DNA of 64,000 bases from positions 1 through 64,000 of the forward strand of contig CAJNOJ010000044.1 of NCBI GenBank assembly GCA_905250025.1, in the 5' to 3' direction. The stretch comes from Adineta ricciae. Its lineage: Eukaryota > Rotifera > Eurotatoria > Adinetida > Adinetidae. A model generated the notes under the pieces. It made no database searches and was not told the DNA's origin. It saw only the letters and a program-made list of their open reading frames with translations. Made by a program: the position numbers and the translations under genes. Within the stretch, counting starts at the first letter, position 1. Every line of letters begins with the position of its first letter. Positions 1-64,000 of this stretch are shown in pieces.

Positions 1-18
1 AAGGAGGAGGGAGCGGGA

Positions 19-23
<5 letters not shown>

Positions 24-101
<78 letters not shown>
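24..101. repeat. (GA)n dinucleotide microsatellite
   Basis: An uninterrupted run of about 39 GA units follows a purine-rich lead-in (GGAGG-type) at 1-23 and ends in GGGAAAA. The strand is almost pure purine for 100 bases. No gene is associated with it in the window. Length is likely to vary between alleles. Confidence 0.95.
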
Positions 102-107
<6 letters not shown>

Positions 108-968
108 CGATTGAAGATTTTTCTTCTCGATTAGTAATATTAGAAGGTAATTGATGGTCGGTTAATTGTAAAGAAAAAATGAGCAATTAAATCATGATTT
201 TCATATCAAGAAAATCATTTTCATTTGTCAATTATGTTCGGTTGCAACAAGAAAGCAAATATATCTTTATAAAATTGTTTTTCTTGCTCAAATGGATATT
301 AAGCAAAATACATAAATAACTTAACATCAGATAATGAGACAATTTCCATTTAGGCCGAAATTGAATTGACAAAAAAACACGCGGTAATTGCCTTCACACA
401 AATCTGAGTATTTCGAACGCACTGACGAAATGCAACTGTATATTTGTACTTATAAAATGCAAGCAAAACATTCTTGAATGTTCCGAGAAGTAACGAAAAT
501 AATTTGACATCGACTTATTTCGTTTTGGCATTAATCACCTTCAATATACAAGTTGTACTTGATGAAAGAACAAAAAGCTTTTTTTTGTACTTGTTCCATT
601 AACGAAAGTACTGCTGTTCTTTTGAGAGTATTAATTATTATCTTGAGAAAAAGTACGACCTTTGCGAATAATTGATCGATTTTTTTGCCACTTACATTGC
701 TTCTTAGTTAAGTAATTTCTACCGCGAGAGTACAGTTGGCATAAAAGAAATAACAACATAAACAATGAAACCTTCAAGTACTTTCTCTTCTTTTAGAAAG
801 CAAACTACTGCACTTTCTGTTTGATATTTCTTGTGATTTTCACTGAAGATTTACTGGTAGTGAATAAACAGAGTGACTCAATGATAATGTTTTCTCAAGT
901 TTTACTGATTTAGATTAAAAAGAACTGAGAAAGACAGGTACAAAAAACGAAAATTTCATCGGTTAGAA
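102..968. other. Non-coding stretch downstream of the ankyrin gene
   Basis: AT-rich sequence without a convincing reading frame, RNA gene or repeat. Its right part should hold the 3' UTR of the leftward ankyrin-repeat gene that ends at 969. Confidence 0.6.
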
Positions 969-2290
969 CTAATTCTGAGCAGTAATTAATTGTTTGGAAC
1001 GAATCTTGGACATACCGACGCTGTCGGCTAAGCGTACCGGAGCAATCGATTGTTTGCGTTGTTTGGTAATCGGTGGCAGAGATGAACGGGGTTGTCCATT
1101 GTGTAACATTGTGCCGTTAACATGACTAGCGCTGGAATCCCGTTTGCGATGATTGGTCAGCGATGCTAAACGATGTGTGGATGTTGTCGACATTTTGCGT
1201 TGGATGGTCGGTGGTGGGTGATGACTGGCTGGTGAACTTGTTTGATGATATTCAGGTACAAACGATTGTCGATAGGATGGACAGATTTGTGGCTGCATGA
1301 GATTTAACATGTGAACGGGCTCACCGCCTGATGTGGATGATGTTGGAAGTTGAATAGGAGACAATTTTGGAAGCATAGTTGTTGACCTTGTAGGTGGATG
1401 ACTAATTTGAATGATTGAAATTGCTAAAAATAAATCCGAATGAAGACAAACTAAGTATGTTAGAAGTCTTACAAGATAATGGTAAACTTACGTAATTGAT
1501 TGGAATTTTTCTCGATGGATTTCTTTCGTGGTGACCTTAGAGCTGCAACTGTTTTCCAATCGTTGGAATTCTTTGCTGATTCGATTTTCGCTTCAATCAA
1601 ATTCTGAGAGCCCAATGAATTCAATGATGATGATGTTGACGACGAGGATGACGATGATGCTATACTACTTTTTCTGATCATCATTCTTTTTGATTTGTTC
1701 GTCATTGGACGTTGTGGTGCAACTTGTATTTCTCTCGACAGAAAAACAGTCGAACGCGATGTTTCAGCCAAATAATCCGCTAGATCTTCATAGCCCAGCT
1801 TTCTCGCTAATTCTTCAGGCGTATTATTATGATTATCTTTGATATCAAACCGAAGACGATATTGCAAAAGGTAATTCACAATTGCTTGAACAAGAATTTC
1901 ATTACCATGTTCGATGGCATAGTGCAACGAACATAAACCGGATTGATCTCGATTGAGTATATTAATGTCACCTGGATAGGTACGGAGTAAAAATAAAGCT
2001 TCTTGCGTACAGTTCAAATTTGCTGCCCAATTGAAAACGTTCTTACCATGATGATCGATAATGTGAGGATCGAGATTACACGTTTTAATCAGAAATTGAA
2101 AGACTTGGAAACGTTTTTTTTCAAAAAACTGGTCTTGCGAATTGTGTTGTTTAAGAACGTGAATTAACAAATTCTGGCCGCGACTGTTTTGGATCGAGAT
2201 ATTATGACCGTGCTTGATGTATGTCATAATTTTGAAGAGATGACATTGTTCGACCGCTTCGATAAGAAAACGTTCGGTGGTGAATGACAT
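969..2290 (-). CDS. Ankyrin-repeat protein, 417 aa, two exons
   Basis: Exons 2290-1492 and 1423-969 join at a GTAAGT donor and a TTTTTAG acceptor and stay in frame (799 + 455 nt). The N-terminal 170 residues carry degenerate ankyrin repeats: residues such as SLHYAIEHGNEILVQAIVNY and NTPEELARKLGYEDLADYL show the helix-turn-helix pattern. A poly-serine stretch follows (around residues 210-225), then a basic, Ser/Pro-rich tail with no recognised domain. Ankyrin repeats bind proteins, so a scaffold role is likely, but no orthologue is recognised. No signal peptide or membrane segment is seen, so it is probably intracellular. The start is the first ATG of the frame; an extra non-coding 5' exon is possible. 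It is divergent from the lectin/CUB gene that starts 2.2 kb to the right. Confidence 0.85.
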
Positions 2291-4474
2291 TAGTTTCAGT
2301 TTGACAAAAAAATAATGTCTACAGAATGAAATGAATGATTTGTTTAATAAAGAAATACAGTGGTTTCTTTATTTGTCGATTCTACGAATGGAGTAAGAAG
2401 AAAGAGATGTGTAGAATTGATTCATGACGATGTGATTATGATGATGATTGTTATTATGAAGAAATTTTCTTCTTCTTCGTCTTATATTTGCGAAAAAATA
2501 CAGTAGAAAAATAAATCTTTTCTAATCGGTCTGCAATCATAACAAGATTTGACGGTTTTATTCTTTGCATGCGTATACCCGTATGTGGATGTTTTCGATC
2601 GTTCAGGGACAAAGAAAAGCGAGTGTGCGCGCGCGAGAGAAGAAAAAACTTTGTCAGAAATCTTAATCGTCGTCTGATTGAGTGTCACACACTCCACTCT
2701 TTCACATTAATAATCACAATATTCTTCCTACACATATCTACGTTGGTTAGTAAGAGAAAGAAAACGTATCTCCAATTGCTGAAAAAGTGTATTGATTGTT
2801 GTCAAGGTTATAATGACAATGCACAGATGTCGAATTCCAAAATAGAACTGATGAGTAACTTCGCAAAGTTGCTGGTTGATGATGAGAATCGTTGCTGCAT
2901 CAAACTCGACTAGTCTGTTTCAGAGTAGTGTATGATGTTCACCAAGAAGAAAAAGTTACTAATGAATTGAAAAACAATCAAAAGATTACATCCGACTATT
3001 TCTAAAAAAAAAACTTGGCAATGCAGCAAAGTACTTATTCCTGGCTGGTGGGAACTTGTCAATGTCCTAATCAAAAAGAAAAGTTCTTCAACTTTGACAT
3101 TTTATTAATGAAATCTCCTCAGACATATATACTTATATATTTATCAACAAAAATAGAAAGAGAGAAGCCATCTAACTCGTTAAAATAGTTTTATTAATTA
3201 AATATTCAAAAAACATGGGTACGATAAGCCGTAGATTGATTGAAAATTCATATAGAAAAAGATTGATGTCGACTTTTTTTTTTCAATAAAACTACTTCGC
3301 CTCGCTTTTCTCTCACGCCTTCGAGAAATAGTCACAATCTATTCATGAATTGGTTGTTTTTCTTGGTTTTGACGCCTTGTAATCTTTTATTAAATATGTC
3401 CGTGAGCTTCGAAGTGAAAATTGCAGAAATACCTTGTACAAGTCACCATCTCCCAAATCAATTATTCACAAGTTCATGTAAATCACCATTAACTATGATA
3501 TTTATCGAATATCTGATATAAACATGCGAGATGGCTTTGCTTGTCATGATCAACTTAAGACAAATATAATATCAGAATATGTAATCATTGATTTCGTGTG
3601 TTTTCAGCAAGAAAAAGGATTTCATCATTGATCCTATTATTCAAGTAGTAAACGCACTATCGATTGAATAGAACGAAAAATAACACGTCGGCTGTGATTA
3701 CATTATCTATGTTTTAACTTTTCACGCACGCATTGGTTGATGGATGCTAAGTTTCTTGAATAAGAATATGTCTAGACACTGATTTCTTCCAGTTCTCACC
3801 GTTTTTCTTTGAGAAAAGTGTGTGTATATTGAATTTTTCCCATCTCTGCTACCACTTATCATTGAGTTTCGGAACGGAAGTTGTTGTTCGATGTCATTTG
3901 TACACCTCTGAAGATTGTTTACTCACGCGTCAACTATGCGATGATCGAGATTCATCTACAATAGTAAATGTCTATTTGTGTTCGTTTTTTCTTTCTTTTC
4001 TCTCTCTCTCTCTCTGAACGGATTAATCTGTACAGTAAAAGTGATTTTTGTAATGACATGTTCACTCTTACTTGTTCTACTGTATTGTTAAACATGTCGG
4101 CGTCACTCGTATCTCTGTCGCGTCATTTCTCTCTAAAGAAATTCTTGAAAGAGTCGATGCAAATATTCGATGCGCTTAACCAGAGAGATAAGTCAATTCA
4201 TTAATTGTGACCTAATTACCGTCGTCGACCTAGAAATCATATCAAATAGAGACAGTCAAGAGAGATTAATTTGACATTTTGTCTGTCTTTAGAGCAGATT
4301 TACTGCGCAATGAATTACTATTTGACATGACAAGAGAAAAACATTGTTACAGATGAAAATTATCGATGACTAGAATAAGATTCTTTCCTGCCAATTATTT
4401 CAATTTTTTATGCATGGCCTTTGATTGATACACATCCAATTGTACGCAAGTGACAGTATTGATCAAAACTAATC
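2291..4474. other. Intergenic region between divergent ankyrin and lectin/CUB genes
   Basis: About 2.2 kb without a supported gene. Small open frames (for example 2569-2913 and 3820-4204) have low-complexity or Cys/Ser-biased translations, no family resemblance and no splice partners. It must hold the promoters of both flanking genes. No clear TATA box or conserved block was recognised. Confidence 0.6.
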
Positions 4475-7400
4475 ATGATTTTCGATATCACATTTCTTAT
4501 TTTCGTTATCTTTTCTATTCAACAAACATTGACACAAATTCCACCTGTTGTACCATTGACAAGTAAACGATTTTCTTCGTAAAATCTTTTTTTTTGTCTT
4601 TGCATTTTCGTTAATAGATTCATTGACAGCTGTGTATTGTCACAACTTAAACGAGGCTGGCACGATGACGATTCGTTGTGGAAATAATGAGAAAATTCGT
4701 ATGTTAGACGCATTTGATGTTGTTGTGAACAACCGATCACATTTACCGTTACAATGCATACAACGCAAACCGTTCTCCATGGTTTATGGAGATATTTCCA
4801 CTTATACGGATTGTAAAGTTCGCACTAGTTTCGCTTCAGCTTGTTCCGGACGAGAAAATTGTACATTACACATGCAACGTACTCGAGTAAATACAGCTTC
4901 GAGCAATTGTCATAATAAATTGGTTGATTATACCATGGCATTCTTCGAATGTATATCAGGTACGATATACTGGAAAGAAGAAACCGTTTTCTTTGTTACT
5001 TCGAATGTAGATGTGTTTATTCATGATATCTGTTCAATGCAAGCAATAACGTCGCCTTGGGGTACATTGAAAACACCGAATTTCCCTAATCCTTATACGT
5101 CGAGTGATGACTGTTGGTGTAAATTATCAACTCAATTGCAACATCGTCTTTTGCTTTCTGTTATTATCTTTCAATTGATTCCCTACGATAGTTCGTATTG
5201 CATTCGAAACTAAACACGCGAAGTTATCCTTTGTTTGTCTCCGTAGGAGAATGTGCAGGTGCTGGACTTTATCTACAAAGTAGCGATGAGCAACGAAGTA
5301 CGCAGTGTACATATTTACAACCGGGACATAATTATTTAAGCGATACAAATACCTTGTATATCAATTTCTACAGCCGAACATCAACTGTTCGTGGAGGATT
5401 TTGGATTATTTATGAAGGTTGGAATGTTTATTATTTTTCATCTTTAACATATCTTTTTTGACTGTGCTTTCTTTTCAGCGAGTCATTCGCAAGCAGAAGT
5501 GCATCTACAATGTGGTTCACGAGAGAAGATAGGTGTACCATTGAGTCGGACCTCTATGTCATCACCACCACCTGTCTCATCATCCTATAACTACGGTTGG
5601 AGTCGGCTATCATACAATGATCCACCGAATCCGACAGCAATACCAAACAGTCAGGATCGTATGGAGAATATACGATTGCTCCTTACAACACCGCCACCAT
5701 CGTTCGTCAACGGAAACTTTAGTAAATATTCGATTCTGATCAATAACATGAGCGTTTTCTCAATAATTCTGTTTAGAAAGAAGAACCTTGACTACAGCAG
5801 CTAGTGCATTTACTTATCCACATGGAAGTTTAGCGACATTCGAGTTAGATTTTGGGCCACGAGGATGGTTTGTAAAATATCCCTATGGCTCACCAAACAT
5901 GACAGCAACGAAATTTGTACAAACAACAACAACTCCAACGCCTATTGTCAAATGGAATTCGACATGGCTCTATATTCGACATCTACGAACAAGAGTTTCT
6001 CCGAAAATTTTTATAACAACAACAGCTACTATCAAAACAACAACTATAAGTTCCGCATCATCAACAACTGTACCAGTACCCACAGAAACATTTGTCATGA
6101 CGACTACAGAGCAAATACCCATGACTACCACTACAGCTTCTATTTCCTCCACGGCAATTCTTACTACTACGCCACAAGTTATAACGTCGGACATCTTTTT
6201 TGCCACTACTACACAACCACGAACACAAACAGTGCAATCAACGACACAGTCAACATCTGCATTGACGATGAAAACAGTTGTACCTTTTCCCACTCCGTGG
6301 TATTCGCCAGCAGGACCATTTGACTGGTGGCAGTGGCAAGGTTATTCAACCAAACTGTACAAACCGCCTCTAAACAGTAACACTACAACTGGAAAATCCA
6401 CTCTTTCCACTAAAACGACAACGACAACGACCACAACGACGACTACAACTACGACAACAACAACTACATCAACGACAACTAAACATATCATTCATCTGAG
6501 TAATACAACTACGAAAACATCTCTTTCTGCTCCAAAAGAAATCACCGCCGATTGGTTTCGATGGCCACACACTGAACCAACAAAATCAAAACCTGATTAT
6601 TACGACGATGAATATACGAACTGGTTCGATTATCTTCCGAGAAACAAATTGCGAAGTACACTGAAAGCTACAACATTGAGAAACCCATTTCTCACTATTT
6701 TACCTGAACCGCAACGTAAACAATATCAACAAATGAGTCTTCTGTCTACCAAATCCAATTCGAAGATGGTCAATATATATCCCACATTGACCACATCACC
6801 TTCAACTACATCAAATTTCGTCTACACCGATCAAAATACTGGTAACGAAAATATTGAGTTGAAAACTCATCGTATTCGCTAAAATCTTTTTATTCAAGAT
6901 TCAGAAAAAGTAATGCATACCAATGCGCAGAATAACATCCAAGATCCTCATAAGAAGGAATCGGAAGACTATGGTTGGCTCAGTAAAACAGGTATGAGAG
7001 ACAAACTCTTCCAATATTACCAAAATTGGACAAAAATAATTGATTTATTTAGACATGACCATTGTTGCTGTATCGATTTTATTCGTTATATTATTAGTTT
7101 TTATAAATTTAATTCTCTTTGCTGTTCGAAGGTAAAATCGAATAATAGAAACGTAAGATTTGTCTACGATCAAAAGGAAACCTTTTCTAGACGTCGTCAT
7201 CGAATTCAAAATCAACATTTGCTTTGCGCATCGCTACCTTCCTCGTTCAACGATCGAAGTATTTCAAATAATCAATTACAAAGTTCAAAACTAGGCGATT
7301 CGACTAACAGTTTGATTAATATAACGAACAACAATAACAATGATATATTACCAGCCGTTGGTAAGTCCAGGAAAAGTCTGAATTGAAAACAAAATTGCAT

Positions 7401-8685
7401 GAATTCTCTAGGTGAGATTGTATTATGGGATGAAAGAGATCAAGGTGGTTATATGATTGACAATCATGGCGAATGGGCAAAGATTGAAGGACGACAATGG
7501 ATTGGTAGTGATTTGACCAAAAATCAAAACAAATCATCATTCACTAAAAGGTACGTGTTTGTTCTTATCATAGTTTTCAGTGATGTTGTTTTCAAAGACA
7601 AATATTATACAATAATCTTTTCTTCGTTGACAGTTTTCGATCGCGATTTCAATTCATTCGACAATCGCCGAAAAAATCGAGTCAGCAACGTCCACATACT
7701 ACGTTCACACCCAGATCTCCTCAACAACAATTACCGCAGCAACCACAAATCTACAAATTTCCCCCTCTTACTGACAGTTCGTATTCGATTAGGATACAAA
7801 AGGATTTTTACTCATTGAATCTCATTTTAGCTGCTGCCCTTACTCCAGTTCCTGAAGCCGATGATTATCAAACATCCGATTTAAGTGCTACCGATGTCAT
7901 CAATCATAATTCCGATACGAAATTGAGAAATTCAAATATAAAACATCAACATGTAGATATTTCCCTCAATTATTTTATCTCATTCGTTTCCTCATCATTC
8001 TAGACAACAAAAACGATTCAAGCACTGATTCACACCGAACAAGATCATAGTGATGATTACTACAAACGGATTGAAAGCGGCGGCGAGGAGTCAAATTATA
8101 CCGCCGTGCTTGACAATCATCAAGGCGAATATTATGTAGCTGATCAGCAAACGGATCGATGCTTAGGCAGTGAAATCGATGCTGGTGAATCAGTAATTAT
8201 CAGCGTACCAACTATGCTACGACAAGAAGACGATATTGACATCACAACTAACGGTGCTGAATCAATCTACAATCCAAACTATTCGACGCGATCACAAAAT
8301 GAAGTAAACAGCCCAATTCTGAAAAGTCAAAATGCATTCTTTTTGTCTGTAGTCGAAGAGAACAAATCTAACAATGAAACCAATAAGACATCCGAAACCG
8401 ATGATCAACACTTCCATTACTGTTGGCCATTGTCAAACCGATTTTCAACCATTAAATCCGAAATTATTAGAAAAATCTCTCTTAGCTGAACATCAACAGC
8501 TATATACTTGTTCTCAATCTTTACAATTCTCAGCCTACGATTCAGGTTTCTTCGATGATCAAACAACCGATAGTTTAATACTAACACCAAGTCAAGAACC
8601 ACCTGGTAGTGATGAAATCTCTTCCAATCAAAGTAGAGCTAGTTTATCAAGACAAGATTCGCCATTAGCTAAAACATATTGTTAA
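4475..8685 (+). CDS. SUEL-lectin + CUB single-pass membrane protein, 1153 aa, 14 exons
   Basis: Exons: 4475-4562, 4618-4959, 5011-5190, 5247-5417, 5479-5721, 5777-6841, 6905-6991, 7053-7131, 7191-7360, 7412-7550, 7634-7776, 7831-7952, 8004-8303, 8353-8685; together 3462 nt, a whole number of codons. The product starts with a hydrophobic signal peptide (MIFDITFLIFVIFSI). Then come a Cys-patterned galactose-binding SUEL-type lectin domain (about residues 35-147, with TIRCGNNEKIRM and CSGRENCTLHM), a CUB domain (about 150-260, with WGTLKTPNFPNPY), and a Thr/Ser-rich mucin-like stalk (about 340-700) with a near-pure threonine run. A transmembrane helix at about 727-750 is followed by a basic stop-transfer and a 400-residue cytoplasmic tail that matches nothing I recognise. 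It is probably a surface receptor or adhesion protein binding glycans. A polyadenylation signal AATAAA lies at 8739-8744. Confidence 0.88.
6412..6481 (+). repeat. Imperfect ACN trinucleotide repeat coding poly-threonine
   Basis: A run of about 20 ACN codons (ACA, ACG, ACC, ACT mixed) inside the mucin-like stalk of the lectin/CUB gene. The amino acid is kept while the third base varies, which suggests selection for threonine, a likely O-glycosylation tract, rather than simple slippage. The complementary strand shows only a valine-rich shadow frame. Confidence 0.85.
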
Positions 8686-9028
8686 ACATTGGTCTCACAT
8701 TTTTTCTTTTTATATTGTAATTGAACATTCATCTATGAAATAAATTTCACGACAAAAAAAAACTCCGGCTCGAATCACTCTTTTCCTGGTCAACACTGAA
8801 ACACAAACATCAAAGATTCATTCCCTTGAACTATTCCTTCTGTACAATAGTTTATCTTAAACTAAACAAATACTAATTCTTCACTTGAATTGCATCAAAG
8901 TCGAATGTCAATATACTTTCGATCGATTATTTCTCTTCAATGAATTTAAGCAAATATTTTTCTAGTCCTAATGACTTTATTTCTCTTTCTTTTTATACCA
9001 CTATAAACATATACAAATGCTAATATGC
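8686..9028. other. Convergent 3' intergenic region
   Basis: Lies between the 3' ends of the rightward lectin/CUB gene and the leftward 129-aa gene. It holds AATAAA at 8739-8744, followed by a short A-run at 8754-8762. Nothing else is recognised. Confidence 0.6.
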
Positions 9029-9544
9029 TCAAGCACACGACCAAGCTAAGCGTCCTGATGATATTGGAATGTTTTTCATCACTTGATGCAATTCTTTGTC
9101 GAGTATGGTTTGTTTCAAACCAACTTTAAGACGATGTTCACAAAGATAAAGAACAGTGTCTGATGGACCCCAAACCGGCTGTCCAATGGAGAAATCATGT
9201 ATTTTCAATCTTGCTAACATTGATAGCAAGGTTCGATCGTCGAATGTATACGAACCATCTAGTTGCATACGAATTTGACAAACAGATACGGTTGCTTCTT
9301 CATCACCAGGATCTAGAAGATCAGCTGAAATTAATAAAAAATAATATAAGGAGACGATATTCTTCAATCTAAATGTCACTACTGCACACACAAATGGAAT
9401 AGAAGAGTGATATGTCGCCGAACGATTAGTAGAATATTAATCCGACTTACTGCTTCTTAATGAATAGGATATCAGTAGAAGTATGCAAACAATACTAGTA
9501 ATGATGACTTTGTTTGGCAATTGAACAGTTTTTTGTAGTTCCAT
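9029..9544 (-). CDS. Small signal-anchored protein, 129 aa, unknown function
   Basis: Exons 9544-9451 and 9324-9029 join at GTAAGT and TTTCAG in phase 1 (94 + 296 nt). The N-terminus MELQKTVQLPNK is followed by a hydrophobic segment (VIITSIVCILLLISYSL, residues 13-29), which fits an uncleaved type II signal anchor or a signal peptide. The remaining 100 residues are acidic near the anchor and then mixed, with three cysteines (SVCQIRM, YLCEHRL, WSCA) and no domain I recognise. The intron (126 nt) is longer than most here. The in-frame close and clean splice sites argue that it is real, but the function is unknown. Confidence 0.65.
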
Positions 9545-10296
9545 TTGTGTCTCTTGTCGAACAATTGTTGCTGTATGATATAATGTATATTTTCGTTGTT
9601 ATTTGTTAAGAAAAAGGAGGCTCTTACATACGTCGATTCTTATGCAAAAATAATAATGAGGTGCATAAACAATTTTCTTTTTTTCGTTACTTGTTTTTCT
9701 TCTACGTCTCTCTTCTTCACAAACATTCTTTTTCATAAGTAACATTCTCCATTCAATGCCCATTTGATTGTCTATGCACATTAACTTTTTAATTATGTGT
9801 GTGTGCATGTCATCATTAGGATGAGTCAAAACATTTACGAATCGTTGTTATCAAGATGAACTGTATTGGGAATGTATGTGACGAGAACATGTCGCAAGCG
9901 AATTGAATTAATCATTCATAACGAGCTGTTATGATGTTTTTCTGTTAAGATAATCTTCTCGGATTGAATATGTCATGATGCTTTGTGCCAGACAAGGCAT
10001 CCGTACGGATGTCTTGTGAACTACATTTTGCCTGAATTTCGAATGAAAACTAAGTCGAGAATGTTTTTTATAGTGTGAAGCCGTGTGAAGTCCAGTTTGG
10101 AGAAGAATAGCTACAAGACTGAGTAAGTCATAAGACTAAGAATGGTCTGGAAGTGTTCGTTTGATTAAATATTTATTTTGATTAAAGAGAAATATTGAAT
10201 ACTTGTATTGAAAAGGAGAAAAACAAAAAGGATTCACTACACGAAACGACAAAAAAACCAAGGTAATTATGATAATAAGAGAAAAGAAGTTTCTTT
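9545..10296. other. Intergenic region
   Basis: Holds the promoter of the 129-aa gene and the 3' flank of the ATF4-like gene. A small frame at 9599-9829 on the minus strand is basic low-complexity sequence without support. No RNA gene was recognised. Confidence 0.55.
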
Positions 10297-11040
10297 TTAT
10301 TTTGATGTGGGAATTGGAATTTGTAGAACGTCTACAAACAATTGTTTGAATTGTTCTAGACGAAATGTTAGATTATCTAGCTGAAATTTTAATTCTTGAT
10401 TTTGACTTTTTAAACCAGCATGCCGCGAGACTAATTCGTCTCGCTCGGATTTTTTCTTGAGACGATATTTCTCTGCTGCGGCTTTATTTTGATCTTTCTT
10501 CCGTAGCTTGCGTTCAGTTGTTGAAAACGCTCGTTTCTTTGTCACCCGTTTCTCAATCACGGAAGAAGAACCACTTGTGGTTGAAAATACCGGTGATGGT
10601 GGAACCTCCATATCTTCCACGGCGCTCTCCGATCCAACTGTGCATTCACCACCGAGCCATGGCGATGTACTGTCATCAACTGCATAAAATGTTGATTCAT
10701 CGGAGTTGGATAGAGGCTGTAAATCGATTGTATTTGTTGGATAAGATGTGTGACTAAGGTATTTTTCGAATTGTAGATCTTCAAGTTCAGTTAAAACAGG
10801 GAAATCAAATGAGGATAAGAGGTCGTAGTTGTTTTGATTATTATCATTGTTTTCAGTTGTATTGTCTGTCGTTACTAAATTATATTCATTGGTTTCGGAT
10901 GTTATCAAAGGAAATTGGGTGTCATTCTCTTCAGTAGGAAGAACTCCGTTGGATGTGAACAGAGGATTGACTTTGACCATACCATTGGGAACGATGGTAG
11001 GAGTCATTAAGTCCGTGGGTTGATTTATTTCGAAAAGCAT
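10297..11040 (-). CDS. ATF4: ATF4/ATF5-like bZIP transcription factor, 247 aa
   Basis: A single coding exon. The C-terminus has a basic region (RKLRKKDQNKAAAEKYRLKK) that closely follows the ATF4 signature, then a leucine zipper (LVSRHAGLKSQNQELKFQL and on, about residues 195-240). The N-terminal part is acidic and Asn/Thr/Ser-rich, as expected of a transactivation domain. No clear DSGxxS phosphodegron is visible. ATF4 proteins dimerise with C/EBP and other bZIP factors and drive amino-acid, ER-stress and redox genes in the integrated stress response. The leader contains two upstream reading frames (separate entries), including one that overlaps this start out of frame, the hallmark of ATF4 translational control. 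Another CREB/ATF-like bZIP is possible, but basic region and leader together favour ATF4. It is divergent from DNAH2. Confidence 0.88.
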   Translation of the reverse strand: MLFEINQPTDLMTPTIVPNGMVKVNPLFTSNGVLPTEENDTQFPLITSETNEYNLVTTDNTTENNDNNQNNYDLLSSFDFPVLTELEDLQFEKYLSHTSYPTNTIDLQPLSNSDESTFYAVDDSTSPWLGGECTVGSESAVEDMEVPPSPVFSTTSGSSSVIEKRVTKKRAFSTTERKLRKKDQNKAAAEKYRLKKKSERDELVSRHAGLKSQNQELKFQLDNLTFRLEQFKQLFVDVLQIPIPTSK

Positions 11041-11107
11041 TTTGTTCGTTTACGTTTGAGACCGACGATGCGGAAGTTTGGGCGGCGAAAGCCATTGTAA
11101 AAGTCAT
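10931..11107 (-). CDS. uORF2 of the ATF4-like gene, 58 codons, overlapping the main start
   Basis: On the minus strand an ATG at 11107, with a second in-frame ATG at 11095 in strong context (ACAATGG), opens a frame that runs past the main ATG at 11040 and stops at TGA 10933-10931. It is out of frame with the bZIP ORF (offset 67 nt) and overlaps it by about 110 nt. In vertebrate and insect ATF4 a uORF2 of similar length overlaps the main start and blocks translation unless eIF2 is phosphorylated. The peptide itself is Ser/Gln/Asn-rich with no domain and is unlikely to matter. The uORF starts 8 nt after the predicted 3' splice site at 11116-11117. Confidence 0.82.
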   Translation of the reverse strand: MTFTMAFAAQTSASSVSNVNEQNAFRNKSTHGLNDSYHRSQWYGQSQSSVHIQRSSSY

Positions 11108-11324
11108 AGTTGCAGCTAAAACAAAATATGAGATTTATCAATTTATTCTCTACACATATCGTGGTGATTTGCAAAGGTCAATGTCCACTACTTAGGTAGA
11201 AGAAATATGTCAGTCTACTGTGGGTGTATCCTAACACGCCTCACAAATCTGGTGCACTTACTTTAAAAGGCACGCGAAAATCGTGCTAAGCCGGAGCTGG
11301 TGCGCCTAAACGGTCGCGACAGTG

Positions 11325-11339
11325 TCACACAGAACGCAT
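11325..11339 (-). CDS. uORF1 of the ATF4-like gene, 4 codons
   Basis: Upstream of the 5'-UTR intron (11261-11116; GTAAGT donor, TTTTAG acceptor) the minus strand holds ATG CGT TCT GTG TGA. Between it and uORF2 the spliced leader has no other ATG. This copies the very short permissive uORF1 of ATF4, after which ribosomes resume scanning. The predicted start site from the TATA box is only about 5-12 nt upstream, so the real cap site may lie further out or uORF1 may be partly skipped. Confidence 0.6.
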   Translation of the reverse strand: MRSV

Positions 11340-11373
11340 GATGAAAATGATGTATGATTATGAATGCTGATGA

Positions 11374-11382
11374 AATATATAG
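11374..11382 (-). promoter_or_regulatory. TATA box of the ATF4-like gene
   Basis: The minus strand reads CCTATATATTTC here, about 35-40 nt upstream of uORF1. Transcription would begin roughly at 11343-11350. No other strong TATA element is seen between this gene and DNAH2. Confidence 0.45.
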
Positions 11383-11431
11383 GATGATGAAATCGGATTT
11401 TTCTTCCTTTAGCAGGGAACATGCATATGCA

Positions 11432-11440
11432 TGATGCAAT
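11432..11440 (+). promoter_or_regulatory. ATF/C-EBP composite element (AARE/CARE type)
   Basis: TGATGCAAT is an exact match to the C/EBP-ATF response element known from CHOP (ATTGCATCA on the other strand), the site bound by ATF4 heterodimers. It lies about 55 bp upstream of the predicted TATA box. It sits inside an imperfect palindrome bounded by GGAACAT (11416-11422) and ATGTTCC (11439-11445). A role in autoregulation is inference. Confidence 0.4.
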
Positions 11441-11445
11441 GTTCC

Positions 11446-11813
11446 TGATTCATCATGACGCATTAGTTGAGAAAGAGTGATTTTTTCAAGAATATTCTCC
11501 AAAGAAAATATATGCTTTAGACATGACAGTAAGCAAAATAAATACCAAAAATAGAATTTATCGAAAATATGAGAAATTCCTGGAATAGATGTCACTAGTC
11601 ATTGTATTTCCGGGCAACATGACATAGCTTTTGATCGTATTAATAATTTCTACTGTATCGAATCGAAAAATTTCGAACAATCAACGAAATTATTAAATCA
11701 TATCTCTAACCAAACGATACGTAGAGAGGCCATCGGCCTAGTATCACATTAATCTAATTAAGACTGATACCAAGTTTTAAAACTTACTAAAGCAAGATAC
11801 TCATTGATCAACA
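11446..11813. other. Divergent promoter region, ATF4-like / DNAH2
   Basis: No gene is supported. A minus-strand frame at 11263-11595 covers part of the bZIP 5' UTR and promoter but has no family match. The stretch is AT-rich and should contain the DNAH2 promoter; no ciliary X-box motif was clearly recognised. Confidence 0.5.
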
Positions 11814-14800
11814 ATGTCTTTGGTAATTTCAACTGCATTGCTACTAAAATGTCATTTTTAAACTTTGCATAGCTTAATTATTTTCAAGACTTCATCCGAC
11901 TACCAGGATTAACGAATGACATGTGGACAGATGATCTGAAGCATATTCTAGAGACCTACCTTTCCTGTAATGAATCGAAGCTTTTGATCATGTACATTGA
12001 TCGAGATACTTCTTCTTTACAACTTCTTCATGACATTCCACTAGTGATAACCTTGAATCATTCCTCTCTTAATTTATGTTACTTTATTCGTCGGAATCAT
12101 TCGCCGGACTTGATTAACACCATCGAAGATTTTCTGAAATATATCCAATATGGATATATCATCGGACGATCGATTGCATGTTTAACAGCACTTGTATCCA
12201 CGCTTTTCGAACCATTGTTCATGAGCAACGTAGCCGTACAAGATAGTATGTCACGATAAGTTTCGATTTGTTTGAATTCTTAAATTTCAGTGATCAAAAA
12301 CGACTTTATCAGCGTATCAAATCACTTTCTAGCCACATTTTACGAAAAGCAATATCACGATACGTCGTCGATGACATATCTATACATTCCCAAAGATGGC
12401 TTAGATAGAACTGTTGAAGTGCTTATAAAAGATAGAATGTTGATAACACGATTCGAAGGTAGAATTTCTGTACTAATGGATGCCTATATTGAAATCCAGA
12501 TGTATTCTTTAGCCGTTATGCTAAAATGGCATCATCAATTGAAAAATATTCTACTCATACAGAATCGTTTGATGAGCGTTGAAGATCAGTCAACGGGTAT
12601 TGATGAAGAAATTCATTTTTGGCAAAATTGTCTTCTTAATCTTCATAATATTCGTCGACAATTCCAACGAAGTGAATTACAGACTATAATTCAGGTGTTG
12701 ACTCTCTCGAAATCTGCGTACATTGAACAATTTTTACAAGCAGGAAACGAGATTCAAGTAAAATCGCTCTTTGCTTTTCTAATTCATTCGAATGTGAAAA
12801 CAAAAACTAGATTTTCACTGGCTATGTCGAGGATTGTTTGAAATTTCTCAAACTTCTTGCTGAACCTTCACTCCAATTGAACGATATTCCTTATGAACAA
12901 CTCACTAATCTCATAACTGAGATTTTCTATCGAATCTTAATCGTATGGCATCATTCGATATTTTTCTCGATTTCCACAAGGATTAAATTAGTAATAAGTA
13001 AAGTAAATAATCAATCTTTTACTTACATTTCAATATTACGTATTTCATCTCTTATAGATTAACAATCAAATCATCAGCCGATGTTCTCGTTCGTTGAATA
13101 TACAACGCTTGTTTCAGAACTATGTTTTATCAACTCAAAACCGCCTTGAAGAATGTTTTCGGACTATCAACGTATATATTGAAACGTCTTTACATGTGAA
13201 TAGTCCTTTTCTCTATTCGGAATACCTAACTCTGTTCTTTTAGGTTTTAAATATGCATGATAGACATTCCCCTAAACCACTGATGGTCAACAACTTCGAA
13301 AAAGATGATCTTTTTCACTCTGTGCACTTGTATCAACAACGTTTAACTGAAATCAATGAAGTACAGAGATATTCTCTTCTATCTAGACACATTTTCATAC
13401 TATGCAGATTTGTGAATGCATGAAACTTTTTGGATCGTATCGAGATGGAAACAAAGATCCTTTGCCTATTTTCGGTGGGATTCAAGGTAATGAATTTCAA
13501 CATATCCTTGAACAAAGTCAACAAAATTTCGATCGAGTATTGCACTTGTTATGGCGAAAATCTATGCACATACTTGATATTTCTATGAATTCATCTTCGA
13601 TATGGTCAGAAGAATTGAAACGGTAATTTGATTGATCGATGGTAATTGATCTGATGATGTATTTCGTAGCTTTTTCAAATCTGTACGTGAAATCGAATTA
13701 GCTATTGTGAAATTGATCAACGAAGCAACGAAAAAGACAATTACAGTCGAACAAACAATGGACATTCTCGAAATCTTTATCGATTTTCAATCACGACCCG
13801 TAAATTTCATCTCAATAGTAAACCTTTTACTTCATTTGCTTCTCTTCAGACTATCAATCATGTTCTTCTCGAAAAAATTCGAGATGTCTATCGTTTATTT
13901 CTCTCTCAAATTGAAGATGTTCGCACACAAATCGCTTCGTATCAAACATTTGATGAATCAAAAGCGACGTTCAATCAATTCAATCGATTCCTACCCTATT
14001 ACTCCGCACGAGCTATGTGGATTCGCGATCAAATCGAGTGGATTACTAGAACTTATAATCTTCTGCAACAGGCATCAAACTTGCCGTATCTTGTTCAACA
14101 AAATGAAGTGAAACTTGCCTATGAGAAGTTTATAATCTTTGCTGAGAGTAGCACGAAGCGAATTTACCAAGAATGGTGGAGTATGGCGAACGAATTACAG
14201 CCGAAGAAATTGTTACAAAAGCCGTTTTTGAAGGAAAATCAGGAGAGAAAATATTTCATTGATGTTTTCTTCGATCCGCAAATCATTTTCGCATTGAACG
14301 AAAGTTTATGGTGGATTCGATTACATTATGAAATACCATATTCATTAACCGATGTTTACAATATCAGAAAATCATTTCGACAAATGACAGAAGAAACCTA
14401 CGAATTCATTCGTAAATTCAACAAGTATAACAACATGATAGATACATCATTTTTGAATAACATTTGAGAAGAACGAAACATCTATAACTATTTTCATTTT
14501 AAGGACACTCAGTTCTCTTCGTGGGCAAGAGTCTTGTCTGTTCGAAGAACATATTCGATCAGTTTTGAAAAAACTTCAACCGGCTTTACTTGGCAAAGTC
14601 AATTACACTGATGAAAATGCGTTTCATTCTTTCGCTCTCGAAGCTAATCGTATTATTAATCAAGTTCGTCCCATTGTTCAAAACTATCATGCTATCGATG
14701 AACAATTCGTTTCTTTCTGAATAGTTAACTGATCTAGTCACATCATTTAAGGAAAACTATATCAAATGTTGCACCAAATGTTTGAATATCAGTTCACAAT

Positions 14801-17800
14801 TGTTTGTCCAAATTGATACTGGCGTTATTTTCAGTTATTCAACATTTACTGATCTATTAGTAGGTGTTTCTTGGTGTATGAAAGACACATGATTTCTCTT
14901 TTGATGTAGAAATCTGTGAATGATAAGAGTCTATCATTAGTACGTGAAATGTACGACGAAATGACCGTCGGATTACGCGAACAACAAATGTTATTCAAAG
15001 ATAAATCAGAAAAAGTACTCTTCTTCTAATCAAGAGTCTGATTAACGAAGAATACTTATCTCTATAGATTCATCAATGTTGGGATCATTGGTTAAGCTCA
15101 ATCGATTGTATGTTGGAAAAAGCCTTATTACTCAACGTCACCAATTCGCTCGAACAATTATCGTATATAATCAATGGTGATGTGGAAATTGTGTCAACTC
15201 CATTTATGAATATTGAACTTTGCTTGAATCGCACAGAAACTTTGGCTGGAAATATCAAATATGCTGTAAGACTTCTCTTGTTTGATTGATGAACACTTCT
15301 ATTGATGTATTTTAGTTAAACTTTCGTCCAACACTTGAAGAATTACAGAATACATTGAATTCCGTTGGTAAAATCCAATTGAATCGATCGGTTCAATGTT
15401 TTACACGTCTGTGCGATTTGTTTGCTTGTGAGCCATTCCAACGAGAAGTATTGGAAAGAACTATTGTTATAGATCGGAATGATTTTTCTCTATAGTCTTA
15501 CTTTCTTGTGATTGATAATCATTCAAACAAACAAAAATTGCAGAGTAAAATCACTTCCGGAGTTACAAATTGTATTGCCGATATCGACAAATATATTGAA
15601 ACAAATTGGTTTCGTTTTCGGCAACTATGGGAAGTTGATCAAGACAGCTTCATTGCTGTGTATCAATCGGAAAATACTGATTTGCAAGCTTTGGAAGCGG
15701 ACATCGCTCGGTAGAGGGATCGTTTACTTCACTTTCATTCGAATTTCTCGATTGTATCTTCTAGTTACACTGAGGTAGCAAATAATATCAATAATCAGGA
15801 AACTATTGTCAATGTCCGAATGATACAAATCGATTGTGCTTCATTTAAAGTTTCTTTAGTACAAATTTGTCATCATTGGCAACAGAGTTTGATACGTATC
15901 GTCTTAGTTCGATTCGAAAACGATCTGCAAAATACGTTAACATTGATTAAAAACAATACAGAGAGGTAAATGATGAATTATGGCTTTAGTAGTGTTCATG
16001 AAGATGACATTTGATTTTTTTTTCTTAATAGGATACATATAGTTCCTAAAACGTATGCTGAAATACCTGTTTATCAACAATTTATCGATGAACTCAAAGT
16101 GAATGTACCAGAGATTGAAAAGAAATTACCATTGATACACGAACAAATGATGTTATTAGTTCGATATGAAATCGAAATCGATTCGAAGCTTTTGGAACAA
16201 CATCGCTCGCTGTTGCGCACTTGGGAAGCTTATAAAATTCTGCTCGATGAATCGATCACATCATTCAAACGAGTTAAAGTGCGTTCAACCGATTTTCAAC
16301 GATATAAATCGAGTTGTTCGATTCATAGGAAGCTTTTAAAGTCCAATTACAAAAAGAACACGATAAGAGTCAGAATGATATTGTTGAACTGCTTAAAGTG
16401 TTTCAACTGGTCGGTCCACATCGAGCAGATATGTCAATAACGATTGCTTTGGCTGACTGCGAGAAGATCGAAGAGCAAATCGATGAAATCGAAAATGAAG
16501 AAAAACGATTGAAAACAGCGTATCGAATATTTAATCTGGATATGATTGTTTCGAAAGATTTACAAAGCATTCGAAAAGTTTGTTGCGAAAATTTTCGTGA
16601 AATCTTTCACATGAATCAAAATCTTTGTTAGGATGTAGAGATTTTAAAATCAATTTGGTTAGTAGCGAAAGAGTATGATGAAATGTTAATCAAATGGAAA
16701 ACAACTGAATTTCGTCAATTGAATATCAATGAATTGAATGATTTTGCTCAGAATCAGTATAAAAAATTGGTGAAAATGTCACGAGAATATAAAGTAAGGG
16801 AAATAGGAGGGATTCAATTTCTAGAGATCGATGTTTAGGATAAATCTTGGGGTATTCTTACGTCACTTCGTGATCGGATTGATACATTTCGTCGTATAAT
16901 ACCTTTAATTGAATCATTGTATAATCCACATATGCGTTCCCGTCATTGGGAACAGATCAAACGTGAAACAGATAAAACTTTTGATCAGGAATCAAGTCAC
17001 TTCACACTCGAACAAATTCTCAACTTGCATTTGTAGGTCACTTGACGAAATCGCCTAAAATCTCATTCATTGTATGCTTTCTAGTGAGGAAAACATCCAA
17101 CTAATTACAGAAATATCAGAAAATGCTACAAAAGAATACGCTATTGAACGTATCATTGAGAAATTTAATCAAACATGGAGTGCATTAAAATTTGAAACAA
17201 CAGCGCACAAACTCAACATTTTCAAAATAAAGTATGCCGAGTTACCCCTGTTACATCCTTATGCGATGACTGAAATCCGTTTCTAGATCACCGGAGGAAA
17301 TTATTCAATGTATTGAAGAACACATCGCTGAAATTTCCACTGTCAAAAGTACACGTCATGTGAAACCGTTTCAGAATGATATAGATTATTGGGAGACGTC
17401 TATTGCGCAAATATCGGAACTATGTGACGGACTGTTTGATGTTCAACGCCAGTGGTTATACATGGAAGGAATATTTACTTCTGATGATGTACAACGGCAA
17501 TTACCACGTGAAACTGCGGATTTTAAACATGTGAATATGATTTGGCAAGATGAAATTATAAGGAAAATTCGAGAGAATCCCAATGCTTTATACGTTGCAA
17601 CGAAATTTAGTTCGTTGATTGTTACTTTATGAATAATAATCATTGATTTTCTAATGTAGATTTCTTCGATAAGATACAAAAACTGCTGAAGTATTTAGAA
17701 AATATACAGAAGAAAATGGAGGATTATCTAGAAACGAAACGTTCCGTTTTTCCACGTTTTTATTTCATATCGAATGAAGAATTAGTAGAAATTCTCAGTC

Positions 17801-20800
17801 TCTCTCGTCAACCTGATCTGATTCAAGTTCATCTTAAGAAACTCTTTGATAATATCAAAAGTCTACATTTATTGGTAAAGAAAACCATTCTCGCCAATGG
17901 AATTATCTCGAATGAAAACGAAGAAATCAGTCTGCTATCAACTCTTTCGCTCGAAGGTAACGTCGAACAATGGCTGAAAGATTTAGAGATCAAAATGCAA
18001 ATAACTGTACGCGAGTATTTGAAAAACTGTCTATCCGCTCTGAAATTACAAAGCAGCAAACGTGACAAATGGGCTAAAAGTTGGCCAAGTCAATGTTGCG
18101 TGACTGCAAGTGAAATCGAATGGACATCTGCGACAACTAAAGCACTAGTCACCTGTCAATCAGATGGAAATTCGAAACCATTGAAAAAACTCATTCGCAA
18201 ACAAGTATGAATAACGAAACTGATTCCATTTGTTTATCTATGAGTTATTCGTAGATAAAAATTCTTGATCGATACTCAGCTATGATTCGTTTGTCACTGG
18301 AGACAATTATCCGTCTTCGTGTTATTGGTATAATTACGAAAGAGATTCATGGGCGCGATATTCTAGAACGATTAATTCGAACTCAAACTATGGATATTCA
18401 AGCATTTGAATGGCAAATGCAGTTGAGATTCTACTGGGAGAAACACGAACAAAGTGAAGATTGTATCATTCGACAAACAATTACTAAATTTCATTATAAC
18501 TACGTATGAATTAATTCAACTATATAACAAATGATTCATGGTTTCGGAAATAGGAATATTTGGGTTGTACAAGTCGTTTGGTGATTTCACCACTGACCGA
18601 TCGATGTTTTATTACTTTAACTACGGCATTGTATTTGTTTCGTGGTGGAAGTTCGAGAGGACCAGCTGGTAGTTTTAAAGAAACCTGTGTTTCTGTATTA
18701 TGAAATAGAATTCGTTTTCGATCGATTTTACTTGTAGGAACGGGCAAAACGGAAACCATAAAAGATCTGGGAAAGAATTTTGGCATGTATGTTATCGTGC
18801 AGAACTGCTCGGAAGCACTCGATTATAAATCTATGGGGAAAATGTTCTCCGGCTTTGCTCAGGTCTACAACAAAAAAAACTTTACTATTCATATCGATAA
18901 GTCTTAACTAACTCTTTTAGAGTGGCACATGGGGTTGTTTTGATGAGTACTATCATATCATTGAATATTCACACAAAAGTTCTGCTTTGTTTATTCATAG
19001 GTTCAATCGTATCAATATTGAAGTGTTATCTGTTATTGCTCAACAAATCCACTCGATCTTAACAGCTTTATCACTGAAACAGAAAGTATTTGTCTTCGAA
19101 GGAAGAGAAATTCCGCTCCAGTCACAAGTTGGAATCTTCATCACAATGAATCCAGGTTCATATTCATTTTTCATCTCTATATAAACCCATATAAATATCA
19201 TGTTAGGCTACGCTGGTCGAACGGAATTACCTGATAATTTAAAATCAATGTTCCGGCCTGTCTCAATGGTCGTTCCCGATTCGATTTATATTGCAGAAAA
19301 TTTTCTTTTTAGTGAAGGCTTTCAAAATACCAGAGTAAGTACCACTGCACAGCTTGACGTTTGTGTCTCGATTTCTATTTGTAGAGTTTAGCCAGAAAAG
19401 TGTATACATTGTATCACTTGTGTGCACAACAATTATCAAAACAAGATCATTATGATTTCGGCTTACGATCTCTGACAGTAAAAGCATTCTTTGTGGAACT
19501 TTGAGAAATGAGCGAATTCGATTCTTTAAAGGCAGTGTTACGCTATGCTGGTGAAAAGAAACGAGTAAATCAAAAAATGACCGATGATGAAGTAAAGTTT
19601 ATGTTTGCTTCTGAAACTCCAAAGAAAAATGACCTTAGGTGTTTCTTTTATCAATGTTCGATATGAACGTACCAAAGATGACTGCCGAAGATTTGCCGCT
19701 CTTTCGAAACATTGTCAATGACTTATTTCCAAACATAACCATACCACAAATAGATTACTCAAAAGTTTGATTAATTCCTCGTTCGAAATTGTTATTTATT
19801 CGTTTTGGATTAGCTAATCGAAACTATCGAACAAGAAATGACGAGAAACCATCTACAAATATCAACAACTAACATTGAAAAAGTGATTCAACTGTATGAA
19901 ACGCATCATTCCCGCCATTCCGTGGTTCTCGTAGGCAAAACTTTATCAGGAAAAACAACAACATGGAAACTGTTCAAACATGCATTGACAACATTGAACA
20001 AACAGGGACATACTGAATTCAACAGAGTGATTGTAAGACGTTTTTGATATTTTGATGAAATCTATCCTTTTAGTTGTAGGAGTATCCGATAAATCCAAAA
20101 GCGATTGATCTAGGCGAACTCTATGGACAGTTCAATCTTACTACTAATGAGTGGAAGGATGGAATTCTGAGTAGTATCATGCGGCAAGTTTGTAGTGGTT
20201 CGTTTCGTCGCAAAACTCTTGATAAGTCTTTAGCTTAGTGTTAAAATTTTCATGTAGACGAGAAATCGGATCGAAAATTGATTCTATTCGATGCGCCAAT
20301 TGATACATCATGGATTGAATCAATGAACTCATTGATGGATGATAATAAACTCTTAACATTAGCAAATGGAGAACGGATTTCTTTGTCGGTACATGTAACA
20401 CTGCTATTCGAAACTGAAGACTTATTCACAGCTTCACCAGCGACTGTTTCTCGCGTCGGTATTGTATATTGTGATTACACTAAGTTAGGATGGAGACCTT
20501 ATGTTGAGTCCTGGATAAAACAGAAAACATCGGACTTGCAAACTGAACTCTTCAATTGTGTCACGAAATATTTCGAGCCAGTTTTAAAATACAAGTCGAT
20601 CAATTGCAAAGAACTAGTAGCTATTCATGAACTGAACGGAATCATCTCATTAACGAAATTATTTGACTCATTTTGGTATGAGAATGATGTACAATTACAA
20701 ATGAGCGAGAATGACATGACCACAGGACGATTGATTGAAATGTGGTTTGTCTTCTGTTTGATTTGGTCGGTGGGGGCGAGTGTTGATGATGAAGGAAGAA

Positions 20801-23800
20801 AGAAAATCGATATTATCTTTCGCGAAACCGAAGGTATGTTTAACGAACGATTGATACCAATCAACGACAATGGATGGTTTCAGGTACCTTTCCGAATAAG
20901 GATACGGTATTTGAGTTTTATATTGACATACACAATCGAACGTGGTTACATTGGGAAGAACAATTGAAAGAAGAATGGATATATGACGCCGAGTGAGTTT
21001 CACGATCGGTTTATGTTGAATTTGCCGAAACGAATTCCATTTTAGAATGCCATTTTATAAAATGATTGTACCGACAATTGACACTGTGCGTTATGAATAT
21101 TTAATACGTCGACTACTGCTTAACAAGCACCAAGTTCTGTTGGTTGGAACTGTTGGAACTGGAAAAACAACAATAGCAGAAAGTGTTCTGAGAAAATTAG
21201 ATTCAGATGCATTCAATACGCTTACTATTCATATGTCAGCTCGGGTAAAATGGCAGGCAAATGAATTTCTTGTGAAAATATTTGTTCTAATCTTTTAGAC
21301 AACATCGAGAATGTTACAAGATATCTTAGAATCAAATTTGGAAAAACGAGCGAAAAATCTTTTTGTACCGATCAATGGAAAGAAGATGATTACATTTATT
21401 GACGACATGAATATGCCGCTAAAGGTAAGACTTGAGCATAAATTCAGATAGTTGTTCGATAGATGGATATGAATATTTCATTTGGCTCACAGAAGATATT
21501 CCTAGTGAAGTGATTACCGTGGTTTGTTTTAGGATATGTATGGATTCCAACCGGCACTCGAATTACTGTGAGTTATGCCTATGATCATGAATTATAGAAC
21601 TTTTGTTTTATAACTAGTCGAACATGGATTGATTATGAGTTTTGGTACGATCGAAAAACGCAAGGAACGAAATTTGTTAAAGTTAGTCGAAAAAATGAAC
21701 TTTAACTTCCTACGGTTTGAAAATTATTTCAGGATATGTATCTACTTACTGCTATGGGTCCACCAGGCGGTGGTCGCCATCAAATCTCTCGCCGATTACA
21801 AAGTCGATTTAATCTAATCAATATGACATTTCCATTCGTATGAAAAGACAAACAAATAGATTTACGATGATTTTTCGATGTTATCATTTAGGAATATGAA
21901 ATCTGCCGAATCTTTGGTATAATGATGAGTCAAAAATTACGTGATTTTGATGATGACATCAAACACCTCGATCAGACTCTGACAAAAGCAACTGTTGATC
22001 TATACCGAACAATCGAAATGAAATATTTACCTACACCAGCAAAAATTCATTACGTAACTATGCATTTTTCATTTACTCCGCAAGAGAAATGAAGAAGGAA
22101 ACATTCACATAGCTATTTATTTAGACGTTCAATATGCGCGATATATCACGAATGTTTGAAGGTCTTCTCTTGTGCCACAAAACTGTCATAACTAATAAAG
22201 TCGAATTACTACGTTTGTGGGTACATGAAGCACATCGAGTATTTTCTGATCGATTCATTACGACCGATGATCACGAGCTGTTTGTGAAAATTCTAAACGA
22301 AAAACTCGCTTTATATTTCGATCAAGTTTATCACAATGTTTGCTACAATCGAGAAGCTCCGATCTATTCTGATATGATTCGAACTGATGGAATATATGAG
22401 GTTGTATCGAGAACTTAGTGAAAATATTTATGTTCGCAACTTCTTTACCATAGGGAATTCGTGATTATGAAAAATTAAAATCGTTTCTTGAACAAACGCT
22501 ACAACAGTATAATAAAACGCCATTAATGTTACCCATGGATTTAGTTATGTTTCGCGATGCGGTACTTCATGTTTGTCGAATTGTTCGCGCTCTCCGTCGT
22601 CCACGTGGTAATTTACTGTTACTAGGTGTGGGTGGAAGTGGACGGCAATCTTTAGTACATCTAGCAGCGTTTATCTGTGATATTACTTTATTTCAAATTA
22701 GAATTACTCGACGATACGGTCATGCTGAATTCAAAGAAGGTTAGTAGATTTCATTATAACTCACGGGAAAAGCCTTCGTACATAAAACTATGTGACGAAA
22801 TTCTGAAAGGAAAGGCGACGTGGTTCGTATTTTTAGACTTACGTCGTTTAATAAAAGTATGCGGTGTGTCCAACCGTGAAGTTGTTTTCCTATTCATCGA
22901 TACTCAGATTATCGATACATTCTTTCTCGAAGATCTGAACGCTTTGTTACACACTGGTGAAGTGCCCAATCTCTTTCGTAACGAAGATATTCAAGAGGTT
23001 TGTGTCATTTGGTCTCAATTACTTATCTACAAGCTATACATAGATTCGAAATCAACTTTCATCAACACTTAATCGACAAGGGATACAAGAGACTAATTCA
23101 AACGTCATGCATTTCTTCCACAATCGAGTTAAAGCTAATTTACATTTGGCTATTTGTATGAGTCCATTTGGTGAAATATTCAGGTGAATTAAATAGTTTT
23201 GATCTACAAATTCTATGAAATGACTTTTTTTAGAAATTATATTCGTATGTATCCAGCATTGATTAGTTCCACGACAATAATTTACTTCTCGGAATGGCCA
23301 TATGAAGCTTTGCTCAACGTTGCTCACCATTTTCTAGTTAAATTCGATTTTACACCTTCAAATGATGATAATCTGATTCACTCGTTGTCTAATCTCTGTG
23401 CTTTCATTCATGTTTCGTCAAAAAGCTTAGCAAATCGAATGAAAGATGAACTACGTCGTGAGATTTATATCACACCGACAAACTACCTTCAATTTGTCAG
23501 TAATTATGGCCGGTATTGATATACAACGAGTATGAACAGTGCTGTCAATCTTTTTCTCTGTTTTCAAAGTTTATATGAATCTGAAAAAGAGAAAATTCAA
23601 CGTGAACATACTCGTCTTCGAATGGGCATTGTTAAAGTGGCTGAAACCCGAGAAAAAGTCGCAGAGGTCTCATTGGAGTTAGAGAAGAAGAAAGTGCTGG
23701 TTGCGCAATTACAACGAGAATGTGAAGAGTTTCTAAGTAAAATTGTCGAACAAAAAAATAGTGCAAGTGAACGAGAACGGGTAAGTCAGTTTCTTTACTA

Positions 23801-26800
23801 CTTGGACAATCGAAGATGAAGAAATATCAATCGATTAGCAAGTTCAAGCATTTGGAGTGCGTATTGCTGACGAAGAGATTCGTTGTCAATCAATCGCTGC
23901 CGCTGCACATGAAGAATTAACAGAAGCCGAACCATTACTGATCAGAGCAAATGAAGCTTTAGAACAATTAACTAAACGTGACATTGGCGAAGTCAAAGCT
24001 TATATTCATCCTCCGAGTCAAGTTGAGAAAGTGATGAAGGCATTGATGATTTTGAGTAGGTACAACAGTGTACTCACGCCAATTGAACACATCATTTGCG
24101 AATCATATCTTACCGCTTGCTTATTACTTAGAGAACAAAGAAGACACATGGGAAGAAGCGAAGAAAGACTTAGCCAATGTTGATTTTATCAAAACATTGA
24201 TTGTTCGTACTACAGGATTTTTCCTGAAATAGAAGTTCTCTAAAGGAAACTATTGGTTTAGAAATTCCCAAAAGACGAGATTACTGATCGAACACTTCGT
24301 CGTATGCAACCATTCATCAATGACAGTGAATTGATACCTGAAAAATTGAAAGGTGTATCAAGTGCTGCGAGTGCTCTGTGTACTTGGATTCGTGCCGTTG
24401 AGTCGTACGCACGTGTTTATCGCATTGTTCAACCGAAGAAAGAGCGTTATCAAAAAGCACTATTGGAATTGAATGAGAAGCAGAATTTGTTACAACAATC
24501 GAAAAATGAATTGTTGACTATTCAAAATCGAATTGAAACTTTACGACTTGATTATGAATTAAAAATGAAAGAAAAAGATCAGTTGCAAAGAAATGCCGAA
24601 GAAACAGCGATGTTTCTCGATCGAGCAACGAAGTTATTGGATGGTGTTGCTGAAAAACGAACCATTTGGGACATGACATCAACGCATCTGAACGAAAATC
24701 TAGATAATCTTCTAGGAAATTCTCTTCTTGCTTGCGCGTTTCTATCTTATTTGGGCTCGTTTTTATCGGATTACCGAGATGATATTGTACATCAAGTAAA
24801 TTATCGTTTGAAAATGATCTTTCGAAACTAGTTTGATACTTTTCTTTGATAGATTTGGGAAAAAGAATTGATTCGTAGTGGAATCCGTTTTACACCTGAT
24901 TTTAATCTTATCAAATTTATGACAACACCAACGACCGTCCGCGAATGGAACATTCAAGGCTTACCACGTGATAATTTCTCCACAGAAAATGCGATTTTAG
25001 CAACACGAACTCTTTCTTCTCCACTATGTAAGATCTAATTCTCTCTCTCTCTCAACTCGTAATTCAATCTATTTTCAGTCATCGATCCACAAAGTCAAGC
25101 GACGAAATGGATCAAACACATGGAGAAATCACGTGGTCTAAAAGTAATCGATTTACAAATGCGTGATTATATGAAAATCATCGAAGAGTGTATTAAAATG
25201 GGTCGACCATGTCTATGTCAAAATCTTCATGAGGATCTACCTCAAATATTGAATCCTATTTTAATAAAATCGATTAAAACAAGTTCCAATGATTCGTCAC
25301 ATTTAATTCTTCAAATAGGCGATCGAGAAATTGATTATAATCCATCATTTCGCTTCTATCTTTCAACGCGTTTATCAAATCCACGATACAAGCCAGAATT
25401 ATTTTCGAAAGTCAATTTAATCAATTTCGCATTGAAAGAACAAGGTTTAGAAGAACAACTGCTTGGTAAATTGCGATAGAATCTGTGTTCTTTCTGAATG
25501 TTGATGTCTTGTTGCTAGGTATTGTCGTGCGAAAAGAAAAACCCGAGTTGGAAAATGCGAAAGATAATTGTATTGTAACTATTTCCAACAAACACAAAGA
25601 AAAAGAAATGCTAGAAGAAGAATTTCTTCGTCTGCTCTCAGAAACACAAGGAAGTTTATTAGAAAACATTCAAGTCTTCCAAGCACTAGATTTATCAAAA
25701 CAATCTCAGAAGGATATTGATGAAACATTGAAAATCAACGAAGATTTGGAATTGAAAATCGATCAAACCCGAGATAGTTACCGATTGGTCGCTCAACGTG
25801 CTGCCATTCTATTCTTTGTTTTACAAGATTTAACTGCCATTGATTCGATGTACCAGTTCTCGCTTGATGCTTACATTCAATTGTTTCTTTTCTCCATTGA
25901 TAAAAGCACGCGATCGTTGAAATTAAACGAACGATTGGATAAATTGAATGATTACCATACATACGCAGTTTATAAATATGGATGTCGAGTGAGAAATCAG
26001 ATTTCTGATTGAATATGTGAATCAATAGCGAGGTTTTTTGTAGAGTCTCTTCGAACGACATAAACTTATGTTTTCGTTTCATACTTGTACGAAAATTATG
26101 GATGCTGATAATCGATTGAATCAGGATGAGTATCAGTTTTTCATTCGAGTAAATACTTTAACTATCGATCGAGAAACACAGTTTCCAAATCCGTTTCCAA
26201 CATGGTTAAATGATACTCGATGGGATCAAATGAGTGAATTAATTCGTTTACCCGATTATCGATTCCTACGCGATTCGTTCGATCAGTATCCTAAAGATTG
26301 GAAAGAATGGTAAGATTTATTTCATCAAAGTTCCTAATTGTCAGCACCATTATCTCAGGTATATGTCCGAAGAAGCAGAAAAAACATCACTGCCAGGTAC
26401 CATCGATTCATTGATTACGGAATTCGGTCGAATATTGATTGTTCGATGTTTACGCCCTGATCGAATTGCCCATTGTGTGTTGAATTTTGTAATACATAAT
26501 ATCGGTTCGAAATATGTCGAACCACCGATTCTTCATCTGAATACAATTCTGGAAGATTCGGATAAACGCTCGCCGATTATATTTATTCTCTCGCCAGGTG
26601 TCGATCCAGCTGCGAAATTACAACAACTAGCCGAGGATAAAATGATGGCACGTTCTCGATACTTCACACTCTCACTGGGACAAGGACAAGCAAATACAGC
26701 AAGAAAACTGTTAGAAACCGGTATAAAGAAAGTAATGAGCCACAATGATCAATAGGCGAAAAAGTGAAGACATATGTTTCTGTTTTACAAGGGCCATTGG

Positions 26801-28741
26801 ATATTTCTTGCGAATTGTCATCTCTCGATAAGCTGGTTGCCGGAATTAGAAAAGATTGTTGAACAATTACAAACTGCAGCTGTTCACAATGATTTTCGTT
26901 TATGGTTAAGTTCATCGCCAATCGCTGATTTTCCTATATCTATTCTGCAAATGAGCTTGAAGATTACGAATGAACCACAAAAGGTTCGAGATGAATACGT
27001 TTTGTTGATAAGAATATGTTTCCTATGATTTATCATAGGGCATAAAAGCGAACATGAAACGTTTGTATGAACTGATTACACCAGAGCAATTTCAACGAGT
27101 GAAACATGCCGAAAAATATCGTAAACTAACATTTGCACTAACATTCTTTCATTCGATTATTATCGAACGAAAAAAATTCTTACAGCTCGGATGGAATACT
27201 GATTATACATTCAATGATTCCGATTTTCAAATATCTGAAAATCTTCTAGCAGTCTATTTAGACATGTATGAAAAAACACCATTCGATGCACTGAAGTATC
27301 TCATTGCTAATGTCATCTACGGTGGCCATTGTACCGACGAATGGGACACGCGATTGTTACAAGTAAGTTAACTATACTCAAAAGTATTCTGCAAAGATCT
27401 TGTTTCAAGACTTACATCAATTCGTATATTCGAGAAGAAGTTCTCGATGTTATGTATCATAAATTATCTTCGTTGCCATATTATTATATGCCACGTGATG
27501 GTGCATTCAAATCTTACAAAGACTTCATTAGTTCGATGCCAACAACTGACCATCCGGAAGCTTTTGGACAGCATTCCAATGCAGATGTAGCGTCACAGAT
27601 ACAAGAATCGAAAATGCTATTTGAAAACTTACTGATGATTCTGCCGCAGAAGTCATCGGCTACCGCAGAGAAAGAAGTTGAAAACGAAGTAAACATGTGA
27701 CTTCGGATATTTCTGTACCCTATGTCGAACATAAACCGTTTCAGGTGGTGAAAATCGCTCGTGAAATGATTAAATCAATGCCGCATCTGATCGACATAGA
27801 AGCCGTCAAAAAATATATGTCTATCGACATATCACCTCTATCAGTTGTACTTTGTCAAGAAGTACAGTGTCGCATCACCTTTTATATACAATGAATCATA
27901 TTATTCTAGGTCGAAAGATATAACGCATTACTTTCAAATATCACCAATGCTTTGAATGATTTACTAAAAAGTATTGAAGGATTCGTTATCATGTCAATTG
28001 AGCTTGAAGAACTTTTCAAATGTATTTACGAAGGACGACTTCCATATGTCTGGCAACGAGTATTAGAATTATGAGGACCATCAAAAGTTTAACTCAAAAA
28101 TTTTTTTAGACTTATGCTTCCTTAAAATCTCTTCCAGCTTGGTTTGAAGATTTACGCCAGCGTTTAAATTTTTTTAACTCATGGGTAGAAAATCAACGTC
28201 AGCCAACTGTTTATTGGATATCGGCATTCTCCTATCCAACTTCATTTCTTACCGCTGTATTACAACGAGCAGCACGAAAAGATCAAGTAAACGAGAGATT
28301 ACCTTTCCATCACAATAGTAAAATTCTCATAGATTGCTGTCGATCAACTTTCATGGGAATTCGAAGTGAATAAAATCGAAGACAAATATCTGTCCGATAC
28401 AGACGATGGAGTCTATGTCACAGGTTTACATCTCGAAGGCGCTGGTTGGGATCGTCAGCAGGGAATATTATGCGAAGCACATTTGATGGAGCTTGTTACC
28501 ATCATGCCCACTATGCATTTCAAACCTGTAGAACACAAGAAAACGTCGAATCGAGGTAAGTGAAACAAATATGAGAGATTTATTTTTCTCATATTTTATA
28601 GGTGTCTATGTTGCTCCTTGCTATTATTCGTCAATTCGAAGTGGTTCCTTTGTTGTTGCTGTTGAATTGAAAACAGGTTCTATGCCAGCAGAACATTGGA
28701 TCAAACGAGCTACTGCTTTACTTATGAACCTTGACAATTGA
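11814..28741 (+). CDS. DNAH2: Axonemal dynein heavy chain 2 (inner-arm), many small introns
   Basis: A giant motor gene whose exons are split by dozens of roughly 50-60 nt introns; estimated product about 4,400-4,500 aa, the usual family length. The tail and linker occupy about 11.8-18.5 kb. AAA1 Walker A (GPAGTGKTET) is split by an intron at 18669-18737, and its Walker B (WGCFDEFNRI) by another at about 18946-19000. AAA2 ([11 protein letters not shown]) is at 19931, AAA3 (GTVGTGKTT) at 21144, AAA4 (GVGGSGRQS) at 22624. Stalk coiled coils lie at about 23.6 and 24.4-24.7 kb around the microtubule-binding segment ([20 protein letters not shown], 23976-24040). AAA5, AAA6 and the C-terminal cap follow, ending ALLMNLDN. 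The C-terminal half matches DNAH2 better than other dyneins. It powers cilia as part of inner arm f/I1. The start is the weak point: ATG TCT TTG at 11814-11822 joins in phase to 11873; an upstream exon is possible. Joins checked in the AAA2-AAA3 region are in frame. Confidence 0.92.
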
Positions 28742-29048
28742 CTCGTTCTATCACAGACCTACTTGCAACTACATAGCTTAATGAGTAGAAATAAACGTGA
28801 AAAAGTTAGATATATATTTATGTTCATTTTAAACACACATAACTTTGAATTGTTAGTCAGACAAAAAGGAATCTCGGCTTATTTCATTGGATACAGAGTT
28901 GAGAAGAGAACTTTTCGGACTGCAGATACATCAAACCAAACACACATTAAAAAGAAATGTCTTATATAAAAGAACAAAAGTAGACTAAAAGAGAAATCAA
29001 TGATTGATCCCTCTTTCTCTTAGTATCAGAATAGGAGATGAATTCAGT
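28742..29048. other. Convergent 3' region between DNAH2 and BarH-like gene 1
   Basis: Contains the 3' UTRs of the rightward dynein gene and the leftward homeobox gene. A small frame at 28763-28969 has no support. Confidence 0.6.
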
Positions 29049-30004
<956 letters not shown>

Positions 30005-32083
30005 TTTCGTCGTTTTTTGTTTTCTTCCTATCAAAAACGAGTCGGTCAATCAAGAGCAATAAATTTGCGAGAATAGCGAATGCAATGCAATAATTTCTTT
30101 CGCTCTCTCTGTCTCTCGCACTTCTATTGTTATTCTTTTTTCTCTTTCGCTCTGCCCCTCTTTTTTTTATATTCTATCCGATGACAAGTAAGATGTCTTT
30201 CATTTGCAGCGACATATCAGAGAAACAACGACGAAAGAGAGCAGATAATTGACATTTTACACACATTCTCTTTCGCCTTTTCTCCTTCAACAAACGCGTC
30301 GAGAAATTCGATTGGTGTAAAAATCTCTCACCCACTGATTGGCAGTTTAAAAAAAAAAGAAATCGTGCAACTTTTTCTTTTTGATTAAGAAGGAAAAATT
30401 CTCTGTCATTGGTCATGTAACAAATTTGTACATGTCTAGTTTATTTCAAAATCGAGATAGATTGATCGATCAGTTAATCAATACTTGTGCTTCTTCTTTC
30501 ATTCTCTTCATTACATATGTTTATGATATGCAAATCACAAAAATCAACGTTGTATCTTTCTCAGTTCGTTTTTTTTTGTTCTTGTTCGAGTTCAAATGAA
30601 AATCATTTTCTCATCATCACATCCTTTGTACACGAGAGAGTGTCAATAGCGATCGGATTGACACTTTGAAGGTGGTAGTTATTCGATTAATAATAATAAT
30701 CGATCGAATAGATCGTGCTCTCACAAATGCTCCATGGATGATGATTAGAAGCAGATAGACATACATTACATTTCATTTTTCTCTTTGATTATCCTCATAA
30801 ACATATTGGCATTGATCATCAAGCAGGTGAATTCAATCAAGGACATAAGTCACCTGTATATTCTCCTTTATTTTGTTCATTCTTTTAATGTTTATTGATT
30901 GTNGAACTAGACAGACAGATAGCGTGCCATCTTAAAATTCATCACTGATGATAGTGATAGACGTGCGCGATATTCACTACACACCAAAGGAGAAAACAAA
31001 ACTGTCTTGTTTTAAACAGATTAGTTACTCATCTCATATGTGCAACAGATCCATTACAAATGAGCGGGTCGCGTGTCCTTGTTATCATAAATTTTGCTCT
31101 TTTTTGAGCATCATCACATCGCCTCCAGGGTTTTATCTATTTGTTTGAAGTCAAGCAACACTAACAGATGGACAGGCGTTGACATACATATATTTCGATT
31201 CTAACTTGTTTGCTATTATTCTAATAGTTCGAGCATGGGCTAATTTGACAGTAATTAACAAGACATGAACGAAATAAGATTCAAATCCATTCTCAATCGA
31301 CGATGAAACCTGTCTGATGTCGAATGATTTGAATATACTACTTGAAACAATGATGAGAGAAGAAACTTTTCATTTAATCTTTTCTTTTGCTGGGTGTGCT
31401 TGTCTTTGGAATATAATCTGTCGTTTGAACGAATCTTATCGGCACGGTTCAGCAAATCTATCCACTCGCATCATCATTTTCTTCACTTGAAATCTTCTAC
31501 CAATCCGTTCGCCTCTTTGTCTCACTCGAGATGACTCTAATCTTAATCAGTTTATTTTGTATATATGTTTCGCTTTCCGCTTCGTCTTCTTTTCACTCGT
31601 TATTCTTCTTCAATAACTACTACTAGTAGGCTCTATCTAATAGAGTCAATTGAACGACGACGACGACGACGAACATCAATCATGGTGCGTGCAAAGCAGA
31701 AAAGAAAATCGAACACATTTGTAAGAATAAGAGAAACATCGAAAGCAAGAGAGAGTGAGGAAGAAAAGTTGATGATGATGAAATAAGTTGAAAAAAGGAA
31801 GAGAATATATATATTTGATCGATGTTAAAGAAAACAATTTGCGATCGAAACAAACTCTCAAGAGAGATGATCGGCAATAAGAAAAGAGAGAAATAGACAA
31901 GGTAGCGAGTCATTCACTTTTTTCCCCTTTTTGCCGCTTTCAACCAATAGGCAGAGAGATTATAGAGAGAGGAGAGGAAAGAGAGACAGAGAGGAAGGGA
32001 AAGGGAAAGAAAGAAAAACTACTCAATGTACATTTAAATTTTTCCAATTACATTTCTTGTCACGCCCGATTACAGAAAGTCGA
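30005..32083. other. Shared region between the divergent BarH-like genes
   Basis: About 2.1 kb without a supported gene. It is AT-rich with pyrimidine-rich tracts (30100-30170) and purine-rich tracts (31950-32015). One undetermined base (n) occurs at 30903. Several small frames (30381-30669, 31565-31913) have no homology. The region should hold regulatory elements for both homeobox genes. Confidence 0.6.
32074..32075 (+). promoter_or_regulatory. 3' splice site just upstream of BarH-like gene 2 start
   Basis: A pyrimidine-rich stretch ending in GATTACAG occurs 8 nt before the start codon. It suggests either a 5'-UTR intron or addition of a spliced leader. Confidence 0.4.
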
Positions 32084-33141
32084 ATGGCTTCTACAACGAG
32101 TCTCTTTTTTATGCCACCAACAATGATTCGACCAGCTACTATGTCAACAACGTTGAAAGCAAAACGACGTTGTTGTAATTCGTTTTTCATAACTGATATC
32201 CTCGGTAACTGTAGTCGTTCAACGTCACCAACATCTGCCAATGCAAATCGCACCAATCTCCGAACGAGCGCGGTTAAAAATAGTGAAAGTGGCGATGACG
32301 ACGATCCTATGCTACACGACAGCGGTGATGATGATGGTAAGAAAACTAATTTGTCTGGGAAATTTTTAATAACGTATCATGATCTATATGATGATGAATG
32401 AATGAAACTCTAAATGTTCTTTTCGTGCTTAATATATCGTCCTTCGTCTTAGTGTTTATAAATAATATATTAGCTCGATGATTAGTTTTCTTCAGAAAAC
32501 CATTTGATTAGGTACATTTATGATTGAAAATGAACGATTTGTATTTTTCTATAGATTCAGATCTTGGAGATGAAACAAGTACATCGGATAGTGGTGGTGG
32601 CGTGGCAAATGGCAATTGTCATGGGTTGAATGGTAGTACATTGAAGACGAATAAGAAGCCACGCAAAGCACGTACGGCATTCACTGATCAACAATTAAAT
32701 TGTTTAGAAAAGAGTTTCGAACGACAGAAATATTTAAGTGTACAAGATCGAATGGAACTTGCTGCTCGATTGAATCTTTCCGATACACAAGTCAAGACAT
32801 GGTATCAAAATCGAAGGTTGGTTTAAAATTTTATTTGAGAAAAAGAGCAACTATTCGTATAATTCATTCATTTTAGAACTAAATGGAAACGACAAGCAGC
32901 TGTAAGTTTAGAGTTTTTCGAACAACAAGGAAGCATCGCCGCCGTTCATCGATTACTTCAACATCATCATGCTACCAACGGTGTTAGCAATCCACACTAT
33001 CCACTATGGTATTCACCTTATTTAACATCGAATGCGAACGATCCGCTATTCGCTCTTCAACAACGTTTATCTCGAGACACGAATAAATCATCGTCCGAAT
33101 CCTCCTCATCGGCGATTATCAGCCCGAACAAATCTGTATAA
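32084..33141 (+). CDS. BarH-like homeobox protein, 259 aa, three exons
   Basis: Exons 32084-32336, 32555-32816 and 32877-33141 (780 nt) join in phases 1 and 2. [10 protein letters not shown] near residue 35 is a good FIL/eh1-like repressor motif. An acidic Ser/Asp segment leads into the homeodomain ([20 protein letters not shown] through [15 protein letters not shown]), which is very close to animal BarH/BARHL homeodomains. After it [18 protein letters not shown] and a Ser-rich tail follow. Both introns occupy the same positions as in the leftward paralogue: just before the D-x-D-L segment and inside helix 3 at QNRR|TKWKR. The two genes are therefore duplicates. This copy looks the more conserved. 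It is predicted to be a nuclear, DNA-binding transcription factor in neural or sensory patterning. Confidence 0.9.
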
Positions 33142-34558
33142 ATATGCCTTTTTTTTCATTTTTTTTGCTTGTCTTTTTATTCTTCTATTCTCGTACACAT
33201 ACACTCATATATACATATACACAATACAGTCAATTGAAAGAAATGCAAATAAGTGCGATGATTGTTTTGTTTCAATCGATCCTTGCCGATGACGAGAAGT
33301 CATAGGAAGTCAACAGCTTTTCTTCATCTTCTACGGAGTAATTGCATGAAAATAGCAGAAAGGAATGAAGTGATTGCTAATTCAATTTCGTTCAACAAAT
33401 ATACACCTGTAAACAGACAATGCAATGCTATGATTTGGTTTAATTAATTCTCTTCTTTTTCGAGTATCTGAAAATAGGTTGAGGAGAAATAAACAAAAGA
33501 ATAATCGATACAATGCTACTCTTGTTTTATGTAATACATAAGATGACTACGATGATCGGTAATTTATTGACTTTTTAAATATAATAAATTACAAATATAC
33601 GAAACAAAAAGAAACAATGGATGAGTGAATGGTGATCATTGCAGTTGAACAACTGCAAATTTATTTGTTAGATCTTGTTTGATAGAGTTGCTTTGATTGT
33701 CTCTATGAAAGAATATTAGACATCCTTCACCATGATGTCAAATTACAATAACAATCTGCACTAGCGACAACTATTTTCATATCAAAATTCTCTTTTGAAC
33801 ACAATCAGAGATTACTTTTTAGCACAGGAAAGAGAGAACAAAATAAACTCCAACTAAATGATACTTTGTCTTCTGAATGTCTACCTACTGCTTAAAAGTA
33901 ACTTCTAATATTGAATATGAAGTTTGACGATGTACTTCGGTTAATTTTCACATAATAAAACAATAATCTGATTTTGATACAGAGGCATTGAGTGAAAGAG
34001 AAAAGTATCATTCTGAACAGGTTGATCTTCAGCTTAAAAAGATTTTAATCGATGGTTCTAAGAGTAGATTACTCTCGATATATAAAAATCTTGGTTCTAT
34101 CTCAAGATATTTATCCGGTAGCTGTCAAGGTCGCACTGTGTCATGAGTCAACATCGAACTTTTAACTTAACTATTAATGGCATAACGTTTATAGAAATAG
34201 CCACGTAATGCCATTTCTGAGGAATAGTATCTTTTGTTAATATACAATATAAAGCTTTCCACTATGAAAATAATTCTCTTGTGTATACAGTCTCTCCGTA
34301 CCATCAATGAAAATGTAAATCGTTTTCTTTATCTTTGGGTGAAAATATCAGGCCAACTTACTCTTCTCTACGGAATAACTATATCCCATATCAGTTATAA
34401 TACGTAATAGTTAATGTTGTTCGAAGATAGACATTCCTGTACAACTTACATCATCTCTTGATTATGGATTATAAACACACAAATACATTTTATTCGGAGT
34501 ATCAAATGTTAAATGATTTCTCTTATAAAAGAAAGACAAAGTTGAGTTTGTAGATTGT
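33142..34558. other. Intergenic region, convergent 3' flanks
   Basis: About 1.4 kb with no supported gene. It contains the 3' UTR of BarH-like gene 2 (an AATAAA-like site occurs near 33490) and the 3' flank of the leftward WWE gene. No RNA gene or mobile element is recognised. Confidence 0.6.
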
Positions 34559-34798
34559 TCATGTTTTAACTTCACGTTTCACTGGTCTTTGCTTATTAAA
34601 ATCTGCTTTATGCACTTGCATACGCTCTTTCAAATGAATGGCATGGTTTGCTAAATCCGCTTTATTTTTTCCAGCTTTGAAAGCTTGTTCGATCTTATTG
34701 TTATCACTTGAGTCATAAGGCTTCCAATCAGGCACAGCATTCTTATCGAATGGATTTGAACATGCGTTCCAATACCATTGACCGTCTTCGTCTGCCAT
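34559..34798 (-). CDS. Stand-alone WWE-domain protein, 79 aa
   Basis: A single exon. Nearly the whole product is one WWE-like domain: QWYWNACSNPFDK, then DWKPYDSSDNNKIEQAFKAG and a basic end (RMQVHKADFNKQRPVKRE). WWE domains bind iso-ADP-ribose in poly-ADP-ribose and usually occur fused to PARP or ubiquitin-ligase domains. Here no partner domain is present, so it may act as a small ADP-ribose reader or competitor; this is inference. A TTTCTTTAG acceptor (34808-34809) lies ten bases before the ATG, fitting trans-splicing or a 5'-UTR intron. The chance that it is a terminal exon of a longer gene is small because the ATG follows that acceptor directly. Confidence 0.75.
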   Translation of the reverse strand: MADEDGQWYWNACSNPFDKNAVPDWKPYDSSDNNKIEQAFKAGKNKADLANHAIHLKERMQVHKADFNKQRPVKREVKT

Positions 34799-35854
34799 TG
34801 AGTTTTGCTAAAGAAAAAACTGCAACAGTTTCTTTTTTATAAGAAAGTGTGCTTTTTCTATGACCACTTACTTTCTTTCTTCCTTTTTACGTTTAAGACT
34901 GTGCGTATTCCTTTAATCGTAAAAGTTGCCAACGCAAAAGAAAAATATACTTATATAAAGCAAAACATGATGTCATTTTATTCTTCCAACAAACGATAAG
35001 AGGTTGTAGAGAGAAAAATAAAATTTCATCTCACTCCAGCAACGAGAAGAATGTTATTTTCGCTGAAAATCATGCACGAATTTGACGTCCTTTTTTTTCT
35101 TCTTTGCTCTTCCGAGCAAATTTGTCTTGATCATTGTTTATATGTATGTGTGTCTACAAGTCTAATGCATCGAACTGAACCATAAATAAATAAAAACAGC
35201 AGTATTACAATGAGGAAAGAAAAGACGAGACGGATATGATTTGTACAATTCCTTCCATAACATAGAAGATGATGTGAGAAAGTGATCGTTACATAAACAT
35301 TGCAAGATTTATCGATATGATATACTGAAATCGAATAATTAGATTAATGAACGACAGAATAGATATTGTCTGCATATTCAGTGATCCGTTTTATGAAATG
35401 TCTTTCACGATGGACTTCGTCATCATTATAGTGCTGTGTAATTGAAAGATATAAACTGACATATCTCTGTCGTTTTCTTTTTTATAAGATTATTCTGTAA
35501 ACAGTCCAATGGTCATTTTCTTTTCTCGATCTGCATGTGTCTCAGGCCATCAATTATCTCTTCGACCAGATGGAATCAACTTTTGTTCAGTCTCATTGCT
35601 CAATCGAACGATATTATCGTCTATAGTTCTCGCACATATTCATGATTAATCTTCTCGTTCTTTTTCTCTGCAGAGAAACTGATGCTTTTTCCTTTCACTT
35701 ATCTGATTTGATAGAAGAGAAAAGACGCGCACAACGAACTTCTTCGTTCATTATCTGACTTGTACCATTTTCTCTTCTTATGACAGACACAACACTTTGA
35801 CGGCATTAAGAAAATAATCTCGAACAACGTCTGCACACATTACAAATCGATAAC
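34799..35854. other. Intergenic region, WWE / Shisa-like divergent
   Basis: About 1 kb without a supported gene. A minus-strand frame at 35778-36002 overlaps the antisense of the Shisa exon and is not supported. It should hold two promoters. Confidence 0.55.
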
Positions 35855-36739
35855 ATGAGCAAATCGTGTCCTGGATTTCTCGATCGACATGGAATATGGA
35901 ATAACGGTATGATTTACAAATTTTTATTCTTGTTTTTGTTCGAGCTTCACTTGATAAAATTGTCCATGATTTCAAAGCTTCTCTCAGATGATTATTTCTC
36001 ACTTACACTATTGAACAAATATCACTAGTCGACCAACTGTTCGCATCGTTGTCTTAGATGTTAAAGATTAGGAATGTGTGTTACCTAAGATGATTAATGA
36101 ACACGAATTCACATACCAGAAGGGATACTTTTCAATCGTCTAATCTATGATTGATGAACTTCGATTTGTCAAAATAAAAGAAATTCAAATGTTTATCTTT
36201 CAATAGGTTTTGATTGTTCATCATCACGTGTCTGTTGTGGAACAGAAACGAATCGTTATTGTTGCATCCCATCATCGAAAATATCTTTATTCTTCTCGTC
36301 AACAACATCTCTAACTCCCGACCAATCTTCTGAAGATCTCGATTCTTATACTCTTCACACATCGGATAGTTTACTTACAGAAAAATGGTTCTTTATTCGC
36401 ATGTGTACAGCTGGAATATTCTTCGCGAGTGTTCTACTTGCTTGCATTATTATTTATCTATGTATAACATCCATGCGTCATTGCAAACGTCAAAAACGGA
36501 TGTCTTTGACTCAACTCCCACCATCGATTTTAACTGAACCGAAACGTTCACTATCGAACCGCATTTCAACAATTAGTCACGCGTCGATTGATGGTAAATC
36601 TACTTATACAGATACTTCAATCGTCTTACAAACTCCTCTCAACATATATCCAACGAATCATAGTCGTAATTCAACTGCATCATCATCATTATCGTCGTAT
36701 TACATGTATCCAAATGAATTAGAATATCTCTGTAAATAA
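35855..36739 (+). CDS. Shisa-like membrane protein 1, 194 aa, two exons
   Basis: Exons 35855-35906 and 36207-36739 (52 + 533 nt, phase 1). The Cys pattern CPGFLDRHGIWNNG, then GFDCSSSRVCCG and NRYCC, fits the Shisa domain (C-x2-G..D..G..CCG..YCC). A Ser/Thr-rich linker leads to a transmembrane helix (TAGIFFASVLLACIIIYLCI, about residues 117-136) and a basic, Ser/Pro/Tyr-containing cytoplasmic tail. No signal peptide precedes the Cys domain, and the frame is closed by a stop upstream of the ATG, so either a further 5' exon supplies one or the single helix acts as a reverse signal-anchor. Shisa proteins regulate maturation or trafficking of receptors such as Frizzled, FGFR and AMPA receptors. 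The 300-nt intron is unusually long for this window. Confidence 0.75.
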
Positions 36740-36880
36740 ACGTCAGACAATCTTTCTTTCTTTTACTCAATACTTCTTGTATAATCGATTAGTTTAGTGT
36801 ATCCCATATCTTTATATTATACGGATGATATCAACGTTTTCAAATAAAAAAAAACATACATATCACATAAAAAATTAGGA

Positions 36881-38450
36881 CTAAGATATAGTACATGATC
36901 CTTTATCATCATCATCGTTTGGTGATCCCCTTTGCTTATTCTTCGATTTCTTCGGTTGTTTGGAAGGTGATCGAGGTAATTGAGCAGAATTTCCATGAGA
37001 TTGCTGTTGTTGTTGTTGTTGTTGTTGCGTTTGATGATATAAACGTTCTTCTTCATTATGAAGAGCTAAGGCTAGATCACGGCTAAATCAGCAAAAGAAA
37101 CATTTAAAAAAGAGAAGATGATGAAGAATTAATACGAACTCTCGTGAGGAATCGACTGGCTCTGGTTTTCGCCATATTCGACCATAACCATCTGTAAATA
37201 AACTATCGTTATCAACATCCGTCAACGTTTCAAAGACAATCGATCGATGATCTAAGTATCCTTGATCGGAAACAAGTACCAACAGTTGATTCTATTAAAA
37301 TAGCACCGAATGAGAAGCAGCATTTTGAAAAATTCTCAAAGAGCTTACTTGGTTCTTCCATATTGTACTAAAATGATTATTACGAAAGAAAACTGCCAAT
37401 TGATTATCACGCATTGTTTGATTTAGTTGAAGAATACCATAATGTGTTAGTTGAGAACGATTTTCATCAAGAAATTGTTCAATTAATAAACCTAAATGAT
37501 GAACAAATCGAATACTTGTCAACTTGCAATTCTCCTACGCACTTTCTCGAACTAATTCCTCTCGTTCGGACGTTCGTTCTCGAATCATTTTTTCTACTAA
37601 TTGATTATAACTTGGCGCATCGGAATTAACAATCGTACGCAATTCAGTATCTTGTGGATCGATGACCCATCCGTGAAATAGCTGAATATTGAGTAGATCG
37701 AATATAATACATTCCGGTGTGTATTCAAATTTATCTACACTAGAAGAGAATGACAAAGATGAAAATCTATTCCAATGGAGAATAAAGAAGCTATTACCCA
37801 TCGAATTTCAAATTCACGTCTAAACCTGTTTTTAATTTATCGAGTACGACTAATGCATCTTGAACGTTGTGTTCGTAATTGATTTGATCTTCTTCGGATA
37901 AATTCTTTGAAAGAAAAGAATGAAGCAAATTGGTATTCATTCGTCTTACCGGCTGTTTATGCTCGAGAATATGTTCAGCTAATAATGTGATCACTCGTTC
38001 TGTTGTTATTGCATCCATATTTGGTTTGATGACGATCTAGACAAAATATGTGTCATTTTCAGTTTGATGTACGAAAACATTTGTTTATACTCGTTTTCTT
38101 AACAGAAGAATGTTGAAAATGGCAAGGAGAGGACAAGGACCATTTAAGTTTTGTAATAAAATAGGCAATCGTTCGAAATTGAACTCGATCCACTTAATCA
38201 AATGAAAATCTTTTTCTTTAGATTCATTTGAATTTGTCTGAGGTATTGCTGTTGCTGTTGCTGTTGCTACCGTCGCTATTGGTGGTGACTCGTTGTCTGA
38301 TGTAGATGGTGTTTTATCTTCATTTGGTTGCACAGGTTGAGATGCTGACTCTACTTCTTCATTAGACGACGGCGTAATAACCACATTTTCTGTCAATGAA
38401 TTACCTAGATCATCAACTACTGCTGCTGTCGATGGTTCTGGGTTGGACAT
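36881..38450 (-). CDS. MINDY1/2-like: MINDY-1/2-type K48-specific deubiquitinase, 430 aa, six exons
   Basis: Exons 38450-38091, 38036-37798, 37739-37543, 37491-37349, 37291-37140, 37082-36881 (1293 nt) join in phase. A Ser/Thr/Ala-rich N-terminus precedes the catalytic domain. The active-site loop LQNLNGPCPLLAIFNILLL carries the catalytic Cys and the upstream Gln, and the catalytic His lies in FFRNNHFSTIW. FEYTPECIIFDLLNIQLFHG and QGYLDH are also family blocks. The C-terminal LALALHNEEERLYHQTQ is a ubiquitin-interacting (MIU-like) motif followed by poly-Gln and a basic end. The last four residues, CTIS, would fit a CaaX prenylation box. Family members trim K48-linked ubiquitin chains. Human MINDY1 and MINDY2 are equally close by eye. 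An AG acceptor at 38453-38454 lies just upstream of the start. Confidence 0.9.
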
Positions 38451-39260
38451 GACTGTAAACTTGATTGATTCTATTTGTTAATTCAAGGAAATCTTCACAT
38501 GCACATCATATAAAAAAGAAACAAAATGGTTTCTAGATTGTCAGAACACGAACGCGGTCAGTCATACCTTACGTCAGTCAAGTCAATCACGCTCGGATCC
38601 AATTTCCATAGTTTATTTGCATTAGTCATAGACGAATATGGAACTATCGATAGATGTCCTACTATGGTGTTCTTCAGGAGATAAGATTTTATGCGCAACA
38701 AACGAGTGACCATTGTTTATTCATGATAATCTATACTTTCTGCAACGCAGTATGGATATCAGGATCTTTGATTGAGATTAAATTCGAAAGATTTCTACCG
38801 ATGCACTCTTTGATATGATGTAAATTGAAGAGATTTGTGTTAAGAGCAATTACCTGTGCAATACTTGTTAGCAAATAGAAATAAATCTATCAAGGTATTT
38901 TGCTGTTATCAACTAGTTGAGAAAGAGAGGTTTGTGCGGTGCTTTTGTATGAAATGATAAATCAATTTCGATAGTCATCTTGTCGAACGTTCTTCCGAAA
39001 TCAACGCATGTCATATGACGAACTGCGAATGACAAATCTTGATGATTTATTTGTAAAAGAAATAAAGTTTATCATCATTTCTTCGCAGTATATCTTTGAA
39101 GTATTTATTTATCCCTAGCTATTCCAATCGTTGCTTATCGTCATAAAAGATTTGTATGTAATCATTGAAAAGCCTATAAAACAGATTGCAAGCGTTTTAA
39201 GCGTTGAATTTTCTTTCGAACAGTTGAAAACATGTTACGAATTCGTTTTTCTTCTAGTTC
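38451..39260. other. Divergent promoter region, MINDY / EAAT
   Basis: About 0.8 kb between two start codons, without a supported gene. Both starts are preceded within a few bases by a 3' splice site (38453-38454 on minus; 39256-39257 on plus), so the true promoters lie inside this region. Confidence 0.55.
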
Positions 39261-41232
39261 ATGCACTTCTTCAAGAAGAAACAAGTTTCCACTGTGCCGA
39301 CAGTGGTCGTCACTGACACAATACAACAAGAACTTGCTTCGCGTCCTGTTTCTGCACAGAGTAAAGTATTAGTTGAAACAACCGTTGTTCCGGTGAAGAG
39401 AAGTTTCTGTCAACAATGTTGTTCGAAAGAAAATCTGAAAGAACAAGCTTTGTTAATCGCAACGGTCACTGCTGTCGTACTTGGTATCGTTGTTGGTATT
39501 TCGCTGCGAGGTTTGAAATGTCCCGGAGGTAAAAATGATGTTCATCTCGTTTCTGATTTCCATCTTTTTGTTTTATGAATTGTAGACGAACGAGTGAATG
39601 GTTGTCGAATCACTAAAGAAGATATTTCCTATATCGAATTTCCTGGCAAAATCTTTATTGATATTCTTAAGATGCTTATCCTACCGCTGATCGTGTCCAG
39701 TATTATCTCAGCTTTAGCTCAACTTGATGCACAATCATCGGGGAAAATGGGCGCTCGTGCTTTAGTATATTACCTGGGAACAACATTGATTGCTTCTATA
39801 ATTGGTATTATTCTTGTATTGAGCATTCGACCGGGAACACGTGGAGCAACAGTGGACATCAAACCTGATGCAAAATCAACTGAAGGACGAACTATTGATA
39901 CTGTTTTGGATTTGTTTAGGTAGGATAAGGATGAAATTTTGATCTTTTTGAGCATAAGTTCTTTAGAAATCTTTTCCCGGATAATATCATGGAAGCGACA
40001 TTTCGTTCAGTAAGTGTCTTTTATACTTAAGATTAATACAAATCTGATATTAATATTAGTATGCAACAAGTTTGACAAAGAACGTTACTTCAGTTGTCTT
40101 ACCTGATGGAACAAGTAATTGAACTGTTACGTTTTATTTTTTGTCAATCGATCCTCCTCTTTTTTAGCATACAACAAAACAACTCTCATTCCGAAAGTGG
40201 AAAAAAGGGATGGCATTAATGTACTTGGTCTACTTCTCTTCTGTATCATATTTGGTATCATTATTAGCCGTCTGAAAAAGAAAACACTCATATTGAAACA
40301 ATTCTTTGAAGCACTACTCGAAGTTGTTATGCAACTTGTACGTATTGCAATGTTGTATGGTCCCATCGGTATCTTCTTTCTTATTGCCGCCAAAATGCTC
40401 GAAATGGATAACCTTGCTGATTTCGTCGGTTCATTGGGTCTCTATATGGTGACCGTCTTAGCTGGTTTATTTATACACGGTCTCATCATATTGCCACTTC
40501 TATTGTTCATCATAACACGAATAAATAGTTTCAAATACATACGTGGTATGAGTCAAGCATTAGTTACTGCTTTTGGAACAGCTAGTTCATCAGCAACCTT
40601 GCCAGTGACTTATCAATGTGTTGAACTGAAAAATCATATTGATCCGCGTGTTTCGCGATTTGTCTTACCACTCGGCGCAACAGTCAACATGGACGGAACA
40701 GCATTGTATGAAGCAGTAGCAGCTATCTATATTGCACAATTGAAGGGTATTCCATTGAACGCGGTTAAGATCATTGTGACAAGGTATGGCGATATTAAAT
40801 GGAAATTTTAGAGACAAAAATAATTTTCATTTAGTTTGACATCAACGTTAGCATCGGTTGGTGCGGCCAGTATTCCTCAAGCAGGTCTTGTTACTATGGT
40901 TATTGTTCTCAATGCGTTGGGTTTGCCTTCCGATGAAGTTAAAACAATCTATGCAGTTGATTGGCTTCTGTATGTTGATAACTAAATCGTTTTATCTTTG
41001 GAACATCTTCTTTCTTTCTTTGTCCGATAGTGATCGATTCCGTACGACTATTAATGTCTTTGGTGATTCCATTGGCTGTGCGATTGTACAACATCTCTCA
41101 CGTAAAGAACTTGCTGCACTTGACGAAAAGAATGCGGCTGAAGAAAATAATAAATCCGATGCTGTTCTTCCTGCCTTCGTTGCTGATACTACTACTACTA
41201 CCGAACAAACAACTAGTTTAATGTTGGTGTGA
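39261..41232 (+). CDS. Excitatory amino acid (glutamate) transporter, SLC1 family, 550 aa
   Basis: Exons 39261-39528, 39586-39919, 39967-40009, 40060-40114, 40168-40783, 40835-40969, 41031-41232 (1653 nt). The protein has the SLC1 fold with about eight membrane segments and two re-entrant hairpins. Signature blocks are intact: [18 protein letters not shown] (hairpin 1), [18 protein letters not shown] (helix 7), [19 protein letters not shown] (hairpin 2) and [17 protein letters not shown] (helix 8). The Arg of DRFRTT marks acidic substrates rather than neutral ASCT-type ones. It would take up glutamate or aspartate with Na+/H+ in exchange for K+ at the plasma membrane. An N-glycosylation site (NKTT) lies in the extracellular loop after helix 3. 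The C-terminus is a Thr-rich cytosolic tail. Which human paralogue is closest cannot be decided by eye. Confidence 0.95.
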
Positions 41233-41830
41233 ACATACATAGGTCCATCTGTAAAAACTTTTGAATTGCTTTACAATGCAGAATGTGCATCGTCTCTTTT
41301 CTTTTCTTTTTGTAATACACTTATGTCAATTAAGAGAGAAAAAAAAACACATGGATAATTAAGTTGAGATTTATCGCTAAGAAAAGTATCTCTACGTGAT
41401 CATTGCTGTTCGGTTCATTTCTGCAAATCATTGATCAATGTGACTCGAGAAGTCTTATTAAGATGCTAATCATCAATGACAGTTCGCGTTCTCTCTCGCT
41501 TTCTGCTCTAATGACATGAGAGAACGAACGATCTATTTATCGATACGCAATTCTGACCGTATTTCAGCACAGAAGAAAAATGTCATCAGTCTTGCTCAGC
41601 TAGAAAAAGAAATATTAACTAAACAGATGAGATTTCCTCTTTTTTGTTATTTTGTTCATCATCTGTCATTCTTTTGCTTTAGCTTGTCTTAATCATCGAA
41701 CGAGATTGTGTATATGAAGAAGGTTGATTTATTCATTCATTCTTTTCTTCGTTATCTCTCATCAGCATATGTTTCTTCTCCTTCATGCTAATTGTACTTT
41801 TATGACGATATTTCGCACATTGAACAAAAA
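41233..41830. other. Intergenic region between EAAT and Shisa-like gene 2
   Basis: About 0.6 kb, tandem orientation. Pyrimidine-rich segments near 41640-41760. No gene or RNA is supported. Confidence 0.55.
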
Positions 41831-42450
41831 ATGGCAAGAATGACAACAACGGTCGAAGGAATTAGTAAGCCGCCAAGTGCAATTTGTAGCGGATTTATCG
41901 ATGTTCATGGTGTGTGGAATAATGGTAAAAGAACGCATTCAATCGATCGTCTTATTCTACTTTACTTCTAGGTTTCGAATGTCCGATTCAGCAACTTGTT
42001 CAGTATTTCTGCTGCGGCTCAGATAATTATCACTATTGTTGTACACCAGAACGTTTCTTATCGGATATCAGTTCTTATAATGATCAGATTCTTATCTCTG
42101 GCCAATATCAACCATCCGATTACAATGCTTTTAATCAAACAAGGGCACCATCGTTAGTTGACCATTCAAAAATTGTCAATAAACAATTTGAACAATTTCA
42201 AAAAATATTTCTACCAATTTTTCTTCTCACATCAAGTGTTCTGTTTCTTATCGGACTCGCTATATGGTTTTGGTTATACAAGCACAAAGCATTCTATGCC
42301 ACTGAACGAGATTATGATAGTGAGTCAAATACCGTTAGAAGAAAAACATCGCAATCAATACGAAATGAAGTGGACGTCAACAGACAAGATGATTCTCCTG
42401 CATCGATCGAACAATCTCGACGGACATCATATCCAACAACGGAAGTTTGA
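41831..42450 (+). CDS. Shisa-like membrane protein 2, 190 aa, two exons
   Basis: Exons 41831-41924 and 41972-42450 (94 + 479 nt, phase 1). The Cys-rich ectodomain reads CSGFIDVHGVWNNG, then GFECPIQQLVQYFCCG and YHYCC, the Shisa pattern. The intron falls directly after VWNNG, the same place as in Shisa-like gene 1 (IWNNG), which shows shared ancestry. A transmembrane helix (FLPIFLLTSSVLFLIGLAIW, around residues 117-138) is followed by a charged cytoplasmic tail with Ser/Arg-rich stretches ending PTTEV, a possible PDZ ligand. No N-terminal signal peptide is visible (MARMTTTVEGISKPPS). The likely role is modulating receptor folding or surface delivery; the partner is unknown. Confidence 0.75.
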
Positions 42451-42692
42451 TTATGATTACATATCAACTGACAAATCGGATTAGTGCTATATAAATACGA
42501 GTAATTAACTGTCAACGTCGAGTATTCCATTATGATCAATTCTTTTTATGATATACCGTCCATTGTCTTGCACTTTTCGTATAGATTATCGAAAGAAAAA
42601 GAGACGCTTTTTACATGTGTGCCAATGAAATGTGTTCGATTTATTAATTGTAAAGTTGTATTTGAAAGAATGATAATAGGAGAACGAACAAT

Positions 42693-44681
42693 TCATTTGA
42701 TTGGAGTAATTTTCAACATCATCACGGCATGCGAATTAATGTTTGGTGATGTGTAATTTTGTGTGAATGATCCGATATCTTTTCGCGCCCATAGATCTCG
42801 AACAGATGCAGATTGTTCACGAGAGAAACCAATATCTGTCCATTGAACAGTAATCGGTTCACTGCCACTATCACCCCGATTTAATAGTACAACTGCTTGT
42901 GAACCGTCAAAAAGAGAACCAGCCCATACTTCAAGCTCTTGTTGAACAATTAAACATTCACCATTATGTTTACTTCTGACGGTTTTGTCTGATGTATTCC
43001 ATATCCACATTTGATTGTCTTGTTTATTGCATGTAAATGCTTCGACAGATGGACCATCAAAATTGTAAACATCGAGACTAGTTGAATAAAAAAAGTTCTC
43101 TTGTTAATAACGTGATCTAGAAACGAAAGTTCACTTGCCATTTTCCATTCATTTGTGATATAATTGTTTGATCAGTTGCATTTGTCGCCCATTGCTGATT
43201 TTTGCCTTGACATTGTGCTTGTGGATCACCAATGCGACATTCGCTCAAAACAACGTAAGCGGCTTCTCGTGTATTGCATCGATCGATTGATAAACATCGT
43301 CCATTAAATAACGAACGAATACTGCCATCCTGAGAATTATAAACCCATTGACCACGTTTTGGCTGTTTCATTAATGTTGTTGATGAACAACTATCAACAA
43401 TGACTTCACTTGAAGCATTTATGGATGATGAACTTGCCACAGCAACTTTCTTTCCTTGTATACCTAATGGATCTTGATTTACAGAAATTACCTCTGGATT
43501 AGTTAATGTAGCTAAAGTAGCAGCGCTCATTTTTGTTACATCACATCCAATAATTAACGGTGCTTTAGCTATACACCAGAGTGAGAAATGAGTGACGTAT
43601 TCTGCATCAGTCATCCCACCGTTGCCAACTTCAAGCACTAAATAAATTTCGAATTCAAACAATATAAAGATCAGTAAATAGGAACGTACTATCCGGATCA
43701 TTCCATCCGCCAGGTCCCGCACGTTCAGTACATTCGTTATTCTTAAGGGAAAAAAAGTAATATATTAAGAGATGCCATGAAGAAGCATACAAAATTGATA
43801 TTTCTAATCATTGAATTCCAATTATCTTGAATATCGTCAGTTGTTCGCCAACTATTGCCCACACTCGGTGGCCAAAGATCACGCAGACTTACACCGCCTT
43901 CAAACAAAGAAAAACTAAGCTATCATTGCCTATTGCAAGGTATTCATAAAGGATAGGTTCATACCACACAAAGAAAAGAAAATCGGTCGTCCGGTAGCGT
44001 TTAGTGCATCTCGCATGATCGAATAAGATATTTCAGGAGCCGTTCCATTCAAGTAACAACTATCTAATTTCAAATAATCCACACCCCAGCTAGCATATGT
44101 ATTCGCATCTTTGGTTTCGTAACCCAGCGAGCCAGGTCGACCAGCACAAGTTTTATAACCTCGATCTAACGAGCAGACTATACAACTAGAGTTACGTTAA
44201 AATGTATCTACCAGAATAAAGACCGAATTTAAGTTTTCTTGAGTGAACATAATCAACAAGTGCTGGAATGCCACTTGGAAACGTCTTTGGATCAGATTGA
44301 ATAGTACCTTGAGCATCGCGACTCATTTGCCAACAATCATCCAAATTAACTATGTACAATGATCACTAAAAGAAATTTTTCTGACAAAACAGTCATACCA
44401 TATTGATATCCAGCTGCGGCAAGACCTGTTTGTACAAGAGCATCAGCCGTTTGCCGAGCAACCGTTTCATTAACACTGCAATGAAAATGATTCCAACTAT
44501 TCCATCCTGGGGAAAATAACAAATATTTAAGTTTATTTCAAATCTCATTCAAATTGAGGGTTTGAAAAGAGAATTTTCTACTCTATTATTTACCCATTTG
44601 AGGTGTGCGTCCCAGTCCATTGTTTAATTGATGCGAATATTCAATTAAGAGTAACAAATATACACACGAAATTATATTCAT
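42693..44681 (-). CDS. GH27 alpha-galactosidase with inserted ricin-type lectin, 525 aa
   Basis: Exons 44681-44594, 44506-44399, 44349-44212, 44165-43965, 43897-43791, 43741-43690, 43637-43139, 43077-42693 (1578 nt). A signal peptide ([18 protein letters not shown]) starts the secreted or lysosomal enzyme. The GH27 barrel shows [24 protein letters not shown], the nucleophile in DYLKLDSC and the acid/base Asp in [12 protein letters not shown]. After [10 protein letters not shown] a ricin-B beta-trefoil of about 150 residues follows, with three repeats ending in GQW, NQQW and NQMW and the matching GRCLSI, GKCLDV and GECLIV. The usual C-terminal beta-sandwich then resumes ([20 protein letters not shown]). 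The intron 43138-43078 has a GC donor (GCAAGT); only this splice restores GKCLDV. The barrel resembles plant and microbial enzymes more than animal GLA. It should release terminal alpha-galactose from plant or algal glycans. Confidence 0.92.
43078..43138 (-). other. GC-AG intron in the alpha-galactosidase gene
   Basis: The donor is ATG|GCAAGT and the acceptor CAACTAG. A nearby GT (GTGAAC, 5 nt downstream) would give the wrong phase and lose the conserved Cys-Leu-Asp of the second ricin repeat. Confidence 0.75.
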
Positions 44682-45074
44682 TTCTTAATATGATTGCAAA
44701 AGATGTTTTAGCAAAACAATTTGCTAAGTAAGGAGCACAAATTCTTTTAATTTTTAACTTTAAACATTGTGATAAGAGATATTTCATATCTTATCTAGGC
44801 TATTTCTAGAATCTAGCGTAGACCAAATCAGATTTAGTGTTTAACTTTTCTAACGAAAATCTTGTAAGCAAATTACGTACAATGATGATGAATCACAACA
44901 ACAATCATATGTTTTAATGTATGAATATGAATTAATAATGAATATTCATGTTAATGTTCGTGTATACCGATGCAATGATGCGTGCAATAACAAATAACGA
45001 TATATAAAAATAAAAGCCAAATCCGTATATTCGAATTGTCGTTTATACGAGGAGTACACTTTCCTATTTTCAAT
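44682..45074. other. Divergent promoter region, alpha-galactosidase / C2 gene
   Basis: AT-rich, 393 bases between two start codons. It carries the TATA box of the C2 gene at 45001-45008 and CGATGCAAT at 44968-44976. Nothing else is recognised. Confidence 0.6.
45001..45010 (+). promoter_or_regulatory. TATA box of the C2-domain gene
   Basis: TATATAAAAA stands 65 nt before the start of the C2 gene, which predicts initiation near 45030. A CGATGCAAT motif (one mismatch to the ATF/C-EBP composite site) lies 25 bp upstream. Confidence 0.6.
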
Positions 45075-45668
45075 ATGGCACATTCGTCGGATGCTCATCG
45101 CCTTAAAGGTCTCTTATCAGTTACTGTATTACAAGTTCATGATTTAAAAAAGGCAGATTGGTTTGGCAAAAACGATTGTTATGTGGTTATTTCGCTAGAA
45201 CCTCTTTCCAACGAGCCCGTAAGCAAAGAAATACTCACTGAAACTTGTCAAAAGACACAAATTCACGATGGTTCGCATCCTATCTTCAATGAAAAGTTCG
45301 TCTTTCCTGTCGCACATCGAATTGAAGCGTTATACATTCAAGTATGGGATTCGGACAATCGTAAAGATGATCTCATAGCTCAGGGTACTGTAAATCTCGT
45401 CGATGATGAACAAGGTGGTCAATTAGATACAAATTTGAATAAACAGTGGCTTCATATTGTGAGCGTTGACTTGTTCGATGAAAAAGAACGAGCAGGTGGT
45501 TCTGTTGAACTAGTACTTCATTTCATCCCTGAATCAGTCGCTGATTACATGGGCAAGAAATTCGATGCTACTCAAGCTGAAATCAAAAAGAAGTTAACAC
45601 AAAAGATTGTCGGAAAAGTTACCAATGTTGCTTCTGACAAAATCCGTGCTTATGTTGGACTTACCTAA
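45075..45668 (+). CDS. Single C2-domain protein, 197 aa, intronless
   Basis: One exon; the ATG at 45075 is in good context (AATATGG). Residues about 10-150 form a C2 domain (LLSVTVLQVHDLKKADWFGK, DCYVVISLEP, FNEKFVF, IQVWDSDNRKDDLI), with several aspartates at positions expected for Ca2+ ligands. The C-terminal 45 residues (AEIKKKLTQKIVGKVTNVAS) look like an amphipathic Lys-rich helix. The protein is probably a soluble membrane-binding adaptor. It has no signal peptide or membrane segment. A strong TATA box, short leader and absence of introns set it apart from its neighbours and resemble inducible genes. A polyadenylation signal AATAAA lies at 45722-45727. Confidence 0.85.
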   Translation: MAHSSDAHRLKGLLSVTVLQVHDLKKADWFGKNDCYVVISLEPLSNEPVSKEILTETCQKTQIHDGSHPIFNEKFVFPVAHRIEALYIQVWDSDNRKDDLIAQGTVNLVDDEQGGQLDTNLNKQWLHIVSVDLFDEKERAGGSVELVLHFIPESVADYMGKKFDATQAEIKKKLTQKIVGKVTNVASDKIRAYVGLT

Positions 45669-46051
45669 ACTGAGATATTAATCTTTTTTCTTTAAACACA
45701 ATGTTTAGTTTTCCCCCCTAAAATAAATGTACATCTTAAAACACAATGAGTTCAACTTTGAACATGCTTCTCTTTTATTCTGTACAGTAAAAGACTCTGT
45801 GCCACAAGATGTCGCTGGATGCCGAATTGTTCTTTCATGAATAATTCTGAATTGTCCATTTTTTATTTTTACAACTTCCATCCATGTATGTTGATCATTG
45901 CCGATTTTTTTTCTTCGCACATCACCTTTAACCTTTTTCATATATCTCGTGCATCGGCGTGATCATTCAATAAAAAAATATTTCGTATCAGCTTACTTAG
46001 AACAATTTTTTACGCATTAAGTCGATTTCCTTTGATTCAATTAGAGATAAA
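45669..46051. other. Intergenic region between C2 gene and NDRG
   Basis: Contains AATAAA at 45722-45727 for the C2 gene and ends in an AG acceptor (46043-46044) eight bases before the NDRG start. A minus-strand frame at 45705-45941 has no support. Confidence 0.55.
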
Positions 46052-47810
46052 ATGACGGAGGATATAACAACAATTGAAATGCAAGATCGATTACTCGAAC
46101 GTCCTTTAATTGAAACTACCTATGCAACTGCCAAAGTAAATCATGTCTTTTTTTTATGACTAATTTTTAAATAAATTCATCTGTTTCATAGACTATTCCT
46201 GTCTCAACACGATATGGATATGTTTTAGTAACACAACAAGGCCCCCCTGATCGTACAGTGATCGTCACGTATCATGATGTTGGATACAATGGTATGTGTA
46301 ATTCTTTTTTATGCATATATCAGAAAGATATTGATGATTTATTTGATGTAGGTGCAACGCAATTTCATCATTTTTTTACCTCTTCGGAAATGGCTGCAAT
46401 TACCGAACATTTTACGATATATCATATCAACGCACCAGGTCAAGAAGATCGTGCTAATCCATTACCAGCAACGTAAGAAATACTTGTTTACATATAGCTC
46501 TCACATGATAGATGTTTCTCAACGTCCAGATCTGTCTATCCATCCATGGAAGAATTAGCTGAAACTGTCAACGATGTTTTCAATCATTTAGGGTATGTAT
46601 GATACGGCTGCTTTATTCTGTGAAAAATTATTAGAAGTAATGTATGTATATTTTCAGAATAAGCTCAGCCATTGGATTTGGTGTTGGCGTAGGTGCCAAT
46701 ATTCTAACTCGTTTTGCTGTTCGTATCTCATTTATCGATGTAAACCAATTCTACGTCATTGATTTCTAGCTAAAATATTCCTCGAAAATCTATGGTCTAA
46801 TTTTGATTAATTGTGTTTCACGTGGAATCGGATGGTTCGAAGGTTTTACTCTGAAAGTAAGTTCTCTTTTGTTTTTACAAACAACTCTTTTCATCTAATT
46901 CTAATTCCTATTAGTGGCCAACGAAGGATATGCCGCAACAAACATGGACTGATGCTGTTTTGACGTATCTCATTTGGTACCATTTAGGATTTGTAAGATA
47001 GATTAGTGATCTATTTGAATCGTATTGATAAGGGTATTGCTGTTCAGGAAACGCAAACAGCACATCCGGATTTGGTCCAAGCACTTCGACGTCATTTGGA
47101 AGAGAATGTCAATGCAAAAAATGTTATTAAACTTCTCAATTCATTCTTAAAGTAAATGATCAATCACAAAAGTAAATATTGGATTTTGAAACGTGCTTTT
47201 TGCTTGGTGTTCTAGGCGCACGCCTATCGAGATGGAACGACCAAATGAATCGAATAAAAATGCTGATCCACCAAAATTTCTCAAGTATAAAAAACCGTCT
47301 TCTTCCAGGAAGAGTCACATAAACTTTCGTATATAGGTGCACAGTTTTGAATATAACTGGATTTTCTTCACCGCATAAAGATGATGTTGTTGATACAAAT
47401 GATCGATGTGATCCAACGAAATCATCATATGTGGAATTCGCTGATTGTGGTGGTGCTGTTTTAGAGGAGCAACCAGCGAAAACAGCCGAAGCAGTTCGTC
47501 TTTTTCTTCAAGGTCTTGGCCATAGTAAGTCATAATCTTTCATGCTATTTCGCATCCAAATCGAAGTACTCGTTTAGTTTCTCATATGAGTATTCCGAAG
47601 TTTTCGGTGGCAAATCGATTAACTGAGCAAGTTTTGGAATCGAAACGTCGTAGCAGTATTGGTCGCCGAGAAAGTGTTCCATTTGATTCGGTCGACTCGG
47701 GAATCTATGGTCGAGAAGGCGGAGACGATCGCAATGTTCCAAATGATTATTATGATAGCGAACTTCAACTTCGCGTTGATTCATTCGATGATCGAAATGT
47801 CAAATTATAA
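46052..47810 (+). CDS. NDRG family protein, 395 aa, eleven exons
   Basis: Exons 46052-46135, 46192-46291, 46352-46472, 46530-46592, 46658-46718, 46770-46856, 46915-46992, 47048-47151, 47216-47284, 47337-47524, 47578-47810 (1188 nt). NDRG proteins have an alpha/beta-hydrolase fold without catalytic activity. Diagnostic blocks are VIVTYHDVGYNGATQFHHFF, YHINAPGQEDRANPLP, SMEELAETV and GFGVGVGANILTRFA, where the nucleophile elbow of true hydrolases lacks its serine. LILINCVSRGIGWFEGF follows. The C-terminal tail is Ser/Arg-rich (SKRRSSIGRRESVPFDS), which suits the SGK/AKT-type phosphorylation known for this family, but lacks the decapeptide repeats of vertebrate NDRG1. Roles in stress response, differentiation and vesicle trafficking are known for relatives. 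AATAAA at 48059-48064 may end the transcript. Confidence 0.92.
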
Positions 47811-48218
47811 ACGACGAACAGTAGTCTGAACACTCACACTTTTTATCTATCTGCAATAGTGATCTTCATTGTGTAGTCTGTTTTACAAGAGAAAAGAAAA
47901 TGATTGTTTGCATAATAATTTTCATGTGTATGTATGTACGTGCGTGTTTTTCAACGATCTGTGTATAGAAACTGCAATCAAAAGATGTATTCGTCTTGGA
48001 ATTAATGCAACAAATTTCCTGTCAATTAGTTTTTAGGTTTTGAAAAAAAAGAAAAGATAATAAATGTATTTGTATCAACATAATCTTCATTCAATTATCA
48101 TAGTTTCAAGATCAATATCGAATTCGATTGGATCTTATCTGTCCGTGTCGAAAAATTGAATTAAATTTCATTTAGGTTAACAAACTAAGTTAAGAAATCG
48201 TTTATGATTGTGTATGTC
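47811..48218. other. Convergent 3' region, NDRG / PIP kinase
   Basis: Holds the 3' UTR of NDRG with AATAAA at 48059-48064 and the 3' UTR of the leftward PIP kinase. No other feature. Confidence 0.6.
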
Positions 48219-49969
48219 CTATTGAAGTCCCACCGGTGTCAACGGTTGAAGAGTTAAACTTTGGATGACTTCCGTTGTTTGAATAGCTTCTCCATTGGTT
48301 TCTTCAATATATTTGACATCTGATTCTTGAATAATATCAAACGATTCTCGTGGTTGAGTTAAGCGCTCATTGATGCTCTGACATCGTTCTATGTTAACAT
48401 TATCTGGAAGTGTATCGCATATATTAGGTGAAGCGAGAAGTTCTTCTAGTGTTTGTTTTGAGTCAACGAAAACTTTCTCGAATAAAAATCGAAGAATCCG
48501 TTTTTCGTATTCATCGGGTTGAATGACACTAGAAGAAAAACGATCGAGTTTAAAACATTGGTATTGATTCGAATAATCTACCTATATTCTGCACCACGTT
48601 TTGGATCGCGAAGATTTTGTAAAGTATGTTGCACACGTTTGAAGTAATCAAATGTTTGTAAACAATCAATCAGAGCTGGATAGAGAAGAACACGATGACC
48701 ATCATGAGTGAGGCCAGGAATACCTAGAATATGAATATTAGTCATCAATTATCGAGGGAATCCGGAAAGAACTCACCTAATAATGAACTTGCCATTGTAT
48801 TGCCAGTAAATGTATCTTCTTGTGGACAAGCGATTAAGTGTAAAGGTTTCATAATGAATTTAGTAATAAACTTTTCGTTTGACTCATTGTCCGTTTCGTT
48901 TTTTTCTTCCGGATTAGGTGACTCAATGGCTGCTCGATCAATATTGATTGCAGCTAGAAATGAGCTGATGCCTAATTGTGGTCTCAGTTTCACTTTCGAT
49001 TGTCCATCACCGTTTTCATTGTCACGGTGATAATCATCTAGATGGTGGATACCCAACATTAAACTATAATCTGTAATCATCATTTTTCGTAAATCAAATA
49101 TATCATTTTCTAATGTTAATCGCAATCGTCGATAGATTTCATGTGGAAGACGGATGCCATATGGATAAAATGATTCAAAATCTAGATCTTTCAATGCTTT
49201 CAATCGTTTTAATGGAAGATCGATGCTTGAGAAGCGACCAACACTTGATCCTTTGAGATCATAAACTTCATGAACGTCGAGAACTGATGGTAGATTATTG
49301 AGCATCACCACACAATAGATTTCCGATGAAAATATGGAACGAATATTAACTGAATATAGACCAACATATCGTGTCATTAATGAACATGTATGAGAATAGC
49401 GTAAATAGAGCCCCGAAAGAGTTTGAAGTAGAAGCTTAGCTTCATGATCACGTAATGTTTTGATGACATAAGCCTAGATTGATAATCAAATCGATTGATT
49501 TTACATGAGAGATGTTTCTTACATCGTCTTGTGTTTTGTACATTTGTGACCCGGATCGTCCAGTGTTGGCAAAACTAATAAAATCACCTTGATCGAATGA
49601 CGTATGAAAATCATTTCGTGATATACCAATGATTGTTCGTAGGTACTCGAAAGCAATCGGTGCGAATGTTGTAATTTCCATTGGTGTGGTTGTTTCACCC
49701 GTTTTATTGTCTGGTGGACATAGAACTTGGTATTTATGTGTACGCGTTGAACGGAATTCATTGCCAAGTGTGCAGGACAATCGATCTGTTGTGTTTAATG
49801 TCTCTGCGAAGTAAATGATTGATTGTCGAAGTGCTGTACCGATTAATTCAGAGTTATTGGCAAAGAATGTGTTTTGAATGGGAGTTTTAATGTAAGAGAG
49901 AATACTGGTCTCCGTAGCATTCCAAGTGTCTAAATTGAGAAGATTTATACTGTCCGTTATCTCGTTCAT
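48219..49969 (-). CDS. Phosphatidylinositol phosphate kinase, 531 aa, four exons
   Basis: Exons 49969-49523, 49473-48777, 48723-48582, 48528-48219 (1596 nt). The PIPK catalytic domain is recognisable throughout: glycine-rich loop NTGRSGSQMYKTQDD, ATP-binding Lys in YVIKTLRDHE, VVMLNNLPS, YDLKGSSVGR, catalytic MMITDYSLMLGIH, and LIDCLQTFD with the Mg-binding Asp. The activation-loop area GAEYSVIQPDEYEKR resembles type II PIP4K more than PIP5K, but the 4- or 5-kinase choice cannot be settled by eye. The N-terminal 100 residues and the C-terminal 80 residues (Glu/Gln/Thr-rich) match nothing known. The enzyme makes PI(4,5)P2 on membranes. It is head to head with a class I PI3K gene, whose enzyme uses that lipid. 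Confidence 0.87.
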
Positions 49970-51120
49970 TTATCTAAAAGTAAGTTCGAAAGATGGGTAA
50001 ACGAAAGGATTAGTCGAAGGCTTAGTAGTAACAACGAAAAAGAGAAGACGAGACGAGACACGTACGCTACCCTAAAAATACCATCATATCCTATAATGAG
50101 AATCGCAATGAATAAAAGAGAAAGATAAATAGTAGACAGAGAAGTCGCTGCTTTGTCGTAATATTACAGATTGGTAATAAAAAGAGCAAATAATAATAAT
50201 AAGGAGAAATGAAGACGATAAATGATGCTGAGTCAATTATAATAAATCGAAATACTTTTAAAAAAACGTGATTACATAATGTTATTGAGTTTACGACAGA
50301 AGATCGAAATGTGATGTACGCGTTTCAGAATATGTCATAGTGAGACGATCGCTTTGTACAAGAAAATTTGATTCTAAAGTATTTCAATGAAAATACCGTT
50401 GACTTTCAACTGAAAAGATAAGACGAACAGTTATCAGCTTTGTAGAATAGTCCGTTGTGACTACACTGGCAGAGACTTCTCCTTGCACGACATCTATCAC
50501 ATTTTAGTTCTATTTACTATTCGTTTAGATTAGTATACTTTTTAATATACCGATTAAAAGAGAAATAGAATATTATATGACAAATGAATGAATCATTCAA
50601 CACTTTGACAGACCAAATACACTGTTCGTTTCATTTGAAGAAAAAACACTCTGCAAGCATCGTGATCGACCCCTAGTTCAACATCATTTTCAGCCTTGTT
50701 CTGCTTAGTTTCGTTATGTCTTGTCGCTCGACGTATACACATTTCTCTTGACTCTTATACAGATGCAAAAGTCATGTATACGTATGCTACTTGATTTTTT
50801 TTTCATGGAGTATAAATTGATCTTTTCCTTCTACTTCGTTCTTCTGCTCGATTCTGTCGCGAAAAAAGAAGTTGATAAGAACGTCTCGTCTGGATATTGA
50901 TCCGATTACCTTTCGATGACTGTAAGAGATGAATTTTGTTTTTTTTTCGTCCTAAATCTTTTCCAGTGACAAAAACAATATGCCAATGAATTGTAAAACA
51001 TTTTTTTAAATAGTTTGTATCAAAAGCAGGCGTACGGCTTCTTTTGATAACGAAAAACACATATGTTACTCGTCTGATTCTATTTCACACGATTCTGAAT
51101 TTTCGTTATAGATACCAAGC
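49970..51120. other. Divergent promoter region, PIP kinase / PI3K
   Basis: About 1.15 kb without a supported gene; a minus-strand frame at 50803-51060 is basic and unsupported. An AG acceptor at 51110-51111 precedes the PI3K start by nine bases. Confidence 0.55.
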
Positions 51121-54100
51121 ATGTTGGAAGACTTGCCAAGTTACGAATATTACAGTGAGTCATTAGGCATTCAAATTGAATTAGTTTTTTTTGTATATAT
51201 TCGTATGCAAGAATCATATTCTTTTCTTTTTCTTCGGCAGTTCCATCCGAATGCTATGTATCAGCATATCAAGAGTCATTCTCGAAGACTCCATCGTCGA
51301 ACATCAGTTCTTCAATTGATATTCTTCTACCTAACGGTCTGGTGATATGTCTCAAACATGATAAATTCAAAACACTAGCAGATGTTCGTCATGAATTACG
51401 TAAAAACTACGGAATTTCATGGTCATTTCATTTTCTCTCGATTACACATACATTTACGAATGAAACAGGTGATTTACTCTTAGACGAACAGCAATCATTC
51501 GACACACTCGGTCTAGTCTATCCATTCGTTCGCGTGAGTGACAAAGGTGAATTGCCAACTCCATTGTGTAAATGGTTATCATCCGTTGATCAAGTCGATA
51601 TAGAATCTCTGATACAATTTACTGAACAACTTGTTGAATGGCGTGATACGACTACTCCGCAAGAAATTCTCCACGCTCCTCCGTCAATCTCGCATACAAT
51701 CCTGTCAAATATCGATTCATTTCTTGTTTACATCGAACGACCAAAGAAGTCGTATCCGTGTGTGCCAAGTACAACTTGTCTGCAATTGATTGAAAATATT
51801 CTTGTCGATCAGAATAAATCATCGTTAATTTATTCAAATGCATCGACTCTGCCAGTGCTGAAATTTTCTCATCGAAATGAATTCTTACTATTCACCGAGC
51901 CGTATCCCTTACTCCAATACAGTTACATTCAAGAATGCTTACAGAAAAATGTTCAAATCAATTTAGAATTAATCTACATTCAGCTACCGAAGAAAAGCAA
52001 AAAAATCGGACAAAAACATTCGTGTCATGAACCAGCTATTTTCCGTTCATTGGATCATCCATCAACGCTTGCAAATTCTAACAAAGAAAACCATTCTCGT
52101 GATCAATTACTGCCTCACCAATCTCCATCAACATTATTCAAATTCACTTTTCGACTCCGGCCCTCTGCCAACGCTAAACAAACCATATTTCAATTACATT
52201 CAGGAATCTACTATTCCCGCCGATGTTTATTCTCGTTTGATCCAATCAGTTGGAATAACACCTACACAGAAGAAATTACCAAAGCAACAACATTACCAAT
52301 TGCTAATCTTCTTCCAGGAACACTACTTTGTTTGGCATTGACAAGTAAACAGTCAGAAATCTTCTTTCTAAATGTGAGTTTATTTCGTTCGAACGGATTT
52401 CTGTTGAATGGTTTACACGAATTCACATTTAATTCAATTAAATTACAACAAAATATAGCGAATAACAAACATGTCTATCCGGATGCTTTTATTGGCTCAT
52501 CGAATAATGAATCGACAACGGACAATTATGAAATCAAGCTAAAATTCGACTTCGAATCGTATCGATTCTATTCGAATGAAGAACTCGGCGAGAAATTACT
52601 TAAGATCAATATACCAACACCCACTGTTGTCACAACTGCCAAACAGCAACAACATCATCAAGAGTCCTGTGATGATGTTGCTAACGGAGAAGCATTAAAT
52701 TACTTATTAGGCGTTCTCAACGATGAAGTAAGGAAAGAATTACTTACGAAATTCAGTATTGAAATGTTCAGTTTTAGACTCAATATATGGTTCGAGAACC
52801 ATCTTGGCTCTCTGATTGTTCATTAGCTCCAATCGATGCATTGCCTTGTGTTCTTCACTCTCTTCTGGGAGAAATTCATCGTGCCATACTTTCTAATAAC
52901 ACCAGTTCAACAATAATCTATGAAAAACTCTTTTCAATCTATAAGATAATTAATTCCTGGCCGCCTGTATCATTCGAAATGTGCTTTTTTCTTTTGGATG
53001 GTACTTTATCGGACGCACATATACGTTCATATGCAGTTTCACAATTGGAACACCTGCCGAATCATTTATTTCTTTTCTACATGCCACAAATTCTCCAAGC
53101 AGCTTTACAATTTGAACATTTCATCGATACGCCACTAATTCGCTTAATTCTTAAACGCTCTCTCTGTCATCGTGCTATTGGACAACGATTATTCTGGACA
53201 TTGAAAGACATCAAAACACGTAATGGTCGCGTAATGTTCGAAGTCTATAAAACCTACTGTGGTTTAACAATCGCCAACGATTTACAAACACAAGTGACAA
53301 TAACATTGAAGCTAAATACAATTAACCAACGAATACGTTCGACAAATGTTAAAGATGCAAATGGGATGCGACAAGAACTACTGAAACGTTTAGATGAACT
53401 GGACAAGAATGCTTGGCGGTGTGTTTCGCCATTAGATCCGGGATGTTTTCTTGGAACGTTATTAATCGATGAATGTCAAGTGTATGATTCATTTATGCGA
53501 CCATTTAAATTAGTTTGGGAGAATGCGTTGAATCCGAAATATGAGCGTTTTGAACTGATTTATAAGATTGGTGATGATCTACGACAAGATGTTTTAACTT
53601 TACAAATTTTTCGCTTATTCGATTCGATTTGGAAGAAAAATAGTCTCGATCAAGTCAACGAGGATGTTTCGCAATTACAAAATCTTCATATGACATTCTA
53701 TGATGTAATGTGCACGAGTGAAACGACAGGTTTCATACGTATTGTGCCGAATGCATATACAATCTTGAATATTTACCATCGATTCAATACAACTACAACG
53801 ATCAAACGAAACGTCGTTTATGATTGGTTAGCTCAACAGAATAATACATCACAAAAGTTAGTCTTAGCAGAAAATTATTGATTGTTTTCCATTCTGCTGT
53901 TTTCTTCAGAACTATTCTAAATAAGATCACACGTCGTGGGACTGGTAGTGCATCGAATGACGGAACAGAGACATCCGTACCGGATAACATATTGAGTAAA
54001 TTTCGAAAATCATGTGCCGCTTATTGCACGGCTGGTTTTATCATTGGACTTGGTAAAAAGCTTTTGAATAACTTTCGCCAAGACTTTCAATGTTTGATTT

Positions 54101-54580
54101 CGTCTAGGCGATCGTCATCCATCGAATATTATGTTAACACCTGATGGTCGTTTATTCCATGTTGATTTCGGTCATATTCTAGGCGATTATGTGAAATTTG
54201 GAAATATATTTCCTCGTGAAACAACCAGTATTGTCCTTGTCGAACCATTTCTTTATGTTATCAATAATCGCAAATCAAACGATACCACTGAATATCGAGA
54301 TTTCATTCAAATCTGTTTACAAACATTTCGTCTGCTACGTGAACACGCTACATCAATTTTTGGTCTACTTTACTTGATCATCTATGCGCGTCTACCATTA
54401 TTGAACAATGTTACACATCTGAATTATCTACGTCAAGCATTATTTTTGACCGGAGAGAAGCCCTACGAAAGCAAAAGTGCTGTTCAAGCGTATAAAAGAA
54501 AAATTGAATCAGCACAGAATGACACACGACGATTTTTAGACTGGATTGCCCACGCTTTCGTTCATAAGCCACAACGCTAA
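51121..54580 (+). CDS. Class I phosphoinositide 3-kinase catalytic subunit (p110), 1071 aa
   Basis: Exons 51121-51154, 51241-52727, 52778-53856, 53910-54052, 54108-54580 (3216 nt); length equals that of animal p110. Domain order: adaptor(p85)-binding domain ([20 protein letters not shown]), Ras-binding domain ([19 protein letters not shown]), C2 domain, helical domain ([17 protein letters not shown] onward) and kinase domain. In the kinase, [15 protein letters not shown] carries the ATP-binding Lys, [12 protein letters not shown] is the catalytic loop (split by the last intron) and [10 protein letters not shown] is the DFG segment. It phosphorylates PI(4,5)P2 to PI(3,4,5)P3 at the plasma membrane downstream of receptors, Ras and p85. 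Sequence is quite divergent (GDRHPSN where most p110s have GDRHSDN or GDRHNSN), so no specific isoform is assigned. An AG acceptor nine bases before the ATG suggests a spliced 5' end. Confidence 0.93.
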
Positions 54581-54857
54581 TTCTTTTTTGTCAGATATAT
54601 CTTCAAAAAGCAACTTCAATCTTCTTTATTTTAATAAGCTTAATCACATAATAAATACAAGGAATGTTTTGTCTGAAATTTCAAAAAACAAATCTTTATA
54701 TTCCGAAATTTGATATGCAATGTATTAGTCGAACGCTACAATATTCTTACAAGACACACGAGACGCTTAGTTGATTAATAATCACTGTGTAGACGAGGGC
54801 AGAGTTAAAAGATCAAATGTGTTTCTCTAGGAAAAGTATATACATGTTGCTGTTTTT

Positions 54858-56952
54858 TTAGAAATATGTCATCAGTTCGTGTAGAATCTCATCGCCATTT
54901 TCGATCGTACATCCCGGCCATCTAAAAAGAGATGAAATGAATGTATAAACAACAATATGTTCGTTTTAGCTAACCTTGTGTGTAATAATTGAACGAACTC
55001 GGGTATGATCGCTTCGTTATCCTCGAAGAAATTGCCATAGATCGATGCCGGATACTGTTCTCGAGTATCAATCGACAATAAACATGGACCCTCTTGATTC
55101 TTTAGACCTGTATAAACATGTAATTGAAAATAGTTTTCATAAATCCAATTATTTAATAGATTGATATTAGTTGAAAATAACACTGCATAACGACGGTTCA
55201 AACAAATTAACCATACAGGTATTTTCGGTGTTCGTAGCATAGAACCAACTTCTTGTTTGTGCCAAAAGGAATCATCTTCATGTTTTGACCAATACAAAAA
55301 TCCAATCGAACAACGATCCTTAACACCAATATGCGCTCTTTCCTATGGGAACAGCATATGTGAAATTAGAGATGTTCGATATGTTGTCTAACGTACCATG
55401 AGATTGCCATTTATATCGAATTCAATATTTCCGTTGTGGAAGTAGTGTAATGCACGACCTGTCAGAGCTAACATGACCATTTGAATCGATGCTTCATCGC
55501 GATCACCGACTAAGCGCGTGTGATCCAGATCTTCGATCAGTCTACATAAGAGCAATCAGTTTTATTTTCAGTTTGGTTTTATCAATGTCTACTTACTTTT
55601 TCAATGTGCGCGATAACATAAGACTGTAGAGAAATAGAACGACACCATTTTCTTTCATGAACTAATAGAATAAAAAGAGAATACGGTGAATTTACTCATG
55701 AATTCGACACATACGTATGGTAAACATTTGATAACAAATGTTCGAAGTTTTGCTATATCGACGAATTCGAACAAATGTAACTAAAATCCACATCATTTGG
55801 TTCCTTGTAATTTATGAGAAAAAAAAACTTCAGACTTCTTACTCGTTCTGTTACTCCATCAGGTACATAATGTGCACCATAATTAGAAAAGCATTCATCG
55901 CCAGCGTATGGCATACAAACTGTTGCTCCTCGATGTTCACCTGCTTGCCATAGAATCTAAATTTAGATTGATAGAAATCCGTCCTATTGGGAAAGTCTAG
56001 TATATACTTCTGTCAATGCATCAACCAATGCTTCATTACGTGCTTCTACACTGACCGAAATTGATCTATGCAGAGAAAAAGCGCGTGATGAAAAATTTGC
56101 TTTTGATTGAATACAAACCGATGTCTATTGGACGACAGGATATTTTTAAGAAGCAAATGGCGAATAACAAAAGCCTGAACGGCCAGAATAAGACCACGGG
56201 CACTCGTCTAGCAAGTAAAACAAAACCACATTTGTTGATTGCAGATTGTAGATCTTTTACTCGATCAGCAATCAAACCATAATTGAGTGGATTTGTGTAG
56301 TCTCGAAAGGCAAACTTTGCTGAAATCCAAACTTGACTGAACGAATGAATGGTCGAATTGTTCGACAATAAACGAAGAGTCTGAAGAAATCAAAGAAAGA
56401 TAGATGTGATCATCAATACGATATATCGATTGACTTATACCGAAGCAACGGGTAATGTGATTGGATCACCTTGAGAGTAAAGCTTCAAAGTACGGCTATT
56501 GCCGTGCGTTTTGATATATTCATCTAAAAGTTATTATTTCGTATCATGAAATAATCTAAAACAACCCATTTACTATCGAATAATTTTGGTGCTGCAGAAT
56601 CGATTCGTTTTGGTCTAATAATCGGTTGAGCTAATAATGAATCTACGCGCTACAAAAGTATGGATAGTATATAGAAGAAAGTACTTCAACTCACGTTTTT
56701 TAGATCAGCTCGGCTCGCTTCAAAATAGCTCACTAAGTTTAGTAGTTCTTGATCCGTATATTCACCATCGGGTTTAGTGGTTGTAGTCTCCGAAGATGTG
56801 GGTGCTGACTCCGGTGGTGGCGGTGGTGGTGGTGTCGGTTGGGAAGGCGGAGGAACAGAAGCAGGGTTTTTGTTGGCACTTGTAGTAGTGATTCGATACA
56901 TAGTTGAACGGCCATCTTTGCTGGGCACAGCAGTTGTATTTACACCTGGCAT
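54858..56952 (-). CDS. MINDY-4-like protein lacking catalytic Cys and His, 501 aa
   Basis: Exons 56952-56695, 56649-56574, 56523-56441, 56380-56261, 56207-56119, 56065-56008, 55956-55843, 55780-55715, 55661-55597, 55541-55397, 55342-54975, 54921-54858 (1506 nt) close exactly. A Pro-rich N-terminus precedes the MINDY-4 domain: LNYGLIADR/TSARGLILAVQAFV, ILWQAGEHRGA, SIGFLYWSKHEDDSFW, GSMLRTPKIPVWLICLN, NQEGPCLLSIDTREQY, and the end TRWPGCTIENGDEIL. Family members have GGPCG in the first block; here the aligned Cys position is Arg (TSARG). The His of the ESHFSILF block is also Arg (NRRYAVLF). The fold seems preserved but deubiquitinase activity should be absent, as in human MINDY-4B. It may bind ubiquitin or act as a scaffold. 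Confidence 0.88.
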
Positions 56953-57502
56953 TGTCCGTATTTATTTGCAATGAAAAAGATATGAATATCTTCTAAAACA
57001 AAGTCAATTCTATCTATTAATAGATCAGAATAGCAGTTGATGAGAGAATTAATTTCGCAGTATTCTTTGTACATCGGGTGCAACACTCACTTCACAAAGA
57101 GCCTCTCAAACCTTCTTACATCACCGAACAGAATGCACTTTTCAGCATCAACTTTTTATTTTTCACTCAAAATAGTTGAATTCAATTTCAATTTATACTC
57201 GCTTTCATTCCGTTCAACAACGACATGACAATCGCCTTCATTCTCTTTCTCAACACTTATGTACACTAACACACTAATGCACTTACAATCCATAGAATAC
57301 ATACAATGGACATGTCAATTTCTAGACATCGAACGAAAAAGAACAGAGAGTAAGAGTAACGTAAAAAAGGAGGGAAAGTGAATAATGCAAACCGTCGTGT
57401 CGGTTCGTTTGAAACAAAAGATGCAACCAGATGGTGCTTCAACGTCATATCTCCTAGTATCATCATCAATGTGCAACATTTGTCTCGTTTTTATTCTAAA
57501 TA
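56953..57502. other. Divergent promoter region, MINDY-4-like / GALNT
   Basis: About 550 bases between two start codons. No gene, clear TATA box or repeat is recognised. Confidence 0.55.
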
Positions 57503-59871
57503 ATGGTACTACGTCGACGTGGCTTGCTCAAATACATTCTCCTAATACCAGTCTTATGGTTTATTGCAATTCTTGTATTTTCATTTCAAGTTCAACCGTC
57601 ACCATCCCCTCGCTTCAAAAAAGATGCAGTCGATCAGAAAGAACAAGCACCATCGTTGATTGATCGAGTAGCAGCACGATCCCTGATCGATCGTATACGA
57701 AACGCATTAAAATTCAAGCAAGAACATGTTGATCATGACCATCCAGTTGAAGAACGGTTCAAAGCTCGCGAGCAAGCTAGAAAAATGAATGCACAGATAC
57801 AAGTTGTTGCACCGGAATTGGAACATGACCATAAACATCTGAACAAGACTGGTCCCGGTGAAATGGGTAATGCTGTACGAATAAAAAAAGAAGACTTATC
57901 GCCAGAGGAGCGGAAAAAGTACGATGAAGGGTGGAAAAACAACGCTTTCAATCAATATGTTAGCGACATGATATCATTTCGGCGAAGTTTAGCTGATGTT
58001 CGTGATCCCGAGTAAGTAATTCTTATCGAAATGAATAACTATATATGTTTTGCGTATATGTTAGATGTAAAAAGGTTGAATTTCATCCAAATCTTCCCGA
58101 TACAACTGTAATTATTATTTTTCACAATGAAGCACGTTCAACTTTATTGCGAACAATTTGGTCGGTACTCGATCGTTCACCGCCGAACTTGTTGAAAGAA
58201 GTGATAGTTGTGGATGATTTTTCCGATAGAGGTTTGTGTTGTCGGTCAGTTGATTTCAATAAAAGAATAATTTTCAGTTTTGTCTTCTTAGAATACCTAC
58301 ATAAAATGCTGGAAGATGATATCAAACCAATGAAGAAGGTTAAACTACTTCGAACACAAAAGCGTGAAGGACTTATTCGAGCACGATTGAAAGGTGCTTA
58401 TGCTGCAACTGGTCAAGCTCTTGTGTTTCTCGATTCACATTGTGAATGTGCTGAAGGTAAGTTATATGCGTTAGAAAATGTTAAAATTATTTGCTTTTCT
58501 CAGGCTGGCTCGAGCCATTATTGGACCCAATTGCTCGTAATCCGAAAGCATCCGTGGTACCATTGATTGAAATTATCGATGATTCGACATTTGAATTTCG
58601 AGGAACACCAATCCAAAACATTCAAGTCGGTGGGTTTGATTGGAATTTGATCTTTAATTGGCATATGACACCTACACATGAGATGGAACGGCGAAAAAAC
58701 AAAACCGATCCGATTAGGTATGTTCTATTTGTTTTTTTTTTCATTATTTTGTAAATTATTTATTTGATGTAAAGGAGTCCAACTATGGCCGGTGGTTTGT
58801 TTGCTATAGATCGAGCCTGGTTTGAAGAATTAGGCATGTATGATCCAGGAATGGACATTTGGGGTGGTGAAAATCTTGAACTTTCGTTTAAAGTAAATCA
58901 CAGAAAACTTTCTCTACTATTTATCTGCATTTTCTTCTTACAATCAGCTTTGGCAATGTGGTGGTGAACTTTTGTGCGCTCCTTGCTCGCATGTCGGTCA
59001 TGTATTTCGAAAACGTTCGCCTTACAGTTGGCCGAAAAATACCAATGTTATCAGAAAGAACAGTGTTCGTCTTGCTGAAGTTTGGCTTGATGATTATAAA
59101 GTAACACATTCATTCTTGACTTGTACTCTCTAAATAGCTTCATTTCTTTGTAGAATTATTACTATGAACGAATCAATTTTTCTCTAGTAAGAATATGTCA
59201 ACTTTTTCAATGAGAACATGCGATTGCTATGTTTTGTCTATAGGGAGACTATGGAAATGTATCGGACCGAAAACAACTTCGTGAACGTCTTCAATGCAAA
59301 TCATTCAAATGGTACCTCGACAATATCTTCCCTGAACAGTTCATTCCCGGAGAGAGTTTATACTACGGCGAAGTATGAATTTAACATGATTGTACCAATT
59401 CAAATACTGTATTCTGCGTTCAGGTTCGAAATCAAGGCAAAGCAACCATGTGTCTCGATTCCCAAGAAGTTGAACAATCGGATAAAGCAGTTATTGCTTA
59501 TCCATGTCATGGTCAGGGTGGTAATCAGTTCTTTCTTCTAACTAAAATTGGAGAAATCCGACGAGAAGAGAAATGTCTTGATTATGTCAGCACTAAACTC
59601 AAAGAACCTGGTCAAGTTCGCTCGATGTTATGTCATTCACAAAGAGGTAATCAAATGTGGTTTTATGAGGTATGTTGGGTTATTTTTATCGTACGGATTA
59701 TTGTCGCGTTTGTTTTTCAAGCATGAAATGATTCGACATGCAACTGGTTATTGTATGGAGTTATCAGCGACACAAGATCGAGATGTTTTCATGGCTCCAT
59801 GTAATCCATTGAACAAATATCAGCGATGGTCATGGAAGAAACGTATAGACAATTCGACGACTCGTCAATAA
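57503..59871 (+). CDS. Polypeptide N-acetylgalactosaminyltransferase, 627 aa, ten exons
   Basis: Exons 57503-58011, 58065-58231, 58292-58456, 58504-58717, 58775-58892, 58948-59100, 59154-59186, 59244-59372, 59424-59669, 59722-59871 (1884 nt). A type II signal anchor ([19 protein letters not shown], residues 8-26) puts it in the Golgi, with a charged stem of about 120 residues. The GT27 catalytic domain shows [27 protein letters not shown], the DxH metal site in [17 protein letters not shown], and [32 protein letters not shown]-terminal ricin-B lectin domain follows ([34 protein letters not shown]). The enzyme transfers GalNAc from UDP-GalNAc to Ser/Thr, starting mucin-type O-glycans; the Thr-rich stalk of the lectin/CUB protein in this window would be a plausible kind of substrate. 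The closest human isoform was not determined. Confidence 0.95.
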
Positions 59872-60054
59872 TCTACTTATTCTTAGGTTTTTTCCTTGTT
59901 GTTATTTTTTTTTTCGTTGAAGTTTTATGTATGGTTTGTTATGGTGCTGTTTCTATACTTTCCACACTGGTGTGTGCGAATATTTATTTATAATTGTTAT
60001 CATATGAATGACCAAACATTATTCAGTGTGTTTATTTTTATTCTCTAGATAAAA

Positions 60055-60490
60055 ATGATGAATATGGATGGTTCCGCAGGAGAAAATACGGTCAGTCTTG
60101 GGCAAGGTGATGATCAACAAATGATAACATTAGCTGACCGAGAAAATTATATAGCACGATTGTAAATATACAAATCGGAAAATATTTCCATGTTCTTATC
60201 GATACTTTTCTTTCTTTAGAACAAATTATTTCAATGGCAATCGAGAAATGGCTAAACATCTCGATGATCAAGCGATCACGAGAAGCGGTGGAAAAGCAGT
60301 AAGATATTTCACTGTAACATTTTATTCACTGTATACCGATGAAAATATTTAGGCACTGTACAGAAAAGTTTTACAAATGTTATTACCACCAAGAAATCAA
60401 CAGATGCCACAGCAACAACCGATGATGATTCCACAGGTAATGAATACGCAACAAGTTAGATGAAGAAGTTCCTACCTGTTCTTGTTTTCT

Positions 60491-60521
<31 letters not shown>

Positions 60522-60532
60522 ACAACAACAGC

Positions 60533-60566
<34 letters not shown>

Positions 60567-63001
60567 GCAGCAGCAGCAAATGTATATGTCTTCTCAACAA
60601 CAACAACAACAGCAGCAGCAGCAGCAACCACCACCTTCATCGTATACGATGCAACCAATGGTATCCACACCTTCATCATCAGCTATGATACCTGGTACTC
60701 CCTCAATGATGAATGTGAAACAAGAACCTCAAGTGCCACCAATGTCTAATAATCAAATGAGAGCTAATCCTCAAAATTTTTCTATCCAACAGCAGCAACA
60801 ACAACAAATTAAACAAGAATTGATGATGCCACCTACTCCGCAACAACAGCAGCAGCAGATTAAACAAGAAATGATGATGCAATCGATGCAGCAGCAGCAG
60901 CAACAACAACCACCGCAACCCGGAATGCACGCTACACAAATGAGACAGCAGCAGCCATCACAATACAATGCACAACAACAACAACAACAACAACAACAAA
61001 TTCTTCCCAATCAGCCCCCACAAAGTACACCACAACAGCGTACTATCGTTCAGGTAAATGAAGATTAGAATTTCTTCTTTAAATGGCAAAGATTTGGATT
61101 TAACAGCATTTACAACAAGTACGCCAACAGAATCATCTCAATCAACAGCAGCAACAACAACAACAAGAATTTACTAATGTTGCGCAAATGCAGCAACAAC
61201 ATCCATCCAATCCTTCTGCACTATCTCAATCGTCTTCGGCACCAATGACGCCTGCTCCAACATCTGCTGGAAGCTCAGATGAAAGTAAGTCGTCATGGCA
61301 CTCTTCCATTTATTACTAATAATGATTCTTTCAGTTCTTCAACAACTCCTTACCAGTCCAAATCCACCAAAGCAACTGCCATCAGGCATGTCTCAAAATG
61401 CTGCTCAAGCAAGACTACGCACCGTGAGTAAATAAACCAAGTATTTCTAACCAATGGAATTTTGTTATGTCTAGATGAATCGTAACATTCGTAATCCACC
61501 ACCATCAGTAGCACAGATGACTCCACAACAGCAACAACCTAGTCCGATGACTCCGTAAATAAGAATGCTTACCTAGAAATCATTTTGAACTGGTTCTGCT
61601 TTCCAGAGGTTCGGATCCGATGATGACTGGCAACATTCCATCACCTCATTCTCATCCAGGTATGATGCAACAACCACCCACGCCCCTAGGACCACCTGGT
61701 CAAAGTCCTCTAGCACGTTATATGATGGCACAATCGCCACAACCTGGTGTTTACCGTCCACAAATGTCCCCAATGAATATGATCAGTAAACAGAATCGGT
61801 GTTTTTTCTTTCTATATCTGAAGTTATTATTTTGACTTAGATTATGCAGGTAGTCCAACAGCAATGATTGATGAAGAAATGCATTTTCTATTTAAATACT
61901 TCACCGAACGCATCCATTACTTAGCTCGAGTAATTACTCGATGTCAGCAAGAAGGTAAATATCCTGATAGAGCATTACTGATCATCACTCTTGATTTTGT
62001 TTCAGGTCAGCATGACAAAGTAGCTAAATATCGGCAACTGCATGATCAAATGGCAACATTTGTTCGAAATCCTGTTCCCGAACATTTAGTAGCTGCGCGT
62101 CGTTTGAAAGAACATGTTGATCGAATTCTCGATCCGCGAATGTTCGGACCGGTTATGATGCCACCCATGATGGACATGGCCGGAATGGGACCATCTGGAC
62201 CGAATGGTGGTCGTTTTATGACCAATGGAATTTTCGAACAATGTCAACGTGCTATCGTAGATTATCTGGGTAAAGATTCAACATTGAAATACAGCGTGTC
62301 GAAACGCTTTCTCGAGCCCTTGAATGAAGTTCTCAACGGTGTACCCTACAGGTAAAGATACAGATCGAATTGATTCAAAACGAAAATTTCCTTTGTTAGA
62401 AACATACGATTGGACACCGAAACAGTCGAACGTTCGTCATCGTCAGAAAATACTCAATCTCCACCATCTCTTGCAGATATCATTGAAAATGAATTTGCCA
62501 ATCTATCCATGAATATCTACACCTATGAGTTGAAACCATTGTCAGATAAATTATCTTCATCGTCAACCACCGATATAAAAGAATCTTCTAGTCGTGATTA
62601 TGAACTAACCTGTCGTTTTATTGAAATGAACATGCCTGTTGTTCCACCGATAAAAATGAAATTATCCGTGCGGTATCCAAATGAGCCACCTGAAGTTCTT
62701 TCTTTAACATCAACAACCTCATGTCATACGCCAGCCAAACTTGAAAATTCAGGTAATTTGAAACTTGTTGACATATTCATTGTATATATCTGATGCATCG
62801 TAGATGGTCATTCATTTTTCGAATCAATCTCTCGCAATTTTATATATTTTTTATTTAAACTACCGGCTCAGCACACGGTCACTGATGTTTTAGATATATG
62901 GGTAAGATTCTTTCGCTTTCAACCGATTCGCTCTGAAAATGATTTTCTCTTCCTAGCGTACTGCTATTCAAAATGCTTCCTCATCACAAGATACAACCTA
63001 A
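60055..63001 (+). CDS. MED15: Mediator subunit 15, about 767 aa, about thirteen exons
   Basis: Exons 60055-60161, 60220-60298, 60353-60436, 60493-61053, 61107-61284, 61335-61423, 61475-61554, 61607-61785, 61850-62351 (with a probable 51-nt intron 61955-62005), 62400-62752, 62804-62901, 62957-63001. The N-terminal KIX domain (ARLTNYFNGNREMAKHLDDQ, then ALYRKVLQMLLPP) binds activators. A long Gln/Pro/Met-rich middle has several poly-Gln runs. The C-terminal MED15 domain (MIDEEMHFLFKYFTERIHYL; VPPIKMKLSVRYPNEPPEVL; LPAQHTVTDVLDIW) anchors it in the Mediator tail. It links DNA-bound factors to RNA polymerase II. A TTCTCTAG acceptor lies six bases before the first ATG; a second ATG follows immediately. 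Length with the 51-nt segment retained is 784 aa. Confidence 0.93.
60493..60630 (+). repeat. CAA/CAG repeat coding poly-glutamine in MED15
   Basis: A mixed CAA/CAG run of about 29 codons begins exactly at the 3' splice site, is interrupted by MYMSS, and continues with about ten more Gln codons. Shorter runs recur to 61010. CAA interruptions would lower slippage. The minus strand shows only Val- or Cys-rich shadow frames. Confidence 0.9.
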
Positions 63002-63284
63002 AAAAAATATATTTTTTGTATATTCTTGCACACCTGTATCAATGATCAAAATGCATGTATATCCACTGTATAAAAGAGTGAATGTTTTGCTCTGTTCTTT
63101 TTCGATCTTGTTACAAGTTTATTTGTAATGATGTATAGCGATTAATAATCTCTTCACTCTTGTCTTAACAAGGAATATGTCAAATAAATGTCAGAGTAAC
63201 GTTTTAATCTTAGCAAAAGTATATTAGAAGTTCAAACGAAGTACGACTGTACTAAGCAGTTTTGTTGAAAGAAAGTAACAACAA
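63002..63284. other. Convergent 3' region, MED15 / DUF3431 gene
   Basis: Contains AATAAA at 63183-63188 for MED15. Nothing else is recognised. Confidence 0.6.
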
Positions 63285-64000
63285 TCAATCGAAACATGCA
63301 CAAACATCACGATTACATTTGTTAATCAAATCTGATTTCGAACAATTGAAAAGAACCGTCCATAGACGTTCAACAATGTGTCCAAAGAATGGATTGCTTG
63401 GAATTGATTTCGAAACCGGAGAACGTCTATCTGTATGAATCCAATGTGTACTATCAGCCTAGAAATATAAATCACAATCACAATCACAATGTCAACATCC
63501 AGATCAAAGTATACTCTACCGTGATTAGTTCATTCAAATACATATATATGCGTAAAGGTTGCCTTCTAATACGTTTGTTACTAACCAAAAATTGGCCTCG
63601 GTAAGCAACCTGCGGAAATCGATATCCAATCAACTGAATTGTATTTCAATTGCTACTTACTGTTTGTTTATCTGGTGGACATAGCGTTTGCGTGATCAAT
63701 GCCCATAGTTCTGCTAATCTGACCATGTTATTGTAGATATTTCGACCACAGTCATACACTTCCATCCATCTGGCTGAAACCAAGGGCATATATCCGACCG
63801 CCGTTGTGAATTGTTTCTCTAGTCGATTGACAAGCCAAGATTCGACTTCTTTGATTGAAACACCGTCCGCACCAGCTTGAGAGAATAGCGTATGATCAGC
63901 AAGTGTATCATAGTTGTTAATAATATGATAGAGATATGTGCCACCTTCCCGACCAACATTAGGCAATTGATGAACAACATCTACTTTTAACATTTTTTGA
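63285..64000 (-). CDS. DUF3431 protein, 5' end beyond the window
   Basis: Three exons are visible: from the right edge to 63661, 63609-63520 and 63458-63285, joined in phase 0 (donors GTAAGT and GTAGAG). The translation holds the DUF3431 signature VHQLPNVGREGGTYLYHIIN and YDTLADHTLFSQ. Next come YRGQFLVSNKRIRRQPLRIY and NPFFGHIVERLWTVLF, typical of the C-terminal half of this family. It ends in a short Cys-rich tail (CNRDVCACFD). The family is of unknown function, thought to resemble glycosyltransferases, and is known mainly from fungi, plants and microbes. The N-terminal part of the domain lies outside the window; an ATG at 63993 is probably internal because conserved sequence is expected upstream. 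Confidence 0.82.

Follow-up and report, generated by a model that had tools for sequence, protein, structure and literature searches.

In human ATF4 mRNA, uORF1 is four codons long and uORF2 sixty, and twenty-seven of the latter overlap the ATF4 coding sequence; the start contexts are favourable, and ATF4 translation is described as delayed re-initiation (PMC12839439). The same paper presents data that the translation of uORF2 may not fall much upon induction; therefore, the simple delayed re-initiation model is itself under discussion. Paired ATF4 uORFs have been described across Metazoa with the exception of Nematoda, including insects, a mite, Aplysia, and Hydra, and in insects and a mite uORF2 contains a second in-frame AUG in a strong context (PMC4176352). 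The word "Rotifer" is absent from the main text of this survey. In the open-licence literature, where absence is weak evidence, no report of an ATF4 uORF switch in rotifers was found. The available text of PMC7495428, which deals with Drosophila ATF4, adds nothing decisive, and a term search of the available text of PMC12220480 finds neither ATF4 nor bZIP.

The delayed re-initiation mechanism of ATF4 and its wide spread among animals are already in print, and the rotifer case is added here. The yeast GCN4 leader is also regulated by delayed re-initiation under eIF2 phosphorylation; however, its four short uORFs, none of which overlaps the main ORF, distinguish it from the leader described below, and the likeness carries no evidence of descent. 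We describe the 5′ leader of an ATF4 gene of a bdelloid rotifer, which, judging by its sequence, is very probably built for ATF4-type delayed re-initiation.

Identity and Genomic Setting of the Gene

The window analysed is a stretch of DNA of 64,000 nucleotides, and the three gene copies compared all belong to one genome. The gene copy located in the window is designated C44, its near copy C36, and the old duplicate C53. A PDB search with the protein of the C44 main ORF returned eight sequences at E ≤ 1, and human ATF4 was the top match (1ci6_A, E = 8.5e-6). ATF4 was also the sole match named as a bZIP protein; the seven others, none of which is below E 0.089, were four CD44 sequences, two antibodies, and one uncharacterized protein. 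In the reverse search, the bZIP domain of human ATF4 was compared with the genome (130 Mb), and the three best matches were C36 (31.2 bits), C44 (31.1 bits), and C53 (27.6 bits), while the fourth-ranked match reached only 21.2 bits. The bZIP domain of C53 likewise has ATF4 as its best PDB match. Three control regions, taken from the 23 further bZIP regions listed, were compared with the PDB, and their best matches were Jun, C/EBP, and CREB.

The bZIP domain of the window gene is nearer to ATF4 than to Jun, CREB, or C/EBP. Since the match with human ATF4 is reciprocal and the control bZIP regions go to Jun, C/EBP, and CREB, the ATF4 label is specific, and sequence comparison identifies the gene as ATF4-like, in agreement with the identity proposed in an earlier reading made from the sequence alone (hereafter, the sequence-only reading).

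A frameshifted or alternative N-terminus of the protein was considered as well and ruled out, because the MLFE start is common to all three copies, whereas the uORF2 peptide is not kept.

Two neighbouring or related genes can be mentioned. A 324-aa C/EBP-like bZIP gene is located at L048 583-1557 on the minus strand; C/EBP is the family of the ATF4 partner in PDB entry 1ci6. A dynein heavy chain gene is found at positions 11921-12838 of the plus strand of the window (DHC_N1, 1.2e-11, on 12371-12838) and points away from the ATF4 gene. The two genes are divergent; therefore, the region upstream may be common to both.

The GC content of the window is 34–38% in 4-kb steps. For Adineta ricciae, a GC content of 35.6% and mean Ks values of 0.135 for homologs and 1.27 for ohnologs have been reported, and the corresponding mean Ks values of A. 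vaga are 0.05 and 0.61 (PMC5916493). By its GC content and by the distances between gene copies given below, the present genome fits A. ricciae. The window matches the contig of C36 at 94% across 30.9 kb in a single piece. With C53, it has protein-coding stretches in common, largely in the same order among the tblastn matches listed.

Architecture of the Leader

The features of the C44 gene are listed in Table 1 in the direction of transcription.

Table 1. Features of the ATF4-like gene in the window (C44) and of its 5′ leader.
Feature	Position	Strand	Description
Candidate splice acceptor (CAG), possible SL site	11367..11369	−	27 nt ahead of uORF1 (C44, C36); 12/17 pyrimidines
uORF1	11339-11325	−	4 codons, MRSV
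Exon stretch from uORF1 to the intron	11262..11324	−	ATG-free, alignable to C53; possible 5-bp hairpin near its end
5′-UTR intron (inferred)	11261-11116	−	146 nt, GT-AG, AAA|GTAAGT ... TTTTAG|CTGC; separates uORF1 and uORF2
uORF2	11107-10931	−	58 codons, frame +1 relative to the main ORF, 110 nt overlap with the main ORF
Second in-frame ATG of uORF2 (codon 5)	11093..11095	−	A at −3, G at +4; also present in C53, ACG in C36
Main ORF	11040-10297	−	247 codons, ATF4-like bZIP protein, intronless in C44; PF00170, 6.8e-9
bZIP domain within the main ORF	10336..10512	−	

The sequence-only reading had placed uORF1 and uORF2 and had described an out-of-frame overlap with the main start of about 110 nt; these coordinates are exact base for base. 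It had also stated that no other ATG lies between the two uORFs. This holds for the spliced leader but not for the unspliced one, because an ATG (11157) lies inside the intron. Another ATG, at 11095, is located within uORF2 and in its frame. The intron, which we deduced from splice signals common to C44, C36, and C53, thus determines whether the statement is true, and given this putative splice there is no further uORF between uORF1 and uORF2. The C36 intron likewise contains one ATG, and the C53 intron contains none.

In C44, each of the three start codons (uORF1, uORF2, main ORF) has A at position −3. The very short first uORF has this good start context in C36 and C53 as well; the main ATG of C53, with C at −3, is in a weaker one. 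After splicing, the distance from the stop of uORF1 to the start of uORF2 would be 71 nt in C44 and 77 nt in C53. The distance from the start of uORF2 to the main ATG is 67 nt in C44 and C36 and 82 nt in C53. The nearest ATG on the 5′ side of uORF1 is 83 nt away in C44 and C36 and 115 nt away in C53, and more ATGs are located beyond. One far-upstream ATG of C44 and C36 opens a 66-codon ORF that reads through uORF1, provided that the transcript starts that far up. These upstream ATGs, which the sequence-only reading does not mention, and the weaker main start of C53 weigh against delayed re-initiation.

The dimensions are similar to those of the mammalian ATF4 leader: 4 and 58 codons with an overlap of about 36 codons in C44, and a second uORF of 49 codons with an overlap of 68 nt in C53. 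The rotifer gene has a putative intron between uORF1 and uORF2; the comparison with the mammalian leader covers the uORFs. As in the metazoan leaders surveyed in PMC4176352, a short first uORF is followed by a long second one that needs to be bypassed. The second in-frame AUG reported there for uORF2 of insects and a mite has a counterpart in C44 and C53, whereas C36 differs in having lost it.

The exon stretch between uORF1 and the intron aligns to C53 better than the flanking leader does, as judged by eye, and a possible small hairpin precedes the splice donor. When this stretch is folded alone, a hairpin with a stem of 5 bp and a loop of 7 nt appears at similar positions in C44 and C53, too few sequences for a firm claim; in the fold of the whole leader, it is present in C44 and absent in C53. 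An Rfam search of window positions 10000-12000 and a Pfam search with the uORF2 peptide, both at E ≤ 1, gave no matches.

Retention of the Layout in the Other Copies

Three ATF4-like copies were found in the genome, and the layout is kept in all of them. A degenerate tetraploid could carry four ATF4 copies; one may have been lost, or may be collapsed or missing in the assembly.

The C36 protein is 93% identical to that of C44, and the C53 protein is 48% identical. The distance at four-fold sites is 0.10 between C44 and C36 (10 of 105 sites) and 1.58 between C44 and C53, where 27 of 41 sites differ and the value is near-saturated. The paired-uORF layout thus persists in a copy at near-saturated synonymous distance, as well as in the close one. 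The case of orthologues without an overlapping uORF, which the sequence-only reading had raised against itself, did not occur in either C36 or C53. Within this genome, conservation therefore extends to both the near copy and the old duplicate.

uORF1 consists of four codons in every copy and encodes MRST in C36 and MILI in C53 in place of MRSV. When uORF1 of C44 is compared with that of C53, all three bases of the ATG are kept, while only three of nine bases are kept in the body and one of three in the stop codon (TGA versus TAG). uORF2 has 58 codons in C36 and 49 in C53, overlaps the main start by 110 and 68 nt, respectively, and is always in frame +1. The intron signals are found in the same place in all copies, and the C53 intron is shorter (53 nt). 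What is kept is the start, the length class, the frame, and a stop; the peptides have changed. This fits the act of translation mattering and the peptide not.

The C53 copy also has a 58-nt intron inside its coding sequence (L010 2135-2192), which can be deduced from the reading frame and is found in neither C44 nor C36. Apparently, this intron was gained or lost since the duplication.

Possible Trans-Splicing and the 5′ End of the mRNA

A 23-mer that we take to be the bdelloid spliced leader (SL) was used as a query against the genome. It gave 46 matches with three or fewer mismatches, and the reversed control gave none. One identical 23-mer (TGCTTATTACAACTTACCAAGAG), which differs from the query at the first base only, accounts for 41 of the 46 matches. 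In each of the three loci read out of the 46, GT follows directly. Bdelloid SL RNA genes, as far as this query identifies them, and duplicate blocks at two depths are thus both present in this genome, and the genes matching the 23-mer bear out the rotifer origin suggested earlier. Many of the SL loci (L035, L037, L040, and others) are arranged as opposed pairs, with starts about 150 nt apart.

PMC1925144 cites a spliced leader of 23 nt that is reported to be carried by over half of the transcripts in bdelloids. Such a leader could be joined to the ATF4 transcript at one of two places. The candidate acceptor upstream of uORF1 listed in Table 1 has a counterpart in C53, located 8 nt before uORF1; its 14 of 17 pyrimidines are the highest count among the eight YAG sites listed for the C53 leader. 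If the SL were joined there, just before uORF1 in each copy, uORF1 would be kept and every listed upstream ATG would be removed. If it were joined at the downstream acceptor 11116, uORF1 would be dropped. It is a tentative and rather doubtful suggestion, made from the positions of these acceptors, that the SL sets the 5′ end of ATF4 mRNA and that the choice of the trans-splice site decides between a stress-inducible and a simply repressed mRNA.

Alternative Explanations

The alternative that survives best starts from the same downstream acceptor. If the SL were joined at 11116 in most mRNAs, uORF1 would be absent from them, and uORF2 alone would act as a standing brake, which leaky scanning instead of delayed re-initiation would relieve. 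The SL genes of this genome, the reported frequency of SL-bearing transcripts, and the 12 of 17 pyrimidines ahead of acceptor 11116 are all consistent with such joining. However, all three copies retain a donor that matches this acceptor, located 146 nt upstream of it (53 nt in C53), and therefore cis-splicing is favoured; moreover, the retention of a four-codon uORF1 at near-saturated distance would be left unexplained. We regard joining at 11116 as improbable.

It can also be supposed that the leader, being AT-rich, simply contains upstream ATGs of the ordinary kind, and that the uORFs have no regulatory role. To describe the pattern, the full layout was defined as a first uORF of 2–6 codons followed only by the ATGs of one overlapping out-of-frame uORF. 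Among 20,000 dinucleotide shuffles per leader, an out-of-frame overlapping uORF alone was found in 36% for C44 and 32% for C53, which agrees with this supposition; the full layout, in contrast, was found in 281 shuffles for C44 (1.4%) and 445 for C53 (2.2%). Since an overlapping uORF is frequent in shuffled leaders, the strength of the case rests on retention in the duplicate. Only C53 is a clean independent test, because the pattern was defined after C44 had been seen.

Retention was evaluated in a neutral simulation, in which the C44 leader was evolved without indels with the C53 main ORF attached, with 20,000 runs per distance. uORF1 was kept in place together with the full layout in 0.72% of the runs at d = 0.5, in 0.14% at 0.8, and in 0.075% at 1.0. 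At d = 1.27 this outcome was found in 7 of 20,000 runs (0.035%), and at d = 1.58 in 2 of 20,000 (0.01%). A layout made of any ATGs arises in 2.0–2.7% of the neutral runs.

As a small and weak empirical control, four possible starts were compared in unspliced sequence. They were hand-picked from 66 pairs of window and C53 sequence anchored on Met, many of which represent a Met inside an ORF or the same ORF repeatedly. An overlapping out-of-frame uORF was found in three of the four window copies and in one of the four C53 copies, which again speaks for ordinary upstream ATGs. However, none of these four hand-picked pairs had such a uORF in both copies, and no pair shared the paired layout. For the C/EBP-like gene, 300 unspliced nt contain one uORF, of 6 codons, and overlapping uORFs are absent. 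Given how rarely the full layout arises in shuffles and how rarely it stays in place in neutral runs at d of 1.27 and 1.58, chance is a highly improbable explanation of the leader.

Least credible of all is dual coding, in which uORF2 would encode a working peptide whose product matters: uORF2 of C44 and C36 is 91% identical, and C44 and C53 both have M at codons 1 and 5 and then AFA, but all six codons that differ between C44 and C36 (of 58) alter the residue, the C53 peptide diverges past the opening residues and ends earlier, and a search of the genome with uORF2 recovered C44 and C36 and not C53.

Proposed Mechanism

Delayed re-initiation, the reading preferred here, would operate as follows. 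Ribosomes would translate the four-codon uORF1, after which part of the small subunits would remain on the mRNA and keep scanning. When the ternary complex is plentiful, they would start again at uORF2, about 71 nt downstream, cross the main start in the other frame, and ATF4 would not be made. When eIF2 is phosphorylated, the ternary complex would be re-acquired slowly, uORF2 would be bypassed, and translation would start at the ATF4 ATG 67 nt later. Transcription through uORF1, splicing, translation, and the stress response are all elements that we infer from the sequence.

The genome encodes eIF2-alpha (L042), containing the segment MILLSELSRRRIRS, which we take to be the segment that holds the phosphorylated serine. 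The eIF2-alpha family (PF07541) has three matches at two places in the genome. A single profile of the GCN2 C-terminal domain (PF12745) gave no matches in the genome, and its controls were equally silent. W2 domains (PF02020), which may belong to 5MP, eIF5, or other proteins, gave 13 matches.

Implications

The paired-uORF ATF4 switch would be extended by this leader to rotifers, a group unnamed in the main text of PMC4176352, and the general picture is unchanged. Both halves of an old duplication keep the layout while the peptides have drifted, which makes them a natural experiment on the essentials of the leader. If the SL does set the 5′ end of the mRNA, the choice of the trans-splice site would add another level of control to the ATF4 switch.

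Two bZIP genes of A. vaga, one of them a likely C/EBP, are reported to be over-expressed in the common response to rehydration and radiation (PMC10809525). A term search of the main text of that paper finds neither ATF4 nor eIF2. With the rotifer ATF4 leader, it can be asked in concrete terms whether the integrated stress response is used by animals that tolerate drying.
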